Shown: positions 1 through 64,000 of the stretch, piece after piece | Position numbering within the stretch: the first letter of the stretch is position 1 | How the letters are laid out: every line of letters starts with the position of its first letter | Assembly (NCBI RefSeq): GCF_008831545.1 | Contig: NZ_CP044523.1 | Span: forward strand, 1,240,001-1,304,000 | Origin: Halorussus halophilus | GTDB lineage: Archaea > Halobacteriota > Halobacteria > Halobacteriales > Haladaptataceae | Length of the DNA stretch: 64,000 nucleotides | Direction: 5' to 3' | Notes under the pieces: model-generated | Told to the model about the DNA's origin: nothing | What the model saw: only the letters and a program-made list of their open reading frames with translations | Database searches by the model: none | Translations under genes and position numbers: made by a program

Positions 1-111
1 ACCAATAATGCGGTTCGACTCGATCAGACCGTCAATTCCCTATCTTTCTCACCAGCAAGGCCCCACACCAGATACCATAGAACTTTGACCCAGAGTGCAA
101 AACTTACCACC

Positions 112-573
112 ATGCCCTACAGCTATCAGCCGCACCACTTCGAGGACTTCGAGGAAGGCCAGACGTTCGAGAGCGTCGGTCGCACCGTCACCGAGTACGA
201 CTTCGTCCAGCACTCGGCGTTCACTGGCGACTGGACCGAACTCCACACCAACAAGGAGTACGCCGAAGACGAGTACTTCGGCGAGCGAGTCGCCCACGGC
301 CCGATGACGTTCTCGCTGGCGACCGGGTTCGTCTACCGCTGTGGCTTCCTCGAACGCACCGTGCTGGCGTTCCTCGGCATGAACTACATGGACATCCCCG
401 CTCCGGTCCACATGGACGACACCGTCTCACTGGACATGGAAGTCGTCGAGACGAAGGATCTGAGCAGTCGGGACGACGCCGGACTGGTCGTCATCGACAC
501 GACGATGACCAACCAGGAGGACACCATCGTCTTCGAAGGCGACATGAAGTTCATGATAAAGAAGAGCGAGTAG
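112..573 (+). CDS. MaoC-family hotdog (R)-enoyl-CoA hydratase-like protein
   Basis: A 153-residue single-hotdog protein of the MaoC dehydratase family. The hydratase-2 signature is visible: FTGDWTELH (residues 37-45) supplies the Asp and His pair, followed by GERVAHGPM (57-65). The family hydrates or dehydrates acyl-CoA thioesters in fatty-acid, polyester or phenylacetate metabolism. The paa genes 10 kb away fit an acyl-CoA role but do not prove it. The ATG at 112 is preferred to the TTG at 85 because the conserved fold starts directly after it. The exact substrate is unknown. Confidence 0.85.
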   Translation: MPYSYQPHHFEDFEEGQTFESVGRTVTEYDFVQHSAFTGDWTELHTNKEYAEDEYFGERVAHGPMTFSLATGFVYRCGFLERTVLAFLGMNYMDIPAPVHMDDTVSLDMEVVETKDLSSRDDAGLVVIDTTMTNQEDTIVFEGDMKFMIKKSE

Positions 574-717
574 CAACCCCAATCGCCTCCACCGCCACGC
601 GGTAGACGAACGAACGTGCCAACGTTCGGTCTCTGTGCTCCGAACGTCGAAGCGTCCTGATTCTCACTAGTGATACCGCCCGAAACACCAAAGGGGTGAC
701 TTTGACATCTATGTATC

Positions 718-1695
718 ATGTCGATATTTCCGCACGACGAGGTACCGACCGTTCGAGTCGTCGGCGTCGGTGACCCCGACCCCGGTTCCGTGCAGGTCGT
801 CGCAGAGACGTACGAAGCCGAATTCGAAGTCCCCGTCACCGTCGGGGAGACGATACCGCTAGACGACCAGTCCGGTCAGCGCGATAGTGCCGACGTACTC
901 TTCGCGCTTGAAGAGACTCCAGAGCTGGACTTCGTAATCGGCGTCACGGACGAGAAACTCTACTACAGAGAGCGGAACTCTATCTTCGGACTCGTGTCGT
1001 GGGACGAAGGATACAGTCTTGTCTCGACGGGGGCGCTCCACGAGGACGGCCCAAGTGAGACGACCAAACGCGAACGCATCGAAAACGTCACGCGGCACTG
1101 TGCGGGTCAGTTGTTCGAGTTTCGAAGTCACAAACGCTGCGTTATGGATGGTGTGGACACGCTCGACGAACTCGACGACCGACCGAACGATTTCTGTCGG
1201 GACTGCGCCGACCGATTGCGGCGCGAGGAGACCGCACCGGAGCCTCCACAGTGGCAAGTCCTGACTCAGGGAGCAGAAGAGATGGAGACGGCGATTCGTT
1301 GGTCTAAGGGCGACATCCGTCTCACGGAGTACCCACTGTTCGCTCTCGGTATGGTCGTAGACGGCGTGTGGCGGCTATGGGACTGGCTACCGAGTTCGCC
1401 GAGCGTCTCGGTGCCGCGGTCGGTCCGTGCATTTGTCCACGAGTCGTACCGAACGATTAGTTTCTGGTGGCTGGTTCTCACCTACTTCGCCGTCTTCCTC
1501 GCAGTCGTCGGCGTCGGACTGACTGGCTACGAGAGTGCGACAGGTGGCGCGACCTCCGACGTTGCGATGTGGGCTATCGTCGTCGCGGGTCTTCCCATCG
1601 CGTACGTCGTTCACGCGATACTCACCGGTATCTTCGGTGGACTTCTCGCCGGGACGGTCACTGGTGTCCGCGACGGATTAGCCGCCGAGAAATAG
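718..1695 (+). CDS. Membrane-anchored archaemetzincin-like protein lacking the HExxH active site
   Basis: A 325-residue protein. Residues 10-165 follow archaemetzincin (M54 metalloprotease): a VTDEKLYYRERN segment (77-88), a VST strand (102-104), then CVM (141-143) and C160xxC163, which match the structural-zinc cysteines of that family. Where archaemetzincins carry HExxHxxGxxH this protein reads TRHCAGQLFEFRSHKRCVM (125-143), so the catalytic Glu and the zinc-binding His set are missing. Archaemetzincins are normally soluble and about 180-200 residues. This one continues into a linker and two membrane segments (about 249-269 and 283-313). It is inferred to be a non-catalytic, membrane-tethered pseudo-protease. 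It converges on the GIDE-like gene with an 18-bp overlap. Confidence 0.7.
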   Translation: MSIFPHDEVPTVRVVGVGDPDPGSVQVVAETYEAEFEVPVTVGETIPLDDQSGQRDSADVLFALEETPELDFVIGVTDEKLYYRERNSIFGLVSWDEGYSLVSTGALHEDGPSETTKRERIENVTRHCAGQLFEFRSHKRCVMDGVDTLDELDDRPNDFCRDCADRLRREETAPEPPQWQVLTQGAEEMETAIRWSKGDIRLTEYPLFALGMVVDGVWRLWDWLPSSPSVSVPRSVRAFVHESYRTISFWWLVLTYFAVFLAVVGVGLTGYESATGGATSDVAMWAIVVAGLPIAYVVHAILTGIFGGLLAGTVTGVRDGLAAEK

Positions 1696-2430
1696 CTGTG
1701 CGAATCCGGTCAGCCAGAGGACGCTACCAAGACCGAGCGTCGCCACGAGCGTGCCACTGACGACGGACTTCACGAGCGAGTATCGCCGCTCGCGTCGTAA
1801 CTCGTCGCGGGACCTATCTGCGAGGAATCCGCGGCTACCAGACTGCAAGACGACTGTTTTCTCGTCTGTCTCACCATCGTGGTCGGCGTCCGGACGAACG
1901 TCACCGTAAGCATACACCTCGTCACCGCGTCGAAGATAGACGTATTCGATGGTCCGGTCCCGACGCAGTCCACGCTCGGGGAGGTCTCGGCTGTCGTGGA
2001 ACGCCTCTGCGCGAGCCGGTACCTCGTCGTAGCTCTTGAACGAGAACGACTCCGTACGGGCTTCGGAAATGTCGAGTTCGAACTCAGTAGGGTCGATACG
2101 GACCCGACCGGTCCCGTCGTTGACGAAGAACGTGACGCTTTCACGCTCTTCGTGCACCGCCGTTGCATCCGTACTGTCGTTCACTGTGAGGTCGTAACAG
2201 ACGCAACGCTCCGCTCCCACCGGGACAGTGGTCGGTGCGGACGTCTCGATGGATCCCGAGACTGCAGTTTCCCCGACGGAAACGGCACCGAGAGATGATA
2301 TCGGGACGTCTACGAGGGCGTTGAACTCCTGCCATCGACGGAACCCGTCTGTTATCGAGAACAGACCGTACGCGACGGCGAGCAACGACCCGCCGATCAG
2401 TCCCAGATAGAGGACGTACCCGAACACCAT
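1678..2430 (-). CDS. GIDE-like membrane protein
   Basis: A 250-residue protein with an N-terminal membrane segment (about 4-24), an extended beta-rich middle and a C-terminal membrane segment (about 225-247). The layout and the middle motifs (a VGETAVSGSIE strand, a cysteine pair in ERCVCYDL, a TFFVNDGTGRVRIDP strand and a late GDEVYAYGDV) resemble the GIDE/MUL1-type membrane domain found in haloarchaea. No RING finger is present, so ubiquitin-ligase activity is not implied. It starts inside the stop codon of the upstream lemA (TGATG overlap), so the two are almost certainly co-translated. Function unknown; a membrane-stress role is only a guess. Confidence 0.6.
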   Translation of the reverse strand: MVFGYVLYLGLIGGSLLAVAYGLFSITDGFRRWQEFNALVDVPISSLGAVSVGETAVSGSIETSAPTTVPVGAERCVCYDLTVNDSTDATAVHEERESVTFFVNDGTGRVRIDPTEFELDISEARTESFSFKSYDEVPARAEAFHDSRDLPERGLRRDRTIEYVYLRRGDEVYAYGDVRPDADHDGETDEKTVVLQSGSRGFLADRSRDELRRERRYSLVKSVVSGTLVATLGLGSVLWLTGFAQLFLGG

Positions 2431-3023
2431 CAGTCGTCGCCGGAGATGCCGAGGCGGTCACCGACGTCGATGCCATCCCGTGCGTCCGCCGTAGCGACGA
2501 ACGGAACGCGCCGCTCGAATCCGCGTTGGTCTGCGACGTAGCGTTCCGGGACGCGGTCGAGACGTGCGTTGTAGGTACTTACCGCGTCGTTGTACTGCTC
2601 TCTGCGAGTTTCGATTCGCTGCTCGATGGTCCGAACGCTATCCGTCAACTCGTCGAACCGGTCACTGGAACGGAGTTCGGGAAACTCCTCGGAGAGTTCG
2701 TACACCTCCTCCAGGGTGTTCTGTAGTTCGACGTTGACGTCGGCCGCTTCGTTCGGTCGTTGGGCCTCGACGACGCGGTTTCGAGCGTCCATCACGTCCT
2801 GGAGGACCTCACGATCGTGCGCGACGTGTTCGCGGGTAACGTCTACGAGATTACCGACTTCCTCAGCACGTCGTTCTAACAGTACGTCGACGTCGCTCCA
2901 GGTCTTGTTGCACCGTTCACGGGCATCGACGAGGTTGTTGTGTGCTGCACCGAGGTAGCGAACGAGACTATACCCGACCAACAGGACCGCAAAGCCGGCT
3001 ACCACTGCGGGAAATACGCTCAT
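2430..3023 (-). CDS. lemA: LemA family protein
   Basis: A 197-residue LemA protein. An N-terminal membrane helix (about 5-23) is followed by the family signature: HNNLVDARERCNKTWSDV, then LLERRAEEVGNLV, and a long helical bundle with a late YN-containing helix (REQYNDAVSTYN). LemA proteins sit in the membrane with a helical domain outside or inside; their biochemical role is unresolved. The ATG at 3023 is chosen because it places the membrane helix at the N-terminus; an upstream in-frame start at 3107 would add an unconserved 28-residue basic tail. It is translationally coupled to the GIDE-like gene. Confidence 0.85.
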   Translation of the reverse strand: MSVFPAVVAGFAVLLVGYSLVRYLGAAHNNLVDARERCNKTWSDVDVLLERRAEEVGNLVDVTREHVAHDREVLQDVMDARNRVVEAQRPNEAADVNVELQNTLEEVYELSEEFPELRSSDRFDELTDSVRTIEQRIETRREQYNDAVSTYNARLDRVPERYVADQRGFERRVPFVATADARDGIDVGDRLGISGDD

Positions 3024-3115
3024 GTTTCGGACACATTTGACTCTCGATACTTGAATCCTCCCCGACGCCGACCGATTCGCAGGGACTTTTGTTGTCTCGT
3101 CTCGCAACCACTACT

Positions 3116-3994
3116 ATGACACTCGACGTAGTCGCCGACCACGACGACGACTACCCCATCATCGACACGCACTGCCACCAGCCGACCGAAGAATTCCTCC
3201 ATGACGCCGGTGGCCAGATGATGCAGGACGCCGCGAACAAGTTCGGCACCAGCATCGAAACCGACACCTACGAGTCGCTCATCGAGGAGTACCACGAGTG
3301 CGGTATCGGAACCGCCGTCTTGCTCGGGTGGGACGCCGAGACGAACACCGGCAACCCGCCGGTGCCCAACGACTACGTCGCGGAGGTGCGCGACGACTAC
3401 GACGACTTCTTCGTCGGCTTCGGGAGTGTTGACCCCTTGAAAGACGATTGCGTCGAGGAGGCCATCCGCTGTGTCGAGGACCTCGACCTCTCCGGGTTCA
3501 AGTTCCAGCAGATTGCCCAAGGCTTCGACCCGAGCGACCCCGAACACGAGGCGCTGTTCGACACGCTCGAAGACCTCGGCAAGCCCGTCGTCTTCCACGG
3601 CGGCAACTCCACGCTCGGCGCGTGTGCCCCCGGCGGACGCGGCTTGAAAATCAAGTACGGCAACCCGATGCTCATCGACGACGTGGCGGCCGAACATCCT
3701 GAACTCCCGATTCTCATCGCGCACCCGGCGTTCCCGTGGGAGAAAGAGCAACTGGCCATCTGCCAGCAGAAGGGTAACGTCACGATGGACCTCTCGGGGT
3801 GGATGCCTCGTTACATCGACGACCAAGTGCTCCACTACGCGAAGAGTCTGCTCTCCGACACGGTGATGTTCGGCACCGACTACCCGATGCTGAAACCCGG
3901 CGTCTGGCTCGACCAGTTCGAAGAGTTGGGCTTCCCCGAGGACGTACAACGCAAGATCCTCTGGGAGAACGCCGAGGAGTTCCTCGGCCTGTGA
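3116..3994 (+). CDS. Amidohydrolase-family metal-dependent hydrolase
   Basis: A 292-residue TIM-barrel hydrolase of the amidohydrolase-2 (ACMSD-like) type. The metal and catalytic residues are in order: THCH (H19, H21), VVFHGG (H161), IAHPAFPW (H203) and FGTDYP (D255). Such enzymes hydrolyse or decarboxylate small aromatic or cyclic acids, so a link to aromatic catabolism is possible, but the substrate cannot be read from sequence. The ATG at 3116 is chosen over 3089. The next gene starts at a GTG overlapping this stop codon. Confidence 0.8.
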   Translation: MTLDVVADHDDDYPIIDTHCHQPTEEFLHDAGGQMMQDAANKFGTSIETDTYESLIEEYHECGIGTAVLLGWDAETNTGNPPVPNDYVAEVRDDYDDFFVGFGSVDPLKDDCVEEAIRCVEDLDLSGFKFQQIAQGFDPSDPEHEALFDTLEDLGKPVVFHGGNSTLGACAPGGRGLKIKYGNPMLIDDVAAEHPELPILIAHPAFPWEKEQLAICQQKGNVTMDLSGWMPRYIDDQVLHYAKSLLSDTVMFGTDYPMLKPGVWLDQFEELGFPEDVQRKILWENAEEFLGL

Positions 3995-4959
3995 AGACAC
4001 TCGAACGCCTGCGCAAGTGGTTGCGAGAGCGGTTGCCCCAATCACGGGAGGGGTCGCCGGAGTGGCTACGAGAGCGAGTACCGGACCAGTTCCAGAACCC
4101 ACTGTCGAATCCGCTCTGGGACTCCGGCGAAGTCGCAGGCCACCCCTACGTCGGAGTCAATACGACCGAGAGTGAGGACGGCGCGAGCGACAGCGAGCGC
4201 CGTCACCGACACCCACCGCTCGTCGTCGTGCCCGGGTTGAACGACCCCCTCGCTCGTGCAGGCGAACACTGGTGGTTCGACGCGCTCCTCGTGGCGTTCT
4301 GCCGCCGATTCGCCGAAGACCGTTCGGTGTACGCTATCAGCCGACCGCCCAGATTACCGAAAAAGCTGACGACGCGCGAGATGGCCACAGACTACGCCGA
4401 CGTCCTCGATACGATTGCCCCAGACGAACCAGTAGACCTCCTCGGCCTCTCGATGGGTGGCTTCGTCGTCCAGCACCTCGCGGCCGACTCTCCCGAGCGC
4501 GTCAATCGCGCCGTCCTCGGCCTCGCCGCGCACGCGCTGGCCGACCGCGGCACGGCGCTCGTCCGGCGGTGGCAACGCTACGCAGACACCGGCCGGTGGC
4601 TGGCTATCGAGTTGGAAGCCGCCGACCTCGTGGCGACCGGCACCGTGCGCCGACTCGGCCGACTCGGCGCTCGCGGACACGTCGAACTCTCCGACGGTCC
4701 TCGTGCGCCAGCGGACTTTCGCGTCTCCGCAGAGGCCTGCCTCGACCACGACGGATGGGCACGACTGCCCGAGATGACAGTTCCGACGCTCGTCGTCGGC
4801 GGGACGGCCGACCCCTTCTTCGACGCCGAACAGTTCCGTAGCACCGCGGCACGACTCCCCGACGGGTCGCTCTCGCTCTTAGAGGGCGTCGGTCACGAAG
4901 CGGTCGTCAGCGACCACGAGGTTTTCGACGACTCGATTCGACGATTCCTCGCGCAGTAG
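3991..4959 (+). CDS. Alpha/beta-hydrolase fold protein
   Basis: A 322-residue alpha/beta hydrolase with a complete triad: nucleophile elbow GLSMGG (Ser154), Asp in GGTADPFF (D274) and His in GVGHEAV (H302). The first 45 residues are charged and Trp/Arg-rich, ahead of the core that starts at PPLVVVPGLND (75-85). The GTG at 3991 overlaps the amidohydrolase stop (GTGA), implying translational coupling; an in-frame ATG at 3799 lies deep inside the previous gene and is rejected. Substrate unknown; pairing with the amidohydrolase suggests consecutive hydrolytic steps or a lipid/ester substrate. Confidence 0.8.
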   Translation: MKTLERLRKWLRERLPQSREGSPEWLRERVPDQFQNPLSNPLWDSGEVAGHPYVGVNTTESEDGASDSERRHRHPPLVVVPGLNDPLARAGEHWWFDALLVAFCRRFAEDRSVYAISRPPRLPKKLTTREMATDYADVLDTIAPDEPVDLLGLSMGGFVVQHLAADSPERVNRAVLGLAAHALADRGTALVRRWQRYADTGRWLAIELEAADLVATGTVRRLGRLGARGHVELSDGPRAPADFRVSAEACLDHDGWARLPEMTVPTLVVGGTADPFFDAEQFRSTAARLPDGSLSLLEGVGHEAVVSDHEVFDDSIRRFLAQ

Positions 4960-5019
4960 TCGATGCTCGGCGTCTTCGCAGTAGCCAACGCTTAGCATCT
5001 TCGCGCTGACAGTGCGAGT

Positions 5020-5745
5020 ATGACCGAACGCGCAATCGTGGTCGGTGCCTCGTCGGGCATCGGCGCGGCGCTGGCCCGCGAACTCGCAGACGAAGGCTAC
5101 GAAGTCGGACTCGTCGCGCGACGACTGGACCGTCTAGAGACGCTCGGCGAGCAACTCTCGACGAAGAGCTACGTCGCCAAAATCGACGTGACCGAGACCG
5201 AACCGGCGATGGAGCGCCTCGGAAAACTCATCGACGCGATGGGCGGCGTAGACCTCGTCGTCCTCAACGCCGGAGTCGGCCTCGCAAACGAAGCCCTCGA
5301 CTGGGAACCGGAACGCCAGACTATCGACGTGAACGTTCGCGGATTCGCCGCGATGGCGAACGTCGCCGTCCACCACTTCGAGGAACGCGGCGCAGGCCAC
5401 CTCGTCGGCGTCTCGTCAGTCGCGGCGGCGTTCGGCAACGGCGCGGTCCCAGCCTACAGCGCGTCGAAGGCGTTCGTCTCGAACTATCTCGACGGACTGC
5501 GCTATCGGGCGGGCCGACTCGACGCCGACATAGCCGTTACCGACGTGCGACCGGGCTACGTGGACACCGAGATGGCGACCAACGAAGGCCGGTTCTGGGA
5601 AGTGTCGGCCGACGTTGCGGCACGCGGAATTCTGCGGGCGATTCGGAAGAAGCAACGCCACGCCTACGTTCCCCGGCGGTGGCGAGCGGTCGCGTTGCTA
5701 TTGGATGCGATGCCAGACGTAGTCTTTCGGCGGATGTTCGACTGA
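5020..5745 (+). CDS. Short-chain dehydrogenase/reductase
   Basis: A 241-residue classical SDR. It has the dinucleotide motif GASSGIG (9-15), NAG (83-85), the catalytic Ser in VSSVA (132-133) and YSASK (146-150). Arginines after the first beta-alpha unit (VARRLDR, 32-38) favour NADP(H) over NAD(H). The C-terminal tail is hydrophobic and basic and may touch the membrane, as in lipid-related SDRs. It follows the alpha/beta hydrolase by 60 bp in the same direction and may share its transcript. Substrate not predictable. Confidence 0.85.
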   Translation: MTERAIVVGASSGIGAALARELADEGYEVGLVARRLDRLETLGEQLSTKSYVAKIDVTETEPAMERLGKLIDAMGGVDLVVLNAGVGLANEALDWEPERQTIDVNVRGFAAMANVAVHHFEERGAGHLVGVSSVAAAFGNGAVPAYSASKAFVSNYLDGLRYRAGRLDADIAVTDVRPGYVDTEMATNEGRFWEVSADVAARGILRAIRKKQRHAYVPRRWRAVALLLDAMPDVVFRRMFD

Positions 5746-5859
5746 GGGTCTCGACACGACGACGGCGAAAAATTGCGCGTCCCGAATTCAGCGGCCGACA
5801 CGGAATGCAACGGCCGATACTGAACTATCGGTGTGTTTCGAAGGGCGATACGAGCGTCG

Positions 5860-6195
5860 CTACGCCGTGATTGGCGAGGCGGCCGTGATTGGCGAGTCCG
5901 CCGTAATCGGGGAACTGACCGTAATCGGTGCACTCGCGGTGATAGGCGCGTCGGCCGTAATTGGGGAGCTAACCGTAATCGGGGCGCTCGCCGTAATCGG
6001 AGCGTCGGCCGTAATCGGACTGTTCGTGATAGGCGCACTCGCAGTAATCGGAGCGTCAGCAGTGATTGGCCCGCTTACCGTAATTGGTTCGTCCGCAGTA
6101 ATCGGGGCGTCGGCGGCCATTACTGGTGCCGTCGCGAGACCGAACCCTGCGAGCAGTACAGCCGTGGTGAACAGCAGTTTCGTTGTGACTTTCAT
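5860..6195 (-). CDS. Secreted protein built of Pro-Ile-Thr hexad repeats
   Basis: A 111-residue protein. Residues 1-28 form a clean Sec-type signal peptide (MKVTT, hydrophobic core, AAD after APVMA). Everything after it is a run of about 14 units of the form PIT-A/V-D/S-A/S/G, for example PITADA, PITASA, PITVSS; one unit is five residues (PITNS). The Ile-x-x-x-Ala spacing resembles left-handed beta-helix hexads. The AT-rich 60 bp upstream contains TATA-like sequence on this strand. No family is recognised. The opposite strand across the same repeats also reads as hexads but has no signal peptide. A short surface or secreted structural protein is the cautious reading. Confidence 0.65.
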   Translation of the reverse strand: MKVTTKLLFTTAVLLAGFGLATAPVMAADAPITADEPITVSGPITADAPITASAPITNSPITADAPITASAPITVSSPITADAPITASAPITVSSPITADSPITAASPITA

Positions 6196-6249
6196 GCGGA
6201 ATTCTCTCTCGGTATTCAGTTTTCACACCGAACACCTGCATTCATATCT

Positions 6250-6282
6250 AATCTATAGTATTAAATAACTTTCCTACAATAA
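6250..6282 (-). promoter_or_regulatory. AT-rich promoter region of the Pro-Ile-Thr repeat gene
   Basis: On the minus strand this stretch reads as an uninterrupted AT-rich run including TTATTTAATAC, in strong contrast to the GC-rich surroundings. It ends about 55 nt before the ATG at 6195, so a TATA box here would give a 5' leader of roughly 30-45 nt. Position and composition are the only evidence. Confidence 0.4.
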
Positions 6283-6320
6283 AATATAGCAGAAACATCT
6301 TTGTGAATTACTTCGTCGCG

Positions 6321-6686
6321 TCAGTTACTGGACGACGAATCGACGACGGTTACCTCGTCGCTACGGGCGTGTCGTATCTCGATACTGTGGCGCGTATGTC
6401 GAGCGTGGGTCTCCGCCCAGCGAGTGACGGCGTCTTGCGCGAGTCGCTCGACTTCTTCGGGGCAGTGCCGACAGGCCGCCCGCCACGTCGTAATGTCGTC
6501 GGGGAAGTGACCGGTGTGGCGATTGTGGTCGAGTGCGAACTGTTCGACGGCGTGGTTGCCGACGCCTAATTCCTCGAACTCCTTGCTGAGGTCCCACTCG
6601 CAGTCACAACGCGTGCAAGTAACGGTCGGTGCGTCGAAGTCCTCTGGCTCGGTGGGGTCGTCTACTCCGTCGAAAGAATCGGACAC
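6321..6686 (-). CDS. Small putative zinc-binding haloarchaeal protein
   Basis: A 121-residue acidic protein of no family I recognise. A CTRCDC cluster (about 24-29) and a CRHC motif (about 72-75) bracket a histidine-rich stretch (GNH, DHNRHTGHF), a pattern typical of haloarchaeal zinc-finger microproteins. The C-terminal tail is Ser-rich. It lies alone between the repeat protein and the crotonase, on the same strand as both. DNA or protein binding through zinc is likely in form but unproven. Confidence 0.6.
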   Translation of the reverse strand: MSDSFDGVDDPTEPEDFDAPTVTCTRCDCEWDLSKEFEELGVGNHAVEQFALDHNRHTGHFPDDITTWRAACRHCPEEVERLAQDAVTRWAETHARHTRHSIEIRHARSDEVTVVDSSSSN

Positions 6687-6743
6687 GACTGTGAATAGTC
6701 GCCCTGCCCTCTTGAGTGTAGTCCCATCGCTCGAAGGGCCATA

Positions 6744-7508
6744 TCAGTTGAAGTCGGGGTCCCGTCCTTCCAGAAATGCATCGACGCCCTCCGCGTGTTC
6801 GGGCGTGTCGTACGCTTGCGATTGGACGACGTTCTCGTAGTCGGCCGCCTCGCGCCAACCCTTACCCATGTTCTGGTGGATAGCGCGCTTTGCGAGGCCG
6901 ATAGTCGTTGTCGGGCGCTTCCGGAGCGTGTCGAGCAGGTCTTCGACCGTCTCGTCTAACTCGTCGGCGGGAACTGCCTCGTTGACCAAGTCCATCTCGG
7001 CGGCTTCGCGGGCACCGAAGAACTCGCCAGTGAACGCTAGTTGCTTCGCAGTCCGAAGGCCGACGAGTCTGGGCAGGAGGAAGGTGCCGCCCGTGTCCGG
7101 AATCAGGCCGACGCGGACGAACGCACACCCGAACGTCGCGTCCTCGACGGCGTATGCGAAGTCGCTGACCGCCGCGAGCGCGAGTCCCGCGCCGACGGCG
7201 TCGCCGTTGACCTTGGCGACGATTGGAACGCGCGCGGAGAGTGCTTCTTCGACGACGCGGCCGAACGTCTCGGTCACTCGCTCGTAGGCTTCGGCGGTGT
7301 TCTCCTCGCGCTGGGCCATCGACTGGATGTCGCCGCCCGCGCTGAAGGCGTCGCCGTCGCCTGTCAATACGACCGCGTCGTGGTCGTCGGGACTTACCTT
7401 GGCCAGTTCGTCGGCCAACTCTTCTGCCGTCTCGGTCGTGAAGGCGTTCATCACTTCGGGGCGGTCGAACGTAATCGTCCGAACGCCGTCGTCGTCGGTG
7501 ACGTGCAT
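6744..7508 (-). CDS. Enoyl-CoA hydratase/isomerase (crotonase) family protein, PaaG-like
   Basis: A 254-residue crotonase-fold enzyme. The oxyanion-hole loops are AFSAGGDIQ (54-62) and the glycine-rich GDAVGAGLALAA (102-113). The segment GLIPDTGGTFLLPR (134-147) strongly resembles PaaG, the isomerase acting on ring-epoxidised phenylacetyl-CoA, in which the Asp corresponding to D138 is catalytic. With paaABCD 3 kb away, a role in phenylacetate ring isomerisation or beta-oxidation is reasonable. The ATG at 7508 is taken because an upstream start (7556) would add a 16-residue unconserved leader reaching almost to the divergent gene. Confidence 0.85.
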   Translation of the reverse strand: MHVTDDDGVRTITFDRPEVMNAFTTETAEELADELAKVSPDDHDAVVLTGDGDAFSAGGDIQSMAQREENTAEAYERVTETFGRVVEEALSARVPIVAKVNGDAVGAGLALAAVSDFAYAVEDATFGCAFVRVGLIPDTGGTFLLPRLVGLRTAKQLAFTGEFFGAREAAEMDLVNEAVPADELDETVEDLLDTLRKRPTTTIGLAKRAIHQNMGKGWREAADYENVVQSQAYDTPEHAEGVDAFLEGRDPDFN

Positions 7509-7561
7509 ATCTCGGACGTGGCTTCCTGCACATTTAATTGCTCGCTCGTGCGACATCAGGT

Positions 7562-7945
7562 ATGGACCCGGAGAAGTTCTTCGAGGAGATGCCGTTCGCC
7601 GACTTGCTCGGCGTCGAGGTAACGGAAGTCGAAGACGGCCACGCGGAGGGCCGAATCGAGATGCGCGAGGAACTGTCGTGGAACGCCGACCGGATGATGG
7701 CCCACGGCGGCGTCACCTTCACGCTCGCCGATACCGTCGGCGGCGCGGCACTCGTCTCGCTGGCCGACCAGCCAGTTCCCACCATCGACATGCGAATCGA
7801 CTATCTGGAAGCCGGAACCGGCGACCTCAACGCCGAGGCCGACGTAGTCCGGTACGGCGGCGACGTGGGCGTCGTAGACGTTGACGTGTTCGCCGAAGAC
7901 GGCACCAAAGTCGCGGACGCCCGTGGCGTCTACAAAACCGGATAG
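7562..7945 (+). CDS. PaaI-like hotdog thioesterase
   Basis: A 127-residue hotdog protein of the PaaI/YbgC-type acyl-CoA thioesterase group. The signature HGGVTFTLADTVGGAA (48-63) contains the active-site helix with the family's conserved Asp (D57). PaaI releases CoA from stalled phenylacetate-pathway intermediates. The gene is divergent from the PaaG-like crotonase (54 bp between starts), supporting that context. It begins at the ATG at 7562, as an upstream start at 7538 would overlap the divergent promoter. Confidence 0.85.
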   Translation: MDPEKFFEEMPFADLLGVEVTEVEDGHAEGRIEMREELSWNADRMMAHGGVTFTLADTVGGAALVSLADQPVPTIDMRIDYLEAGTGDLNAEADVVRYGGDVGVVDVDVFAEDGTKVADARGVYKTG

Positions 7946-7969
7946 CGAAACGTTTCCCGCCCTCCACCC

Positions 7970-9307
7970 ATGCGACTACTGCACTACTCCGACGTAGAGA
8001 ACGCCTACGACCGCCCGGAGCGCATCGGCCGCTTGGCTGGTCTTCTCCAGTCCGAGCGCGACGACAGTACCGTCGTCGTCGGAACCGGCGACAACGTCGG
8101 GCCGGGCGTGCTGGCGATGGAGACCGACGGCCGCCAGTCGTTGGACTTCTTCCGTGCCGTCGAACCGACTGTCGAGACGCTCGGCAACCACGACTTCGAC
8201 TTCGAGTTGGAAGCGACGCGCCGGGTTGTCGCGGAGTCGCCCCAGACGTGGGTCAGCGCAAATATCGAGGATGGCGAGGAAGTAGCTCCTGACACAACCT
8301 CTACCGCCATCGTCGAGCGCGACGGAGAAACCGTCGGCTTCGTCGGCGTGACCGACCCAGGTTCGTCGGTTCCGGACTCACTCACCGTCTCGGACCCCAA
8401 ACTGGCAGTTCGAGAAGCCACAGCGGAACTCCGTGAGGCGGGCGTTGACTGGGTCGTCGCGCTGGCACACGTCGGCGACGAACAGTTAGAAAGGCTCACC
8501 GAAACCGACGTAGACGTGATTTTGGCGGGGCACATCCACAGAGAGCAACGCGAGCGAAGCGACGGCACGCTCGTCGTCCGACCCGGCGCGAACGGCCGAA
8601 TCGTCTGGGAAGTGGAATTAGGCGAGCAGATATCGGCCACGCGTCACGAAGTCCCCGACGCGCCGCTGGACGAGTCGGTCGCCGAGCAGTTGCGCGAGCG
8701 AATGGAACAGACCGGTCTCGCGGAAGTCGTCGGGCGCGCCCCCGAACCGCTTCCCCGCGACCGTGAGCAGAACTTCGCCGGAGAGACCCGAATCAAGAAC
8801 TTCGTCGCCGACGCCTATCTGTGGGCGACCGACGCCGACCTGAGCTTCTTCGACACCGGTATGCTCAGAGAAGGCGACCCGTTCGTTGGCGAGATGACAG
8901 TGGCTGATTTGCGAGGATTGGCACCGTTCGAGGCCCACCTCCGCACAGCGTCCGTCTCGGGCGGAACGCTTCGGGAACTCATCGACCAGTCTATCGCGAC
9001 CGACGAGCGCGCCGCACGCCACGATACGGAGGTGATGTGGTGGGGTCATTTCGCGGGACTGACCCTCGTCTGGGACCGCGACGAAAAAGAGATACGAGAG
9101 ATTCGCATCGGCGGCGACCCGCTCGACTCGGAAGCGACCTACACACTGGCGACGACTGGCTACGTTCTCATCGCCGACGAGTTCCCGGCACTGAGTTGGG
9201 ACGACCGCGAATCGAGTTGGGGCGTCCAGTACGACGCGCTGGTCGAGTACGCGAGAGAGGTCGGCGTGGTTGCGGAGTTGGACGGGAGAATCGTGGTCGA
9301 ATCGTAA
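7970..9307 (+). CDS. 5'-nucleotidase/metallophosphatase family protein, paralogue 1
   Basis: A 445-residue two-domain protein. The N-terminal metallophosphoesterase part shows LHYSDVEN (4-11), GTGDN (D41), LGNHDFD (N73, H74), ALAH (H167) and AGHIH (187-191). The first motif is DVE where UshA-like 5'-nucleotidases have DxH, so one metal ligand differs. The C-terminal half is a 5'-nucleotidase substrate domain, but its usual NGGxR loop reads DTGMLR, so nucleotide recognition may be altered. There is no signal peptide, unlike periplasmic relatives, so it is probably cytoplasmic. Two paralogues lie at 59188-60534 and 60571-61977. Confidence 0.8.
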   Translation: MRLLHYSDVENAYDRPERIGRLAGLLQSERDDSTVVVGTGDNVGPGVLAMETDGRQSLDFFRAVEPTVETLGNHDFDFELEATRRVVAESPQTWVSANIEDGEEVAPDTTSTAIVERDGETVGFVGVTDPGSSVPDSLTVSDPKLAVREATAELREAGVDWVVALAHVGDEQLERLTETDVDVILAGHIHREQRERSDGTLVVRPGANGRIVWEVELGEQISATRHEVPDAPLDESVAEQLRERMEQTGLAEVVGRAPEPLPRDREQNFAGETRIKNFVADAYLWATDADLSFFDTGMLREGDPFVGEMTVADLRGLAPFEAHLRTASVSGGTLRELIDQSIATDERAARHDTEVMWWGHFAGLTLVWDRDEKEIREIRIGGDPLDSEATYTLATTGYVLIADEFPALSWDDRESSWGVQYDALVEYAREVGVVAELDGRIVVES

Positions 9308-9322
9308 CTCCAAGCGAGACGG

Positions 9323-9610
9323 ATGTCTGAAGGGACTGACCACCGTGGATTCTGTCCGGTTTGTGGGTATCGAACCTTGCCCCGGTATCCACGCCAAACG
9401 CGCTTTTCGGTCTGTGACGTTTGCTGCTGGGAAGATGATTTGATCCAACTCGAAAATCCCCTCTCAGGGGACGGTGCAAATCCGGTCTCACTTCGAGAAG
9501 CCAGAGAGAACTTTCGGGAGTTCGGAGCCTGTCACCGGGAATTGATAGCGTCCACGCGTGAACCGACCGCAGAGGAGGGCCGCGACCCGAATTGGCCGTA
9601 CGAACGATAG
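9323..9610 (+). CDS. CPCC family cysteine-rich protein
   Basis: A 95-residue protein with CPVC (11-14) and CDVCC (31-35), then WEDD, a NPVSL-REA-ENFREFG helix and a WPYER end. This order (two CxxC knuckles, CWEDD, N..SL.EAR.NF..FG) is the CPCC domain found in small bacterial and archaeal proteins that probably bind one zinc. Its role is unknown. It starts 15 bp after the phosphoesterase gene, so the two are likely co-transcribed. Confidence 0.8.
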   Translation: MSEGTDHRGFCPVCGYRTLPRYPRQTRFSVCDVCCWEDDLIQLENPLSGDGANPVSLREARENFREFGACHRELIASTREPTAEEGRDPNWPYER

Positions 9611-9632
9611 CACGCCAGATTCGATGACCCTC

Positions 9633-10274
9633 CTACCCGAACACCTGCTCGAACAGCACTGCTTGCCCGCGACGAAGGCGTTCCAGAAACGCTGACTTGC
9701 TGATGCCCAACTCCTCCGCAACCTCCGAAGCAGTCACTTTCTTCGGCACCGCGAAGTAGCCCATGTCCAGTGCTTTCCGAAGCGCCGACTCCTGTGCAGG
9801 CGTCACGTCCCACCGCTGAGCCACTGCCTCGTCGTCCTCGCTCCCGAGTGGGAAGACCCGTTCGAGGGAGACCCCGACGGTTTCGGCGGCCGCCGCGAGG
9901 ACGCCCTGTAACACGTCGTGACCGACGACCGCGCCGGTGTGGCGCTCGACGCCTTCCCGGTACTGGAGCGTCTCGGCCATGAACCCAGCGTCGGTCAGTT
10001 CGTGGACGACGCAGGGGTGTTTCGAGAGACACCGGAAATTGGTCCGACTGTCGGTGCTGGAGGTGTGGAGGTACCGAATCCGGTCGTCTGTGTCGAGGGT
10101 TTCGGCGAGTTCTTCGGCTCCTTTGCTCGCGCTGAATCGGAGCAGGGCGTTGTCGTCGTGCCGAAGTTGTGGGGGGCGTGCGTCTACGGTGGTGTTTGTT
10201 TTTCTGGTGGCGTCTGCGAGCGGGCAGTCGTCTCCGGTGACGCTGAACTCGACGACGAGGCATTCGTCTATCAT
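9633..10274 (-). CDS. HTH-10 family transcription regulator, candidate regulator of paa
   Basis: A 213-residue regulator of the bacterio-opsin-activator (HTH-10) type. The C-terminal DNA-binding domain starts at DVTPAQESALRKALDMGYF and runs through SEVAEELGISKSAFLERLRR, the canonical helix-turn-helix of the family. The N-terminal half is a variable sensor domain with a few cysteines (FRCLSKHPC). It is divergent from paaA across a 294-bp gap that holds a large palindrome, the usual position of the pathway regulator. The ligand is unknown; phenylacetyl-CoA is a guess from context. Confidence 0.8.
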   Translation of the reverse strand: MIDECLVVEFSVTGDDCPLADATRKTNTTVDARPPQLRHDDNALLRFSASKGAEELAETLDTDDRIRYLHTSSTDSRTNFRCLSKHPCVVHELTDAGFMAETLQYREGVERHTGAVVGHDVLQGVLAAAAETVGVSLERVFPLGSEDDEAVAQRWDVTPAQESALRKALDMGYFAVPKKVTASEVAEELGISKSAFLERLRRGQAVLFEQVFG

Positions 10275-10336
10275 TTTCCACCTCTTCGAAGGTCCCCGGT
10301 CGCTCGCTCGAAGCGAACACCACTACTTCTGCTTCT

Positions 10337-10455
10337 TCGAAAGCCCCCGCCCGCTCGCGGTCGTTCAGCGACATATCCGCAAACCGCGCGGATAGAGGTC
10401 GCTGAACGACCACGTCCTCCGGACGCGAGCGACCGGCCCCTTTCAGTCCCGCCCG
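10337..10455. repeat. Palindromic intergenic element, family 3, copy 1
   Basis: A perfect 14-bp inverted pair GGTCGTTCAGCGAC (10359-10372) / GTCGCTGAACGACC (10398-10411) encloses a second pair TATCCGC / GCGGATA (10374-10380, 10388-10394). The flanks TCGAAAGCCCCCG and CGGCCCCTTTCA recur around 50115-50190 with a similar CGTTCAGCGAC core. This is a dispersed palindromic element rather than an operator unique to paa, although it lies between the HTH-10 gene and paaA and could be used by either. Confidence 0.65.
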
Positions 10456-10534
10456 ATAGTGAACGTCTCACCGGTCGTCGCTGATTAAAAGTTAGCCATC
10501 GATACCTCTCCATAGTTCATATTCGCGCGCATAG

Positions 10535-10542
10535 TATTTAAA
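10535..10542 (+). promoter_or_regulatory. paaA TATA box
   Basis: TATTTAAA, an ideal haloarchaeal TATA box in GC-rich DNA. Its centre lies about 31 nt before the ATG at 10569, so initiation about 26 nt downstream gives a nearly leaderless paa mRNA. This spacing supports the ATG at 10569 rather than the in-frame ATG at 10596. Confidence 0.75.
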
Positions 10543-10568
10543 CCCAGTCTATAGGCGGGTCAATTAGT

Positions 10569-11537
10569 ATGGTGGGCGGGATTCAAGGTTCTGGTATGGA
10601 TATCGAGCAAGTCAAAGAGCGCGCCGGACCGCGCGAATTCAGTCCGCACGACGACATGCCGGAGGAGTACCGGAAGGCGGCCACGCGGATGATTCAGTTC
10701 CACGCGAACAGCGAAATCATGGGCGCGTACCTCGAACGCCCGTTCATCCGACAGGCCCCGAGCCTCGACCGAAAGCTGGCGTTCTCCGCGAAGGTACAGG
10801 ACGAAATCGGCCACGGGCAACTGCTCTACCGCGCCGCAGAGTCGCTCGGCATCAAGACCCGCGAGCAGATGCTGGACGAGTTGGCCAACGGCGAAGGCAA
10901 GTTCCTCAACTGCTTCCACTACCCGATGGAGTCGTGGGCGGAAGTGCCGATGATCGCCTTCTTCGTAGACGGCGCGGCGATGCGCCGCCAAGCCACGCTG
11001 AAGCGCACGAGTTGGGAACCCTACGCCCACGCCATGGACAAAGTATGCTTCGAGGAGGGCTTCCACGTCAAACACGGCGAGGACATCATGCGTGAGTTGG
11101 CGACCGGTTCGAAGAAAGAACAGGAGATGCTCCAGGACGCCTTCGAGCAGTGGTGGCCCCGCATCATCCAGTTCTTCGGTCCGACCAACGACAAGTCCAC
11201 GCACCACGACTTCTCGGCGGCCGTGGGGCTGAAGACGATGACCAACGACGAACTGCGAAACGCGTTCTTCAACGCTTACGTCCCGAAGGCCAAGAAGTAC
11301 GGACTCGAAATCCCGGAGCATCCCCGCTTCGAGGAGAACGACGACGGCACGTACGAAGTCGTCGAAGAAGACCTCGACTGGGACGAGTTCTTCACCATCG
11401 CCAAGAACGACGCACCGGGCAGTCACGAGCAGATCGGCAAGCGCGAGCGCACTCAAGAAGCGGTCGAGTGGGTCCGCGAGAGTTTGGACGACTGGGAAGC
11501 GAAAGGCGCGGGTCAGACCCCGCAGGCGGCTGACTAA
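10569..11537 (+). CDS. paaA: Phenylacetyl-CoA 1,2-epoxidase catalytic subunit PaaA
   Basis: A 322-residue ferritin-fold di-iron oxygenase subunit. The iron ligands sit in two ExxH motifs: DEIGH (E79, H82) and FEEGFHVKHGE (E163, H166, with E171), plus E49 in ANSEI. PaaA with PaaC, PaaB and PaaD inserts one oxygen atom into the ring of phenylacetyl-CoA in the cytoplasm. It is the first gene of a compact paaABCD operon. The length matches bacterial PaaA. No PaaE reductase or PaaK ligase is in this window, so the electron donor must be encoded elsewhere. Confidence 0.95.
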   Translation: MVGGIQGSGMDIEQVKERAGPREFSPHDDMPEEYRKAATRMIQFHANSEIMGAYLERPFIRQAPSLDRKLAFSAKVQDEIGHGQLLYRAAESLGIKTREQMLDELANGEGKFLNCFHYPMESWAEVPMIAFFVDGAAMRRQATLKRTSWEPYAHAMDKVCFEEGFHVKHGEDIMRELATGSKKEQEMLQDAFEQWWPRIIQFFGPTNDKSTHHDFSAAVGLKTMTNDELRNAFFNAYVPKAKKYGLEIPEHPRFEENDDGTYEVVEEDLDWDEFFTIAKNDAPGSHEQIGKRERTQEAVEWVRESLDDWEAKGAGQTPQAAD

Positions 11538-11539
11538 CC

Positions 11540-11872
11540 ATGATTTGGGAAGTGTTCCGACAGGAGGAAGCGGGCAAGTACCACACCCACTGCGGGAACG
11601 TCCACGCACCGGACCGCGAGATGGCAAAGCTGTTCGCCCAGATTCAGCACGGGCGGCGCAAGCCGACCAACAGCATCTGGGTCGTTCCGAAAGACGAAAT
11701 CGGCGAAGTCGATACGGAAGACGCGAAGTTCGGCGGTACGACCGACAAGTCCTACCGCTGGGTCATGGGCTACAAGGACTTAGACGCCGCGTTCGCACAG
11801 GAGATTGCGGACTCCGAGAGTGAGCAGGAAGCAGACGCACGAACCAAGGCCGCACAGGAGAGTGACGACTGA
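11540..11872 (+). CDS. paaB: Phenylacetyl-CoA epoxidase subunit PaaB
   Basis: A 110-residue PaaB: WEVFRQEEAGKYHTHCGNVHAPD followed in the same way by IWVVPKDEI and the YRWVMGYKD core. PaaB is a small structural bridge between PaaA-PaaC heterodimers and has no known catalytic residues. Its tail is the usual acidic haloarchaeal extension. It begins 2 bp after paaA stops and overlaps paaC (TGATG), so the three are co-translated. Confidence 0.93.
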   Translation: MIWEVFRQEEAGKYHTHCGNVHAPDREMAKLFAQIQHGRRKPTNSIWVVPKDEIGEVDTEDAKFGGTTDKSYRWVMGYKDLDAAFAQEIADSESEQEADARTKAAQESDD

Positions 11873-12729
11873 TGGCAGTCGAGCAATCACAGCTTGGTGG
11901 CCCGAACGAACTGGATGAAGAGGAACAGGAAGCGGTCGAGTACCTGCTCTACCGACTCGCCGACGACGAACTGGTCATCGGTGAGAGATACACCGAGTGG
12001 CAAGTTCGCGCACCCACGCTCGAATCCGACCTCGCGCTGGCGAACATCGCACAGGACGAGTACGGCCACGCACGACTCTGGTACGACCTGCTGGAGGACT
12101 TCGGCTACAGCGAGGCCGACCTCGTCTTCGAGCGCGACCCGGCGGACTTCCGCCACGCGAGCCTCGTCGAACTGCCCTTCGAGTCGGGTGACTGGGCCGA
12201 CCCAATCGTCCGGTCGTACCTCTACGACATGGCCGAACACCTGCGATTGCAGGCACTCGAAGACACCTCCTACCCGCGCATCGCCGACCGCATCGGCAAG
12301 GTACTGGGCGAGGAGGACTACCACCGCGAACACGCCCAGAACTGGATGGAACGACTCGCCGACGACGAGGAGAGCCACGCCAAGCTGCAGGACGCCGTGG
12401 ACCGCCTGCTCCCGGCCGCGTTGACGCTGTTCGAGGGCGACGACGAAATGGAAGAGCGAGTCGCGGACCTCGGAATCCGAACCGAATCGCTCGATGCGAT
12501 GCGCGAACAGTGGCTCGACACCGTGATTCCGTTCCTGCGCACGCTCGACTTGGAGACGCCCGAGGGACTGCGTGAAGACTACGAGAGCTTCCTGCCCGAG
12601 AATCTCGGCCGGGACGGTGACCACACCGACGCGTGGTTCGACCTCTACGACGACATGACCCACACCTACCGCGAGTTGGGTCGCACCGAGGCGCACAAGA
12701 TAATGCCCGACCCGGACGACGCGGCGTAA
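11872..12729 (+). CDS. paaC: Phenylacetyl-CoA epoxidase structural subunit PaaC
   Basis: A 285-residue ferritin-like PaaC. It shows the NIAQDEYGHARLWYDLL helix (about 58-74) and the later EDYHREHAQNW helix. PaaC is the non-catalytic structural partner of PaaA. The start overlaps the paaB stop codon. Length and order match bacterial paaABC. Confidence 0.93.
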   Translation: MAVEQSQLGGPNELDEEEQEAVEYLLYRLADDELVIGERYTEWQVRAPTLESDLALANIAQDEYGHARLWYDLLEDFGYSEADLVFERDPADFRHASLVELPFESGDWADPIVRSYLYDMAEHLRLQALEDTSYPRIADRIGKVLGEEDYHREHAQNWMERLADDEESHAKLQDAVDRLLPAALTLFEGDDEMEERVADLGIRTESLDAMREQWLDTVIPFLRTLDLETPEGLREDYESFLPENLGRDGDHTDAWFDLYDDMTHTYRELGRTEAHKIMPDPDDAA

Positions 12730-12748
12730 TTAGAGGACTACATCCACC

Positions 12749-13228
12749 ATGAGCTACGACACAGAATTTAACCCAGACCTCGACACAGCGGCCGACGACT
12801 GCGAGGACATCGAGGACATCGACCCGATGGACGAGCCGTCGGCCTGCGCGTACACCGACTACTCGAAAGCGGGGAAAGACCCCGAAGACCTCCCCGCGAC
12901 TGGCGAGGGCTCGTCGGGCGTCGAGCGCCGCGTCTGGGACGCCCTCTACGACATCGACGACCCAGAGATGCCCGTCTCCATCGTGAACCTCGGGCTGATT
13001 TACGGCGTCGAAGTTGACCGAGAAGGCCACGCCGACGTGGAGATGACGCTCACCTACACTGGCTGTCCGGCCCGAAAGATGCTCACGGAAGAAATCGAGC
13101 AGGCAGTCGCCGACACCGAGGGCGTCGAGTCGGTGGACCTCCGACTCGTCTGGAGTCCCGAGTGGTCCATCGAGATGGTCACCGAACAGGGGAAAGACGA
13201 CTTGCGAGAGTTCGGACTGAGCGTGTAA
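12749..13228 (+). CDS. paaD: PaaD, MIP18/DUF59 domain part of a split PaaD
   Basis: A 159-residue protein whose C-terminal two thirds is a DUF59 (MIP18) domain: LYDIDDPEMPVSIVNLGL, then LTYTGCPARK, and a closing VWSPEW. PaaD helps assemble the iron cofactor of the epoxidase system. The first 60 residues are an acidic extension with several cysteines (DDCEDIED, ACAY). Bacterial PaaD ends with a zinc ribbon; here that ribbon is the next gene. A GAGG at 12733-12736 could serve as ribosome binding site. Confidence 0.9.
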   Translation: MSYDTEFNPDLDTAADDCEDIEDIDPMDEPSACAYTDYSKAGKDPEDLPATGEGSSGVERRVWDALYDIDDPEMPVSIVNLGLIYGVEVDREGHADVEMTLTYTGCPARKMLTEEIEQAVADTEGVESVDLRLVWSPEWSIEMVTEQGKDDLREFGLSV

Positions 13229-13230
13229 CC

Positions 13231-13404
13231 ATGCGACGAGGAAGCTTAGACCCCAGCGTCGATACGACCGGTGAAGACAGCGGCGCTGAGTGCCCCTACT
13301 GCGGTTCGACCGAGACCGAACGCGAACACCCGAAAGGGCCGTCGCTCTGCCGGTCGATGCACTACTGCAACGCGTGTGAACAGCCGTTCGAGAAGTTCGA
13401 GTGA
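13231..13404 (+). CDS. PaaD-type zinc ribbon protein (detached C-terminal domain of PaaD)
   Basis: A 57-residue protein with cysteines at 21, 24, 40, 46 and 49 (CPYCGSTETE, then SLCRSMHYCNACEQPFEKF). This aligns with the C-terminal ribbon of bacterial PaaD (CPxCGS..T...S.FGST.C..L..C..C..PF..F). It starts 2 bp after the DUF59 gene, so PaaD has been split into two adjacent, coupled genes. It presumably binds one zinc and works with the DUF59 part. Confidence 0.85.
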   Translation: MRRGSLDPSVDTTGEDSGAECPYCGSTETEREHPKGPSLCRSMHYCNACEQPFEKFE

Positions 13405-13724
13405 GTGGTACTCGTTCGACCCGTCAGTCAGTGTACGAGAGCTGAAAGTGGAGGTAGGAACTCGACGGCCCGACGTGTGCGTCCGGATGAGACGCGAACG
13501 CCGAACTTCGAGGACCAACGGGCGGTACGTCAGTCATGGATGACGGCGCGGCGCAACCCGCAATTGACTCATGATATAGTAAGTAGATAATTTTTATGGC
13601 CGTAGTTTGAAAAGTATTACCTCAACCCTGTCTAGCCAGTGCGTTTCTTGCTGAATCGGTTGCGAAAGTTCCTATGTCAGACAACCGTCTGACGAGGGAC
13701 AACTGTCGAAATCGAACGGACCGC
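13405..13724. other. Gap between the converging paa operon and ogt
   Basis: No credible gene. An AT-rich stretch lies near 13568-13600. A 7-bp hairpin, GTCAGAC / GTCTGAC with a 4-nt loop (13676-13693), may help end transcription between the converging genes but is not followed by a T-run. Confidence 0.5.
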
Positions 13725-14117
13725 TCAGTCGAGCGCGCCTTCGAACTGTAGCAATCGCTCTTTCAGTTCGAGACCGCCGTCGGCCGAGTACCCACACAGC
13801 GCGCCGTTTGCGCCGACGACGCGGTGACAGGGGACGACTAGCGGCACGGGATTCCGGCTACAGGCCTGTCCGACGGCGACGGCAGCGGTGTCGAGTTCGT
13901 CGGCCAGTTCGCCGTAGGTTCGGGTCTCGCCGTACGGAATCGCCGCCATCGCCTCCATCACGTCGCCGGAGAATCCTTCCAGCGGCGTAATCGTCAGGTC
14001 GAACGTGTCGCGCTCCCCACTTTCGTACTCACGGACTTGCCCGCGAACTTCCTCGGGTGACTCCGCGACGTGCGAGTCGGCTATCGAGAGTCCTTGGTCG
14101 AAGACGCTGAGTTCCAT
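13725..14117 (-). CDS. ogt: Methylated-DNA--protein-cysteine methyltransferase
   Basis: A 130-residue O6-alkylguanine DNA alkyltransferase of the short archaeal kind. The acceptor motif PCHRV (C97) is intact, preceded by the DNA-binding helix IPYGETRTYGELA (60-72) and GQACSRNPVPLV (83-94). It repairs O6-methylguanine by irreversible transfer to the cysteine. The N-terminal domain is shorter than in E. coli Ogt, as is usual in haloarchaea. Confidence 0.93.
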   Translation of the reverse strand: MELSVFDQGLSIADSHVAESPEEVRGQVREYESGERDTFDLTITPLEGFSGDVMEAMAAIPYGETRTYGELADELDTAAVAVGQACSRNPVPLVVPCHRVVGANGALCGYSADGGLELKERLLQFEGALD

Positions 14118-14177
14118 CGGTGGAGAGAGGCAGCGAGTCGGCTTTGCAGTTGCGGTCGTCGCCTTATTCTTTCGGCT

Positions 14178-14570
14178 CTACTCCACTTCCACGCGATGGC
14201 GATGCTCGCGCTTCGGCAGGGTAATCCGGAGCGCCCCGTCGAGGTACTCCGCGTTCGTTCGCTTCTCGTCGATCCACTCCGGGAGGCGAATGGTACGACT
14301 CACCGGCTGTTGTTCGCGCGCCCGCTGGGCAAATGGTCCTTCTCTGCGGGACTGCTCTCCCTCCTCTCCTCGCTCCTCGGGCGCGACGACTATCTGCACG
14401 CGATTCTTCTTCACTTTGACGTCGATGTCCTGCTTCCGGATCCCCGGCACGTCGGCAGTGACGACGTACTCTTCCGCCACCTCTCGCACGTCCACTGGAA
14501 TCGCGGCCTGGTCTGGTGGTCCTCGGAACGGTAGTCTGCGTCGCTTCGGCGGTTTGTTTCTTCGTAGCAT
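14178..14570 (-). CDS. hsp20: Hsp20 small heat shock protein
   Basis: A 130-residue small heat shock protein. The alpha-crystallin domain runs from VREVAEEYVVTADVPGI to the A-x-LDG-A-LRITLPK strand (YLDGALRITLPK), the most conserved feature of the family. The N-terminal arm is short and Arg-rich. It is an ATP-independent holdase in the cytoplasm. The ATG at 14570 is chosen; open frame upstream runs antisense into nop5. A TTTAT-type TATA element near 14603-14610 on this strand would give a short leader. Confidence 0.9.
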   Translation of the reverse strand: MLRRNKPPKRRRLPFRGPPDQAAIPVDVREVAEEYVVTADVPGIRKQDIDVKVKKNRVQIVVAPEERGEEGEQSRREGPFAQRAREQQPVSRTIRLPEWIDEKRTNAEYLDGALRITLPKREHRHRVEVE

Positions 14571-14640
14571 GCTCCCCCGGACGCCGTGACGACGCAAGCG
14601 AGCATAAACGCTCGGCCACGTTTCGAGCGACTTGCGTGGG

Positions 14641-14646
14641 TTTAAA
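14641..14646 (+). promoter_or_regulatory. nop5 TATA box
   Basis: TTTAAA centred about 27 nt upstream of the ATG at 14671, which predicts a leaderless message and supports that start over an in-frame one at 14632. Confidence 0.6.
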
Positions 14647-14670
14647 CGCGATGACGCGCAATCGTCGGGT

Positions 14671-15570
14671 ATGACCGAGGACCGAGTTGCAGACCGCGAC
14701 GCGGGGTGGTTCGAAGGCGTCGCACCCGACGACACCGCCGCAGGCGCGGCCCGCATCCGGGACGGGAGCGCAGACGCCCCCGACGACTGGCCACGACAGG
14801 CCATCGAGTCCGGATTCGCGGCGGACGAGGGCGACTACTACGCGAAGCTTCACGCCGCGGCAGTCGAGGCCGCACGGGAGGCCGCGGCCGAGCGCGAACG
14901 CGCTGACGACCAGCAACTCGTCCACGCCGTGCGGGCGATGGACGACCTCGCGGCAGAGGCGAACGAACTCGCCGAGCGAGTCGCCGAGTGGGCCGGAAGC
15001 CGGTATCCCGACGCCGGAACCGGTATCGACTACGCGCTCGAACTCGCCGAACGCGACCCCGAGTCGCCGGTAGACGAGCGACTCGTCTCGCTGGCCCAGC
15101 GAGTCGCCGACCTCGACGACGAGAGCGAGTCGATGCGGGCGTTCCTCGAACGTGAGACGTCGGAAGTCGCGCCCAATCTGTCTGCGATGGCCGGGCCGAT
15201 TCTGGCCGCTCGACTCGTCTCGCTCGCTGGCGGACTCGAATCACTGGCGAAGAAGCCTGCGGGAACGGTGCAGGTCTTGGGTGCGGAGGACTCGCTGTTC
15301 GCTCACTTGCGCGGCCACGCACCCTCGCCGAAGCACGGCGTCATCTTCACCCACGAGTACGTCCGCGGCACGCGACCGGAAAAGCGCGGGTCGGCCGCCC
15401 GAACGCTCTCGGGCAAACTGGCAATCGCCGCTCGCGTCGATTACTACTCCGGCGAGCGCAAGCCCGAACTGGACGCGGAACTCGAAGCCCGAATCGACCA
15501 GATTCGAAGTGACAGTCCCGACGCAGACACGGACGACGAATCCCCAGAAACTCGTGGTGACGACGAATGA
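14671..15570 (+). CDS. nop5: Nop5/Nop56-58 C/D-box sRNP core protein
   Basis: A 299-residue archaeal Nop5. The NOP RNA-binding domain is clear: GPILAARLVSLAGGLESLAKK, then VQVLGAEDSLFAHLRG and PKHGVIFTHEYV. The middle is a long acidic coiled coil and the end is a Ser/Asp/Glu tail. With fibrillarin and L7Ae it forms the C/D-box complex that places 2'-O-methyl groups on rRNA and tRNA. It overlaps flpA by 4 bp, the conserved archaeal pair. Confidence 0.93.
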   Translation: MTEDRVADRDAGWFEGVAPDDTAAGAARIRDGSADAPDDWPRQAIESGFAADEGDYYAKLHAAAVEAAREAAAERERADDQQLVHAVRAMDDLAAEANELAERVAEWAGSRYPDAGTGIDYALELAERDPESPVDERLVSLAQRVADLDDESESMRAFLERETSEVAPNLSAMAGPILAARLVSLAGGLESLAKKPAGTVQVLGAEDSLFAHLRGHAPSPKHGVIFTHEYVRGTRPEKRGSAARTLSGKLAIAARVDYYSGERKPELDAELEARIDQIRSDSPDADTDDESPETRGDDE

Positions 15571-16220
15571 CAGCGAACGAACAGTCGAGACTTCCGGCGG
15601 GCGTCGAACGCCGCCAATTCGACGGCCGTGACCGACTTGTGACCCAGGGTGAACCGGTGTACGGCGAACCGACCGACGAGGACTGGCGACTCTGGGACGC
15701 CGGACGGTCGAAACTCGGCGCGATGGTCGAACTTGGCATGGAAACCGGACTCGCTGGGGAGGACGCAGTTCTCTATCTCGGCGCGGCAAGCGGCACGACG
15801 GTTTCACACGTCGCGGACTTCGCGGGACCGACCTACGCCGTCGAGTTCGCGCCGCGACCGGTTCGAGATTTGGTCGGCGTCGCAGAGGGCCGTCCGAATC
15901 TCTTCCCGCTCCTCAAGGACGCCCGAAAACCCGACACGTACGCCCACGTCGTGGAGTCGAACGTGGACGCAATCGTGCAGGACGTTGCGACTCGTGGGCA
16001 AGCGCGAGTCGCAATCGAGAATCGAGAATTCCTCCGTGACGATGGGCAGGGGCGCTTGCTGGTGGCCATCAAGGCCCGGAGCGAAGACGTGACTCGGGAC
16101 CCCAATTCGGTGTTCGAAGAGTCGTTAGACACGCTTCGTGCGGAGTACGAGATACTGGAGACCGAGCGCCTCGACCCGTATCACGACGACCATCTCGGTA
16201 TCGTCGCACGGCCGCTCTGA
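15567..16220 (+). CDS. flpA: Fibrillarin-like rRNA/tRNA 2'-O-methyltransferase
   Basis: A 217-residue SAM-dependent methyltransferase. Motif I is [16 protein letters not shown] (about 70-85), followed by [13 protein letters not shown] and the [10 protein letters not shown] motif. It is the catalytic subunit of the C/D-box sRNP; sequence specificity comes from the guide RNA. It starts within the nop5 stop codon, so the subunits are made together. Confidence 0.95.
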
Positions 16221-16273
16221 GTTCTGTCTGACCCGTTCACCCGCGCTTCGACCTGATTGGCCGGTGCCGGAAC

Positions 16274-16282
16274 TATTTATAA
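16274..16282 (+). promoter_or_regulatory. TATA box of the glutamate-cysteine ligase gene
   Basis: TATTTATAA, centred about 28 nt before the ATG at 16306; consistent with leaderless transcription and with that start codon. Confidence 0.7.
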
Positions 16283-16305
16283 TCCGCATCGTGAACTATC
16301 GAAGG

Positions 16306-17379
16306 ATGGACTCCGGTTCGGCTGCAAATTTCGCAGAGATGGGTACGTTGGGAATCGAAGAGGAGTTCTTCGTCGTGGACGACGACGGCGTTCCGACGGC
16401 AGGAACTGACGAACTCGTCTACGAGCGCGACCCGCCCGAAATACTCGACGGGCGACTCGACCACGAACTGTTCAAGTGCGTCATCGAGACTCAAACGCCG
16501 AAAATCGACCGTCTCGAAGATGCCAGAGAGCCACTGCTCGACGTTCGGCAGGCGCTGGTGGACCACGCCGAAGCGGGCGGCTTCCGCATCGCGGCGGCGG
16601 GGCTCCATCCGGGCGCGAAGTGGCGCGAACTCCAACACGCCACGAAAGAACGCTATCGGGCGCAACTCGACCGTATCCAGTACCCCCAGCACAGAAACAC
16701 GACCGCGGGCCTGCACATTCACGTCGGCGTGGACGACGCCGACAAAGCGGTCTGGGTCGCTAACGAGATTCGCTGGTACCTCCCGGTGATGCTCGCGCTG
16801 TCTGCGAACTCGCCGTATTGGAACGGCTACGACACCGGGCTTCAGTCGGCACGGGCGAAAATTTTCGAGGGGTTACCGAACACCGGAATGCCGACGGACT
16901 TCGGCTCCTACGAGGAGTTCGACGCCTTCGAGCGGACGATGCTTCGGTCGGACTCTATCAACGACCGCGGGGAACTCTGGTACGACGTGCGACCGCACAC
17001 GGAACTGGGTACCGTCGAGGTTCGGACGCCCGACGGACAGGCCGACCCCGAGCGCGTACTGGCGTTCGTTGAGTACGCCCACGCGCTGGTCCTTGATTTG
17101 GCCGAGCGGTACGAAGACGGCGAGAGCGGTTATAGGCACCGCCGCGAACTACTGGACGAGAACAAGTGGCGCGCGCTCCGGTACGGCCACGACGCCTCGT
17201 TCATCCGGCGCGACTTAGAGGGTAAAATCGGCCTCGGCGAAGTCGTCGAGCGGGAGTGTGACCGCCTCGGCGTCTCCGGAATTGCAGACATCTACGACGA
17301 GGAGAGCGGCGCGACTCGCCAGCGCCGACTCCGCGACGAAGCGGGCGTCGAGGCGCTGTACGAGTCGCTCGTTCTGTAG
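16306..17379 (+). CDS. gshA: Glutamate--cysteine ligase, GCS2 family
   Basis: A 357-residue carboxylate-amine ligase of the GCS2/YbdK type. It begins with the family signature [13 protein letters not shown] and has [16 protein letters not shown], in which the His pair and acidic residues bind metal-ATP, plus a [11 protein letters not shown] segment. Haloarchaea use gamma-glutamylcysteine as their main thiol, so this enzyme is inferred to make it from Glu and Cys. The family includes less specific amine ligases. The start at 16306 fits the TATA box and removes an unconserved 56-residue leader. Confidence 0.85.
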
Positions 17380-17424
17380 GTAAGGTTTTTACTGGCCGGA
17401 GGCTTTTGTCCTCGTAGAAAGGAC

Positions 17425-18108
17425 ATGTCCGACGAAAACGAACGCGAGGACAACCCAGAGGAGTTTACGGACGAGGAGAACGCGAGCGGCGCGACCGAGG
17501 CAGACGACGCGAGCGACGAGATTCCAGTCGATACCGACGGCATCGAGGAGGGGAGCGCCGAGGGGGAAGACGCGCAGAAGCGACTGAGCAAGGGTCGCGA
17601 CCGCCTCGAAGAGGAGGCCGACAAAGCAGTAGGCCAGTTCGACCAAGGCATCGTAGACCTGCTGTCGTGGGTCCTCGACACCGAGACGCGAGCGCGAATC
17701 TTCGTCTACCTCCGACAGCACCCCTACAGCACGAGCGAGGAAATCGCGGAGGGAACTGGTCTCTATCCGAGTACCGTCCGCGAATCGCTCGCGGAACTCC
17801 ACACCGAGGAGAAAGTCGTCCGTCGCAAGCGCGAGAGCGAGGGCGCGGGCAACAACCCCTACGAGTACACCGCCATCGCGCCGAGCGAACTCGTCGGCGG
17901 TATCGTCGGACAGATTCAGGACGAACTGAACACAGTGTTCAACTTGGACGACCACCTCGAACGCGGCGACGCCGACACCGAAACCGAACCCAGTCGCCCC
18001 GTTAGCATTCAGGTCGAAGAGAGCGACTCAGACGAGTTGGAGAGCGACGACGAGTCGGCGGACACCGAGACGGTAGACGACACATCTGACGATTCGGACG
18101 AGTCGTAA
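17425..18108 (+). CDS. Winged-helix transcription regulator with acidic flanks
   Basis: A 227-residue protein. A winged-helix domain (about 85-150: DTETRARIFVYLRQHPYSTSEEIAEGTGLYPSTVRESLAELH, seen in pieces, then a VVRRKRES wing) sits between two highly acidic low-complexity arms, roughly 60 residues at the start and 50 at the end. A coiled segment (about 55-75) may dimerise it. It is a haloarchaeal DNA-binding protein of unknown target. A TTTTTAC element at 17386-17392 gives a leader of about 10 nt. Confidence 0.75.
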   Translation: MSDENEREDNPEEFTDEENASGATEADDASDEIPVDTDGIEEGSAEGEDAQKRLSKGRDRLEEEADKAVGQFDQGIVDLLSWVLDTETRARIFVYLRQHPYSTSEEIAEGTGLYPSTVRESLAELHTEEKVVRRKRESEGAGNNPYEYTAIAPSELVGGIVGQIQDELNTVFNLDDHLERGDADTETEPSRPVSIQVEESDSDELESDDESADTETVDDTSDDSDES

Positions 18109-18205
18109 CACTCACGCTACCTTTTGACCGGACGTCCCACTAAATTACTCCGTTTTCGGCGCGTATTCCGAAGGTCCTAAGCCGCGGGGAACCTTCCGCG
18201 GGGGT

Positions 18206-18697
18206 ATGAGGGTTGCCCTGGGCGGGACCTTCGACCCAGTCCACGACGGTCATCGCGCGCTGTTCGAGCGCGCGTTCGAACTCGGCGACGTGACGGTCGG
18301 CTTGACGAGCGACGAACTCGCGCCGAAGACGAGACACGTGGACCGGTACGTCCGCCCGTTCGAGGAGCGAAAACAGGACCTCGAAGCCGTGCTTTCGGAC
18401 ATCGCCGAGCAGTACGACCGCGAGTTCGAGGTCCGCACGCTAGACGAGCCGACGGGCATCGCGACCGAACCGGGCTTCGACGTGCTCATCGTCTCGCCGG
18501 AGACGAAAGACGGCGGCCGTCGCGTCAACGACATCCGCGAAGAGCGGGGACTCGACCCCCTGCAAATCGAAGTCGTGGACCACGTCATCGCCGAGGACGG
18601 CGACATCATCTCTAGCACTCGCATAGTCAACGGCGAGATAGACGAACACGGCAACCTCACCCCCGACAGAGACGGTCGCGCGCCGAAACGAGAGTAG
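18206..18697 (+). CDS. coaD: Phosphopantetheine adenylyltransferase, archaeal type
   Basis: A 163-residue nucleotidyltransferase with GGTFDPVHDGHRALF (6-20), the T/HxGH adenylyl-transfer motif, and a closing ISSTRIVNGEID segment like the ISSTxI of this superfamily. It adenylates 4'-phosphopantetheine, the penultimate step of CoA synthesis. The archaeal form is distinct from bacterial CoaD, and this length fits it. Confidence 0.92.
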   Translation: MRVALGGTFDPVHDGHRALFERAFELGDVTVGLTSDELAPKTRHVDRYVRPFEERKQDLEAVLSDIAEQYDREFEVRTLDEPTGIATEPGFDVLIVSPETKDGGRRVNDIREERGLDPLQIEVVDHVIAEDGDIISSTRIVNGEIDEHGNLTPDRDGRAPKRE

Positions 18698-18701
18698 TCT
18701 G

Positions 18702-19076
18702 CTACCACGACGGCGCTTCTAAGCCCGCCGATTCGAGCAGTTCCTTCCACCGTTGCTGAATCGTCAGTCGAGAGACGCCTGCGGCTTCTGCGACGACGCC
18801 TTGGGACCGCTGGTCGCCTTCGATGAGCGACCCAGCGTACAGACTCGCGGCGACGACTGCTTTCTTCGAGTCGGGACTGGTGTCGTCGTCCCACTCCGAG
18901 ACCGTCGAGAGGAAGAGGTCGGTCGCCCGCGAGCGAGCGTCAGCGTCGAGCTCGAGGCGGTCTGCAGTCTGTTGGAGGTCGGCGAGCCACCGCTTGTTCT
19001 CGATTTGGTCGCGTGCCCGGTACACGAAATTCAATACGGCTCCATCCCACATAAACGCTCGCAGATAACGATACAT
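18702..19076 (-). CDS. TFB-like single cyclin-repeat protein
   Basis: A 124-residue protein. Its second half (DSKKAVVAASLYAGSLIEGD, then QGVVAEAAGVSRLTIQQRWKEL) matches a cyclin repeat of archaeal TFB/TFIIB. The N-terminal zinc ribbon, B-finger and one cyclin repeat of a full TFB are missing. It could be a short TFB decoy or modulator, or a decayed TFB. The ATG at 19076 is used; a longer open frame reaches back into the tRNA gene and is rejected. It converges on coaD with 4 bp between stops. Confidence 0.65.
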   Translation of the reverse strand: MYRYLRAFMWDGAVLNFVYRARDQIENKRWLADLQQTADRLELDADARSRATDLFLSTVSEWDDDTSPDSKKAVVAASLYAGSLIEGDQRSQGVVAEAAGVSRLTIQQRWKELLESAGLEAPSW

Positions 19077-19109
19077 TCTTGTCGCCCTCGCGGGAAAATG
19101 GGGATGCGA

Positions 19110-19193
19110 GCGCGGGTAGCCAAGCCAGGAAACGGCGCAGCGCTTAGGACGCTGTCTCGTAGGAGTCCGCCCGTTCAAATCGGGTCCCGCGCA
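19110..19193 (+). tRNA. tRNA-Leu (anticodon UAG)
   Basis: An 84-nt class II tRNA. The acceptor stem is GCGCGGG / CCCGCGC with discriminator A at 19193. The anticodon arm CAGCG-CTTAGGA-CGCTG has UAG at the centre, a long variable arm (TCTCGTAGGAGT) follows, and the T arm is GCCCG-TTCAAAT-CGGGT. The 3' CCA is not encoded. A T-rich run follows at 19200-19205 as a likely terminator. No intron is seen. Confidence 0.93.
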
Positions 19194-19200
19194 TCCACCT

Positions 19201-19400
19201 TTTTATTGCGAGCGTTTGCCTCCGGCAAACGCTCGATAAAAATCTGGACCAAAATCACGTCGTCACCCCCTACGGAGGCGGCTTCGCGGCCTCCTTCGAG
19301 GGTTCCTCGGACGCGCTCGGTTCGGCGAGATTCCTCCGGAACCTCGCCTCACTCGCGGTGAATCGCGGCGCTCGGGTTCTTCGAACCGCTCGCTTGCGAA
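19201..19400 (+). repeat. Covarying-hairpin intergenic element, family 2, copy A
   Basis: Three hairpins in order: CGAGCGTTTGCC / GGCAAACGCTCG (19209-19235, perfect 12 bp), GGAGGC / GCCTCC (19274-19294) and GGCGAG-x-TTCC / GGAA-x-CTCGCC (19324-19348). The same scaffold (TTTTATTGCGAGCG, ATAAAAA, AAAATCAC-TCGTCACC, GGTTCCTCGGACGCGCTC) occurs inverted at 55960-56126, but the first two hairpins have different arm sequences there. It directly follows the tRNA-Leu gene. No protein is encoded. Confidence 0.7.
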
Positions 19401-19511
19401 TGCTACCCTGGTCCTAGGAGAGGATGGGCGAAACAAGTTGGATTCGTGTCGGAATACGAACCCAACACCTTGCTAACAATTCACAAACTCGTGAGTCGGT
19501 TTGACGCACCT

Positions 19512-19518
19512 TTTTATA
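19512..19518 (+). promoter_or_regulatory. TATA box for the 19541 membrane gene
   Basis: TTTTATA whose centre is 26 nt before the ATG at 19541, exactly the spacing for leaderless initiation. Confidence 0.65.
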
Positions 19519-19540
19519 CTCTCGACATGTTGGCGTTCGT

Positions 19541-20104
19541 ATGTCAGGACTGGCGGACACATACGACACTGGCGGCCGCCAGTCCACCCTCTTGTGGGCA
19601 TCTCTCCTCTTCGTCGGTGGCTTCGTCGCGGCCGCTGGACTCGCGGCCGCGGCCGCCAGCGTCGTCGCGGGATTCGGTACCTCGCCCGCCACAGCAGTCG
19701 ATTCCGGAGTGCTATTCGCAGGAGCGACCCTGCTCGCACTTTACGCCACGCTCGCCGCACGGGCGGCGACTGGCCGACGTCGTGCCGTCGCGGCGCTCGG
19801 CGCTATCGTCGCCACCGGCGGCCTCGCACTCTTCTGGGCGGTAGAGGCGACGACGTTCGCGGCCGTTCCGCTCGGAGCCATCGCCGCCTACGTCGTCGGC
19901 GCAGTCGTCGTCCTCTGGGCTGTCGTCACCGCTGACGGCTCTGTCGCACCCGCTCGCGGCGCGTCGGCCGAGAACGACTCGACGGCCTCCGTCAGCGGCG
20001 TCGTCGGAACTCGTCCCGCTGAGCAGGCGGACACGGCGACTACCACACACGTCGGAACCGACGGCGGCGACGAGGACGACGACTTGGAGTTCTTCGACGA
20101 GTAA
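19541..20104 (+). CDS. Haloarchaeal multi-pass membrane protein of unknown function
   Basis: A 187-residue protein with four predicted membrane segments (about 18-42, 53-70, 80-100, 105-126), Ala/Val-rich, followed by a 60-residue soluble acidic tail ending in DDDLEFFDE. No family recognised. It has its own promoter and lies 133 bp before dacZ in the same direction. Confidence 0.65.
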   Translation: MSGLADTYDTGGRQSTLLWASLLFVGGFVAAAGLAAAAASVVAGFGTSPATAVDSGVLFAGATLLALYATLAARAATGRRRAVAALGAIVATGGLALFWAVEATTFAAVPLGAIAAYVVGAVVVLWAVVTADGSVAPARGASAENDSTASVSGVVGTRPAEQADTATTTHVGTDGGDEDDDLEFFDE

Positions 20105-20237
20105 ACGGCCTCAGGGGAGTATCCATTGACTGACCACGAGCGATAGCCTGCCGTCCTGCCGATACCTTACGAAATTGACGGGACGCAAATAACTCTCTCC
20201 ACAAACCTTTTCTCCGGTCGCTGAGTCAGTGCGGGTA

Positions 20238-21050
20238 ATGGCTGGTTTGAGCGAACTGTTGGGGGACCTCGTCGCCGACGCCGACGCCGCATTCTTGTTC
20301 TCCCCGAGCGGGTCCTACTACGACCAGTTCGAGGACTTAGACGGCGTCGAACTCGTCGTCGTCGGTCCCGAGAACTCGGTCGGCGCGGACGAGTTCGTCG
20401 AACTCCCCTTGGAGTTCGAGAACGTCCACGAACGGATTCGATTCGGAATCGAAGGCGGCATGGAACAGGGGTATCTCGAAGACGGCGACGTGGTCGTCTG
20501 CGCGGTGAGCATGTTCGAAGGTGGAACCGACACCGTCACGCGAGCGCGAGCGAGCGACTCGATGCGCTCTGGGGTCTACGACCTCTTCGCAAACTCGCGG
20601 GCGGACCCCGGTGTCATCCGCGACGTGTTCGAAGTCGCAATCGAACTCGGGAAGAAAGGCCAGAAGGGCAAACCCGTCGGCGCGCTGTTCGTCGTCGGCG
20701 ACGCGGGCAAAGTGATGAACAAGTCCCGCCCGCTGAGTTACAACCCCTTCGAGAAGTCTCACGTCCACGTCGGCGACCCCATCGTCAACGTGATGCTGAA
20801 GGAGTTCTCCCGACTCGACGGCGCGTTCGTCATCAGCGACTCCGGGAAGATAGTCTCCGCATATCGCTACCTCGAACCTTCTGCGGAGGGCGTCGATATC
20901 CCGAAGGGCCTCGGTGCACGCCACATGGCGGCGGGTGCGGTCACCCGCGAGACGAACGCGACGGCCATCGTCCTCTCGGAGAGTGACGGGATGGTTCGAG
21001 CGTTCAAGAGCGGCGAGTTGATACTCGAACTGGACCCGGAGGAGTACTGA
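20238..21050 (+). CDS. dacZ: Diadenylate cyclase DacZ
   Basis: A 270-residue c-di-AMP synthase of the archaeal DacZ type. The C-terminal DAC domain carries the DGA motif (DGAFVISDSG, 194-203) and the RHR-like motif GARHMAAG (226-233). It makes c-di-AMP from two ATP; in haloarchaea the enzyme is linked to osmotic balance. The ATG at 20238 matches the start of known DacZ proteins (SELLGDLVADAD) better than the GTG at 20229. It overlaps the next gene, an MscS-like membrane protein, by TGATG, so the second messenger and a channel-like protein are co-expressed. Confidence 0.93.
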   Translation: MAGLSELLGDLVADADAAFLFSPSGSYYDQFEDLDGVELVVVGPENSVGADEFVELPLEFENVHERIRFGIEGGMEQGYLEDGDVVVCAVSMFEGGTDTVTRARASDSMRSGVYDLFANSRADPGVIRDVFEVAIELGKKGQKGKPVGALFVVGDAGKVMNKSRPLSYNPFEKSHVHVGDPIVNVMLKEFSRLDGAFVISDSGKIVSAYRYLEPSAEGVDIPKGLGARHMAAGAVTRETNATAIVLSESDGMVRAFKSGELILELDPEEY

Positions 21051-21826
21051 TGCAAGTGGACTGGCAACTGCTCCTCCGAGAGGAGTTCCAGTACATCCTC
21101 GCGTTGCTCGTCCTCCTCGTTGGCGGACTCGGGGGCTACGTCATCGGCCGACTGAACAAGCGACTGCTCGACGCCGCCGGAGTGCCCGAAGCAGTCGAGC
21201 GCACGCCGTTCGAGCGAACGGCCCAGAGTCTCGGCACCGACACCGTCTCGCTCGTCGCGCGTCTGAGTTCGTGGTTCATCTACGGCGTCGTCATCCTCAT
21301 CGCGCTGAACATCGCGGACCTGTTGAACGCCCGCCTCTTCTGGGAGGGCGTCCTCTCGTTCATCCCGGACCTGTTCGTCGCGGTGCTGGTGTTCATCATC
21401 GGCTTCGTCGTCGCCGACAAGGCCGAACTCATCGTCGGCGAGCGACTGCGCTCGGTCAAGTTGCCGGAGGTCGGCATCATCCCGAAGGTCGTCAAGTACA
21501 CCATCGTCTATCTGGCGGCACTCATCGCGCTCGGACAGGTCGGCGTCGCCACGACGGCACTGCTCATCCTGCTCACCGTCTACGCCCTCGCCATCATCGT
21601 CTTTGGCGCGGTGGCGTTCTGGGACCTCCTGCGGTCGAGCGCGGCGGGCGTCTACCTCCTCCTCAATCAACCGTACGGCATCGGCGACAAAGTTCGCGTC
21701 GGCGACGAACGAGGCATCGTCCAAGAAGTGGACGTGTTCGTCACCCACATCGAGAGCGAGGGCGAAGAACACGTCATCCCGAACAGTCGCGTGTTCAAGC
21801 AAGGCTTCGTTCGGATTCGGGACTGA
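21050..21826 (+). CDS. Short MscS-like membrane protein coupled to DacZ
   Basis: A 258-residue protein with about five membrane segments (12-32, 75-95, 102-124, 148-167, 172-195) followed by an MscS-type beta domain: LNQPYGIGDKVRVGDERGIVQEVD, read in two pieces, then VIPNSRVF. The cytoplasmic alpha/beta domain of full MscS channels is absent; the protein ends just after the beta domain. Translational coupling to dacZ suggests a mechanosensitive or ion-conducting partner in c-di-AMP osmoregulation. Confidence 0.75.
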   Translation: MQVDWQLLLREEFQYILALLVLLVGGLGGYVIGRLNKRLLDAAGVPEAVERTPFERTAQSLGTDTVSLVARLSSWFIYGVVILIALNIADLLNARLFWEGVLSFIPDLFVAVLVFIIGFVVADKAELIVGERLRSVKLPEVGIIPKVVKYTIVYLAALIALGQVGVATTALLILLTVYALAIIVFGAVAFWDLLRSSAAGVYLLLNQPYGIGDKVRVGDERGIVQEVDVFVTHIESEGEEHVIPNSRVFKQGFVRIRD

Positions 21827-21849
21827 AAGCGAACGAGCTATTTTCGCCG

Positions 21850-22422
21850 CTACTCCGTGGATTCGTCGCCGCCGTCTGGTGACTCCTCGCTTCCCATCGG
21901 TTCCGCAGGCACGCCCGCCACCGTCGCGCCCGGTGGAACGTCCCTCGTCACCAGCGAGTTCGCGGCGACGCTCGCGCCCGCGCCGATTTCGACGCCGGGC
22001 AGGACGATGGCTCCCGCGCCTATCATCGCGCGCTCGCCGACGACAACTTCACCCGTGCGATACTCGTCCTGTAGGAATTCGTGGCAAAGGAGGGTTGCAT
22101 CGTACCCAATTATCGCGTGGTCCTCGACGGTGACGAGTTCGGGCCAGAACACGTCGGGCGTCGATTCGAGGCCCCACGAGACGCCCTCGCCGACGGTGAC
22201 GCCGATGGAACTGAGCAGGAGATTCTTGAGTTTGAGGCTCGGCGAGATACGCGCGAGGACGATGACGGCGTAGTTGATAGCGACGGTGAGGGGACTCTTC
22301 GCCTTGGGCCACGACTGCAGGGAGTTGAACGGGCCGGGCGTGGCGTGGTGGGTGATGCGGTCGTGGCGCGGCGTGTCGTCAGGTGGGGCTTGGGAGTCGG
22401 ACTCGTCGCTCTCGTCGGTCAC
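21850..22422 (-). CDS. Hexapeptide-repeat acyltransferase (LbH family)
   Basis: A 190-residue left-handed beta-helix acetyltransferase-like protein. Hexads are visible at VTVEDHAIIGYDA, VVVGERAMIGAGAIVLPGVEIGAGASVAANS (read in pieces) and the closing DVPPGATVAGVPAEP of the CysE/maltose-acetyltransferase group. A hydrophobic stretch (about 45-75) precedes the helix. It begins with GTG and lies 36 bp after purD on the same strand. The acceptor (sugar or lipid) is unknown. Confidence 0.75.
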   Translation of the reverse strand: MTDESDESDSQAPPDDTPRHDRITHHATPGPFNSLQSWPKAKSPLTVAINYAVIVLARISPSLKLKNLLLSSIGVTVGEGVSWGLESTPDVFWPELVTVEDHAIIGYDATLLCHEFLQDEYRTGEVVVGERAMIGAGAIVLPGVEIGAGASVAANSLVTRDVPPGATVAGVPAEPMGSEESPDGGDESTE

Positions 22423-22458
22423 GAAAACGTGTTCACACTGCCGAGGCTTGAAAGTAGT

Positions 22459-23751
22459 CTATTCGCCCCGGAGTTCCGCCATGTGGTCGATGCGCCGCTG
22501 AACGAGGTCCGACTTCCCGATGTCGTGGCGAACGTCCAGTCCGTCCTCACCGGCAACCGCGAGGGCGTCCTCGGCAATCGTCTCGGCCTCAGAAATCGAG
22601 TCGGCGACACCCACGACGGCGAAGGCCCGCGAAGTCGTGGTGTAAATCCCATCCTCTCGGTCGTCCACGCTGGCGTAGAAGAGGATGGCGTCCCCCGCGC
22701 TCTCCTCGTCTACTTCCACCTTCGCGCCAGCTTTCGGGTTCTCGGGGTAGCCTTCCGGCACGGCGTACTTACAGACCGTCGCCTTTGGGGAGAAGGACAG
22801 TTCCGGCAGGGAGTCGCCCTCGCGGGCCCTCGTCAGCACGTCGAGGAAGTCGGTGTTCAGCACCGGAAGCGTGTTCATCGCCTCGGGGTCGCCGAAGCGC
22901 GCGTTGAACTCCACGACCTTGACGCCCTCGGTAGTGAGCATGAACTGGCCGTAGAGGACGCCCTTGTAGCCGTCGAGCGCCTCGACAGTCGCTTCGAGTA
23001 CACTCACGGCGTCGTGGTAGTCCTCGTCGGTCATGAACGGCAGTGCGAGTCCGGCGTCGCTGTAGCTTCCCATGCCGCCCGTGTTAGGTCCCTCGTCGCC
23101 CTCGTAGGCACGCTTGTGGTCCTGCACGGCGGGCGTGACTCGCAGGTCGCCGTTGGCGACGAACGCCTGTACAGTAAACTCCTCGCCGACGAGTCGCTCT
23201 TCGAGGACGACTCGCTCGTAGTCGGCGTCTTGGAGGTACTCTTTCGCTTCCTCCTTGGTAATCTGGTCGCCGGTGACTCGCACACCTTTCCCGCCAGTCA
23301 ACCCTGCTGGCTTCACCGCGAGGTCGCCGTCGTAGTCGTCGATGTACTCGCAGGCGGCCTCCATGTCGTCGAACGTCTCGAAATCCGGACAACCCGGTAC
23401 GTCGTGCTGGCGCATGAACCGCCGCTGGAACGCCTTGTCGGTCTCGATGCGGGCCTCGTCGGCCTCCGGTCCGAAGGCGTAAATTCCGGCGTCGTCCAGC
23501 GCGTCGGCGACGCCTGCCGCGAGCGGTCCCTCGGGACCGACGACGGCGAGGGTCGCACCCACGTCCTCCGCGTAGGAGACGACCGCAGTGGGGTTCTCCG
23601 TGTCGAGCGTCTCGAAGCCTTCCGCGATGGCCGCGATACCCGGGTTTCGGTTGCCAGCGCAAGCGTAGAGGTCGGCCGAACTGTCGCTCAGCGCACGAGC
23701 GATGGCGTGTTCGCGCCCGCCGCCGCCGACTAACAGGACTGTCTCGCTCAT
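22459..23751 (-). CDS. purD: Phosphoribosylamine--glycine ligase
   Basis: A 430-residue ATP-grasp enzyme of purine synthesis. It opens with VLLVGGGGREHAIARAL, has VVGPEGPLAAGVAD, the GLTGGKGVRVTGD loop, GPNTGGMGSYSD and EFNARFGDPE, all hallmarks of PurD. It joins glycine to phosphoribosylamine. Length is normal. A 550-codon open frame on the opposite strand is a codon-bias shadow. Confidence 0.95.
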   Translation of the reverse strand: MSETVLLVGGGGREHAIARALSDSSADLYACAGNRNPGIAAIAEGFETLDTENPTAVVSYAEDVGATLAVVGPEGPLAAGVADALDDAGIYAFGPEADEARIETDKAFQRRFMRQHDVPGCPDFETFDDMEAACEYIDDYDGDLAVKPAGLTGGKGVRVTGDQITKEEAKEYLQDADYERVVLEERLVGEEFTVQAFVANGDLRVTPAVQDHKRAYEGDEGPNTGGMGSYSDAGLALPFMTDEDYHDAVSVLEATVEALDGYKGVLYGQFMLTTEGVKVVEFNARFGDPEAMNTLPVLNTDFLDVLTRAREGDSLPELSFSPKATVCKYAVPEGYPENPKAGAKVEVDEESAGDAILFYASVDDREDGIYTTTSRAFAVVGVADSISEAETIAEDALAVAGEDGLDVRHDIGKSDLVQRRIDHMAELRGE

Positions 23752-23831
23752 ATCTGGGAGAAGTGGGCAAAGGAGTGTAAAGGTTGCTCTTGTGCGCAGT
23801 GGAAGTATTCACGAATGTGAGTATTCATTTC

Positions 23832-24551
23832 CTATTTCTCGGCTTCGACGCGCTCGCGCTGGCCGCTCAGGACGAAGCCGAGACCGACGCCGATGCCGAG
23901 AAGCGTCAGTCCGGTTTCGCGGGAACTGTCCCGTTCTTCTCCTCGTTCGTACGCCTCGTTATCTGTGATGTGGGCTTCGACTCGGTACACCACGTAGTAG
24001 TCCCCGTTCTTCCGGACGAGTTCGTTCGCGCCGTCTACGGCATAGTGCGTCTTCGCCGACCCAGTTTCGATTGCTCGTCGAACCGGGTGACTGACCCGAG
24101 AGATGGGCGTCGAAGCGTATCGCATCGCTCGGCGAGCAGGCGCTCGGTTCAGCGTCAGCCGTACAGTTCCAGTGTCGTAGGCCACTTCTTCGGACTCGAC
24201 TTCGTAGAACGAGCCATCGACGTAGGCGTACTGGTAGCTGTTCGGGCCGTAATTCTCGACGTGGCCTGCCCACGAGACGTTTGCTGTGAGGTTCCCTCGC
24301 TGATAAATAGCGTATTCGAGCGTACAACTGCGGGACGGGAGCGGGTTGCCGAGACAAGCGATGTCGCTGTCGATACCGCGAGCATGGATGTCGTAGTCGA
24401 TGCCGTCCGACTGGTTGTACGTTACTTCCGTCGCCTCGTAGCGGTAGGAGTTGGGATGAGCCACACCGAAGGCATCGATGTAGAGGGGGTTGAGAAGCAG
24501 GAGGACGCCCAACGCGATTTTCAGCGTCGAGCGAGAGACGGGGAGGTCCAT
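23832..24551 (-). CDS. Haloarchaeal membrane protein with N- and C-terminal anchors
   Basis: A 239-residue protein of no recognised family. An N-terminal hydrophobic segment (about 9-28) and a C-terminal one (about 213-229) flank an extracytoplasmic-looking beta-rich domain with many Tyr, Asn-Gln and one cysteine pair (ACLGNPLPSRSC, about 65-76) that could form a disulphide. The end is charged, as for a stop-transfer anchor. Confidence 0.6.
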   Translation of the reverse strand: MDLPVSRSTLKIALGVLLLLNPLYIDAFGVAHPNSYRYEATEVTYNQSDGIDYDIHARGIDSDIACLGNPLPSRSCTLEYAIYQRGNLTANVSWAGHVENYGPNSYQYAYVDGSFYEVESEEVAYDTGTVRLTLNRAPARRAMRYASTPISRVSHPVRRAIETGSAKTHYAVDGANELVRKNGDYYVVYRVEAHITDNEAYERGEERDSSRETGLTLLGIGVGLGFVLSGQRERVEAEK

Positions 24552-24619
24552 GCTCCGCTCGTGAGTACGAAATGACTTGTATGTTCCGCGACTACTTCGA
24601 AAAGAAGTATTTCGGCCAC

Positions 24620-25099
24620 TCAGGTCGGTTCGTGGTCCGCGAGTTGCTTGCGGAGCGCGACGGCGAGTTCTTCGAACTCGGTGATGCGGAGTTCGTTGGT
24701 CGTCAGGAGGACGCCGTGGTCACCGACGATGACGCGATTGACGAACCCCTTCGAGAACACTCGAATGGTGAACTCGTACTCACCGATGTCGGGTTCGAAA
24801 CCCGCCTTCGCTGTCTTGTTGTAGGTTTCAGCGGAGTCGAATCCGAGGCGCTCGTTCTCGACCAGCGTCTGCTTGGCTTCGCGCGCTCGCTCGTGGTCGC
24901 CCTCGTAGAGGTCGCTCCGGAGGTAGATGAGGTCGAACGCGTCGGGCGTGAAGTAGACGACGCTCCGCAGCGAGTCGCCGACTGCGGTTCGGCAGGTGCT
25001 GGCGAGTTGGTCCGCGAACTCCTCGGAGATGCCTGTCTCTGTCATGGCGGGTCTGATACGACTCGGAAGGGCTTCAATCTCGCTTGTGATTTCGGACAC
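24620..25099 (-). CDS. Conserved haloarchaeal protein, resembling DUF7522
   Basis: A 159-residue soluble acidic protein. The segment SVVYFTPDAFDLIYLRSDLY, followed by EGDHERAREAKQT and ENERLGFDS, is a pattern I associate with a family of small haloarchaeal proteins of unknown function; the DUF7522 name is a tentative memory. The C-terminal half (EFTIRVFSKGFVNRVI-GDHGVLLTT) looks like an antiparallel sheet. An internal ATG at 25045 is an alternative start. Confidence 0.6.
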   Translation of the reverse strand: MSEITSEIEALPSRIRPAMTETGISEEFADQLASTCRTAVGDSLRSVVYFTPDAFDLIYLRSDLYEGDHERAREAKQTLVENERLGFDSAETYNKTAKAGFEPDIGEYEFTIRVFSKGFVNRVIVGDHGVLLTTNELRITEFEELAVALRKQLADHEPT

Positions 25100-25147
25100 T
25101 ATGTTGGAGTCGCCGAACTCTGTGCATCACTTCGGAAGCGAACGGCT

Positions 25148-25215
25148 CTGCAAACTCAACTGCGGCTATGAACAGCACTATCTGCAAACGCAATTGAGGC
25201 TATGAACCGCACTAT
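25148..25215. repeat. Two imperfect 34-bp tandem repeats
   Basis: Units at 25148-25181 and 25182-25215 agree at 30 of 34 positions; both end in GCACTAT. There are only two units and no spacers, so this is not a CRISPR array. They abut the family 1 element that starts about 25210. Confidence 0.75.
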
Positions 25216-25572
25216 CGCCGAAACCTAGGAGAGACCGCACCGCCACCGCAACGGCCACACCCTCCCCACCCGACTGCGGGCTTCAGTACGAAAGACGCGA
25301 CGTGTCGCGTCTTTCGGGCTTGCAGTCCTCGTCTCTCACGCGGTTCGTTAGGTCAGTCGCGCACTTTGCGCGACTGCCCCGACCGCACGCGCCGGGTGGT
25401 TTGTGAAAATGCATTTGGAGTTACGGCGCGCGCTGGCGCGACCCTCGTGGTCGCGCCGACCGTCGCGCGAGGGATGAGTGAAGCGACTGTAAGGAGCGAA
25501 ACGAATCGGTTGGGGAGGTGTGGGCCTTGGCGGTGCTGTGCGGTCTTCTATGTATCGGGAGTAGCTAGCTCT
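25210..25572. repeat. Covarying-hairpin intergenic element, family 1, copy 1
   Basis: About 360 bp made of two inverted, imperfectly matching halves. Hairpins include a 13-bp-arm stem at 25289-25316, a 10-bp stem at 25354-25376 and a 9-bp stem GGCGCGACC / GGTCGCGCC near 25435-25460. The right end (near 25553-25570, ATCGGGAGTAGCTAGCT) matches the terminal repeat of the copies at 42.2 and 63.6 kb; the left end is degenerate. No coding sequence is credible. Confidence 0.75.
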
Positions 25573-25750
25573 CTCGGTCTGAAATCTCTTCTCGGGGACT
25601 CTTCCTCACACTCCCTCTCACAGGCTTCTTTCGAAACTCCTTGTCGGAGACTCCTTCCGAAACTCCCTCTCGGAGACCCAAGCACTTCGAGTACGAACAC
25701 GAAATCTCCAAAACCCCGCCTTTACCTCCAACGAACTCGTTTCTTCGTGT
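25573..25750. other. Leader region of the DUF255 gene
   Basis: About 180 bp with several pyrimidine-rich CTCCTTCC/CTCGG repeats (25590-25690) of imperfect 15-20 bp periodicity. No gene and no clear TATA box other than weak AT-rich spots. Confidence 0.4.
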
Positions 25751-27853
25751 ATGACCGACCCCACCGCGCGAAACCGTCTCGGAGAAGAGCAAAGCCCGTA
25801 TCTCCGTCAGCACGCCGACAACCCGGTCAACTGGCAACCGTGGGACGACGCCGCGCTCGACGCCGCCGCAGAGCGCGAGGTCCCCATCTTCCTCTCTATC
25901 GGCTACTCCGCCTGCCACTGGTGTCACGTGATGGAGGAAGAGAGCTTCGAGGACGAGGAAGTCGCGGAAGTCCTCAACGAGAACTTCGTCCCAATCAAGG
26001 TGGACCGCGAGGAGCGTCCCGACATCGACAGCATCTACCAGACCATCTGTCAGGCCGTCACCGGTGGCGGCGGATGGCCACTCTCGGTGTGGCTTACGCC
26101 CGACGGCAGGCCCTTCTACGTGGGTACGTACTTCCCCAAGCACGCCAAGCGCAACCAACCCGGCTTCCTCGACTTGCTCGACAACATCCGCAACTCGTGG
26201 AGCGACGAGGAGGGTCGCCGCGAGATGAAACGCCGGGCAGACCAGTGGACCGACGCCATCGAAGGCGAACTCGAATCGGTGCCAGAACCGGGCGAAGAAC
26301 CCGACGAAGACCTGCTCGAAACGGCTTCACGGGCCGCCAGTCGCTCGGCCGACGAGGAGCATGGCGGCTTCGGCACCGGTCAGAAGTTCCCCCAAGCGTC
26401 CCGCATCAATCTCCTCCTGCGCGCCTACCACCGCGTGGACGGCGAGAGCTACAAGCAAGTCGCCACTGACGCGCTCACCGCGATGGCGGAGGGCGGCCTC
26501 TTCGACCACGTCGGCGGCGGGTTCCACCGCTACACCGTGGACCGCGAGTGGGTCGTCCCGCACTTCGAGAAGATGCTGTACGACAACGCCGAAATCAGCA
26601 GGGCGATGCTCGCAGGCTATCAGGTCACGGGCGACGAGCGATACGAGACCGCAATCCGCCAGAGCTTCGAGTTCGTGGCGCGCGAGATGACTCACGAACG
26701 AGGAGGGTTCTTCAGCACGCTCGACGCCCAGAGCGACGGCGAAGAGGGCAAGTTCTACGTCTGGACGCCCGAGCAGATTCACGACGCTGTCGAGGACGAG
26801 ACGGCCGCGGACCTCTTCTGCGACCGCTTCGGCGTGACCGAGAAGGGTAACTTCGAGGGCAAGACGGTCCTCACGATTTCAGAGTCCGTCGAATCGCTCG
26901 CCGAGGACTACCAGATGGACGAAGCGGTTGTCGAGGACACACTCGAAGACGCCCGCCAGCAAGTCTTCGAAGCGAGAGCAGAACGAGTCCGCCCGCGGCG
27001 TGACGAGAAAGTTCTAGCAGGCTGGAACGGCCTGATGATTTCCGCACTCGCGGAGGGCGCGCTGGTACTTGACGGCGGCGAGCAGTACGCCGAGATGGCG
27101 ACCGACGCGCTCGAATTCGTGAAGGAGACGCTCTGGCGCGAAGACGAAGGGAAGCTGTTCCGTCGGTTCAAAGACGGAGACGTGGCAATCGAGGGCTACC
27201 TCGAAGACTACGCCTTCCTCGCTCGCGGCGCGCTGAACCTGTACGAGGCGACCGACCACGTCGAGCACCTCGCGTTCGCGCTGGACCTCGCGCGGGCCAT
27301 CGAAGCCCAGTTCTGGGACCCAGAAGCTGGAACCATCTACTTCACGCCCGAGCGCGGCGAGGAACTGGTCGCGCGACCGCAGGAACCGTACGACCAGTCC
27401 ACGCCGTCGAGTCTCGGCGTTGCGACGGAGACGCTCCTATCGCTCTCCCACTTTACCCCAGACGACGCCTTCCAAAACATCGCCGAGGCAGTCCTCTCCC
27501 GCCGGAGCCAACAGTGCGAGTCGAGTCCGTTGCAGTACACCTCCCTCGTGCTGGCGGCCGACCGCTACGCGAGTGGCTCGGTCGAACTGACCGTCGTCGC
27601 CGACGAACTCCCCGAGTCGTGGCGCGACCGACTCGCCGGGACGTACCTCCCGATGCGACTGCTGTCGCGGCGGCCATCAGATGACGACGAACTCGCGGAC
27701 TGGCTGGACAAACTCTGCCTCGAAGACGCGCCACCGATCTGGGCCGACCGCGAACAGACCGACGGCGTTCCGACGCTGTACGTCTGTCGGAACTTCACCT
27801 GCTCGCCGCCCGTGACCGACGTGGACGAAGGACTGGACTGGCTGGAGAACTGA
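25751..27853 (+). CDS. DUF255/SSP411-type thioredoxin-fold protein
   Basis: A 700-residue protein of the YyaL/SPATA20 family. The N-terminal thioredoxin-like domain opens with NRLGEEQSPYLRQHADNPVNW, read in two pieces, and carries YSACHWCHVM (C55, C58). It is followed by an (alpha/alpha)6-barrel typical of N-acyl-glucosamine epimerase/glycosidase folds: FDHVGGGFHRYTVD, PHFEKMLYDNA, GWNGLMISAL. The full family length is present. The reaction is not established; a redox or sugar-related role has been proposed for relatives. Confidence 0.88.
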   Translation: MTDPTARNRLGEEQSPYLRQHADNPVNWQPWDDAALDAAAEREVPIFLSIGYSACHWCHVMEEESFEDEEVAEVLNENFVPIKVDREERPDIDSIYQTICQAVTGGGGWPLSVWLTPDGRPFYVGTYFPKHAKRNQPGFLDLLDNIRNSWSDEEGRREMKRRADQWTDAIEGELESVPEPGEEPDEDLLETASRAASRSADEEHGGFGTGQKFPQASRINLLLRAYHRVDGESYKQVATDALTAMAEGGLFDHVGGGFHRYTVDREWVVPHFEKMLYDNAEISRAMLAGYQVTGDERYETAIRQSFEFVAREMTHERGGFFSTLDAQSDGEEGKFYVWTPEQIHDAVEDETAADLFCDRFGVTEKGNFEGKTVLTISESVESLAEDYQMDEAVVEDTLEDARQQVFEARAERVRPRRDEKVLAGWNGLMISALAEGALVLDGGEQYAEMATDALEFVKETLWREDEGKLFRRFKDGDVAIEGYLEDYAFLARGALNLYEATDHVEHLAFALDLARAIEAQFWDPEAGTIYFTPERGEELVARPQEPYDQSTPSSLGVATETLLSLSHFTPDDAFQNIAEAVLSRRSQQCESSPLQYTSLVLAADRYASGSVELTVVADELPESWRDRLAGTYLPMRLLSRRPSDDDELADWLDKLCLEDAPPIWADREQTDGVPTLYVCRNFTCSPPVTDVDEGLDWLEN

Positions 27854-27880
27854 GGAGTCGTCGCGTTTCGACGAGACTGC

Positions 27881-28462
27881 TTACTCGTCGCTCGTCTGGT
27901 CGGCGAACCCCGCCACTATCGAGCGCAGTCGGTCCACTGGAAGCCGAGTGAGGAAGTCCAAGACCGACTCGCTCCGCTCGAAGAGGCGACGCAGTTGGCG
28001 GACGCGCTGTAGGTCCCGCTGGTTTCGCTCGGTGTCCGGCGCGGCTTCGAGCAGTTCTTCGGCGTCGGTCAGTGCCCGACCCATGATGTCCGCCTCGCGA
28101 CGGACCTGCTGGCGGAGGAAGTCCTGGAGAATCCGCCAGAAGTCCCGCTCGGCCTCGAAGAACACGCGCTTTCCTTCGCCGGGTTTGCTCCGTCGGTGGA
28201 CCATGTGCATCCCTTCGAGCGTGCTCATGGCGTTGCTGACCGTCGATTTCGCGTAGCCGCTCTCTGCTACGAGGTCGTCTAACGACAGTGCTTCGTCGGC
28301 GAAGTAGAGGACTCCGTAGAGCCGTCCGTAACTCCTGTTGAGACCGTACACCTCCGCGCTCCGCTCCATCGCTTCCATGACCCGCTCGCGGGCGCGGTCG
28401 CCTGCGTCCGTGGTCTCGTCTGAGCCGTCGGCCTCTTCCTCGCTCACGCTCGTTCCCCCCAT
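27881..28462 (-). CDS. GbsR/MarR-family transcription regulator
   Basis: A 193-residue regulator. A winged-helix domain (about 35-100: GLNRSYGRLYGVLYFADEALSLDDL, read in pieces, then GYAKSTVSNAMSTLEG and MVHRRSKPGEGKRVFFEAERDFW) matches the GbsR group, and a helical C-terminal part (105-190) probably dimerises. The gene is divergent from the ABC transporter with 89 bp between starts, so it is the likely repressor of that operon. In other species GbsR relatives sense choline or membrane-active compounds. Confidence 0.82.
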   Translation of the reverse strand: MGGTSVSEEEADGSDETTDAGDRARERVMEAMERSAEVYGLNRSYGRLYGVLYFADEALSLDDLVAESGYAKSTVSNAMSTLEGMHMVHRRSKPGEGKRVFFEAERDFWRILQDFLRQQVRREADIMGRALTDAEELLEAAPDTERNQRDLQRVRQLRRLFERSESVLDFLTRLPVDRLRSIVAGFADQTSDE

Positions 28463-28551
28463 TCGCTCCGCTCAATATTGCGCCTCGCCATCTTCGTGCC
28501 AGACACTCGGCAGGGAAAGCATTAAATCGTTGTGTTCAGAATATTCGGTAA

Positions 28552-29268
28552 ATGCCGAATTTAGAAAATAGGCGGCAGTCGGCCGAGGAGTCCAGTCTCG
28601 TTCTGCGCGCTGAGGGCGTCGAGAAGACGTACGAATCGCGGCTTCCGTTCGGACGGTCCGTCGAAGTCCTGACGGACGCGAGCTTCACGCTGTCGAGCGG
28701 CGAAATCGTCGGCATCGTCGGCGAGAACGGGAGCGGGAAGTCCACGCTGATGAAGATTCTCGTCGGCGCGCTCGACGCGGACGCGGGCGGTGTGTCGCGG
28801 GAAGGCACAGTCGGCTGGTGCCCACAGGAACCACTGTTGTACGACCGGTTGACCGTCGAGGAGACGTTTCGACTGTTCGGGTCGGCGTACGGTCTCGCAG
28901 ACGAGGAAATCGAGTCGGCGCTCGACAGACTGGCCGACCGACTCGATTTCGAGCGATTCCGCGACTACCGCGTCGAGAATCTGAGCGGCGGCAACCGACA
29001 GAAGGTCAATCTGGCCGTCGCGCTCCTCTGCGACCCGGACGTGCTGTTCTTGGACGAACCGTACACCGGCTTCGACTGGGAGACGTACCTCGCGTTCTGG
29101 GACCTCACCGAAGAGTTAGTCGAGCGCGGCACCGGAATCTGCATCATCTCGCACCTCATCAACGAGCGCGAGCGATTCGACCGCATCTACGAGTTGCGGG
29201 AGGGCGAACTGGTCGAAACCGAACCACCTGAAGGAGGAGACACGGAGCACAACCATGGAAGCGCGTAG
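28552..29268 (+). CDS. ABC transporter ATP-binding protein
   Basis: A 238-residue ABC ATPase: Walker A GENGSGKST (57-65), a Q-loop in GWCPQEP, signature NLSGGNRQKVN and Walker B DVLFLDEP. It resembles the ATPases of ABC-2 type exporters. It overlaps the first permease gene by 14 bp. Substrate unknown, possibly a drug, lipid or peptide. Confidence 0.88.
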   Translation: MPNLENRRQSAEESSLVLRAEGVEKTYESRLPFGRSVEVLTDASFTLSSGEIVGIVGENGSGKSTLMKILVGALDADAGGVSREGTVGWCPQEPLLYDRLTVEETFRLFGSAYGLADEEIESALDRLADRLDFERFRDYRVENLSGGNRQKVNLAVALLCDPDVLFLDEPYTGFDWETYLAFWDLTEELVERGTGICIISHLINERERFDRIYELREGELVETEPPEGGDTEHNHGSA

Positions 29269-29983
29269 GCTCGCCACCGGCGTCAAAGCGGGCACCCTGT
29301 CGTTCTTCCGCGAACCGCTGACCGTGGCGTTGCTCGTCGTCCTCCCGCTAGTCGCTATCGAACTGTACGGTGCGGCGATGGCGTCGTTTCCCACGCTCCC
29401 GTTCATGGAAGCCCCACCCGAGACGGCCGGACGCATCAGCGGTGCGCTGTTCGCCACCGCGTTCCTCGCGGGCCTACTCGGCCTGTTTCAGGTAATCAGC
29501 GCCAGAGACGCGGACAATCGATTGGCGATTTGTGGCTTCCCGCGTGCGACGCTGCTGGTGAGTCGATTAGCGACTGTCTTAGTCGTCGCCACGGTGGTCG
29601 CCGCGCTCGCGACGCTCGCGCTGACCTACAGCGTGGACGTCGCCGAACCGTTCGTCGCGTTCGGCGTCTTGGCGGCCGCGGGCGTCGTCTACAGTTTGGT
29701 CGGAGTTCTCGTCGGGACGCTGGTTCCCAAGGAACTCGAAGGCTCGCTAGTGCTGGTGTTCCTCGCCGACATGGACGACTTCCTGTCGAGCGGACTGTTA
29801 GACGCCGACGTCCCGGTGGCGAAGTTCTTCCCGCTGTACCATCCACACCACGCGCTCCAGTCGGCGGTCCTGGACGGTTCCGTGTCCAGTGGACACGTCA
29901 GAGGTATCTTCGCGACTGTCGCCGTCCTGCTCGTCATCGCGCTTGGTGCGTATCTGTGGACGACGGGAGGAGTCGGCGAATGA
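29255..29983 (+). CDS. ABC-2 type permease, first subunit
   Basis: A 242-residue integral membrane protein with six predicted membrane segments (about 22-42, 62-84, 98-122, 130-155, 165-180, 215-238). Layout and context fit an ABC-2 exporter permease. It overlaps both the upstream ATPase and the downstream permease, so the three are translated as a unit. Confidence 0.75.
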   Translation: MEARRLATGVKAGTLSFFREPLTVALLVVLPLVAIELYGAAMASFPTLPFMEAPPETAGRISGALFATAFLAGLLGLFQVISARDADNRLAICGFPRATLLVSRLATVLVVATVVAALATLALTYSVDVAEPFVAFGVLAAAGVVYSLVGVLVGTLVPKELEGSLVLVFLADMDDFLSSGLLDADVPVAKFFPLYHPHHALQSAVLDGSVSSGHVRGIFATVAVLLVIALGAYLWTTGGVGE

Positions 29984-30759
29984 GTGGACGAACCGGCGGG
30001 CGGACGGACGGGCAAACGAGCGGGCGAGTGGGCGGCCGCGTGGGACTCGCCTTGCGGATGGGTATCCGCGAGTACGTTCGGACGCCGGTCCTGCTCGCAC
30101 TCTTGGTCGTCCTGCCCGTGTACTTCGTCGGCGTCGTCGGCTACGCGACGCCGAGCGCGACGATTCCGGTCGAAGTCGGCGGCGAATCGGTTCGAATCGC
30201 GATGAACGACCTGTACGCGACGCTCGCGGCACCACTAGCGGCCGCGCTCGTCGGCGGCATCGCGGGGCTGTTCGTCATGCGCTCGACGCGCGAGGCCGAC
30301 GCTCGACTCGTCCTCGCAGGCTACCGACCGACGGAGGTCGTGGGAGCCCGCATCGGACTTCTCGGCGTCGTCTGCGCCGTTCTTTCGGTGGTCGTCCTGA
30401 GCGTGCTGGCGGTCAGTTCCGTTCCGAATCACGTCGGCTGGTTCGCGGTCGCGACCGGACTCGCCGCGCTCACCTACGCACTCGTCGGTGCGCTCGTGGG
30501 CACCGTCCTCGGCCGCCTCGCTGGCGTCTACGCGATGCTATTCGGTCCGACGATAGACGTGTTCCTCTTCCAGAATCCGACGACGACCGACTCGGCGGCC
30601 GGAGCGACGTTCTTGCCGGGGCACTTTGCCACCATGGCTGCGATGGACGCCGCCCTCGGTTCGGGATTCGACGCGACGCCGCTCCTCTGGGGACTCGCGT
30701 ACCTCGCGGTCGTTGCGGTGGTAGCTGTCGGGGCGTTCTACCGAGCAATCGTCGAGTAA
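29980..30759 (+). CDS. ABC-2 type permease, second subunit
   Basis: A 259-residue membrane protein similar in layout to the previous gene, with a Gly/Arg-rich N-terminal arm (2-20) and about six membrane segments. The ATGA overlap at 29980-29983 fixes the start; a longer open frame from 29530 is a shadow within the first permease. Two different permeases imply a heterodimeric exporter. Confidence 0.75.
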   Translation: MSGRTGGRTDGQTSGRVGGRVGLALRMGIREYVRTPVLLALLVVLPVYFVGVVGYATPSATIPVEVGGESVRIAMNDLYATLAAPLAAALVGGIAGLFVMRSTREADARLVLAGYRPTEVVGARIGLLGVVCAVLSVVVLSVLAVSSVPNHVGWFAVATGLAALTYALVGALVGTVLGRLAGVYAMLFGPTIDVFLFQNPTTTDSAAGATFLPGHFATMAAMDAALGSGFDATPLLWGLAYLAVVAVVAVGAFYRAIVE

Positions 30760-30881
30760 CTCTGGCAGCCGTCGTCGATGTCCGGACGACTATCCTTGGC
30801 GTCCGGACGACTGTCGATACTGTCGCTCGAACGTTTTCGAACTGTCCAGGACTGCCACACCCCTTAACGGCCTGAAAAAAC

Positions 30882-30888
30882 TTTTATT
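30882..30888 (+). promoter_or_regulatory. TATA box of the CHAT-like gene
   Basis: TTTTATT after a run of A residues, about 53 nt before the ATG at 30938; predicted leader of about 27 nt. Confidence 0.5.
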
Positions 30889-30937
30889 GCGTCTTCCCGG
30901 GTGACGTACCCTAGAGAAAACGGGGCTCACGAACCAC

Positions 30938-33049
30938 ATGCAACCGCGATTCGACTCGCTGAATTCGGAACCGGGACTAGAGGTAGTAGACCCCATCGAG
31001 AACTCTCGGTTCGTCTTTCAGACCGACTGCCCCGTCTCGCCGACTGCCGCAGACACCGAGGAGTTTTACTTTCCTGTTTCGACGGCCTGCGAGGTAGTCG
31101 TCGAGGAGTTGTCGCTGCCTCGTATGGTCTGGTTCTCCGTCCGCGAGGCGACGGGTGACTACGTCGAAGAGGTGCAGTGGAACGACACACGAGAGCTAGA
31201 ACCCGGAGCGTATCTACTCGACTTCAGTTCGCGCATCAAACTGTACGTTCGTGCGGACTCAGCCCTGACTATCGACGCCGACCCCGATTCGGCTCGAATC
31301 GCGTTCGACGGTCCGACTCGCGTTCGAATCGGTGCCCGGTCGAACCACAGTTCGCCGGGAGCGACGGTCACCGTCCCCGACGACCCGACGGCACTCATGG
31401 ACGCCGTCTCGACGTTCGGGTCCGCTCTCAAGACCACCAGTTGCGAACGGTCGTGGCCCAGTCTCCGCGGCCATCCACCACAGGTCGAACGCGGCGACGA
31501 ACTGCAGATTCCAGACGAGTTGGAACCGCCGGACACCGGTGTGACGATTCACGTTCCTCCTGCGTACGAATCTATCTTTGCCGTCGCGCCACTCGCGTAC
31601 TACCTCGGTGCGACGGTCGTCCCCGGGGAATCGCCTCGGATAACGACCGACGATGGATTCGTCCATCGACTCGACAGCAAACGCGGCTTCGAGGACGAAG
31701 CGATTCGGACGCTGAAACAGACGTTCCTCCTCGACTGCGTCACTCGGACGGAAGGCTACTATCAGATGCGATTGAAGGCACGCAAAGCCCTCGAACCACG
31801 TCCCGAGGTGCCGCTCGACTTCGAGTCGCTGTACGAACTGTCGCTTGCCGAGCAGTTGCGGGAGTACCTCTCGGTGCCGTTCTCGGCGGTCGAATCGACA
31901 GTCCCGACGTGGAATCGCGTCGTCCACATGCGTCCCGACTTCGAGAGCGTCGAACTGCTCCCGTTCGTCGCTGACGACCTTTCGCTCGTCCGCGTCCACA
32001 CTTCCGAGGCGAACGCGCTCTCCCCCGAACGCGAACAGAAGCAGCAGGCACTCGAATCGTTCAAACGCAGTTCCGAGCGCCAGACTGGCGTTCCCGGTCC
32101 GAACGAGTACATGCCGCTTCCGACAGACGACGACGCTATCGAGCGGGCGTGGGTCGGCGAGGAGACGCCAGACCGAGGGGCGAAACTGCTTCCTGCAGCG
32201 TTTCGCCACGAACAGCCGCAGCCGAGGGACGGCACCATCGAGGTGACTATCGTCTGTAACGACGAGGAGATGAACGAGGAGTTTGACGCCGTGTCTGCGG
32301 TCTACGGCTCACGCAAACACGTTCGGTTCGACGTAGAGTCACGATTCGGCGTCTCGACTGACGAAGTTCGCTCACTGCTCGCTGAGGACACCGACCTCTT
32401 TCACTTCATCGGCCACATCGACGGTCGTGGATTAGAGTGTCCCGATGGCGTCCTCGACGCCGAGACGGTATCTGAGACCGGGGCGACGACAGTGCTGCTG
32501 AACGCGTGTCGGTCTCACGACCAAGGCGTCGCACTCGTCGAAGCGGGTGCCAAGGCAGCCATCGTGAGCCTGAGCGACGTCGAGAACGAGGCTGCGGTCG
32601 AAGTCGGCGAAACGTTCGCTCGGTTGCTCGACTACGGATTCACAGTCGGCGGTGCGCTCGAAGTCGCGCGCGAGTACACCACAGTCGGTCGGCAGTACGT
32701 GGTCCTCGGGGACCCGAATACGGCGGCCACGGAACCCGAAGGCGGCGGTCCCTTCATCTCTGACTTAGAAGAAAACGCGCCGTGGCCACCCTCACGCGAC
32801 GACGAGATAGACGTGCGGTCGAGCGTGTACTGCTCCCAATCGTTCGTCATGGGGTCGGTGGGTAAGACACCACTCGAACCGACCGAGACCCCTACGTACT
32901 ACCTCGTTCCCGGTCACGTTGGTACCTTCACTTGGTCAGTTCGACAACTCGAACGAATCTACGAGGGGAACGAAATGCTGTACGCTATCGACGGTGAATT
33001 ACGCTGGAGCGAAGGCTGGCCCTTCGGCGAGGCGGAACAACGGCAGTGA
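30938..33049 (+). CDS. Large CHAT/caspase-like domain protein
   Basis: A 703-residue soluble protein. Its C-terminal third matches the CHAT (caspase HetF-associated) fold: DLFHFIGHIDGRG with the catalytic-type His (H493), TTVLLNACRSHDQG with the Cys (C524), then a GAKAAIVSL strand, a small helix with FARLLDYGFTVGGALEVAR and a GDPN close. The first 480 residues form two or more beta-rich and mixed domains with no family I recognise. It is inferred to be a cysteine peptidase, perhaps used in stress or defence-linked cell death. It stands alone with its own promoter. Confidence 0.7.
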   Translation: MQPRFDSLNSEPGLEVVDPIENSRFVFQTDCPVSPTAADTEEFYFPVSTACEVVVEELSLPRMVWFSVREATGDYVEEVQWNDTRELEPGAYLLDFSSRIKLYVRADSALTIDADPDSARIAFDGPTRVRIGARSNHSSPGATVTVPDDPTALMDAVSTFGSALKTTSCERSWPSLRGHPPQVERGDELQIPDELEPPDTGVTIHVPPAYESIFAVAPLAYYLGATVVPGESPRITTDDGFVHRLDSKRGFEDEAIRTLKQTFLLDCVTRTEGYYQMRLKARKALEPRPEVPLDFESLYELSLAEQLREYLSVPFSAVESTVPTWNRVVHMRPDFESVELLPFVADDLSLVRVHTSEANALSPEREQKQQALESFKRSSERQTGVPGPNEYMPLPTDDDAIERAWVGEETPDRGAKLLPAAFRHEQPQPRDGTIEVTIVCNDEEMNEEFDAVSAVYGSRKHVRFDVESRFGVSTDEVRSLLAEDTDLFHFIGHIDGRGLECPDGVLDAETVSETGATTVLLNACRSHDQGVALVEAGAKAAIVSLSDVENEAAVEVGETFARLLDYGFTVGGALEVAREYTTVGRQYVVLGDPNTAATEPEGGGPFISDLEENAPWPPSRDDEIDVRSSVYCSQSFVMGSVGKTPLEPTETPTYYLVPGHVGTFTWSVRQLERIYEGNEMLYAIDGELRWSEGWPFGEAEQRQ

Positions 33050-33092
33050 CGATAGTTATAGGTGGTCAGTCAGACTCGAAGGAGTTCCCGTC

Positions 33093-33464
33093 TCACACCA
33101 GCACGTCGGCGTCTAGCAGTCGGTCGGCGACGTACGTCGCCACCGGAACGTCTTCGCTCTCTTCGAAGCGGAACAGTTCCTCGTCGTCTTGTTCGAGGAC
33201 GATGGTCGGGATGAGCGTCACGTCGTACTCGTCGGTCAGTTCGCCGTCCTTGTTCTGGTCTACTTCGTACGTCTCGATTTCTTCGTCCGGAACGCCCGCC
33301 GCGTCGAGTGCGGCGAAGAAGTCCGGCATCACGGTCCGGCAGTCGCCACACCAGTCTGCACCCCAGATTTTGTAGGTGACTTCGCCCACGGCGGATTCGA
33401 GGGCACTCACGACTTCGCTGTGTGCGTCGGCGTCCCACGTCGGGTTCGGTTCGGTCGTCTCCAT
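33093..33464 (-). CDS. Thioredoxin family protein
   Basis: A 123-residue thioredoxin-fold protein with the redox motif WCGDC (C39, C42) and the cis-proline loop VTLIPTIVL. The second motif position is Asp rather than Pro, which typically alters redox potential. It is presumably a cytoplasmic disulphide reductase. The ATG at 33464 gives a normal thioredoxin length; the upstream in-frame start at 33539 adds an unconserved 25 residues. Confidence 0.85.
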   Translation of the reverse strand: METTEPNPTWDADAHSEVVSALESAVGEVTYKIWGADWCGDCRTVMPDFFAALDAAGVPDEEIETYEVDQNKDGELTDEYDVTLIPTIVLEQDDEELFRFEESEDVPVATYVADRLLDADVLV

Positions 33465-33562
33465 GCGCGAATATTGTCGTTCGGGGGCTTTAACCCCTAG
33501 GCTGCGGCGAAACTCCCGGTAGTCAGTCGGAGTCGGCACTACCTGCCGCCGCCCACCATGCG

Positions 33563-33568
33563 TTTATA
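33563..33568 (+). promoter_or_regulatory. TATA box of the cysteine synthase gene
   Basis: TTTATA, centred about 26 nt before the ATG at 33592. The spacing favours leaderless start at 33592 over the ATG at 33583. Confidence 0.6.
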
Positions 33569-33591
33569 CGTGCACTTCGTAGATGGGAACA

Positions 33592-34565
<974 letters not shown>

Positions 34566-34569
<4 letters not shown>

Positions 34570-35420
34570 GCGGTTCCGAGGAACTCCCGAACGACCGAAT
34601 TGAATCTTTCTGATTTCTCCCGCGGTGGCCAGTGTCCACAATCTCGAAGCACCTCCACGCTCGCGCTCGGTGCGAGCGTCCCCGCTCGAACTGCCCACCC
34701 GACGGGCACCAGCGCGTCGTCCTCGCCGTGAACCAGCAACGTCGGCACCGATAGCTCTGGGAGTCGCCTGCGATAGTTCGTCTTCAGGCCCGAGAACCCG
34801 ACTTCGTTGCGCTGGAAGCGTTGCCACGCCTCGCCCGCGTTCGGTCGCTGAAGTTCGGCGAACACGTCGTCCACGAGTTCGTCGGTGAGGTTGCCCGCCC
34901 CGACGACGCCTGTGAGGACGAGTCTCGCCAATTCTCGACTCGACCCCATCACGTCCCAGATTCCTCCCGTAAGCCACGGAGTTCGGACGAATAGCGCGCC
35001 GAGGAGACTGCCGAGCGAACCGCCCGGTATCCTCTCGCCCAAGCCGTAGCTATCGACCAGCGCCAGTTTCTCGACGCGGTCGGGGTGGTTGAGCGCGAAT
35101 CCCAACGCTGCACCGCCGCCCATCGAGATGCCGACGAGGCTAACCGATTCGAGGTCGAGCGAGTCGAGAAAGCGTCGGACGACATCGCCGTAGTACGGGA
35201 TAGAAACCGCGCCGTCCGGCGGGTCGCTCTCTCCGTACCCCGGCCAGTCGAGCGCGTAGACGGTTCAGTTCTCGGCGAGCGTGGGAATGGTCTCTTTCCA
35301 CGAGAGTGTCGCGCTGTCGAGGCCGCCACCGTGGAGCAGAACGACCGGTGGCCCCGACCCTTCGACGACGTAGTTCACGCGCAGGCCGCTCAGATTGACG
35401 GTGCGGTTTCGTTCGGGCAT
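34566..35420 (-). pseudogene. Alpha/beta hydrolase interrupted by one in-frame TGA
   Basis: Read from the ATG at 35420 in one frame, the gene encodes MPERNRTVNL, the oxyanion motif LLHGGGLDS and ETIPTLAEN, then a TGA at codon 52 (35267-35265), then TVYALDWPGYGESD, the nucleophile elbow GISMGGG, the Asp in LLVHGEDD and the His in RDCGHW. All 284 positions before and after are typical of an intact hydrolase. A C-to-T change of CGA (Arg) would give this stop. Recognition as a pseudogene is direct from the sequence; the alternative is a sequencing error. Initiation at the internal ATG 35123 would lose the first beta strands. Confidence 0.85.
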
Positions 35421-35784
35421 GGAGTTCTCTTCGTCGCCCACTCACCAGAAAGTACTTGACGTTTCTCGATTCGTCGTAGCCAGTGTGATAGTCTGGCAAA
35501 CTGCGAAGCGATGGAAGTACAAGGGCCGAACCTGCGAAATCCAGCAATCGAGCGTCGGCGACGCGTCCCAACTCCGCGGTCTCGTGGAGGTCGAAACGGG
35601 CATCGAGGAGTGTCAACTGGACGCCTCACCGATTGCTGACCTCCAGCGCAAGCGGTGGCCAATGCGCCACGAGCGAGGCGAGTTCCGGACGTGGCTCTAC
35701 TTCGGTTCGTCCGAGAGCGAGAAATCTGCGCTCCGCGAGGAGGTCAACGAACTCGCGGAGTTCGTCGGGGAGCGAGAACTCTAA
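35419..35784 (+). CDS. Small hypothetical protein
   Basis: A 121-residue open frame with haloarchaeal codon use in its second half (VEVETGIEECQLDASP, WLYFGSSESEKSALREEV, a helical end). No family recognised. The first 20 residues are poor; a GTG at 35485 may be the true start, giving about 99 residues. It converges on the DUF5804-like gene with a 4-bp stop overlap. Existence is likely, start uncertain. Confidence 0.5.
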   Translation: MEFSSSPTHQKVLDVSRFVVASVIVWQTAKRWKYKGRTCEIQQSSVGDASQLRGLVEVETGIEECQLDASPIADLQRKRWPMRHERGEFRTWLYFGSSESEKSALREEVNELAEFVGEREL

Positions 35785-36236
35785 CCGCTGAACTCCGATT
35801 CGGTCACGCGCACGACGAGCGTGTCGGCTACCTCTCGCAGGTCGTACTCCGGAATCTCGCCGTCGCGACGGCTCAGATACATCGGCTCGACGAGTTCGTC
35901 CTCGTCGGTGACGCCGTACACCTTCAGGTACTCGTCGGTCTCGTCGGCCGAAATCTCACCGTCTCGTATCTTCGTTGCGATGTCGCGGGAGAGCCACTCC
36001 GTCTCGCTGACGCTCGGTTCCAACACGAGTTCGTCTTGGGAGAAGCGGACCAAATACCAGTTCAGGTCGTTCAACAGCGCGATGGCCGACCCGAGGCTGA
36101 TGGTCTCGACTTCGAGCGAGTTGACGAACGGCTCTTGGGGGCTGTAGGTCGCCAACGCCTCGCGGGAGGTCTCCCGCGAACCCAACTCCAAGCGCAGGTC
36201 GATTCCGTCCGCCCCGACGAGACAGACCCGAGTCAC
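35781..36236 (-). CDS. DUF5804 family haloarchaeal protein
   Basis: A 151-residue protein beginning V-TRVCLVGADGIDLRLELGSRET (read in pieces), then EVETISLGSAIALLNDLNWYLVRF and WLSRDIATKIRDGEI. This series is characteristic of the haloarchaeal DUF5804 family. Function unknown; predicted soluble. The GTG at 36236 is preferred because the only upstream ATG (36290) would overlap the CHRD gene and add unconserved residues. Confidence 0.7.
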   Translation of the reverse strand: MTRVCLVGADGIDLRLELGSRETSREALATYSPQEPFVNSLEVETISLGSAIALLNDLNWYLVRFSQDELVLEPSVSETEWLSRDIATKIRDGEISADETDEYLKVYGVTDEDELVEPMYLSRRDGEIPEYDLREVADTLVVRVTESEFSG

Positions 36237-36252
36237 ATGGTTCCTTGGGCAT

Positions 36253-36834
36253 CTATGCCGTAAAGCGATTTCGGTCGTCCGATTCGACACCCGTGCCTGC
36301 TTCGACGCCTTCGAGGGGTCGAATCTGGCCGCGTATTTCGCCGGACGGGTGGTCCGTCGTGTGGACGTTGACGTAGACGTTCTCGGTCGCCATCTGCTCG
36401 CGCAGGCTCGCGACGTCCGTCAGCGGCCAGACGAGGTCGTCCCCGCGTAGCGTTCCCGAACTCAACAATCCCGTGGTCGAGACTGGCTCTTCGACCGGAC
36501 CGAACAGGTAGGCGACGACGTTGCCGTTCAGGTCCGGCGGTCCCTTGTGGATGTGCGATTCGCGCGCGTTCTCGACGTTCGCCACGAACAGCCAGTAGTC
36601 CGCGCGTTGCTGGTCGAAGTCCACTCGGAACAGCGCGGTCCCCAGAGCAGTCGTCTCAACTGGCGGGACCTGATTAGACCCTGTGAGAAACGCGCTGTAC
36701 AGTTCGAACTGCTCGGCGTCGGTCGATTGCGTCGATTCGCCTGCCGCAGTCTCGGCGGTTCGCCCGGACGCAGTTCCCCCGACTGCGACGCTAGCGAGCG
36801 ACGCGAGGACGCGCCGCCTCGAAACGGTCGTCAT
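36253..36834 (-). CDS. Tat-exported CHRD-domain protein
   Basis: A 193-residue protein. The N-terminus has a twin-arginine signal (SRRRVLASLASVAVG) and the mature part is a CHRD (chordin-type) domain: FELYSAFLTGSNQVPPVET, GTALFRVDFD, SHIHKGPPDLNG, and the closing VYVNVHTTDHPSGEIRGQI, a hallmark of CHRD proteins. It is secreted; function unknown. It is 60 bp downstream of the GH99-like gene on the same strand. Confidence 0.85.
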   Translation of the reverse strand: MTTVSRRRVLASLASVAVGGTASGRTAETAAGESTQSTDAEQFELYSAFLTGSNQVPPVETTALGTALFRVDFDQQRADYWLFVANVENARESHIHKGPPDLNGNVVAYLFGPVEEPVSTTGLLSSGTLRGDDLVWPLTDVASLREQMATENVYVNVHTTDHPSGEIRGQIRPLEGVEAGTGVESDDRNRFTA

Positions 36835-36893
36835 GTATCTCTCCCCCGACGGAGTGACGAGTACCGGCGAGTTAGTCGTTTGCACGGAGCAGT

Positions 36894-38693
36894 TCAGTCT
36901 GCTTCGCCGTCCGATCTCCAGTACTGCAAGCAAGCCATCGTTCCGAAGCTGGCGATAGCGGTGAGTGCGCCGAATCCGGGAACGTCTCCGCTGGTAGACG
37001 AGGCCGGGTCGGTCCTCGGTTTCGGTGTCGTCCCCCGCGAACTCGTTCCGGTTCGTCCCGTGCTCTCTCGCGGGACAGTAGTCGCTCCGGGTTCGGTCGC
37101 CGAACCTCGCGTCTGAGTCGTAGTCGTCGCCCGAGCAGTCGCTGGTGACGCTGTGGTCGTCGCTCGCAGGTCGGCGACGTAGTTCTGCCAACCGTCCCGT
37201 TCGAATCCGAGGCTGTCGGTTCGAGTGCCGTCCACGAGTACGTCGGCGGCGATACCGTTGGCGATGGGGACGCCTCGAACGCGGAGTTCGGTCGCCTCCT
37301 CGATTCGCTCTCGCCGGAAGTACAAGCGTGTCTGGGAAGTTGGTCCGCCCAACCACCGCGTGCTACGCGTGTCGTTCTGCGCAGTGTGGTACGCGCCCTC
37401 GGTAAACTGCGGTTCCGCCTCCCGCCGACCCACGTTGTACGCCGCGACACTGTCGCCGTCAGCGGTCAGTAGTTCCAACTCCGAACACCTGAACGCGAGG
37501 TCGCGACTCGCTTCCGGTGACGTATCCGGGTTCACTTCCGACTCCTCGACGGTTCGGTCGAACGAGAGCGTGACCGGGACGAACGATTCGATTCTGAATG
37601 GTGGCATCGTTCGAGTGGCGGCGTCCTTCACCACGTCGAGGTACGCAGTTCCGTAGTCGTGACCGTCGAACGTCCCCGGCTCTATCTGATGGCCTTCGGG
37701 CCACCCGTTCCACGTCGCGATGTACGTCCGGTCGGTGGTTCGGTACTTCAACGCGAGGTCGAACAGTTCGGCCAGATGCGACGGGGAGCGCGGGACGTGT
37801 CTGTCGTCGCCCCAGCAACTGTTCGGTTCGTCGTTGAACCCCGGAAACACCATCGGGACGAATTCGAGGTCGTTCTCCACCGCGAACCAGAACGACCGCC
37901 GGAAACTCTCTTCGACCTCCTCGCGGTGTTCGTCCCACGGATTGAGACCGGGGTCGGGACTGGCGACCCACGAGGTAATCGCGTCGAACTGGCGGCCGAG
38001 AGTTTCGATGTCGTTCGGGAAGCCACCTACTCCCCAGCCACCGATGTCGCCGACCAGAAACGGTTCGGTGCCATCGACGGTGAGTTCTGTTCGAATCGTC
38101 GAGAAGAGACCTTCGAGTCCACCCCACTCGTCTCGGATCTGCTCTTTCGCATCGTCGTTGGCGACGAGATAGCCGGGCGACCAGAAGGTGACGACGGGTC
38201 TACCGTCGATGGTTTTGTAGTTCGGGAGTGGAATCATCTCCTCGGCGACGAACTCCACGAAGCGGTCGAAATCGAGGTTCCGCTCGAAGATTCGGCCGAT
38301 AGCCCAGAACGCTTCGACGTCGATGTTGGCAAATCGGTCGGCGTCTTTGAACGCGCGAAACCGGTCGAAGGTCCGCTCGTTCTCGCCGTAGTTGAACAAC
38401 ACTGTCGAGATGCCACACTGTTTCATCTGCGCTATCTGCGTATCGATGACGCCCGAGTCCTCGATGTCGTACTGCCCGACGGCGGGTTGGTGGTCGATGC
38501 ACTCGTCCCACTTGGTGCCGAGAAACGGAATGTACACCGCGCCGAGGTCGAGATTCGAGTCTATCGCGCGCTCCCGTTCGTTCGGCGACTGCTCACCCCG
38601 AGTTCGCGGGTCCTGACCCTTGGGGGTGCCGAGTAACACCCCAGCACTCGCCGTCCCGAGAAAGCGTCGTCTGCTCGTCTCGAAACCTGCCAT
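36894..38693 (-). CDS. Surface-anchored GH99-like glycosidase-type protein
   Basis: A 599-residue exported protein in four parts: a Tat signal (TSRRRFLGTASAG, 6-18), a large TIM-barrel-type region (about 50-340) resembling glycoside hydrolase family 99-like/endomannosidase proteins (LGAVYIPFLGTKWDE, FNYGENERTFDRF, WNGWPEGHQIEP), a beta-rich region, a Thr/Ser/Arg-rich linker (about 500-565) and a PGF-CTERM-like tail (DVPGFGALTAIASFG). The tail suggests archaeosortase processing and lipid anchoring. Catalytic residues cannot be assigned with confidence. Confidence 0.7.
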   Translation of the reverse strand: MAGFETSRRRFLGTASAGVLLGTPKGQDPRTRGEQSPNERERAIDSNLDLGAVYIPFLGTKWDECIDHQPAVGQYDIEDSGVIDTQIAQMKQCGISTVLFNYGENERTFDRFRAFKDADRFANIDVEAFWAIGRIFERNLDFDRFVEFVAEEMIPLPNYKTIDGRPVVTFWSPGYLVANDDAKEQIRDEWGGLEGLFSTIRTELTVDGTEPFLVGDIGGWGVGGFPNDIETLGRQFDAITSWVASPDPGLNPWDEHREEVEESFRRSFWFAVENDLEFVPMVFPGFNDEPNSCWGDDRHVPRSPSHLAELFDLALKYRTTDRTYIATWNGWPEGHQIEPGTFDGHDYGTAYLDVVKDAATRTMPPFRIESFVPVTLSFDRTVEESEVNPDTSPEASRDLAFRCSELELLTADGDSVAAYNVGRREAEPQFTEGAYHTAQNDTRSTRWLGGPTSQTRLYFRRERIEEATELRVRGVPIANGIAADVLVDGTRTDSLGFERDGWQNYVADLRATTTASPATARATTTTQTRGSATEPGATTVPRESTGRTGTSSRGTTPKPRTDPASSTSGDVPGFGALTAIASFGTMACLQYWRSDGEAD

Positions 38694-38754
38694 TACTATC
38701 GGCGATGGAACGGGCTCTTATAAGCTTTCAACAACTGATAGCCCAAGCGCGTCC

Positions 38755-39951
38755 TCACCACTCGACCAGTTCGACGTTTTCGGCGGCGTCCTTCGCGCGC
38801 TCGAAGATGTCGTCCGGGTCCGCGTTCTCTGCAATCTCCAGCGTGGCGTTCGTCTCGGGGAAGTCGGGTGCGATGCGGTTGCACCCGGCCGGAATCGTCG
38901 AATCGTGGAACGTGCCGATTCGGCGAGCGCGCTGGGTAATCTCGGACTTGTCCATCGTGAGCAGTGGCCGATGAATCGGCAAGTTCGTCGCTCGACTCGT
39001 CACGCCCAAATTCCGCGCGGTCTGAGAGGACTTCTGGCCGATGGCTTCGCCGGTGACGATGCCGTGGGCCTGCTCTTGCTCGGCGATATGTTCGGCGACG
39101 CGGTACATGAACCGCCGGTAAGAGAGCATTCTGGCGGGACCGACTTCGTCTTTGAGCGTCTGCATCATCTCGCCCGCCGGGACTTTCCGGACGCGCATGT
39201 CGTAGTTCGGCGCGAACTCGGCGAGTCGCCGCACCGTCTCGACGGCCCGCGCTTCGTGGTCCGGGCCGCCGAAATCGCCGAGTTCGAGATAGACTGGGAC
39301 GACCGGCGCGCCGCGTTTCATGACTTCCCACGTCGCAACCGGTGAGTCGATGCCGCCGCTGACGAGCGCGACGACCTTCGCCTGACTGCCGAGCGGGAGG
39401 CCGCCGGGTCCCGCGCGCTTCTCGACGAAGACGAACGCCTCCTCTCTCCGACATTCGACGGAGAACGTCGTGTCGGGCTCCTCTAAATCGACCTCTGGGT
39501 CTTCGAGGGCTTCGAAGACGGCCGACCCGCCCTCGCGTTCCAAGTCCTCGCTGGAGAACGGGTGGGCGTCCGCGTTCCCTGCTCTTCGGGCGCGCACCGC
39601 GAACGTCTCGCCGAGGTCGTAGTTCGAATCGGGTGATTGGAGGTGTCGCGCAGTCTGAGAGAGCGCGTCTACGATGGCGTCTTTCTCCGCAGGGAGGACG
39701 ATGGCGGGACTCGCCGACTGGACGCCGAAGGCGTCGGTGGCCGCGTCGGTGGCCGCCTCGACAGTGTCGCCGTCGGCGTGAATCAGGATGCGAGACCAGC
39801 GGCGTTCGACCTCCACGTCGATGTCTCTGTCTTCGAGGACGGCGACGATGTTCCGCCGAAGCCGTCGCTCCATCTCGGTCTGGACCTTCCCACTCTTGAC
39901 ACCGATGTCGGCGTGGCGCACGAGGACAGTGTCGGCTCCCGGCGGTCGCAT
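38755..39951 (-). CDS. thiI: tRNA 4-thiouridine synthetase ThiI
   Basis: A 398-residue ThiI. The N-terminal ferredoxin-like and THUMP region (to about 170) precedes the PP-loop VSGGIDSPVATW (about 196-207), followed by the conserved GEAIGQKSSQTARNL segment. It adenylates tRNA U8 for thiolation. There is no C-terminal rhodanese domain, as usual in archaea, so sulfur delivery differs from E. coli. THUMP-THI order is normal. Confidence 0.92.
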   Translation of the reverse strand: MRPPGADTVLVRHADIGVKSGKVQTEMERRLRRNIVAVLEDRDIDVEVERRWSRILIHADGDTVEAATDAATDAFGVQSASPAIVLPAEKDAIVDALSQTARHLQSPDSNYDLGETFAVRARRAGNADAHPFSSEDLEREGGSAVFEALEDPEVDLEEPDTTFSVECRREEAFVFVEKRAGPGGLPLGSQAKVVALVSGGIDSPVATWEVMKRGAPVVPVYLELGDFGGPDHEARAVETVRRLAEFAPNYDMRVRKVPAGEMMQTLKDEVGPARMLSYRRFMYRVAEHIAEQEQAHGIVTGEAIGQKSSQTARNLGVTSRATNLPIHRPLLTMDKSEITQRARRIGTFHDSTIPAGCNRIAPDFPETNATLEIAENADPDDIFERAKDAAENVELVEW

Positions 39952-39989
39952 AGCAGGTGGTAGTCACGAGGCGAATAAACGGGCTTCGG

Positions 39990-40084
39990 TTGCGAGATGC
40001 GCGGTTCGCCGAACGGAGTGAGGGGAACCGCGAGGCGAAGCGGCGAAGCCGCGGAGCACGCGGAACCCGCGCCGCATCTCGCAA
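39990..40084. repeat. 95-nt closed palindromic structure between thiI and metK
   Basis: TTGCGAGATGCG (39990-40001) and CGCATCTCGCAA (40073-40084) are perfect inverted repeats. They enclose GGTTC / GAACC and CGGC-GAA-GCCG hairpins, so the whole folds as a branched cruciform or RNA. The GAGGCGAAGCGGCGAAGCC style resembles other gap sequences near 62310-62500. Confidence 0.7.
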
Positions 40085-40173
40085 CAGCGAGCGGTGCAAC
40101 CGTGAGCAATGCAGACGCGCCGAACGTACGTGAACCGAACCTCCGAAAAAGCGACTGCGGACCTGTCCCGCCG

Positions 40174-41385
40174 TCAGAACGTACTCAGTTCGCCGTCGAT
40201 GACGCGTTGCGTGATGGAGGTCACGTCGGCGAGTTCGCGGTCTACGATGGCGACCATGTCTTCGCGCACGTCCGAGAGCAGGACGCCGTCCTCGGTGACG
40301 ACCTGCGCGTCGGCGACGTGCGGTTGGTCGATTGGCTGGCCGATTTGGGAGAGCAGGCGAATCCGAAGGTCGCGGATGCCATCGACCTCGGCGACGACCC
40401 GCTCGGCGATTTCCGTGCTGAGCAGGTTGTAAATCTTCCCGATGTGGTTGACGGGGTTCTTGCCGGAGGTCGCTTCCATGCTCATCGAGCGGTTCGGCGT
40501 GATGAGGCCGTTCGAGCGGTTACCGCGGCCGACGGACCCGTCGTCGCCCATCTCCGCGCTCGTGCCGGTGGTGGTGAGGTAGACGTTCGACTCGCCCTCG
40601 CCGTCACCGTCTGCGGTGTTCACGTCCACGGACACCTTGCGGTCGGTGTACTCGGCGGCCACGTCGTAGACGAACTCCTCGACTGCTTCGAGTTCGGCCT
40701 CGTAGGCGTCGCGGTCCACGACGTACTGGTCGATGATGGCCGCCGCGACGGTGACGTGTATTCGGTCGCGCTCGCGCTTGCCCATGATTTTCACGTCGGT
40801 ACCGAGTGCCGGGTGGTCCTCGGAGAACTCGCCGTTGAGTCGTCGCTCGGCGTTCAGGACGATTTGTTCGGTCTCGCTGAGTGGCGCGTGGCCGACGCCG
40901 AAACTCGTGTCGTTGGCCATCGGAACGGTCGCTCCGTCCTCGCCGAACACCTCTTGAAGGTCACCGCTGCCTTCGCCGAGTTTCACGTCCACGACGATGT
41001 CCGTGCCGAAGTCCAGTTCCGGGAAGTGTTCTGCCAGATAGTCGCGGGCGGCTTCGAGGGCGATGGTCTCGGTGGGGATGGTCTTGCCTTCGTACTCTTT
41101 GGTCGCGCGGCCGACGATGAGAAGGTAGATAGGTTCGAGCATCTCGCCGCCGCCAAACTGTGGGTCAGAGCGCCCGGCGACGAGTTGCGTCTCGTCGGTG
41201 TTGTAGTGGAGGACCTTACCGACGCGGTCGATGTACTCGCGAGCGAGCGCGCTGGAGACGCTCTCGGCGATGCCGTCGCAGATAGAGTCGGGGTGGCCGA
41301 GGCCTTTTCGCTCGACGATTTCGATCTCTTGGTCCTCTACTGCCGCGCGGTCGATAGGTTCGACTTGGATATTCCGTTCGGTCAT
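40174..41385 (-). CDS. metK: S-adenosylmethionine synthetase, archaeal type
   Basis: A 403-residue archaeal methionine adenosyltransferase: [17 protein letters not shown] near the start, [11 protein letters not shown], and the [23 protein letters not shown] region (read in pieces) specific to the archaeal family. It makes SAM from methionine and ATP. The ATG at 41385 is fixed by a TATA-like element (minus strand, near 41413-41419) about 28 nt upstream; the open frame further upstream is not conserved. Confidence 0.95.
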
Positions 41386-41412
41386 TGCACATGAATATCC
41401 CGCGGCGTAATC

Positions 41413-41461
41413 TATAACTTGCGAAAACAAATCCGACTTTCGGGGATTACCTCCGGTAATC
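41413..41461 (-). promoter_or_regulatory. metK promoter and upstream palindrome
   Basis: Minus-strand TTATAGA near 41413-41419 is placed for leaderless initiation at metK. A perfect 7-bp inverted repeat GATTACC-TCC-GGTAATC lies at 41445-41461, about 60-75 nt upstream of the start, beyond the BRE/TATA site, where an activator could bind. Confidence 0.45.
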
Positions 41462-41497
41462 TGAGACTGTGACAAATTTTGCCGATACTTCTGGTCG

Positions 41498-42037
41498 TCA
41501 CTCGTCGCTCGCCAGTAGGAGTCCGAGATACGAAGTCTGAATCTGGTCGTCGGGGTCGAGTCCGAGACTCCGGAGAACGTCGAAGGCACCCTCGCGTGCG
41601 GGGTCGATGTCCTCTGCCTCTGTCTCGACTTCCACGAATTCGCCGAGTCCCTCCACGCTGTCGAGCGTGACTGTGTAGCCGTCGAGTGCGAATCGTTCGC
41701 GCTCCTTGCGGACCTCGGCGGCCGGCTCGAAGTCGAGTGCTTCGAGAATCGCCCCCATGTCGTCGGCGCATTCGACCACAGTCTCTATCTCGCGGCGCGT
41801 CTTCGACTTGGCGTCTGCGAGCGGGCCTTTGTAGGTGACCTCTGTGAACGAATTGCTCTCCCGGGGCGTCTCCTCGCGGATTCGCAGGGCTTCGTCCGTT
41901 TCTGCGAAGTCACGGTGGGGTGCGCTGTAGTAGGTGTCGATTTGGGTGACGTGGTCTACCGGGGTGGCGTTCTGGGCGTCGAGTTGCTCGCGGACCGCGG
42001 CGTGGTCAGCACGGACCTTTACCTCTACCTCGTACAT
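41498..42037 (-). CDS. CYTH domain protein, class IV adenylate cyclase type
   Basis: A 179-residue CYTH protein of the CyaB group. It starts with YEVEVKVRA (the ExExK motif) and has YYSAPHRDF, ALRIRE and LDSVEGLGEFVEVE, all metal or triphosphate-binding signatures. Members hydrolyse organic triphosphates or cyclise ATP; archaeal function is unsettled. It lies upstream of metK on the same strand, with 112 bp between. Confidence 0.88.
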   Translation of the reverse strand: MYEVEVKVRADHAAVREQLDAQNATPVDHVTQIDTYYSAPHRDFAETDEALRIREETPRESNSFTEVTYKGPLADAKSKTRREIETVVECADDMGAILEALDFEPAAEVRKERERFALDGYTVTLDSVEGLGEFVEVETEAEDIDPAREGAFDVLRSLGLDPDDQIQTSYLGLLLASDE

Positions 42038-42156
42038 TCTTAGTCGGTGATTCTGGTCGTGGGTTCTTGCTGATTTCGCTCTCGGGACATCGAGCGCAGA
42101 AATCGGTTTAGCGTAACACGAACACGACTACTGGTGGATGCCGGGTAGAAGTGAAC

Positions 42157-42569
42157 GAGAAGCTAGCTACGCCCGGTACCTATGAAAGACCGTTCCGAAA
42201 CGACCACGACCTCCCCGACCTATTCGATTCGCTCATCCCTCGCACGGTCGCTCCTGCCGGGAGCGACTTCGCGCGCCAAGTCGTCGGTGGAGATACGGGA
42301 ACTAACCAACCACACGGCGCGCGCTGGTCGCGGACGCAAGACCGCGACCAAACTCCGCGCGAGGGACGAGTATCGCAGGCCCGGAAAACGCGCCGTGGCG
42401 CGTTTTCCGTACTGAGAAACGCAGTCGGTTGGGGAGGGACGCGAGGCGCGCGGGTTGTGCGGAGAGCGGGCCTCGGACGGTGAGCGGCCGAGCCGCGAAC
42501 GTTTGGCTCTCGGGGTAGCGGTGCTGTTCGGTCTTTGCACGGCTTTGTATCGGGAGTAGCTAGCTTCAC
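42157..42569. repeat. Covarying-hairpin intergenic element, family 1, copy 2 (both ends intact)
   Basis: A 413-bp element bounded by 23-nt terminal inverted repeats (42157-42179 and 42547-42569, 20 of 23 positions paired). Internal hairpins: GTCGCTCC / GGAGCGAC (42247-42267), GGTCGCGG / CCGCGACC (42326-42349) and GGAAAACGCGCC / GGCGCGTTTTCC (42383-42408). Copies 1 and 3 hold stems with other sequences at equivalent places. Small open frames inside are not conserved between copies. Confidence 0.8.
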
Positions 42570-42662
42570 TCTCACTCCATCTCCACCAATTATCTCGAAC
42601 CCACCGCCCGAGACCACTAAAAACCGAAGAAGACCGCAGAGAACTACGAAGAACCCAAAACC
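42570..42662. other. Short gap after family 1 element
   Basis: About 90 bp downstream of the sugar operon, which reads leftward toward it. Purine-rich AAGAAGACC/GAAGAACCC repeats are present on the plus strand; no gene or classical terminator is visible. Confidence 0.4.
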
Positions 42663-43736
42663 CTACTCTAGCTGAATCGCGCGCTGTTCGTCGTGCGAGC
42701 GATAAATCGCGTTGATAACGCGCTGAACCTCTAATGCCTGCTCGACGGTGTTCATGGACGGTGGGACGTTGTCCCGGACCGCCTCGAAGAAGACGCGCTG
42801 TTCGGCCTTGTGGGCGTCCTCGTGGCGGGTCTGGACCTCCGTGTCCGCGAAGTGGTCGGTGCCCTGCCGACCGGTCTCGTAGATAGTCAGCGAGTCGTCG
42901 GCCTTGTCGAAGCAGGCTCCTGCCTCGGTCCCGCGGACGATGAACTCCTCGTTGGGCGAGCGGTTGGCCGCCCACGCGACCTCTAGCGTGATAGTCTTGC
43001 CACCCTCACAGCGGAGCATCGCCGTCACCGAGTCGTCTACGGTGAACTCGCCCGACTGGGTGTCGTCGCCCCACATTTCGAGGTAGGCGTAGTCGTCGCG
43101 GGTGCCGAACTGCGAGCGAATCGTCCCCGAGACTTCCTGTACCTTCGGGAAGTCGTGGAAGTGCAGCGCGAGGTCGATGGCGTGGACGCCGATGTCGATG
43201 AGCGCGCCGCCGCCCGCGATGTCGCGGTTGGTGAACCACGAGCCACGGCCGGGAATGCCGCGCCGTCGGATGAAGTTCGCTTCGACGTGCCTGACCGTGC
43301 CGAGTCGCCCGTCGTCCTGATACCCCTTGACGACCTGCACCGGGTTCCGGAAGCGGTTGTGGAACCCGACCATGCAGAAGCCTTCGGCGTTCGCCGCCGC
43401 TTCCGCGATGCGCTCGGCACTCTCCAAGGAGTGGGCGAGCGGTTTTTCGAGCAGCACGTCGAGTCCCGACTGGAGTGCGGCCACCGCGTACTCCTCGTGG
43501 AACTTGTTCGGCGTGGTGACGATGACGCAGTCGATGTCAGCGTCGTACAACCGCTCGTAGCTCTCGAACGACTCCACTCCGTACTTCTCGGCGAATCGCG
43601 CTCGTGCATCGGGGTTGATGTCAACTCCGCCGACGATATCGACGTTCGAGATATCGACTATCTTGTCGGCGTGATAGTGACCGATGTTCCCCAACCCGAC
43701 GAACCCGACACGAACCGGCTCATTCGTAGCAGACAT
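42663..43736 (-). CDS. Gfo/Idh/MocA family oxidoreductase
   Basis: A 357-residue NAD(P)-dependent sugar dehydrogenase-type protein. Rossmann motif VGFVGLGNIGHYHA, then the family EKP motif LLEKPLAHS and GGGALIDIGVHAIDLAL with the catalytic-type Asp/His. The family oxidises inositols, glucose or sugar derivatives. It is the last gene of the sugar ABC operon, so it probably acts on the imported sugar. The ATG at 43736 is chosen over GTG 43742. Confidence 0.9.
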   Translation of the reverse strand: MSATNEPVRVGFVGLGNIGHYHADKIVDISNVDIVGGVDINPDARARFAEKYGVESFESYERLYDADIDCVIVTTPNKFHEEYAVAALQSGLDVLLEKPLAHSLESAERIAEAAANAEGFCMVGFHNRFRNPVQVVKGYQDDGRLGTVRHVEANFIRRRGIPGRGSWFTNRDIAGGGALIDIGVHAIDLALHFHDFPKVQEVSGTIRSQFGTRDDYAYLEMWGDDTQSGEFTVDDSVTAMLRCEGGKTITLEVAWAANRSPNEEFIVRGTEAGACFDKADDSLTIYETGRQGTDHFADTEVQTRHEDAHKAEQRVFFEAVRDNVPPSMNTVEQALEVQRVINAIYRSHDEQRAIQLE

Positions 43737-43866
43737 AGGCACTAGTCTAGAGCAACCGTGAGGCGTTGTTAGGTCTTTCTGTTCGCTCGTTCGTCAACCT
43801 GTAAGCAGGTGACTCGTCCCGACACGTTCCGCCCGAAAATTTTGTCCGTTTCGTCATCGAACTCGC

Positions 43867-44070
43867 TCAGTACAGTTGCTGTTCTTTCTCTTCGCGCTCC
43901 TTGTCGCGCTCGGCTTTGGCTTTCTCCTCTCGCCGCGAGGCCAGCAGCTTTCGGCCCGCAGGAACGAACTTGTTCTTCGTGTCTCGGACGAACGAGACGA
44001 TGCCGTAGGCCCAGAAGAAAAACAACACTGTCCCGCCGATGATGTAGAGCCAACCGAGCGAGGTCGGCAT
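43867..44070 (-). CDS. Small single-pass membrane protein in the sugar operon
   Basis: A 67-residue protein: one membrane helix (about 7-27, WLYIIGGTVLFFFWAYGIV) and a cytoplasmic tail ending in a Lys/Glu-rich coil (SRREEKAKAERDKEREEKE). Conserved position between the ATPase and the dehydrogenase suggests a transporter accessory subunit. It starts at the ATG at 44070; a GTG at 44076 is possible. No family recognised. Confidence 0.65.
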   Translation of the reverse strand: MPTSLGWLYIIGGTVLFFFWAYGIVSFVRDTKNKFVPAGRKLLASRREEKAKAERDKEREEKEQQLY

Positions 44071-44122
44071 CAGCACTCACCTCCGAGGGGAGTCCGTGTC
44101 TTCTGTCCGGGCGCTACGAGCA

Positions 44123-45310
44123 TCAGTCGTCGCCCTCCACTTCGGTCTCGGCCGTGCCAGGTTCGACGGCGGCGAACTCCAAGCCGTGTGTGATGGCGTC
44201 GCCGGTGTCCGTGTCGAAGAGGTGGACACGTTCGCGGTCCAAGATGACCTCTACCTCCTCCTCTTCGGTGATGTCCGAGGACGGGTCCACGCTCATCAGC
44301 AGTTGGTTCGTCGGCGCGTCGGGGTCTGCTTCCATTCGGGCCTCCTCGTCACCGGTCAGCAAGTAGACGAAGATTTCGTCGCCCATCGGTTCCAGCACGT
44401 CGGTTCGCGCCTGAATCGACTGGGTCGGGTTCGCGACGTTCTCGCTCTTCTCCCGAAGGTAGACGTCTTCGGGGCGCACCCCGAGCGTCACGGCGTCGCC
44501 CTCAGCGATGTCCGAGATTTGACCGGGGTCGAACTCCACGTCGAAGTCCGGCGTCGAGAGCCCCGCCGAGGTCACCTCGCCTTCGACGAAGTTCATCGAC
44601 GGCGACCCGATGAAGCCCGCGACGAACAGGTTCTCCGGTTCGTTGTAACAGACCAGCGGCGGCGCAATCTGTTGGAGTTCGCCGTGGTCGATGATGGCGA
44701 TGCGGTCGGACATCGTCATCGCCTCCGCTTGGTCGTGCGTAACGTAGATGATGGTCGTGTCCAGTTCCTTGTGCAGGCGCTGGAGCTCCGTGCGCATGTG
44801 GACCCGGAGCTTCGCGTCCAGGTTCGCCAGCGGCTCGTCCATCAGGAACACTTCGGGTTCGCGGACGATTGCTCGCGCGATGGCGACGCGCTGGCGCTGC
44901 CCGCCGGACATCTCGTCGGGCATGCGGTCGAGCATGCCTTCCAGTTGGACGATGTCGGACGCCCTATCGACGCGACGGTCGATTTCGTCTTTCTCGTAGT
45001 CGCGCAGACGCAAGCCGAAGCTGATGTTGTCGTACACGTCCATGTGCGGGAACAGCGCGATGTTCTGGAACACCATCGCAATCCCGCGGTCTTTCGGCGG
45101 GAGGTTCGTCACGTCCCGCCCCGCGATGGTGATGGTTCCCTCGGAGGGCTTGGTCAGCCCTGCAATCGTTTCGAGGGTCGTGGACTTCCCACACCCCGAC
45201 GGGCCGACGAGCGTGACGAACTCGCCGTCCTTGATGTCGAGGTTCATGTCTTCGACTGCCGTTACGTCTGCGTAGCGTTTGTACACGCTGTCTAAGATTA
45301 CTTCACCCAT
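44123..45310 (-). CDS. Sugar ABC transporter ATP-binding protein (MalK/UgpC type)
   Basis: A 395-residue CUT1-type ATPase. Walker A GPSGCGKST (36-44), signature MSGGQRQRVA, Walker B EVFLMDEP, His-switch VTHDQ, and a C-terminal regulatory OB-fold (TOBE) region with LGVRPEDV. The long tail is acidic. It energises uptake for the two permeases upstream; the gap to the permease gene is 6 bp. Confidence 0.93.
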   Translation of the reverse strand: MGEVILDSVYKRYADVTAVEDMNLDIKDGEFVTLVGPSGCGKSTTLETIAGLTKPSEGTITIAGRDVTNLPPKDRGIAMVFQNIALFPHMDVYDNISFGLRLRDYEKDEIDRRVDRASDIVQLEGMLDRMPDEMSGGQRQRVAIARAIVREPEVFLMDEPLANLDAKLRVHMRTELQRLHKELDTTIIYVTHDQAEAMTMSDRIAIIDHGELQQIAPPLVCYNEPENLFVAGFIGSPSMNFVEGEVTSAGLSTPDFDVEFDPGQISDIAEGDAVTLGVRPEDVYLREKSENVANPTQSIQARTDVLEPMGDEIFVYLLTGDEEARMEADPDAPTNQLLMSVDPSSDITEEEEVEVILDRERVHLFDTDTGDAITHGLEFAAVEPGTAETEVEGDD

Positions 45311-45316
45311 TGTGTA

Positions 45317-46228
45317 TCACTCCTTGAGCGCTCCTGCGGTCAGTCCGCTGACGATCTTCTCCTGTGCGACGACGACGATGATTGCCACCGGCAGGACGCC
45401 GATGATGCTCGCGGCCGCCATCAGGTTGTACAGTTCCGAGTACTGGCCCTGATAGCTGAGGATGCCCCAGACGATAGGTGCCCACTGACTCGCCTCCCCG
45501 GTGGTCATCAGGAACGAGAAGAAGAACTCGTTGTACACCGAGATAAACGTTAGCACCCCCGCCGTCGCCACGCCGGGTGCCGACAGCGGCATGATGACTC
45601 GGAACAGCGCGCCGAGTCGGGTCGTCCCCTCGATTCGTGCGGCGTCCTCCAAGCCGTCCGGAATCTGGCCGTAGAACGTCGAGAGGATGAAGATGGACAG
45701 CGGCATGAACAGCGCGCTGAACGGTAGTATCATCCCGAACGGCGTGTTGAACAGTTCCGGACTCTGGATTCCCAACACCGTGACGTTCCCGGTGAACAAC
45801 CGGAACAGCGGGATGATGAACGCCGCCGGTGGGAAGTACGAGATGGCGAGGATGATGAGCATCAGCGGTCCCTTGCCGGGGAACTCCAGTCGCCCGAACA
45901 CGTAGCCCGCGAGACTCGCCAGTACCAACACGATGGCCGTCGTGGCGATGCCGAGCACGAAGCTGTTGAACATGTAGACGTGGAACGGTACCGTCGTGAA
46001 CACCTCCACGAACGCGCCGGGGTTGAACCCCTTCGGCAGGAGTCCCATGTCCGAGATGGCCTGGTTCGGCGTCAGCGCCAGCACGAGCAACCAGTAGAAC
46101 GGGAACAGCGTCGTTACCAGGAAGAAGATGGTGACGACGTAGAACATCGCTCGATACACCTTCTCCGGGTTCTCGATGGACGAGCTAACCCAACTGGAGA
46201 ACGGTCCTTGGTCCGTATCTGTAGCCAT
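45317..46228 (-). CDS. Sugar ABC transporter permease (MalG type)
   Basis: A 303-residue inner-membrane permease with six segments. The cytoplasmic EAA loop that contacts the ATPase is clear: LEDAARIEGTTRLGALFRVI, then MPLSAPG. The ATG at 46228 is 1 nt past the upstream permease stop, and is preferred to one at 46237. Confidence 0.92.
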   Translation of the reverse strand: MATDTDQGPFSSWVSSSIENPEKVYRAMFYVVTIFFLVTTLFPFYWLLVLALTPNQAISDMGLLPKGFNPGAFVEVFTTVPFHVYMFNSFVLGIATTAIVLVLASLAGYVFGRLEFPGKGPLMLIILAISYFPPAAFIIPLFRLFTGNVTVLGIQSPELFNTPFGMILPFSALFMPLSIFILSTFYGQIPDGLEDAARIEGTTRLGALFRVIMPLSAPGVATAGVLTFISVYNEFFFSFLMTTGEASQWAPIVWGILSYQGQYSELYNLMAAASIIGVLPVAIIVVVAQEKIVSGLTAGALKE

Positions 46229-46229
46229 C

Positions 46230-47216
46230 TTAGGCACCTCCCTCGGTGTCTGCGTACTTCACGATGTAGACGGAGACGACGATGCCGATGAGCGCCGCCG
46301 TGATGAACGCCACGGCGGCCGACGTCCCGTACATCCGGGAGTCGCGGAACGTCGAGACGACCAGACACGACAGCGACGGCACCGTCGAACAGCCCGCAAC
46401 CGTCTCGATGATACCGTAGACGCGCATCGCGCCGATGGTGCGGAACAGCATCGCGACCAGCACCGACGGGAGCACGAGCGGGAGCGTAATCATGCGGAAC
46501 TGCTGCCATCTCGTCGCGCCCGCGACCTTACCCACGTCGTAGAGGCTTCGGTCCACGCTCTGCAACCCGGCGAGGATGATGAGCGCCATGAACGCCGACG
46601 TCTTCCACACGTCGGCGACGATGATTATTATCATCGAGTCCACCGGGTTCGCCAGCGGTGTGGCGGTGAATACGCCGAGTGCTTGCATCCAATCGACGAG
46701 GAAGCCGATGCCGGGCTGGAACAGCAGGAAGAAGATCATCCCTTGGATGACGATGGGCACGGCCCACGGGATGATGATTGCCACTCGGACCCAGCGACGG
46801 AATCGGAAGTCCTGGTCCAGCACGAGCGCCTGTCCGAACCCGATGAGCGTCTCGAAGAAGACGCTCGCCACCGTGAAGATGAGCGTCACGGTGAGGGCGC
46901 TTCGGAACGGAGCCGACGGGTCGAAGAACGGCCGGACCAGCACCACGTCGCGTTGCCCCGTCAGCAAGGCCACGTAGTTCTGGAGACCGACGAACTCGCC
47001 GAGTGGCTCCGAACCGGTGATACTGTCTGCGAACAACGACATCCGGAACGTACTGAGCAGTGGCCAGAACGCTATGATGCCCAACAGCAACAGGACGGGC
47101 GTCAACAGCAGGTACGCGAACTGGGTGTCACTCAGGTTCTCCATCCAGCGGACCACCGCTACGTACGGTCCAGACCGGTCGGATTCCCGGATATCACCTT
47201 CCGTTGATGTAGCCAT
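46230..47216 (-). CDS. Sugar ABC transporter permease (MalF type)
   Basis: A 328-residue permease with six to seven membrane segments. The EAA-type loop reads LYDVGKVAGATRWQQFRMI-TLPLVLPS. The N-terminal 30 residues are soluble and charged. It pairs with the MalG-type permease that follows immediately. Confidence 0.92.
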   Translation of the reverse strand: MATSTEGDIRESDRSGPYVAVVRWMENLSDTQFAYLLLTPVLLLLGIIAFWPLLSTFRMSLFADSITGSEPLGEFVGLQNYVALLTGQRDVVLVRPFFDPSAPFRSALTVTLIFTVASVFFETLIGFGQALVLDQDFRFRRWVRVAIIIPWAVPIVIQGMIFFLLFQPGIGFLVDWMQALGVFTATPLANPVDSMIIIIVADVWKTSAFMALIILAGLQSVDRSLYDVGKVAGATRWQQFRMITLPLVLPSVLVAMLFRTIGAMRVYGIIETVAGCSTVPSLSCLVVSTFRDSRMYGTSAAVAFITAALIGIVVSVYIVKYADTEGGA

Positions 47217-47248
47217 AAAAATCGTGTAGGATACGGAGTTCCTTATCT

Positions 47249-48760
47249 CTATGCTTGCTTCTCGATGGCTTCGAGCTGCTTTTTCAGCTCGTCCATCGCT
47301 TTCTTGGGGTTACCGCCCTGGCTGAGTGCGCCGTTGACCTGCTGGTAGATCTTCTGAGACTGACTCGGCCACACGGCGGTGACGGGCCGCGGAATGGCGT
47401 TCTCGCCAGCCACCTTGAGCGTCTCCATGTAGCGACCCATGATTGGCACTTCCTTGGCGCGGTCGGAGTTGAACAGTTTCGGACGGGGTGGCAGGAAGCC
47501 GAGTTCCTCGAAGAGGCCGAGCTGGAACTCCTCGCTCATCATCGCTTGGAGAACCTTCGCTGCGGCTTCCTTCTTCTCGGAGTTGGGGTTGATGGCGTTG
47601 TGCCAGCCACCGAGTGCCGCGACGGGACCACCGGTCCCTTTGTACTTCGCCTGTTGCTTCGTCTTCGCGTACGGAATCGGCATGACGCCGAGGTCCTTGC
47701 CCATCTCCTCCTCTGCACCGTTGATGTTGATGGAGTACGGCCAGTTGCGGTGCATCACCGCGTTGCCAGCGGTGAACGGTTTGCGCGACGGTTCCTCCGT
47801 CCACTGGAGGACGGCAGGCGGCGCGATGTTCTTGTAGCCGCTGAGGGCGTTGTTCGCGCTCGACCCGTGGATGAACGCGCGTACCATCTTGATGGAATCG
47901 ACGACCTGCTTCTCGTTGACGGTGACGGGTCGGTCGCCGACCGGACCGAAGAGGTTCTTCTCCGGGTTGCCGAAGTACGCGCCGCCCCAACTGGTCATGA
48001 ACTCGTTGAAGTCACAGCACGACAGGCCCTCGTAGGCGTTCGCTTGGAAGGTGTAGCCGTACTTGGTGCCAGCGGCGTCCATCGATTTCTTCGTGACTTC
48101 CGAGAACTTCTTCCACTTCATCGACTCGGTCGCCCACTTCTTGAAGTCCGACTCCCCGTAGCCACCCTCTTTCAGGTGCTTCTTGTTGTACTGCATCGTG
48201 GGGAAGTCGGGGAAGACCGGGACCGCGTGGAGGTCGCCGTTCGGCCCCTTCGCGGTCGAGACGCTCGCACTGAAGTAGTCGTTCTCGAGCGTCTTCTTGC
48301 TCTCGCTCGACAGCAGGTCGTTCAGGTTCGCCACTTGGTCACGGACGATGAACGGAATCGTCCACCCGCTGTCCATGTAGAGGATGTCGGGCTTGCTCCG
48401 TCCGGCGGAGAGCCACTGCTGGTACTGTGCGCGCCGGTCGTCGGTGACGTTGGACCCTGCCTGAATCTTCACTTCGATATCTTTCGACAGTCCGTTTTTG
48501 TACAGGATGTCCTGGAGTTTGCTCCAAGTCTCGCCTTTAAAGTCGGGGTCCGTTGCCCACTGGAGGGTGGTCTTCCCGCCTTGGTTATCGACGTTGCCGA
48601 CGGTTCCGTTGTCCGAATTGTTGTTATTACCATCGCCGTTACCGCCCATGCAGCCGGCGAGTCCGGCCGCGGCCCCAGACGCACCGACGGCTTGGACGAA
48701 GTTACGACGCGAAACACCACTTTCGCTGTCGTCTGCTTCTTGCGAGTTATTGGCAACCAT
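47249..48760 (-). CDS. Sugar ABC transporter substrate-binding lipoprotein
   Basis: A 503-residue extracellular solute-binding protein, family 1. It has a twin-arginine motif (SRRNFVQAVG, 17-26) and a lipobox LAGC with C37, followed by a Gly/Asn-rich linker. Thus it should be Tat-exported and lipid-anchored. The family folds as two lobes that close on the sugar. It is the first gene of the transporter operon and is about 60 percent similar by eye to the second binding protein at 50281-51828. Confidence 0.92.
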   Translation of the reverse strand: MVANNSQEADDSESGVSRRNFVQAVGASGAAAGLAGCMGGNGDGNNNNSDNGTVGNVDNQGGKTTLQWATDPDFKGETWSKLQDILYKNGLSKDIEVKIQAGSNVTDDRRAQYQQWLSAGRSKPDILYMDSGWTIPFIVRDQVANLNDLLSSESKKTLENDYFSASVSTAKGPNGDLHAVPVFPDFPTMQYNKKHLKEGGYGESDFKKWATESMKWKKFSEVTKKSMDAAGTKYGYTFQANAYEGLSCCDFNEFMTSWGGAYFGNPEKNLFGPVGDRPVTVNEKQVVDSIKMVRAFIHGSSANNALSGYKNIAPPAVLQWTEEPSRKPFTAGNAVMHRNWPYSININGAEEEMGKDLGVMPIPYAKTKQQAKYKGTGGPVAALGGWHNAINPNSEKKEAAAKVLQAMMSEEFQLGLFEELGFLPPRPKLFNSDRAKEVPIMGRYMETLKVAGENAIPRPVTAVWPSQSQKIYQQVNGALSQGGNPKKAMDELKKQLEAIEKQA

Positions 48761-48787
48761 TTCGTTACCAAAGAGGCAGTATCACCA

Positions 48788-48794
48788 TTTATAT
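48788..48794 (-). promoter_or_regulatory. TATA box of the sugar operon
   Basis: Minus-strand ATATAAA, centred about 31 nt before the ATG at 48760; predicted to give a leader of only about 5 nt. AGTA-AC-TACT immediately upstream (plus-strand 48803-48812) is a small palindrome that may bind a regulator. Confidence 0.6.
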
Positions 48795-48931
48795 CTTGGT
48801 GCTAGTAACTACTCCCATTGTTGTAAATTCTAACACACTTAGAACTGACTCATTTGTTACTTAATCGCGCACATTCGGCTTTCATATGACGGCATTTCCG
48901 CCACCAAGGCGATTCTATCCTCTCGAAATGG

Positions 48932-48953
48932 AATTATACAGAAATGTATAATT
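48932..48953. promoter_or_regulatory. Perfect inverted repeat upstream of the sugar operon
   Basis: AATTATACA (48932-48940) and TGTATAATT (48945-48953) with a 4-nt spacer. It lies 26 bp after the aldo/keto reductase stop and 170 bp before the binding-protein start. It could be an operator, or a terminator for the reductase, though no T-run follows. Confidence 0.5.
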
Positions 48954-48978
48954 TCTCGCGTCCGGCGAGCACGTCCAC

Positions 48979-49965
48979 TCAGAGGTCACCTCGGGCGCGC
49001 GACCAAACCGGTTGTTTCGGTGCTTCGAGGCGTTCCATCTCGTCGGCCGACAGCGACACGTCGAGTGCGGCGAGGTTCTCTTCGAGGTGGTCGAGACTCC
49101 GTGGGCCGAGTATCGGCGAGTCCACCACGTCCTTGTGGAGCAACCACGCGAGACTCACCTGCGCGGGGGTCACGTCTTTCTCGTCTGCAATCGCTCGCAC
49201 TTCGTCTAGCACCGCCCAGTTCTCCTCGGTGAACCGCTCGTGGGTGTGTTCGTCCGTCGCTGCGCGTCCCTCGTCTGGGTCGGTGTCTCGGTCGTACTTG
49301 CCCGTCAAGAACCCGCCCGCTAACGGACTCCACGGGATGACGCCGACGTTCTGGTCTGCACACACCGGCAGGACGTTCTCTTCTTCGTGGCGGTCCACGA
49401 GGTTGTACTCCGGTTGCATGGAGACGAACCTGCGGTAGTCGTTGATGTCGCTCTCGTAGAGGGCTTTCGTGAACTGCCACCCCATCATCGTGGAGGCTCC
49501 GACGTACCGAACTTTTCCGGTTTCGACGAGGTAGTCAAGCGCGTCGAGCGTCTCTTCGATGGGCGTCGTCTCGTCCCAGCGGTGAATCTGATACAAGTCG
49601 ATGTAGTCGGTCCCGAGCCGGTCGAGACTCGCCTCGGCTTGGTCGATAATGTGCTTGCGAGAGAGTCCTTGCTTGTTCGGCCCCTCGCCCATCTGTCCAA
49701 ATACTTTTGTCGCGATGACCAACTCTTCGCGGTCGTAGCTCTCGATAGCCCGGCCCACTATCTCCTCGCTCTCGCCCTGCGAGTAGACGTTCGCCGTGTC
49801 GAGGAAGTTGATACCGCTGTCGATGGCCCGGCCGATGAGTTCGACGCTCGCCTCCTCGTCTCCCATCATCCACTCGCGGTCGCTCCCGAAGTTCATACAC
49901 CCGAGGCAGAGTCGGGATACCTCTAGACCTGTGTCGCCGAGTTTCGTGTACTCCATCTCAGTCAT
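48979..49965 (-). CDS. Aldo/keto reductase
   Basis: A 328-residue NADP-dependent aldo/keto reductase. Catalytic-tetrad region: INFLDTANVYSQGESEEIVG (Asp, Tyr), then the KVFG lysine and the YQIHRWD His. NADP-binding elements appear late (LGPRSLDHLEENL). Its place between two sugar-binding protein genes suggests sugar reduction or oxidation. ATG at 49965 chosen over 49980. Confidence 0.9.
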   Translation of the reverse strand: MTEMEYTKLGDTGLEVSRLCLGCMNFGSDREWMMGDEEASVELIGRAIDSGINFLDTANVYSQGESEEIVGRAIESYDREELVIATKVFGQMGEGPNKQGLSRKHIIDQAEASLDRLGTDYIDLYQIHRWDETTPIEETLDALDYLVETGKVRYVGASTMMGWQFTKALYESDINDYRRFVSMQPEYNLVDRHEEENVLPVCADQNVGVIPWSPLAGGFLTGKYDRDTDPDEGRAATDEHTHERFTEENWAVLDEVRAIADEKDVTPAQVSLAWLLHKDVVDSPILGPRSLDHLEENLAALDVSLSADEMERLEAPKQPVWSRARGDL

Positions 49966-50112
49966 GCCACGAACTACCACGACGACAGTGAAAACGATGT
50001 GGGCGCGGGCAAGGGACTACGGGAAAACGAATCGATTCGAGTGTCGTCAGTTTCGTCGTCTAGAAAGTCCGGACGCTCGGTAGGAATTGCAAGAGTAGCA
50101 ACGACTATGACG

Positions 50113-50190
50113 ACCTCGAAAGCCCCCGGACGCTTGCGGCCGTTCAGCGACCAAGCAAGCGCGAGCGCCCGGCCCCTTTCATTCCCACCT
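50113..50190. repeat. Palindromic intergenic element, family 3, copy 2
   Basis: Shares TCGAAAGCCCCCG, CGTTCAGCGAC and CGGCCCCTTTCA-TCCC with the copy at 10337-10455, but lacks that copy's second GTCGCTGAACGAC arm, so it is shorter. It is in the 315-bp gap between the aldo/keto reductase and the second binding protein, where nothing else was seen. Confidence 0.6.
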
Positions 50191-50280
50191 GGCTCAAAGC
50201 GTCACCGGGCGTTTCCGGTTGACGGTGTCACCGGCCGATACCAGCGGCTGGTTGGCCCGCACGGACCCCGACTCCCACCT

Positions 50281-51828
50281 TCACGTACTCTGCTCTATCT
50301 GTTGTAGTTGCGCTTGCAGTTGCGTCATCGCCTGTTCGGGGTTGCCGTCCCGGCTGTACGCGCTGTTAACTTGCTGTGCGATACGCGTCGATTCCTGCGG
50401 CCAGACGACGGTCACGGGCCGCGGAATCGCGTTCTCGCCAGCCACTCTGAGCGTGTCGATGTACCTGCCGATGACGGGCACGTTCGCCGCTCGCTCGGAG
50501 TCGAACAGCGCCCGTTTCGGCGGCAGCCAGCCGATCTCCTCGAAGATGGTGAGTTGGACGTTGTCGTCTGTGAGCGCCCGCAGTACCTCGAACGCGGCCT
50601 CCTGATTCTGCGAGTTCGGGTTCACCGTGTTGTGCCATCCTCCGAGGGCCGCGGACGGCCCGCCGGTCCCCTCGTACTGTGCCTCGTTCGACGGCACCGC
50701 GTACGGAATCGGCATCACGCCGAGGTCCTGCCCGAAGTTGTCCTGGGTTCCGTTCTGGACGATTGCGTAGGGCCAGTTGCGGTGCATCACCGCGTTGTCG
50801 TTCGTGAACGGCGCGAGCGATGGGTTCTCGGTCCACTGAAGCACCGCTTGTGGTGAGATTCCGCCGCGGTAGCCGTCCAGCGCGTACTGGTCGTCCTCGC
50901 CGTGGATGAAGGTCCGAATCATCCGAATCGAGTCGATGACCTGCTGTTCGTTGACCGTCACGGGTCGGTCGCCAATCGGGCCGAACAGGTTGTCGAGGCC
51001 GCCGAAGTACGCGCCGCCGAACCCGGACATGAACTCGTTGAAGTCACAGCAGGACAGCCCCTCGTACACCGCCGCTTGGAAGGTGTACCCATAGTCGAGG
51101 TTCTGGTTCTGGTCCATCACCGTCCGGGTGACTTCCGAGAACTCCTGCCAGGTGATGGACTCGGTTGCCCAGTTGTTCCCCTCGGGGTCGAACCCTGCGT
51201 CCTCCACGAGGTCTTTGCGGTACTGCATCGTCGGGAAGTCTGGATACAACGGCACCCCGTAGAGGTCTCCGTCGTCGCCCTTCGCCGTGGAGACGCTCGC
51301 TTCGAAGTACTCGTTGTTGACGATGTCCAGCACTTCCTGTGGCAAGTTCTGGCTCAGATTCAACAACTGGTCGCGTGCGATGAACGGGATGGTCCACCCG
51401 CTGTCCATCCGCATGATGTCTGGTTTGTTGCGCCCGGCCGACAACCACTGTTGGAACTGCGCCCGAACGTCGTCGGTGACGTTGGACCCGGCGACGATGT
51501 CAAGTTGGATGTCGCCGGACAACCCGGCGTCCCGAAGTGCTTGGGTCACTACCTGCTGGTTGTCTTTGAGGTCTGAGTCGGCGACCCACTGGACAGTCGT
51601 TCCTTGTTGCGTTACTGCACCGACCGGTCCCGCCGTCAGTCCCGCCGCGACACCGCTCGCCCCGACTGCTTGGACGAACCTTCGTCGGGAGACGCCTCCG
51701 TCACCCGACTTCGCGTCACTCGCTCTCGAATCACCAACACTCTTTCTCGACGTACCCGCGCTCGTCTCGATACCGTTCGTCTCGGCCGCGTTCGTATCAT
51801 CCGCCTTCGAAATAGTTTTCTCGGACAT
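50281..51828 (-). CDS. Second sugar-binding protein, lacking a lipobox
   Basis: A 515-residue solute-binding protein clearly paralogous to the one at 47249-48760 (shared ESITW/ESMKW, YEGLSCCDFNEFM, GPIGDRPVTVNE, MHRNWPY). A Tat motif (SRRRFVQAVG, 47-56) follows an unusually long acidic leader of about 45 residues. Where the paralogue has LAGC this one reads LTAGPVGA, with no cysteine, so it should be released or held otherwise rather than lipid-anchored. It has no permease of its own and may share the downstream system. Confidence 0.88.
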   Translation of the reverse strand: MSEKTISKADDTNAAETNGIETSAGTSRKSVGDSRASDAKSGDGGVSRRRFVQAVGASGVAAGLTAGPVGAVTQQGTTVQWVADSDLKDNQQVVTQALRDAGLSGDIQLDIVAGSNVTDDVRAQFQQWLSAGRNKPDIMRMDSGWTIPFIARDQLLNLSQNLPQEVLDIVNNEYFEASVSTAKGDDGDLYGVPLYPDFPTMQYRKDLVEDAGFDPEGNNWATESITWQEFSEVTRTVMDQNQNLDYGYTFQAAVYEGLSCCDFNEFMSGFGGAYFGGLDNLFGPIGDRPVTVNEQQVIDSIRMIRTFIHGEDDQYALDGYRGGISPQAVLQWTENPSLAPFTNDNAVMHRNWPYAIVQNGTQDNFGQDLGVMPIPYAVPSNEAQYEGTGGPSAALGGWHNTVNPNSQNQEAAFEVLRALTDDNVQLTIFEEIGWLPPKRALFDSERAANVPVIGRYIDTLRVAGENAIPRPVTVVWPQESTRIAQQVNSAYSRDGNPEQAMTQLQAQLQQIEQST

Positions 51829-52049
51829 GTAACCCCCGACAGAACTGACGACGGACGCCCATTTTGTTATTGCCTGCCGCCACCTGCCGACGGCGTGTTC
51901 GTCTCTCGATACTGTCTAGAAATCAGGGAGTTCCGTTCACTTTTCGGAGTCGTCTCTCCGCAACTGCGCCGACCGTTCGCCGTAGAAACTGCTCGCTGCC
52001 TATCAGCTTCCCGGAACGCTGAAGGCCACACCTCCGTAACTGTCCGCCA

Positions 52050-52877
52050 ATGCGTTCGGTATTCGACCGTCTCCGAGACTCGAGTCACACAGGCGAGAAG
52101 CGTTGCTGGCCGTGTACTGCCGTGAACGTCGCACTACTGTTCGTCGCCTGCGTGGGCGTGGCGTGGCGGCGGTCGCTCCGGTCGGCGCTCTTGCTCGCGG
52201 TCGGCGGCGCGAGTGCGATTCTATTTCGTGGCTATCTCGTGCCGTTCACGCCGCAGTTCGCGCCACAACTCGTCGCTCAGTTGCCGGGTGACCCGTTCCA
52301 CGAGAACGACAACTCGGACGCGAACACCCCCGAAACCTCTGGCACGCTCGGCGGTGACCCCTCCGAAGAGACCGGCGAGCAAATCGTCGCCGCGCTCGCA
52401 GAGGATGGCGTCTTGGTCGCCGACGAAGAGACACTGTATCTCGCCGACCAGTTCCGCGAAGCGTGGCGAGCGGAGATGGATAAGTTACGAACGAACGACG
52501 ACGCGGCGCTCGCCGACGCGCTTCGTGGGGCGACACCGAAAGGCAGTGTCGTGAACGTCGTCCACCCGGAAGGCGACACGTGGTTCGTCGTCTCAGACGG
52601 CAGTGGCGACCCAGCGAACGAAACGTGGTTGACGCGCCCGGTCGCGGTGGCAGAAGTTGGGGCAGTGAGCGTGCTCGCCGACGAGACGAGTCTCGACGCG
52701 ACGTTTCAGGCACAGGCGGTCGGGCCGCTCAGAACCTTCCTTCAGTCGTGTCCAATCTGCGACGGGCCGGTCGAAGAGACGACTGCCGTGGAGTGTTGCG
52801 GTGGCCCGGGTCCCGGCGGCCCCGACGAAGTGTTGGCCTGTACGGACTGTAACGAGCGGTTGTACACGTTCCAGTGA
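52050..52877 (+). CDS. Haloarchaeal membrane protein with C-terminal zinc ribbon
   Basis: A 275-residue protein. It starts with GEKRCWPCTAVNVALLF, a signature I associate with a haloarchaeal membrane family, with two short hydrophobic segments (about 24-40, 45-62). A long soluble part follows and the end holds a zinc-ribbon: CPICDGPVEE, ECCGGPG and CTDC. Function unknown. It stands alone on the plus strand inside the minus-strand sugar region. Confidence 0.6.
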   Translation: MRSVFDRLRDSSHTGEKRCWPCTAVNVALLFVACVGVAWRRSLRSALLLAVGGASAILFRGYLVPFTPQFAPQLVAQLPGDPFHENDNSDANTPETSGTLGGDPSEETGEQIVAALAEDGVLVADEETLYLADQFREAWRAEMDKLRTNDDAALADALRGATPKGSVVNVVHPEGDTWFVVSDGSGDPANETWLTRPVAVAEVGAVSVLADETSLDATFQAQAVGPLRTFLQSCPICDGPVEETTAVECCGGPGPGGPDEVLACTDCNERLYTFQ

Positions 52878-52893
52878 GGGATAGCGAGAGAAG

Positions 52894-53961
52894 TCAGAAC
52901 TCGGGCGGACTGTTCCGGCCGATGCGAATCTCGTGTGCTTCGATGTCTTCGAGCGCGGCGACTTGGCCACCGACCGTAACTTCCCCCTCTTCGGCTTCGA
53001 CGGTCATCCCGGCGACGCGTTCGCCGCCTTCGAACGAGAATCCGACGACTTTGCCTTTGACGACCCGGGAGCTACCGGTCTCTATGTCTCGTCCCTCGAT
53101 AGCCGCGTAGAAGTCGCCACTGAGTTCTTGTAGCTCTTTGACACAGCGACGAATCGAGGCGTACCGGCGGGGGAACGGCCGGTTCTCTCCGTCGGCGGCG
53201 AGTGTCTGTTCGGCAGTCGTCCACAGGACGGTGCCGAAGAAGCCAGAGACGAGGAACCCGAGCGCAGAGCGGTTGAAGATGACTCCGTAGCGGTCTTTGT
53301 CGTCGCGCAGGGCGTCTTGGGTGGCGTAGATAGAGTACTCGCCGTCGGCAACGGCGACGACCGGCGTCGTGATACCGCGGCGAGCGCGGGCGGTCGTCGC
53401 CACTTTGAGGTAGTCGTACTCGTCTGGGTCCGGAATTTCGGAAGCTGGAGTAACCAGCAGTTCGACGCTGACGCCCTCGTCGATGGCGTCGCTCAACTCC
53501 TCTTCGAACCGACCGAGGAGGTCCGGCGTCAGCGAGAGTGCGAGTTCGTACTCGGCGGCCTCGATGACGTCGGCGAAGTATCGGAGGATAGTCGAGCGAG
53601 ATTTGACGAGCGAGACGGCCTCGGTGTCGCGGGCGGGTGCGGTGTAGCGCGCTTCGAGTTCGGAGACCATCTCTATCAGCGACGACTGAACCCCTGAGAA
53701 GGCTTCGTCGGGGTCTACCGCGATGACTTTCATCGGTCGAGATTCGCGCAGTTCCACGAGTCCGCGGTCGCTCAGACTGCGCACCGTGTCGTACACTCGC
53801 GGTTGCGGGATGTCCGTGCGGTCGGCGATTTGACTGGCGGTCAGTTGCCCATGTTCGAGGACGGTGAGATAGGCGTCGATTTCGTACTCCCCGAGGTCGA
53901 AGCGGTCCCCCACTTGCTCCATCGTGGAGTGTAAGTCGTCGGAAGCCATGTGTTGAGACAT
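52894..53961 (-). CDS. trmB: TrmB-family sugar-responsive transcription regulator
   Basis: A 355-residue TrmB protein. N-terminal winged helix (about 20-85: [21 protein letters not shown], read in two pieces), a phospholipase-D-like sugar-binding middle ([28 protein letters not shown]) and a C-terminal beta domain ending [13 protein letters not shown]. TrmB members repress or activate sugar uptake and metabolism genes according to bound sugar. Located 1 kb upstream of the second binding protein, it most likely controls this sugar cluster. Confidence 0.9.
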
Positions 53962-53970
53962 ACTGTCGAG

Positions 53971-53989
53971 GGGGTAAATGATTTATCCG
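53971..53989. promoter_or_regulatory. Palindrome over the trmB promoter
   Basis: TAAAT-G-ATTTA within GGGTAAATGATTTATCC, 10-30 nt upstream of the trmB start at 53961. It overlaps the only AT-rich TATA candidate there, as expected for an autoregulatory operator. The motif is short. Confidence 0.4.
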
Positions 53990-54063
53990 GTTTCGAGTAG
54001 CACGTGATTCCGTAAACTAGTTTCATTATCAGGGTTGCAGGGATATCGACGACTGTCTCTCAG

Positions 54064-54804
54064 TCAGAGCGACGTTTCGAGGAGGTTCGAGACGAGCCAG
54101 TACTCTGCCCGCCGCAATCGGTACTGGAGCGTCGAGCGCGACACGTCCAACTCCGTGGCCAACTCTCGAACTGTTGTCTCACGAGGCGTCTGGTAGTAGC
54201 CTCGTTTCAGTGCCGCTTCGAGTGCCACTCGCTGTTCGGCGGGCAAGTCTGCCACGCTTACCGCCGCCTCACCCCAACGCAGGGGTTCTTTGAGTTGTTC
54301 GAACTGAATCGTTCGACCGTCACCCAGTTCGCTCTTCACGCGGTCGAAGAACGGACTTATCTCGCGGTCGTCCGGGACGAGGAGTCGCCACTCGTAGCGG
54401 TGTTCACGACGCTGGGCCTCGAAGAGCAACCCGTCGCCGAGTTCGTCCAACGCGAGGTACGGAATCGAGCGACAGAATCCGAGTTCGTCCATGTACGAGT
54501 AGACCGTTCGCTCCGTGAGACCCGAGAGAATGACTTCGTGATTCCAGACGGTCTCACAACTCGCTGGTTCGCAGAGACAGTCGTTGCAGTAGTGGGGGTC
54601 CAGCAACGGCTCTCGAAGTGCTTCGAAGAACGATTCCGGCCCAGACAGTTTGTCCACTCGCCACATTCCGTTCGGCGAGACGGCAATCGAGAGCGAGTCG
54701 GCGACTGCCTTTGGATGGTCGATGAAGGCGTCCATGATGTGGTCGAAGCCAGCCTCGTAGTCGATAGTGAAGACGAACTCTTGCACGTCGGATGCTTTGG
54801 ACAT
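54064..54804 (-). CDS. HTH-10 regulator with an N-terminal cysteine cluster
   Basis: A 246-residue HTH-10 (bacterio-opsin activator type) regulator. The DNA-binding end reads LPAEQRVALEAALKRGYYQT, then ELATELDVSRSTLQYRLRRAEYW. The sensor half has HYCNDCLCEPASCE (C73, C76, C78, C83), a spacing suited to binding zinc, an iron-sulfur unit or sensing thiols. It is divergent from the cysteine-synthase homologue with only 43 bp between starts, so it probably controls it. Start at the ATG 54804; the longer open frame overlaps the divergent gene. Confidence 0.82.
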   Translation of the reverse strand: MSKASDVQEFVFTIDYEAGFDHIMDAFIDHPKAVADSLSIAVSPNGMWRVDKLSGPESFFEALREPLLDPHYCNDCLCEPASCETVWNHEVILSGLTERTVYSYMDELGFCRSIPYLALDELGDGLLFEAQRREHRYEWRLLVPDDREISPFFDRVKSELGDGRTIQFEQLKEPLRWGEAAVSVADLPAEQRVALEAALKRGYYQTPRETTVRELATELDVSRSTLQYRLRRAEYWLVSNLLETSL

Positions 54805-54847
54805 GTCCGAAATAATCGTTTCTACGGGGCGTCCGGATTGGTCAGAT

Positions 54848-55777
54848 ATGCAAGCCCAATCTGTAATCGGTGCTATCGGAAACACACCGTTAGTCGAACT
54901 CGAAAGTGTCCGCCCGGAAGGGGGTGCTCGTGTCTTCGCCAAGTGGGAAGGCGCGAATCCGACCGGGAGCATGAAAGACCGCATGGCCCTTTCAGCAATC
55001 GAGAACGCGGAACGCGACGGCGACCTCGAACCGGGCCAGCGAGTAGTCGAACTCACCGGGGGTTCCACCGGAGCAAGCCTCGCGTTGGTCTGTTCGGTGA
55101 CTGACCATCCACTCTCCATCGTCTCGGCCGACTGCTTCGCCGAGGAGAAAATCCGGATGATGCGCGCGCTCGGTGCCGACGTGACCGTCATGGAGACGCC
55201 CGAAGGAAAAATCTATCCTGGTATCATCGACGACATGGAGCGTCTCGTCGAGGAAATCATCGAAGACACTGGCGCGTACTACCACGACCAGTTCAACAAC
55301 CCGCACCTTCCGGCGGGCTACGCGGGTCTCGCCGAGGAGATTCTGGCCGACTGCCCCGATCTGACGGATTTCGTCATGGGCGTCGGTACGGGCGCGTGCT
55401 CGATGGGGACTGCGCGTGTCTTCCGCGAGAATTCCAGCAACGTAGACGTGACACTGGTCGAACCCGAGGAATCTCCGGTTTTGTCACGTGGCGAAACGGG
55501 TTCTCACAACGTCGAAGGCGTGGCTGTCGGGTTCGAACCACCGCATCTGGAAGAACACCTCTACGACGATGTCGTAGCCATTCCCGAGGCTGAGGGACGA
55601 TGGATGACTCGGCAGATTGCCGCTGAAGACGGACTGTTCGCCGGGACGAGTACCGGACTAAACATCGCCGCTGCAAAGCGGGTTGCGGCCGGCCGCCCCG
55701 AAGATGCCGCCGTAGTTACTGTCGCCGTCGATACGGGACTCAAGTACCTCGACGGCGACCTCTACCGGGAGGAGTAA
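54848..55777 (+). CDS. Cysteine synthase family PLP enzyme, second homologue
   Basis: A 309-residue fold-type II PLP enzyme. PLP lysine in NPTGSMKDRMA (K43), the GVGTGACSMG loop and the closing AVDTGLKYL. The substrate loop that is SGNTG in cysteine synthases reads GGSTG (71-75), so the substrate may differ. Compared with the 33592 gene it is shorter. The divergent cysteine-rich regulator suggests control by thiols or metals. Confidence 0.85.
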   Translation: MQAQSVIGAIGNTPLVELESVRPEGGARVFAKWEGANPTGSMKDRMALSAIENAERDGDLEPGQRVVELTGGSTGASLALVCSVTDHPLSIVSADCFAEEKIRMMRALGADVTVMETPEGKIYPGIIDDMERLVEEIIEDTGAYYHDQFNNPHLPAGYAGLAEEILADCPDLTDFVMGVGTGACSMGTARVFRENSSNVDVTLVEPEESPVLSRGETGSHNVEGVAVGFEPPHLEEHLYDDVVAIPEAEGRWMTRQIAAEDGLFAGTSTGLNIAAAKRVAAGRPEDAAVVTVAVDTGLKYLDGDLYREE

Positions 55778-55959
55778 TCGCTCTCTCGTGAAATTCGCCT
55801 CGCGGAAATTCGAGTGCAACGAACTCGGAGTGTGCGCGAGGTTATTCGGACTACCGGCGCGATGCCTGAACCGTCCACCTCGAGTTGGTCCCGGCTTTGG
55901 GTATAAATCTACGGCACACCTTCCACCTGCGGTGCTGTGCGGTAGCGGTAAGAAAACAA
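55778..55959. other. Gap before family 2 element
   Basis: About 180 bp with no gene seen. GCGGTGCTGTGCGG near 55930 echoes the CGGTGCTGTGCGG found in the family 1 element near 25531, so a degenerate fragment of that family may lie here. Confidence 0.35.
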
Positions 55960-56126
55960 GCAACCCTACCGGGAGTGAAGGCGAGATTCCAGAGGAATCT
56001 CGCCGAACGAGCGCGTCCGAGGAACCACCGGAAGAGCGCGCCTTGCGCGCTCTGAAGGTGGTGACGAAGTGATTTTCATCGACGTTTTTATCGAGCAGGT
56101 CGCCTCGACGACCCGCTCGCAATAAA
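55960..56126 (-). repeat. Covarying-hairpin intergenic element, family 2, copy B
   Basis: Inverted relative to the copy at 19201. Hairpins: CGAGC-a-GGTCG / CGACC-c-GCTCG (56092-56119), AGAGCGCGC / GCGCGCTCT (56033-56053) and GGCGAGATTCC / GGAATCTCGCC (55980-56004, perfect 11 bp). The linkers match copy A closely while the first two stems have unrelated arm sequences, so the pairing and not the sequence is kept. Confidence 0.75.
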
Positions 56127-56135
56127 AAAGTCGTT

Positions 56136-56876
56136 CTACATGTACATCCTGTCGTCCGGGGTCTCGTGTTCTGCGCGCTGGTCGAGACGCTTTGCGAGTT
56201 CTTCGTAGTACTGCTGGACTTCCGCGGCGAACTCCTCCAGCGGTTCCGTCTCGATGTCGATGCCATAGGTCGATTCGACCGCTTCGAGGAGTCGGATAGC
56301 CGCCTCCACGTCGGGGGCTTGCGCGTGGACGGGCGTGAGAAACACACCTGTCCGAAGTTGTGACTCCATGCCCTGCCGGATGAGTTCGGCGTTGATGCCG
56401 TCCAGGAAGCCTCGACCCATCGCCGGAATCTCGCCGTCGGCGAGTCGGTGTTCGCGGTAGTCGTCCGTTGCGACGTAGAACACCTGATGTTCTTCGGGTG
56501 CGTGCGGAATCATCACACCGTGGAGGACGGTAATCTCTTGGACGCCGTTGCTTGCGGCCCACGAGAGAATAGCCTCGCTGAACGGGTCGGCGGCCGGAAC
56601 CGGGACGAACAGTTCGCCGACGAGGACCGTCAACTCGTGTTCGGCGTGGGAGAACAGTCGCGTGTGGTGTCGCGGTTTCCCGTCTTCGAACGGCGTGATA
56701 GCGGGCAGTTGCTCGGTCGTGATGTGACCGACTTCCTCGAACTCGAACTGGTCCACGAGGTAATCGACGGCCGTCAGTCCTGCGAGCCCGAACTGCGAGA
56801 ATCCGGCTATCAACGTCTCGTGCGGTTCGCCAGACGTGATTTCGAACGAGGCGGTTTGCGGCGGTGACTCCCCCAT
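56136..56876 (-). CDS. PAC2 family (proteasome assembly chaperone-like) protein
   Basis: A 246-residue PAC2 protein: FSQFGLAGLTAVDYLVDQFE near the start, VGELFVPVP, LHGVMIPHA and a late VFLTPVHAQAPDVEAA. The family is an ancient relative of eukaryotic proteasome-assembly chaperones and is common in haloarchaea; its archaeal role is unproven. The C-terminal 60 residues form a charged coiled segment. Start at one of two adjacent ATGs (56876 or 56879). Confidence 0.88.
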   Translation of the reverse strand: MGESPPQTASFEITSGEPHETLIAGFSQFGLAGLTAVDYLVDQFEFEEVGHITTEQLPAITPFEDGKPRHHTRLFSHAEHELTVLVGELFVPVPAADPFSEAILSWAASNGVQEITVLHGVMIPHAPEEHQVFYVATDDYREHRLADGEIPAMGRGFLDGINAELIRQGMESQLRTGVFLTPVHAQAPDVEAAIRLLEAVESTYGIDIETEPLEEFAAEVQQYYEELAKRLDQRAEHETPDDRMYM

Positions 56877-56904
56877 CATGGAACTGGCTACGACGACTCG
56901 GTGC

Positions 56905-57530
56905 TTATGTTTTTGTGGCCTCTGACTTCGAACCGGCCGACAGTCCGAGCAACAACACTGCACGACCGACGAGGAAGAACGCCCACGCGACCGAGAGCGC
57001 GACGCCGAGACCGACGATGGCTGATTCGACCGCGAACGGGGCTTCCACGCCGATAGCGTTACCGACGACGATACTCCCACCGTAAGTAACGACGAGTGGC
57101 AGTCCAAGTACGGGTCCCGCGAGTGCGGCGGCGCGGTCTATCCACTGCGGAAACACGAGAACCGAACTCCCGAAGACGTAGCCGAGAAACGCCAGTGCGA
57201 GTACTGCGAACGACGCGAGTGTCGCGTTCGAGGGACGCGCCAGCGGTCTCGCCCACGCGGGAACGGGTCGGTCTGCCGTCCGAAGAACCGTGGCAACTCC
57301 GTCCGAAGAACCGTGGCAACTCCGACTGCGAGGAAGTAGCTGAGGGCAATCGAAACTGTAGTGACCGCGAGTAGTTCCACCGCTTCTCCGGCCGTACCAC
57401 CGCCGCCTGTGAGCTCTGCACTTCGGCGTCCGAACCAGAGAAACGACGTCGCCACAGCGACGAACGGAACTACGAGGGTCCGGCGAGGTTGCAGGTGGGC
57501 GCGGCGACCGGAAGACTGGGGCATACTCAT
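56905..57530 (-). pseudogene. Membrane protein gene frameshifted by a 23-bp tandem duplication
   Basis: From the ATG at 57530 the frame encodes FVAVATSFLWFG, ELLAVTTVSIALSYFLAVGVATVLRT, read in pieces, then enters a perfect 23-bp direct duplication (period-23 tract 57276-57324) and changes frame. The other frame resumes with ADRPVPAWARPLARPSN and three or more further membrane segments to the stop at 56905. With one repeat copy removed the gene is a continuous 200-residue protein with about five membrane segments. No family is recognised. It is either a very recent pseudogene or a gene that switches by repeat slippage. Confidence 0.8.
57276..57324. repeat. 23-bp perfect tandem duplication
   Basis: Units 57278-57300 and 57301-57323 are identical; period 23 holds from 57276 to 57324. 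Since 23 is not a multiple of 3, it shifts the reading frame of the membrane gene around it. Confidence 0.95.
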
Positions 57531-57705
57531 CGAGTTCGTTCGGCACGACCTTCAATACTTAGACAGTTCCTCTTCGGGACCTCTCGTAAAGTGGCAGTGT
57601 GGCGCTATTGGCGGTCTAAACGGCTGAACGAGCGTACTAGACAAATCTCAGGACCTGTCGTGCAGTCCCACAACTGTTTTGCCAACCCCGAGAGAGAGTC
57701 ACCGC

Positions 57706-58704
57706 ATGGTGAACTGGCTGGACTGGCTCAGGGCGGAGTTGACGGACCTCCTCGATACCATCGCCAGCAACGCGGCCGAGTTCGTCGCAGCCTCGTTGAT
57801 ACTCGTCCTCGGATGGTACGCCAGTCAGCTAATCGTGCGACTCTTGGGTCGTCCCGTCGCTAGACGGTTCCAGCGGCCGAGTCTGACCAAGACTGTTCTG
57901 GGCGGGATTCGTGCGTTCGTGATGATTGGAGCGGCGTCGCTCGCGGCCCGAGCGATGGGCTTCCAGGCGAGCCAAATTCTGCTCTCGGTGACCGTCTTCT
58001 CTGCGGTGCTGGGTCTCGTCCTCGCGCCGATTATCGGGAGCGTCATCAACGGCCTGTTCGTGCTGGCCGACCAACCGTACGAAATCGGCGACATGATAGA
58101 GCTCGTGGACCGCGACACGAGAGGCTACGTCGAAGACATTACGCTCCGCTACACGAAGGTGTTCACGCTCGAAAACACCTTCCTCGTGATTCCCAACTCC
58201 AACATGCGCGACCGGGACATCATCAACTACTCCGCGGAGGACACTCGCTCGCGCCTCTCGATGGAACTGCTCGTCACCTACGAGGGCGACGTGGAACAGG
58301 CACGCGCCATCATGGAGCGTGCGGCCCGCGAGACGGAGGAAGTCGTGGAGGGCGGACCAGATATCCGCATCGGGAGCGCCCGCTACCCCTCGGCACCGGT
58401 CGCGTACATCAAGGAGTTCGCCGACCACGGCATCCTGCTGGACTTGCGCTACTGGGTGAAAGACCCCTACTACCTGCCCCGCGTGCAGTCGAAGATTCAA
58501 GAGCGCGTCTGGGACCAACTGGCCGACGCAGACGTGCAAATCGCGTACCCGCACAGCCACCTCGTCTTCGACGAGACGAGCGGCACTGCGAGAGTGTCGA
58601 TGGAGGACGGAAAGACGGTGTCAGACGTCGAACGAGCCACCGACCGGCGCGAACGACCCGAGGGAGAACGAACTGAACGAGAGGAGTTCGACCGCGACGT
58701 GTGA
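57706..58704 (+). CDS. MscS-type mechanosensitive channel
   Basis: A 332-residue MscS family channel. Three N-terminal membrane segments (about 24-46, 66-84, 90-120) with the pore-lining type GLVLAPIIGSVINGLF, the beta domain DQPYEIGDMIEL-VDRDTRGYVEDI and VIPNSNM, then a full alpha/beta cytoplasmic domain and an acidic tail. It releases solutes on hypo-osmotic shock. Unlike the short relative at 21050, it has all domains. ATG 57706 used. Confidence 0.92.
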   Translation: MVNWLDWLRAELTDLLDTIASNAAEFVAASLILVLGWYASQLIVRLLGRPVARRFQRPSLTKTVLGGIRAFVMIGAASLAARAMGFQASQILLSVTVFSAVLGLVLAPIIGSVINGLFVLADQPYEIGDMIELVDRDTRGYVEDITLRYTKVFTLENTFLVIPNSNMRDRDIINYSAEDTRSRLSMELLVTYEGDVEQARAIMERAARETEEVVEGGPDIRIGSARYPSAPVAYIKEFADHGILLDLRYWVKDPYYLPRVQSKIQERVWDQLADADVQIAYPHSHLVFDETSGTARVSMEDGKTVSDVERATDRRERPEGERTEREEFDRDV

Positions 58705-58713
58705 GAATCGAAC

Positions 58714-59115
58714 TTATCGGCCCACAGTAATCACTTCGGCTTCGAGCTTCTCGCGGAGGAAACTCTCTACGTCGGGGTCCGAGGTAAGTTTGCGAAGCAT
58801 GCGCCGCCAGCGTCCGGCCTGCTTGTGCCCGATGACGACCACGTCGGCGTGTTCGGCCGCGACTTCCTCCAGAATCGTCTCTTCGACCAGAAAGCCCTCT
58901 CGGACGACGTAGCGCGTATTCGGGAGGTGGCCAAAGGACTGCTCGACCGCGCGCTTGAGTTCCGAGCGCGAGACGGTTCGGCCCTTGTGGTAGAGGTTGA
59001 CGTGGAAGACCGTGAGTGCGGCGTCGCGCTCCTCGGCCACGCTGATGGCCTCTTCGAGCGTGCGGCGGGAGTGTTCGGTCAGCGGGTACCGAACGGGGAC
59101 GACGATGCGCGTCAT
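58714..59115 (-). CDS. Universal stress protein-like (UspA) protein
   Basis: A 133-residue Usp fold: IVVPVRYPLTEHSRRTLEEA at the start, TVFHVNLY, and a DVVVIGHKQAGRWRRMLRKLTSD segment where ATP-binding Usp proteins have GxxGxxxxxxGS. That loop is changed (GHKQAGRWRRM), so ATP binding is doubtful. It converges on mscS with 9 bp between stops. ATG 59115 used. Confidence 0.78.
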   Translation of the reverse strand: MTRIVVPVRYPLTEHSRRTLEEAISVAEERDAALTVFHVNLYHKGRTVSRSELKRAVEQSFGHLPNTRYVVREGFLVEETILEEVAAEHADVVVIGHKQAGRWRRMLRKLTSDPDVESFLREKLEAEVITVGR

Positions 59116-59187
59116 ACAGGGGGAACGCCGCCGCTCCATTTTAGCCCTCGGTTCTGTGTGTCTCTTTGCCAGTAGTTCGCACGCCGT

Positions 59188-60534
59188 TCACGTCTCCTCG
59201 ACGCGGCCGTCGAGCGTCGGGTCGATACCTGTCTCGCGGGCGTACTCGACCAACACTTCGTACTGGATGCCGCCGCGCGAGACGCGGTGGTCCTCGCGAA
59301 GACTCGGAAATTCGTCGTCGGTGTGGAGGACGTACTCCGAGAGCGCGACCGAGTACGTCCGGTCGTCTTCGACTGGTTCGCCGCCGACTTCGACGCGCTG
59401 AACTTCGCAGGCGTCGGGGTCCCACCGGACCGCCGCGCCGCTAATCTGGGCGTGCCACCAGTCGGGCTCTGCGAACCCGAGGTCGGGGCCTGCGGCCCAC
59501 GCCAACGCCTTCCGGAGTTCTGTACCGGGCACCTCTGCGACCGCGATACGCTCTTCGAAGGGCGTGACACTTACGAGGTCGCCAGCCGACACCTCCCCGG
59601 CTAAGGGGTCACCGGTGCGAACACCGCCACTGTTCTGGAGGCCGACTTCCGCGCCGGTCGCCCATCGATACGCGTCGGCCACCATGTTGCCGAGTCGGCA
59701 CTCGCCACCGAACAGGGTCGTCTCGCTCCGGTCGATAGGCTCCGAGACTTCTCCGACAATTTCGTTCAGCCCGGTTTCTGCGAGTCTGTCGCGCATCGCG
59801 TCGGCCACTTCGTCGTGAACCGGTGCGTCGGCGACTGTGTGGCGCGTAACTTCGCCGGACCCGAGGTCGATTTCGAGGACGACGCTGCCACCGTCGCCGG
59901 GGCGCGTGAGAAGGGTGCCCTCGATGAACTCTTCTCGTTCCGTCGGCACGTGCCCGCCGAGAATCGCGTCGGCATCGACGGCCCGCGCCAACTCTTCGTC
60001 ACCCCGGCCGAGGTGCGAGAGGACGACCGTGTAGTCGGCGTCGAGCCCCGCCAACGCGTCGCGGGCCGACTCGATCGGGTCCGAAAAATCGAGGTCTGCG
60101 GCGAGCGGGTTCAGCGACGCAGTTCGCTCGGTCGTGACGCCGACGACGCCGACGGTCTCGTCGGCGACGCTCAGTGTGGTGGCTGGGACGACGCCCTCTT
60201 CGGCCGCAAATTCCGACCCATCTTCGTCACGGATGTTGGCGCTCACCCACGTCTGGGGCGACTCCGCGACCAATCGCTTCAGGGCTTCTCGACTGTGGTC
60301 GAACTCGTGGTTGCCGAACGTCTCCACGTCCGGTTCGACGGCCGAGAAGAAGTCCAGTGCCTGCTGGCCGTCTTCGACCAGCGAGAGGACGCCCGGCGAG
60401 GTGTTGTCCCCCGTCCCCGCGAGAAGTGTCTGCTCGTCGCGTCGTCGCGTGAGGAGTCCGGCGAGGCGACCGACTCGTTCGGGGGCGTCGTAGACGTTCT
60501 CTACGTCCGAGTAGTGGAGGAGACGAGGAGCCAT
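59188..60534 (-). CDS. 5'-nucleotidase/metallophosphatase family protein, paralogue 2
   Basis: A 448-residue paralogue of the 7970 gene. LLHYSDVEN near the start (again DVE where DxH is usual), GTGDNTSPG, FGNHEFDHS, VLSHLG and LGGHVP, the last in place of the usual GHxH. The C-terminal domain keeps the canonical NSGGVR substrate loop, unlike paralogue 1, so this copy is the best candidate for true nucleotide hydrolysis. No signal peptide. The third paralogue is 36 bp upstream on the same strand. Confidence 0.82.
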   Translation of the reverse strand: MAPRLLHYSDVENVYDAPERVGRLAGLLTRRRDEQTLLAGTGDNTSPGVLSLVEDGQQALDFFSAVEPDVETFGNHEFDHSREALKRLVAESPQTWVSANIRDEDGSEFAAEEGVVPATTLSVADETVGVVGVTTERTASLNPLAADLDFSDPIESARDALAGLDADYTVVLSHLGRGDEELARAVDADAILGGHVPTEREEFIEGTLLTRPGDGGSVVLEIDLGSGEVTRHTVADAPVHDEVADAMRDRLAETGLNEIVGEVSEPIDRSETTLFGGECRLGNMVADAYRWATGAEVGLQNSGGVRTGDPLAGEVSAGDLVSVTPFEERIAVAEVPGTELRKALAWAAGPDLGFAEPDWWHAQISGAAVRWDPDACEVQRVEVGGEPVEDDRTYSVALSEYVLHTDDEFPSLREDHRVSRGGIQYEVLVEYARETGIDPTLDGRVEET

Positions 60535-60570
60535 CGGGCGAGGTGAGACGCGGGTCGCCGAAAAGGATTG

Positions 60571-61977
60571 CTACTCTAGCCGAATCCGCCCCTCGATTTC
60601 CGGCGCGACACCCGTCTCGCGGGCGTACTCCACGAACGCCTCGTAGTGACGGCCGTGGCTTCGAATCTCGTCGGCGGGACCGACCGCCGGGAGTAGGTGG
60701 TCAGTCTCGAAGAGATACGAGTCGGTGGCGAGCGTGTACGTGCGGTCTGCGGAGAGTGCTTCGCCGCCGACGCGGGCGTCTACTAAGTCCCCGTCCTGCC
60801 AGCGAAGGGTCGCGCCGCTGACGTGGCCGACGTAGTGGGCCGGAGCGTCCGCGTGCAACTCGCGAAGCCGCAACTGTTCGAACGTCTCGCGCAGTCGCTC
60901 GCCGTCGAGTTCGCCGACGACCAGTGCTTGGTCGAACGGCGCGATTGCCACGAGGTCGATGGCCGTCACGTCTCCGACGAGGGGGCCGCCGGTTCGCGCA
61001 CCGCCCGCCGAACAGATTCCTACGTCCGCTCGTGCGGCCCATCGGTAGGCGTCGGCGACGAAGTTGCCGAAGCGCGACTCGCCGACGAAGCTGGCTTCCT
61101 CGGTGCGTTCGACCGGGTTTTCGACGGTAGCGACGATCTCGTCTAACCCCGAGGAAGAGACGCGCGCGGAGAGTGCGTCGGCGACCGACTGCTCGATGGG
61201 GGCATCTGCGACAGTGAGATGGGTGGCTCGTGCGTCCTCGCCGAGCGTGAGTTCGGAGACGTGCGCCCCGTTGACACCCGGTCGGACGATTGGCGTTCCA
61301 TCGACGTACTCGACTTCCTGCTCGTGGGTGTGCCCCGAGAGGACGGCATCGACGCCGTCGAGTTCAGCCAGCGGTTCGGCGTCCGTGAGGTGAGCGAGGA
61401 CGACAACGTAGTCCGCCTGCTCGGTCATCTCCGGCAGGTGTTCTTGGACTTCATCGACGGGATGTGTGAATTCGAGACCTGCCGCTTCGGGTGTCATCTC
61501 GGGCGTGTGGGGCGTCGTGACGCCGACGAAGGCGACTCGGTCTTCGACTGTTTCGGCGAGCGTCCACGGTTCGACGCCCTGTTCGGCCGCGAATCGGGTG
61601 CCTGATTCGTCTGCTCCACGGCTTCGCCGTTCCGCATCGAGGCCCTCACTTGCTTCGCTCGTTCGCGCCTCGCGGACATTCGCGCTCACCCACGTTTGGG
61701 GCGACGCTTCGACCAACTCGCGGGTCCGGTCGGGACCGTGGTCGAAGTCGTGGTTGCCGAACGTCTCGGCGTCGGGTCGGATCGCGTCGAAGAAGTCGAG
61801 TGCTTGCGCTCCGTCTTCGACCAGCGAGAGGACGCCGGGGCCGGTGTTGTCGCCGGAGCCGACGACGAGGGTGTTCTCGTCGCGCTCGGTTTCGAGGAGT
61901 CCGGCGAGGCGGCCGATTCGATCGGGGTCGTCGTATGCGTTCTCCACGTCCGAGTAGTGGAGAATGCGGAGGGTCAT
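60571..61977 (-). CDS. 5'-nucleotidase/metallophosphatase family protein, paralogue 3
   Basis: A 468-residue paralogue: ILHYSDVEN, GSGDNTGPG, FGNHDFDHG, VLAHL and SGHTH. The substrate loop reads CSAGGAR. It has about 20 extra residues after ANVRE (encoded by about 61600-61672, residues like ARTSEASEGLDAERRSRG) that the other two paralogues lack; the DNA there has the GCTTCGC hairpin style of the intergenic repeats. Likely co-transcribed with paralogue 2. Confidence 0.82.
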   Translation of the reverse strand: MTLRILHYSDVENAYDDPDRIGRLAGLLETERDENTLVVGSGDNTGPGVLSLVEDGAQALDFFDAIRPDAETFGNHDFDHGPDRTRELVEASPQTWVSANVREARTSEASEGLDAERRSRGADESGTRFAAEQGVEPWTLAETVEDRVAFVGVTTPHTPEMTPEAAGLEFTHPVDEVQEHLPEMTEQADYVVVLAHLTDAEPLAELDGVDAVLSGHTHEQEVEYVDGTPIVRPGVNGAHVSELTLGEDARATHLTVADAPIEQSVADALSARVSSSGLDEIVATVENPVERTEEASFVGESRFGNFVADAYRWAARADVGICSAGGARTGGPLVGDVTAIDLVAIAPFDQALVVGELDGERLRETFEQLRLRELHADAPAHYVGHVSGATLRWQDGDLVDARVGGEALSADRTYTLATDSYLFETDHLLPAVGPADEIRSHGRHYEAFVEYARETGVAPEIEGRIRLE

Positions 61978-62038
61978 GGAGTACTGTAGCTAGTGAGAGG
62001 GGAAAAGTAGTTCGCCGAACCGTGAGTCTTGCAAATCG

Positions 62039-62044
62039 TATAAA
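62039..62044 (+). promoter_or_regulatory. TATA box of the DUF5816-like gene
   Basis: TATAAA centred about 28 nt upstream of the ATG at 62070; leaderless spacing. Confidence 0.65.
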
Positions 62045-62069
62045 CCGCTCGGGTGACTACGCGGGGGTA

Positions 62070-62309
62070 ATGGACGCTATCACGACGACCGACGGCGAGA
62101 CGGTGTACGTCTCCCGTGACGAGGCACGGACCGGCTCGAAGGACCCGTTCTTCGTCGTCTACAGCGACGAAAGCGGCGAGACTCGGTACGGCTACTACTG
62201 TGAGTTCTGCGAGCGAATCGACAACGCGATGGATTCGATGGGGCGAATCGAGTGTAACGTCTGTGGGAACATTCGGAAGCCGACCGAGTGGGACGCCGCC
62301 CACGAGTAG
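62070..62309 (+). CDS. DUF5816-type small zinc-ribbon protein
   Basis: A 79-residue protein: TTDGETVYVSRDEAR, PFFVVYSDES, then GYYCEFCERIDNAMDSMGRI, read in pieces, with ECNVCGN and KPTEWDAAHE. The paired CxxC motifs form a zinc ribbon. The order matches the haloarchaeal DUF5816 family; function unknown. The leaderless TATA spacing fixes the start. Confidence 0.75.
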   Translation: MDAITTTDGETVYVSRDEARTGSKDPFFVVYSDESGETRYGYYCEFCERIDNAMDSMGRIECNVCGNIRKPTEWDAAHE

Positions 62310-62539
62310 TGCGAGGCACGAGAGAAACGCGAAGCGTTACGAGCGGGCCTCGATGTGGAGCGACGAAGTCACGGAACGCGAGGCCGGAGTGAAATGGAGG
62401 CCTCGATAACGCGAGCGGGGAGGCACGACCCGCGAGTAGCGAGGCGCGCGGAGCGACCCTCGAAGCGGAACGGCGGAACACACTCGACCAATCTACGTTG
62501 GCCACTCCCCTTTTCCAACTCTCGGCCGAACCTCCGACG
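62310..62539. repeat. GAGCGAAGC-rich intergenic repeat region
   Basis: About 230 bp without a credible gene, rich in GAGGC, GAGCG and CGCGAAGCG words. GGCCTCG / CGAGGCC is repeated as an inverted pair over about 62350-62410, and ACGC-GAA-GCGT forms a small hairpin. It resembles the palindromic gap at 39990-40084. Confidence 0.5.
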
Positions 62540-63070
62540 ATGGGAGATCCGAACGAACACGTCGTAGAGGAACTCGAATCGCACAGCGAGACGCTCGGGC
62601 TTGACGATTTCGTCCGAATCGTCGAGAAACACCACCGAACGGACGGACCGGGCGTCGAACGAGAACTACTGGCCGACTACGTCGAGCAAGTGTACTTCGA
62701 CGTTGACCTCTCGGCCGTCGAGGACCGACTGACCGACAGCGAGGAGTGGACCGCGGGGGACCAACTCTACGCGGTCGGCGAGAACCGAATCAGCGCCTAT
62801 CCGGCGAGTTGGCACGAGAGTATTTCGGACTCCGGAGACGTGCGCAAAGTCATCGAAGTGATTCAGTCTAGCGTCACCGAACCGGAGGGTGACGCCCGCG
62901 AGGCGGTCACTGACGAAGGAGTTCCAGAAGAGAAAGTCCTGCGAGTCGCCGAGACGGTCGCTGGAACGAGTCGCGAGGACGCTCGCGCCGGAATCGAAGA
63001 ACTTCGAAAGGACGGCGAAATCGAGGAGTTCGCATCACAACACCGGAACCCTCGACTACGCCTAGCGTAG
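62540..63070 (+). CDS. Haloarchaeal protein of unknown function
   Basis: A 176-residue acidic soluble protein of no recognised family. Helical segments (NEHVVEELESHSETL, REAVTDEGVPEEKVLRVAETV) and a short beta part (DQLYAVGENRISAYP) are visible. The last third (EDARAGIEELRKDGEIEEF) has the look of a small winged-helix. ATG at 62540 chosen over 62498. Confidence 0.6.
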   Translation: MGDPNEHVVEELESHSETLGLDDFVRIVEKHHRTDGPGVERELLADYVEQVYFDVDLSAVEDRLTDSEEWTAGDQLYAVGENRISAYPASWHESISDSGDVRKVIEVIQSSVTEPEGDAREAVTDEGVPEEKVLRVAETVAGTSREDARAGIEELRKDGEIEEFASQHRNPRLRLA

Positions 63071-63081
63071 CCGCAAGAAAG

Positions 63082-63088
63082 TTTATTA
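63082..63088 (+). promoter_or_regulatory. TATA box of the 63114 gene
   Basis: TTTATTA centred 29 nt before the ATG at 63114, consistent with a leaderless or nearly leaderless message. Confidence 0.55.
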
Positions 63089-63113
63089 CCGAATCCAACA
63101 TAGCCCCTAGTGG

Positions 63114-63434
63114 ATGGCCCCTGTTAACACACCGCCAGTCGAACAGGCCCGGTCTATTTTCAGCGACTTAGGATACACCGTGTCGGGCGACGGCGACGAA
63201 TTCCGGGCCGAACGGAAGTGGCGAGTCGTACGGGTGACGGCGGCGTCCGAATCTATCGAGACGCCAGATGACGGGGAGTTACGATGCTTCGTAACCTGGG
63301 AAGACTGCGCACCGAAGTTGCGACGACGGCTTCGACGGGCAGACCCGGACTACGAATGGGCAATCATCGAAATCCGGGACGGTGGCGACTACGAGGTGAC
63401 TCGCGCACCGCCTAGCGTTCAGCAAGCGGTATAG
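63114..63434 (+). CDS. Small conserved haloarchaeal protein
   Basis: A 106-residue protein: PPVEQARSIFSDLGYTVSGD, then a beta stretch (EFRAERKWRVVRVTA), CFVTWEDCAPKLRRRLRRADP and YEWAIIEIRDGGDYEVTRAP. I believe similar proteins recur in haloarchaea (possibly the family called DUF7116), but this is from memory. Predicted single alpha-beta domain, soluble, no catalytic motif. Confidence 0.6.
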   Translation: MAPVNTPPVEQARSIFSDLGYTVSGDGDEFRAERKWRVVRVTAASESIETPDDGELRCFVTWEDCAPKLRRRLRRADPDYEWAIIEIRDGGDYEVTRAPPSVQQAV

Positions 63435-63565
63435 GTTCTCGAATCGATTTCTTGGCGTTCGTTTTCTTTGAGGACGTGTAGGGTTGGTGAGTTGGTGCTG
63501 TGTATGCTGTTCGTAGGAATATGAGTGCAAATCCAAAAAGTGTGCGCTAGAGAACTCAAAACACA

Positions 63566-63751
63566 GTGAAGCTAGCTATTCCCGATACCAAGGAGAAACC
63601 GCACCGCACAGCACCGCCTGAGCCACACGCCTCCCCACCCGACTGTGTTTCTCAGTACGGACGACGCGACGAGTCGCGTCGTCCGGGCCTGCGATACTCG
63701 TCCCTCGCGCGGATGGTCGCACCACGAGGGTGCGACCGCACGCGCCGATAG
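63566..63751 (+). repeat. Covarying-hairpin intergenic element, family 1, copy 3 (left half)
   Basis: Starts with the 23-nt terminal repeat (63566-63588), which differs from copy 2's right end by one base. Contains stems GGACGACGCGAC / GTCGCGTCGTCC (63659-63684) and GGTCGCACC / GGTGCGACC (63715-63737). It lacks the inverted second half and the right terminal repeat, so it is a half element. No gene inside. Confidence 0.8.
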
Positions 63752-63776
63752 TGAAAATTCAGTCTTCGAAACTGAC

Positions 63777-64000
63777 CTACTGTTCGCCCAGTTTCGCCGC
63801 CGTCGCGGCTAATCCGGCCTCCACGTCAACGTCCGCGCCCTGCGAGTCCAGCGCATCGCCGAGCGCGCCCATCAGGTACGAGACGTTGCCCGGCCGCGCG
63901 GAGTAGCCCATACAGCCGATGCGGAAGATGTCGCCGTCCAAGTCGCCCAGCCCGGTTGCGATTTCGAGGTCGTATTGGTCGATGAGGTAGTCCGTCACGT
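63777..64000 (-). CDS. Class V aminotransferase (alanine--glyoxylate/serine--pyruvate type), C-terminal part
   Basis: Only the last 70 or so residues are in the window; the gene runs off the right edge. The visible part (LEIATGLGDLDGDIFRIGCM, then GYSARPGNVSYLMGALGDAL) is the characteristic C-terminal end of PLP-dependent class V aminotransferases, where the Gly-Met-Gly-like turn and R-x-G-M contact the substrate. Substrate type cannot be told from the fragment. Confidence 0.8.
   Translation of the reverse strand, partial: VTDYLIDQYDLEIATGLGDLDGDIFRIGCMGYSARPGNVSYLMGALGDALDSQGADVDVEAGLAATAAKLGEQ

Follow-up and report, generated by a model that had tools for sequence, protein, structure and literature searches.

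An intact open reading frame on the forward strand occupies positions 30938–33049 of the window (the whole stretch of 64,000 nucleotides that was analysed); it starts with ATG at 30938, its stop codon ends at 33049, and it encodes a protein of 703 residues. The Pfam CHAT model (PF12770) matches residues 446–578 with E 6.1e-7 and 29.6 bits against a gathering score of 24. The His-Cys dyad, predicted to be catalytic, is represented by H493 in the motif FHFIGH (codon 32414–32416) and C524 in the motif LLNAC (codon 32507–32509). The NCBIfam search with the window protein gave no match, and the PDB sequence searches gave no convincing match either with the single sequence (only E 0.35) or with a profile (only E 0.52). 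In the AlphaFold2 model of the whole protein (mean pLDDT 81.8, pTM 0.81), H493 follows one strand and C524 another. The best structural match of the catalytic part, approximately residues 428–601, is the type III CRISPR-associated SAVED-CHAT protease (PDB 8tl0; Z 18.2, rmsd 2.3, 170 residues); gingipain RgpB (Z 17.3), separase (Z 17.0), legumain (Z 12.9) and caspase-7 (Z 12.5) were also matched. The model supports the assignment of the gene to CHAT peptidases with the caspase/separase fold, and proteolytic activity is predicted. An earlier note, made from the sequence alone, had described a large CHAT/caspase-like protein with this dyad; this was confirmed, and the structure prediction that it proposed as a check yielded a caspase-type fold.

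The protein, all parts of which are encoded on the forward strand, begins with an N-terminal beta domain (residues 1–146, 30938–31375; pLDDT approximately 86–97), followed by a conserved alpha/beta middle domain (residues 147–355, 31376–32002), the invariant alignment columns of which include the motifs K...ER...RGHPP. A low-confidence linker of variable length (residues 356–430, 32003–32227; pLDDT below 50 over residues 356–412) separates the N-terminal part from the caspase-like catalytic domain (residues 431–601, 32228–32740), after which comes a beta-rich C-terminal domain (residues 602–703, 32741–33046). The last is the putative recognition domain and is hypervariable in relatives paired with the gene DUF7503, described below. 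Residues 1–358, modelled alone, reached a mean pLDDT of 92.9, and the structure search with them returned nothing above Z 7.7, a value also lying below a clear match for the beta domain; the matches, mostly beta sandwiches of sugar enzymes and YidC, were not above background, and a known sensor fold was rejected for the N-terminal part. The absence of a recognised family from this region, as stated in the earlier note, holds at the Pfam level, while its suggestion that the N-terminal part is the sensor received no direct support; the sensor-like, specificity-determining element would be the C-terminal domain.

Upstream of the CHAT gene are located a gene for an HTH regulator (27881–28462, reverse strand) and three ABC transporter genes (28552–30759, forward strand). 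Downstream, a 43-bp gap (33050–33092) precedes a convergent gene for a thioredoxin-like protein.

Distribution of the family and its neighbour genes

Relatives of the window protein were found in 272 of 292 haloarchaeal genomes with completeness of at least 90%, representing 68 of 76 genera, and in all 28 genomes of the window's own family; at most three candidates were scored per genome, so these figures do not give copy numbers. Among named genomes, the closest relatives are from Halorussus, and loci of the window's genus share their sequences with named Halorussus loci, which places the window by inference in this genus. In the window genome, 18 match rows correspond to 13 dispersed CHAT genes. 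Two CHAT genes of this genome form a direct tandem (G000:C1:896849-901080), and neither is accompanied by DUF7503 or DUF7504. A profile of the family matched 57 of 295 genomes of the wider phylum, namely, 53 haloarchaeal genomes and four genomes of one other family (G320, G329, G338 and G346). At E 1 or better, only nine of 20 relatives were recognised by the Pfam CHAT model.

Both the histidine and the cysteine are retained in 174 of 186 aligned family rows, so the dyad is not a chance occurrence, and the conservation in homologues for which the earlier note had asked was found. The remaining 12 rows comprise four cut at locus ends and eight of a pseudoprotease. The latter belong to a second CHAT paralogue (L197–L204), present in all eight genomes of the genus set g8, which has lost both catalytic residues and represents a conserved pseudoprotease lineage; the universal dyad seen in a smaller set (56 of 56) was overturned by this paralogue.

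In a Pfam search of 20 members, neither a SAVED domain (E up to 1) nor a TPR domain was detected. PADLOC defence models gave no match to the window protein and one unconvincing match (E 0.059) among the 20 members, and no relatives were found in phage records or in viral contigs. Several of the CHAT loci examined are located beside housekeeping genes. The near-universal distribution, together with the PADLOC, phage and viral-contig results, ruled out a standalone defence gene as the leading interpretation, and the proposed role as an immune or cell-death effector gained no direct support.

Clustering of the genes adjacent to CHAT revealed two recurrent families, DUF7504 (PF24336), often located directly upstream, and DUF7503 (PF24335), a predicted membrane micropeptide of about 44 residues, the gene of which is convergent with the 3' end of the CHAT gene. 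Both are Pfam families of unknown function, and neither was found by name in the open-access literature. A Pfam search for DUF7503 in 39 haloarchaeal genomes with completeness of at least 95%, not conditioned on the presence of CHAT, detected 45 genes in 31 genomes; all 45 point at a CHAT 3' end and lie 5–160 bp beyond it. The convergent layout was confirmed from the locus DNA in 35 of 35 loci tested. DUF7503 was absent from the 11 genomes tested among the 20 CHAT-negative ones, and from the four non-haloarchaeal genomes with a CHAT relative. As judged from gene content and position, an obligate pairing of DUF7503 with CHAT was shown.

In the window genome, seven of the 13 CHAT genes are accompanied by DUF7503 and six by DUF7504 directly upstream. 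Both families are also present in Haloferax volcanii, and a complete arrangement is found in NZ_CP100455.1, with NKI68_RS20535 (DUF7504), RS20540 (CHAT) and RS20545 (DUF7503). DUF7504 was rejected as an obligate operon partner: it is located upstream in 11 of 13 loci of g23 and 7 of 7 loci of g44, and was not found upstream in g8, g11, g6, g7 and g13, while g34 contains a divergent DUF7504-like gene. At one locus, L145 (G039), two tandem DUF7503 genes encoding an identical peptide are located beside a single CHAT gene. In NZ_CP007057.1, a DUF7503 gene convergent with CHAT (L195:5363-5536) is missing from the listed features; micropeptides of this type are easily missed in annotation. Directly upstream of the same CHAT gene, DUF7504 forms part of a protein whose annotation includes a HalOD1 output domain (L195:1552-2937), which hints at signal transduction.

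Among the 13 orthologues of the window gene from the same genus, all contain DUF7504 directly upstream and one contains DUF7503 downstream. Neither gene was found within 27000–36000 of the window, where the HTH regulator and ABC transporter genes hold the usual place of DUF7504. The window copy apparently lost, or never had, both usual neighbours; its dyad, C-terminal domain and reading frame are intact, which makes it an orphan and not a pseudogene. The statement of the earlier note that no obvious partner lies nearby is correct for this copy and incorrect for the family, the partner of which, the micropeptide, was invisible from a locus without DUF7503. A reading as a rare, standalone gene for defence does not agree with the family's wide distribution and partner gene.

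The micropeptide and the variable stretch across both gene ends

DUF7503 proteins are 42–50 residues long and contain a conserved single hydrophobic helix, a small-residue AxA-like end and a short variable tail ending in Gly-Pro. The core of 94 distinct sequences is described by [YFW]-L-x-x-[NH]-P-[RK]-M-x-G-[VA]-L-F-T, after which come a hydrophobic run and QAG-x-[AV]-A; the motif [NH]P[KR] is strongly conserved just before the helix. The tail comprises 8–11 residues, the last two places being occupied by G in 86 and by P in 83 of the 94 sequences; in a separate set, the GP ending was found in 63 of 74. The 94 sequences, one of which is cut before the tail, contain 90 distinct tails. In five species of g8, the peptides are the same up to the tail, where the next four residues are IAKT, QAAV, MAAT, AAVV or AAVG, followed by NPGP.

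The tails are mostly free of lysine and arginine (80 of 94), and positive residues are located before the helix; this distribution of charges suggests a topology with the tail outside. The n-region also carries acidic residues, which is unusual for a signal peptide. Since the CHAT protein has no obvious export signal, direct contact between the tail and CHAT would require either re-import of the peptide or the opposite topology.

In several genus sets, paired CHAT proteins are far more variable in the C-terminal domain than elsewhere. The eight species of g8 share 90% identity in the catalytic domain and 44% in the C-terminal domain; C-terminal identity is 47% in g11 (15 species), 61% in g23 (13 species) and 42% in g34 (5 species), against 82–91% for the catalytic domain across these four sets. 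In the DNA of g8, identity is about 0.9 as far as a point 270 bp ahead of the CHAT stop codon; from there it falls to about 0.5, a level held across the stop codon, the intergenic gap and the tail of DUF7503, before rising again to 0.84–0.94 in the DUF7503 core. The hypervariable stretch of approximately 300 bp accordingly covers the C-terminal end of CHAT and the DUF7503 tail before the terminal Gly-Pro.

Synonymous sites are affected as well: pS in the C-terminal domain is 0.78 in g8, 0.76 in g11, 0.66 in g23 and 0.83 in g34, versus 0.30–0.46 elsewhere in the same genes, and exceeds that of every other region in 27 of 28, 104 of 105, 73 of 78 and 10 of 10 pairs, respectively. The same pattern of C-terminal divergence was found in the single pairs g13a and g13b. 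In paired loci of g7 (4 species), there is little excess of C-terminal protein divergence, and in those of g6 (3 species) there is none. In g8, g11 and g34, C-terminal identity is nearly uncoupled from identity over the remainder of the protein (rho −0.07 to 0.40, versus 0.60–0.90 between other regions), but in g23 it does follow it. The locus L150 was excluded from the comparisons by genus, as it looked like another orthologue. The divergence of the hypervariable stretches has been independent of that in other parts of the two genes, as would be expected if recombination exchanges them; owing to the raised pS and the weak dependence of C-terminal identity on the rest of the protein, the pattern fits allele exchange better than relaxed constraint.

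CHAT paralogues lacking DUF7503 served for comparison. In the second CHAT without DUF7503, C-terminal identity is 94% in g11 (3 pairs) and 81% in g7 (10 pairs); in the paired CHAT proteins of the same three g11 genomes (L179, L182 and L183), it is 41–48%, with catalytic domains 96–99% identical. In g44, where six of seven loci lack DUF7503 and one contains it, C-terminal identity is 80% (21 pairs), and there is no excess of pS. No C-terminal figure is given for the second CHAT of g8, of which too little was aligned. Among the orthologues of the window gene (12 of 13 lacking DUF7503), the C-terminal domain is also the most divergent region (0.36 versus 0.53, 0.66 and 0.78), with a smaller C-terminal drop in close pairs.

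Six g11 pairs that share an identical tail show C-terminal identities of 0.70–0.93, while the mean for the 99 g11 pairs with different tails is 0.45. After regression on the other regions, similarity of the tail correlates with that of the C-terminal domain (0.54, permutation p 0.0002). The corresponding values were not significant in g8 (p 0.25), g23 (p 0.08) and g34 (p 0.84). As the tail and the C-terminal domain are physically linked, the covariation in g11 could result from linkage alone, by hitch-hiking in one recombination tract.

Possible functions of the CHAT–DUF7503 pair

The chances appear about even that the C-terminal domain recognises the cognate DUF7503 tail and thereby controls the CHAT protease, both the recognition and the activity being inferred. 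The family would then be a haloarchaeal multigene family of cytosolic CHAT cysteine peptidases, in which the C-terminal domain binds its cognate tail, presented either by a released signal peptide or by a membrane-tethered regulator, and binding switches the His-Cys peptidase. Each CHAT paralogue would form a separate recognition channel, the window copy being the orphan of one channel. A broader and more tentative proposal, which we consider possible without favouring it, is peptide recognition across the class Halobacteria with a caspase-like protease as the receptor: the tail-to-tail specificity ends, placed in one stretch of about 300 bp, would be swapped as a unit by recombination, and novel pherotypes or kin types would arise in this way; each cell would operate several orthogonal channels, and orphan proteases, such as that of the window, would have lost their own peptide.

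The obligate pairing could also mean that CHAT is the processing protease of DUF7503, cutting it near the membrane and using the hypervariable C-terminal domain as an exosite for the variable tail. The dyad, invariant outside one pseudoprotease lineage, agrees with such a role, as do the conserved [NH]P[KR] motif before the helix and the conserved Gly-Pro end of the peptide; however, many CHAT copies lacking DUF7503, including six of 13 in the window genome, keep the dyad, and the helix separates the conserved motif from the variable tail; this reading is unlikely. Quite unlikely, too, is a role as immune or cell-death effector, as put forward in the earlier note; the active protease would then kill or arrest cells that are infected or non-self, and DUF7503 would be the antitoxin or self-marker. 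The nearest solved structures do include the SAVED-CHAT and Craspase CHAT proteases, and systems of conflict or of self/non-self distinction are typically hypervariable (compare the VARTIG module of Thermococcales, PMC8416519), but the near-universal distribution of the family, the housekeeping neighbours of several loci and the defence, phage and viral searches described above speak against it.

A housekeeping caspase-like peptidase, responsible for the strong caspase-like activity of haloarchaeal extracts and merely tethered to the membrane by DUF7503, appears improbable. High caspase-like activity of unidentified source is reported for H. volcanii in PMC3615174, this species carries both DUF families, and the CHAT family is near-universal; but a tether needs no hypervariable tail, and the Pfam CHAT model has no match in H. 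volcanii, though at E 1 or better this model also fails to detect 11 of 20 known members. Relaxed constraint on the C-terminal domain and the tail, with no specific recognition, would account for the low identity and raised pN of this domain and for the little excess in g7 and g6. It would not, however, raise pS about two-fold in a single segment (0.76–0.83 versus approximately 0.3–0.45 in g8, g11 and g34), and it leaves unexplained the conserved paralogues without DUF7503 in the same genera, as well as the conservation that DUF7503 shows in its core and Gly-Pro end; we regard it as very improbable. The preferred reading is that of a C-terminal domain recognising its cognate tail.

Relation to known systems

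CHAT peptidases, peptide–receptor pairs and hypervariable archaeal modules are known kinds of systems. SAVED-CHAT, which shares the catalytic CHAT domain with the family, responds to cyclic oligonucleotides; it differs in the presence of the SAVED domain, absent here at the Pfam level, where the neighbour is a micropeptide. Separase and Craspase (TPR-CHAT, Csx29) share the protease fold (Z 17.0 and approximately 12–14), but the present family has no TPR at the Pfam level and possesses an N-terminal beta domain of 146 residues and a hypervariable C-terminal extension.

The RRNPP pairs of Firmicutes resemble the CHAT–DUF7503 pair in the adjacent small peptide with variable last residues; according to PMC10075063, the mature peptides are usually the last 4–10 residues, and the pairs are defined by an adjacent propeptide of 10–100 aa, Sec-dependent export and a receptor of 250–500 aa with TPRs. 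An adjacent small peptide is present in DUF7503-paired members and absent from the window copy. With regard to export, the hydrophobic helix of DUF7503 and its AxA-like end are accompanied by an n-region with acidic residues. The receptor-like protein differs from that description, since CHAT here is a caspase-fold peptidase of about 700 aa with no TPR match, and the genes are convergent. The VARTIG module is likewise archaeal, and its hypervariable C-terminal domain is attributed to recombination, but it consists of secreted Ig-domain proteins in variable islands, with no CHAT protease or micropeptide described in the available part of PMC8416519.

In the open-access literature, to which the search was directed, no archaeal peptide-signalling system of the CHAT–micropeptide type was found, nor a protease of the caspase fold that has a recombining specificity stretch in common with a convergent micropeptide. 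The linkage of two hypervariable partners suggests that archaea have a recognition system based on peptides. For the caspase-like activity of haloarchaea, PMC3615174 notes that homologous genes are lacking and raises the question of which proteins are responsible; the near-universal CHAT family, its dyad intact, is a direct candidate. The family is large in haloarchaea and almost unstudied; its plasmid copies, found in 25 records, are annotated mostly as 'hypothetical protein', with one 'CHAT domain' and one 'caspase family' protein.

Follow-up and report, generated by a model that had tools for sequence, protein, structure and literature searches.

The intergenic element at 42.2 kb of the window, by which we mean the whole 64,000-nt stretch of Halorussus halophilus NZ_CP044523.1 that was analysed (positions 1,240,001-1,304,000, forward strand), belongs to a large class of structured repeats that occurs across haloarchaea and extends much beyond the three copies from which it was first described, and its single-strand fold is maintained by paired substitutions. 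The first-pass annotation had reported hairpin stems that are complementary within each of the three copies yet different between them, and all three were found as described: AAAGACGCGAC/GTCGCGTCTTT at 25.3 kb, GGAAAACGCGCC/GGCGCGTTTTCC at 42.2 kb and GGACGACGCGAC/GTCGCGTCGTCC at 63.66 kb. The second stem, the one with outer arms GAG-nAn-CGC, proved to be altered pairwise in the same way. As to what these repeats are, they may well be non-autonomous, intergenic and probably mobile, working like the bacterial REPIN/BIME or like a haloarchaeal short mobile repeat; the main rival to this reading is a functional non-coding RNA.

Anatomy of the element

The unit is a half-element of ~180 nt (about 110-190), whose outer terminus is GAAGCTAGCTACTCCCGAWACC or of either of two further types, and whose inner end is CGGCGCGCG. 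From the outer end, the order is terminus, variable GCACCGC-like units, CCTCCCCAACCGAYT, hairpin 1, CATCCCTCGCGCG, hairpin 2 and GCGCGCGCCG, and one core is combined with three types of terminus (T1, GAAGCTAGCTACTCCCG; T2, GAACAGCACTATYGCCG; T3, GAAGCTTCCTGCTCACACG). The core, with a mean column identity of 63% in the alignment, has a GC stem that closes hairpin 2 and, as outer arms of hairpin 1, either GAGnAnCGC/GAGnAnCGC or repeated tandem G·A pairs; some copies carry extra hairpin cassettes, which are inserted at fixed points. Half-elements occur singly or as head-to-head doublets, as they also do in Halobaculum and Natrinema. The terminus scan was genome-wide and detailed reading covered 1.25 of 4.45 Mb (the regions around termini, and the window); a box search of that 1.25 Mb gave 95 halves, of which 34 stood in doublets and the others were single. 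The two members of a doublet are separated by a spacer of 29-40 nt in all cases, mostly of 34-40 nt, with 29 nt in the 25.2-kb copy.

The copy at 42.2 kb had been taken for one simple inverted repeat, and is rather two half-elements placed head to head (42159-42567; sequence, terminus scan and matches to the covariance model R1), the stems of the left half differing from those of the right. Sequence and terminus scan place a T1 terminus (GAAGCTAGCTACKCCCGRTAC...) at both ends, namely GAAGCTAGCTACGCCCGGTACC on the left (42159-42180, plus strand) and GAAGCTAGCTACTCCCGATACA on the right (42546-42567, minus strand). The left half core (42210-42278, minus strand), with a short-form hairpin 1 and a hairpin 2, matched R1 with 29.4 bits (E 0.0047), and its folded strand, inner to outer, is the minus strand. 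A central spacer of 36 nt (42279-42314) lies between the two inner boxes, and beyond it the right half core (42315-42437, plus strand), which matched R1 with 117.5 bits, runs through the inner box, hairpin 2, the GAGGGACGAG box, hairpin 1 and the CGGTTGGGGAGG box. In this right half, hairpin 2 (42325-42350, plus strand; sequence and RNA fold) has the arms TGGTCGCGG and CCGCGACCA. The outer arms of hairpin 1 (42368-42422, plus strand), recognised in the alignment of copies, read GAG-TAT-CGC at 42368-42376 and GAG-AAA-CGC at 42414-42422 and carry conserved A·G, A·A and G·A mismatches, and the inner stem GGAAAACGCGCC/GGCGCGTTTTCC occupies 42383-42408 (plus strand; sequence and covariation).

The sister copies in the window illustrate the range of forms. 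At 25204-25571 there is a second doublet (sequence and covariance model), with cores at 25261-25394 (minus strand) and 25424-25518 (plus strand) by the covariance model, a T2 terminus on its left and a T1 terminus on its right. The idea that all three copies share their termini thus stood for both ends of the 42.2-kb copy and the right end of the 25.2-kb copy, but not for the left end of the latter (GAACCGCACTATCGCCGAAACC), which is of a different type. The third copy is a single half-element (63568-63747, plus strand, with its core at 63630-63747, minus strand; sequence and covariance model); 29 bp separate its inner end from the stop codon of a gene on the minus strand. Terminal inverted repeats are present in 17 two-ended copies, but most copies have one terminus.

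Modules of the element were also seen in other arrangements. Four copies have a second, degenerate terminus exactly 66 nt outside the first and in the same orientation, with unrelated sequence between the two (C1:2146705/2146771, 2643358/2643424, 3001598/3001664 and 3598160/3598226); a CRISPR-like reading of this spacing was rejected, there being four cases only and no array. In Halorussus ruber (L184:5829-5935) the outer terminus GAAGCTAGCTACTCCCGAAGCCGAGAG is present in four tandem 27-nt copies, and in the MAG SW_6_65_15 termini stand back to back, 39-56 nt apart. In genome G162 the inner end CGTGCGCCGGGTGGAACGGTTAGGAAG is present at least three times in tandem, as 27-28-nt units, near 8642-8744 of L123, at the junction orthologous to that of the 25.2-kb copy. 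A third module, in which a hairpin comes after CCACCTTTTTTCTCGTCGGGTG...CTCGAAAAAATCTGGACCAAAAAA, adjoins gene ends (L046, L028, L019, L022 and L059 of Halorussus halophilus) and is sometimes fused directly to cores of the family, where it replaces the AGCTAGC terminus. There is, in addition, a second dispersed structured repeat, composed of GGGACTGAAAGGGGCCG, a variable hairpin and GGGGGCTTTCGA, often with CCGGTGACACAAACCAC-like units ahead, which occurs in the window at 10435-10450 and 50171-50186 (both minus strand), had 29 matches in 1.25 Mb versus 0 for the reversed control, and is joined to the present family in several copies. Of a different kind is an 18-nt-period repeat at 5865-6113 of the window, with eight copies, which is apparently coding and lies inside the open reading frame 5831-6268.

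Family size and distribution

Covariance model R1, built from the 34 aligned half-elements of alignment A1, had 116 matches in the Halorussus halophilus genome, and the T1 terminus pattern had 127 matches versus 4 for the reversed pattern. Among the 18 Halorussus genomes, 17 carry matches to R1, at 0-116 copies per genome; the one without copies, by terminus as well as by covariance model, is that of Halorussus sp. G024. In a haloarchaeal sample, R1 had matches in 62 of 194 genomes and 28 of 65 genera, counts that are lower bounds, as searches of more than 40 genomes used stricter filters. The named carriers outside Halorussus include Haloarcula rara, Halobaculum sp. XH14 and Natrinema thermotolerans. 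In a phylum-wide control of 148 genomes haloarchaea alone matched (four genomes, Halorussus halophilus among them, likewise a lower bound), and phages had no match to the element.

Covariation and the folded strand

The main claims are based on A1, a plain MAFFT alignment that is unfitted to structure; alignments A2 and A3 are covariance-model alignments and fitted to it. Across the 34 copies of A1, 101 cells were altered on both sides of a pair versus 26.2 +/- 4.4 after shuffling, with 0 of 500 shuffles as high, and sliding the partners by 1-3 columns left 5-12 such cells. Pairing held in 93% of cells. In the outer arms of hairpin 1, two variable positions are Watson-Crick in 34 of 34 copies, with four pair types each and no mispairs, and A·G, A·A and G·A mismatches are kept between the covarying pairs. 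A further set of 99 distinct sequences from other Halorussus and other genera gave 185 doubly altered cells versus 41, in an alignment fitted to the model. Inspection of 164 hairpins yielded 128 distinct 5' arms with 36 mismatches in ~1700 pairs, and hairpin 2 has 94 distinct arms in 123 copies. The predicted RNA fold of 42315-42437 (-59.3 kcal/mol, z -2.2) agrees with the covariation structure, and the predicted DNA fold (z -3.4) largely does so. The outer-arm triplets fall into few types in all species (GAC/GAC, TAT/AAA, CAT/AAG, CAA/TCG and TAG/CAA), and three of the five covarying types are common to Halorussus halophilus and other species.

On the inner-to-outer strand of A1, G·T pairs outnumbered A·C pairs by 40 to 4 (p = 1.7e-8), and by 25 to 4 (p = 1e-4) with the most frequent column removed, p values that the kinship among copies makes optimistic. 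The structure-fitted alignments had 198 G·T versus 24 A·C, and one pair in them was C-G in 40 cases, T·G in 22, T-A in 37 and A·C in none. Strand-symmetric mutation would make the two counts equal, whereas they are unequal, and therefore it is one strand that folds; cytosine deamination biased to one strand could account for some of the asymmetry, though for none of the covariation. It was this count that decided the strand, fold energy (z -2.17 outer to inner, -1.56 inner to outer) giving no decision. The inner-to-outer strand is also the one on which the short-form hairpin 1 consists of repeated tandem GA/GA mismatches, the commonest tandem mismatch with 107 cases, and on which CGAAG occurs 114 times versus 18 for CTTCG. 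As is known of mini-hairpins, loops of the form C(GAA)G suit DNA at least as well as RNA, and so do tandem G·A pairs; tolerance of G·U/G·T is a trait seen in RNA more than in DNA. We lean slightly towards single-stranded DNA, rather than RNA, as the folded molecule.

Selection for folding, as proposed in the first-pass annotation, is supported by the strong covariation, the defined strand, the conserved purine-purine mismatches and the 40:4 excess of G·T over A·C. The further copies brought more paired changes and no random mismatch of stems; random mismatch, or a want of further paired changes, had been named beforehand as refuting the proposal.

Genomic context and mobility

None of 102 matches was inside a predicted gene, at a coding density of 79%, the gene calls being codon-model predictions made in this analysis. 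Copies were present in 41 of 625 tandem gaps, 25 of 212 divergent gaps and 15 of 210 convergent gaps, their orientation relative to the flanking genes is random, and ~50 bp separate their inner ends from stop codons. The region ahead of the inner end showed no promoter motif, TATA-like element or conserved sequence. The junction that holds the 42.2-kb copy is empty in genomes G024 and G373 and has another, single element in G176; G325 and G123 have nothing at the junction of the 25.2-kb copy, where G162 has a half-element. When junctions were matched across species, 5 of 10 and 4 of 12 were occupied in both, versus ~8% of all gaps, occupied junctions being common to two or three species, and the occupants had differing stems and even differing terminus types. 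Such sharing is compatible with insertion hot spots or with old sites whose sequence turns over quickly, and could mean that the sites are old, retained and functional. The species compared all differ by ~20% in nucleotide sequence, so that the exact boundaries of an insertion could be read in no case.

Neither boundary had an excess of target duplication (doublet, 1.35 observed versus 1.51 with shuffled flanks; half-element, 2.06 versus 2.20), and there was no enclosed transposase or autonomous partner with T1 ends in the 1.25 of 4.45 Mb read, with termini scanned genome-wide. Two T1 pairs do span 3-4 kb, and the nearer encloses two proteins without a Pfam match and one that is weakly radical-SAM-like, and no transposase. 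The label of MITE given earlier is not supported: there is no target-site duplication at either unit boundary, no transposase with these ends was found in the sequence read, and copies mostly have one terminus. Two other drivers were tried and rejected, a Y1 transposase, the presence of which does not track copy number in Halorussus genomes (PF01797 is absent from G147, G162, G392 and G393, which have 84, 101, 81 and 49 copies), and a retroelement or reverse transcriptase, PF00078 being missing in 18 of 18 Halorussus genomes.

Possible explanations

We favour a mobile repeat because the half-elements occur as singlets and inverted doublets, copy number is variable, junctions are empty in some genomes and filled in others, and genes are avoided; covariation, strand polarity, the prevalence of tandem GA/GA and of CGAAG on the folded strand, random orientation to genes, the lack of a promoter motif and the likeness to REPINs point the same way. 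It would be moved in trans, by a supplied enzyme that recognises the folded inner-to-outer strand, presumably as DNA, and only correctly folding copies would be propagated, which would let the stem sequence drift as the fold persists. This reading is weakened because no mobilising enzyme was found, some junctions are shared, no insertion was seen with exact boundaries and the tolerance of G·T is RNA-like. An alternative is that the repeats are a dispersed family of non-coding RNAs or RNA motifs with a structure, transcribed from the inner to the outer end, that have a role in the cell (as targets of an archaeal RNA-binding protein, for instance) and have been multiplied by recombination. Although we regard it as rather unlikely, it would accommodate the one-strand asymmetry of G·T versus A·C, with its series C-G, T·G and T-A lacking A·C, the covariation and agreeing RNA fold, the junctions common to species and the haloarchaea-wide spread. 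It is harder to square with the want of any TATA-like or conserved sequence ahead of the inner end, the random orientation to neighbouring genes, a conserved three-base loop that is C(GAA)G where GNRA loops are not prominent, a Halorussus genome that has no copies, and the lack of an Rfam match.

The remaining explanations appear improbable to differing degrees. BIME-like chromosome sites, at which protein would dock on double-stranded termini and the hairpins would be secondary, are improbable: the termini do recur outside the element, direct or inverted (the four 66-nt cases, the tandem 27-mers of H. ruber and the back-to-back pairs), and junctions are shared between species, but single-strand covariation and strand polarity would be left unexplained. 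Quite improbable, and already strongly weakened, is the proposal that the fold is a by-product of replication, in which hairpin template switching copies one arm to the other (quasipalindrome correction) and no selection for folding is involved. Inner stems that are nearly perfect, with few intermediates and the 36 mismatches in ~1700 pairs, are what it would produce; it would, however, also erase the A·G, A·A and G·A mismatches, which are conserved among covarying pairs, and the mismatches are strand-asymmetric. That the element is a classical MITE, mobilised by a DDE transposase that acts on its 22-nt terminal inverted repeat, is very improbable, since the inverted termini of the 17 two-ended copies and the high copy number are set against no target duplication, no autonomous copy found, a majority of one-terminus copies and three terminus types on one core.

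Comparison with known systems

Haloarchaea are well studied, and yet a large structured class in them has gone unnoticed, with ~100 unannotated copies per genome and a presence in many genera. As a mobile repeat it would be an archaeal counterpart to REPINs without the usual transposase, and makes the question of how short repeats move a testable one; if transcribed, it would rank by copy number with the larger RNA families of archaea, and proteins that bind RNA at tandem G·A pairs could naturally be tested on it. It may, although this is less likely than not, be either a haloarchaea-wide class of folded-strand element, with tandem G·A pairs at regular spacing and few kinds of paired triplet code in the outer arms, that has spread without Y1/RAYT, DDE transposase or reverse transcriptase, or an abundant and so far unrecognised archaeal non-coding RNA family. 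The first-pass annotation knew of no description of this combination; an Rfam scan gave no match within the window, and the literature searched had no description of the element, SMR/PATE and REPIN being the nearest kinds. The double-hairpin elements of fungal mitochondria also have two hairpins, a conserved fold, varying stems and a dispersed intergenic placement, and differ in genome, size and boxes.

REPINs are inverted doublets with intergenic placement, single-stranded DNA hairpins and compensatory changes (PMC3116915). The REPIN/BIME of Pseudomonas and E. coli (PMC3116915, PMC8266576) are, like the present element, extragenic, high in copy number, found as singlets and spaced inverted doublets, endowed with single-strand hairpins that keep conserved mismatches and with compensatory stem changes, and devoid of coding capacity. 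Their half-unit is 20-50 nt, in contrast to the two-hairpin unit of about 110-190 nt here, and the present element is archaeal with modular termini; the GTAG foot of their hairpins is found here in T1 (GGGAGTAGCTAGC) and is absent from T2 and T3. They are linked to a RAYT (Y1) gene, whereas the haloarchaeal element has no such link, and because that link fails it is not a member of the REPINs. The SMR-A/B of Haloquadratum walsbyi, the mobilisation of which has been called enigmatic, are likewise haloarchaeal, with inverted termini, no target duplication, no transposase and an unexplained mobilisation (PMC3119063). Their termini are unrelated to known transposons and they are too short for a transposase; in the present element inverted termini were seen in two-ended copies, and there was no target duplication and no coding sequence. 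However, SMRs are 80-110 bp long, commonly >95% identical and target other elements (PMC3119063), in contrast to the diverged, modular, larger and intergenic copies with covarying stems seen here, and because high identity between copies fails the element is not a member of the SMRs. PATEs share palindromes, the lack of target duplication and of coding capacity, and a haloarchaeal host; they have no terminal inverted repeats and their ends match the IS605 type (PMC3119063), whereas our two-ended copies have inverted termini, and copies persist here in several genomes without a Y1 transposase. The kinds nearest to the present element are the bacterial REPINs/BIMEs and the Haloquadratum short mobile repeats, and not the classical MITEs.
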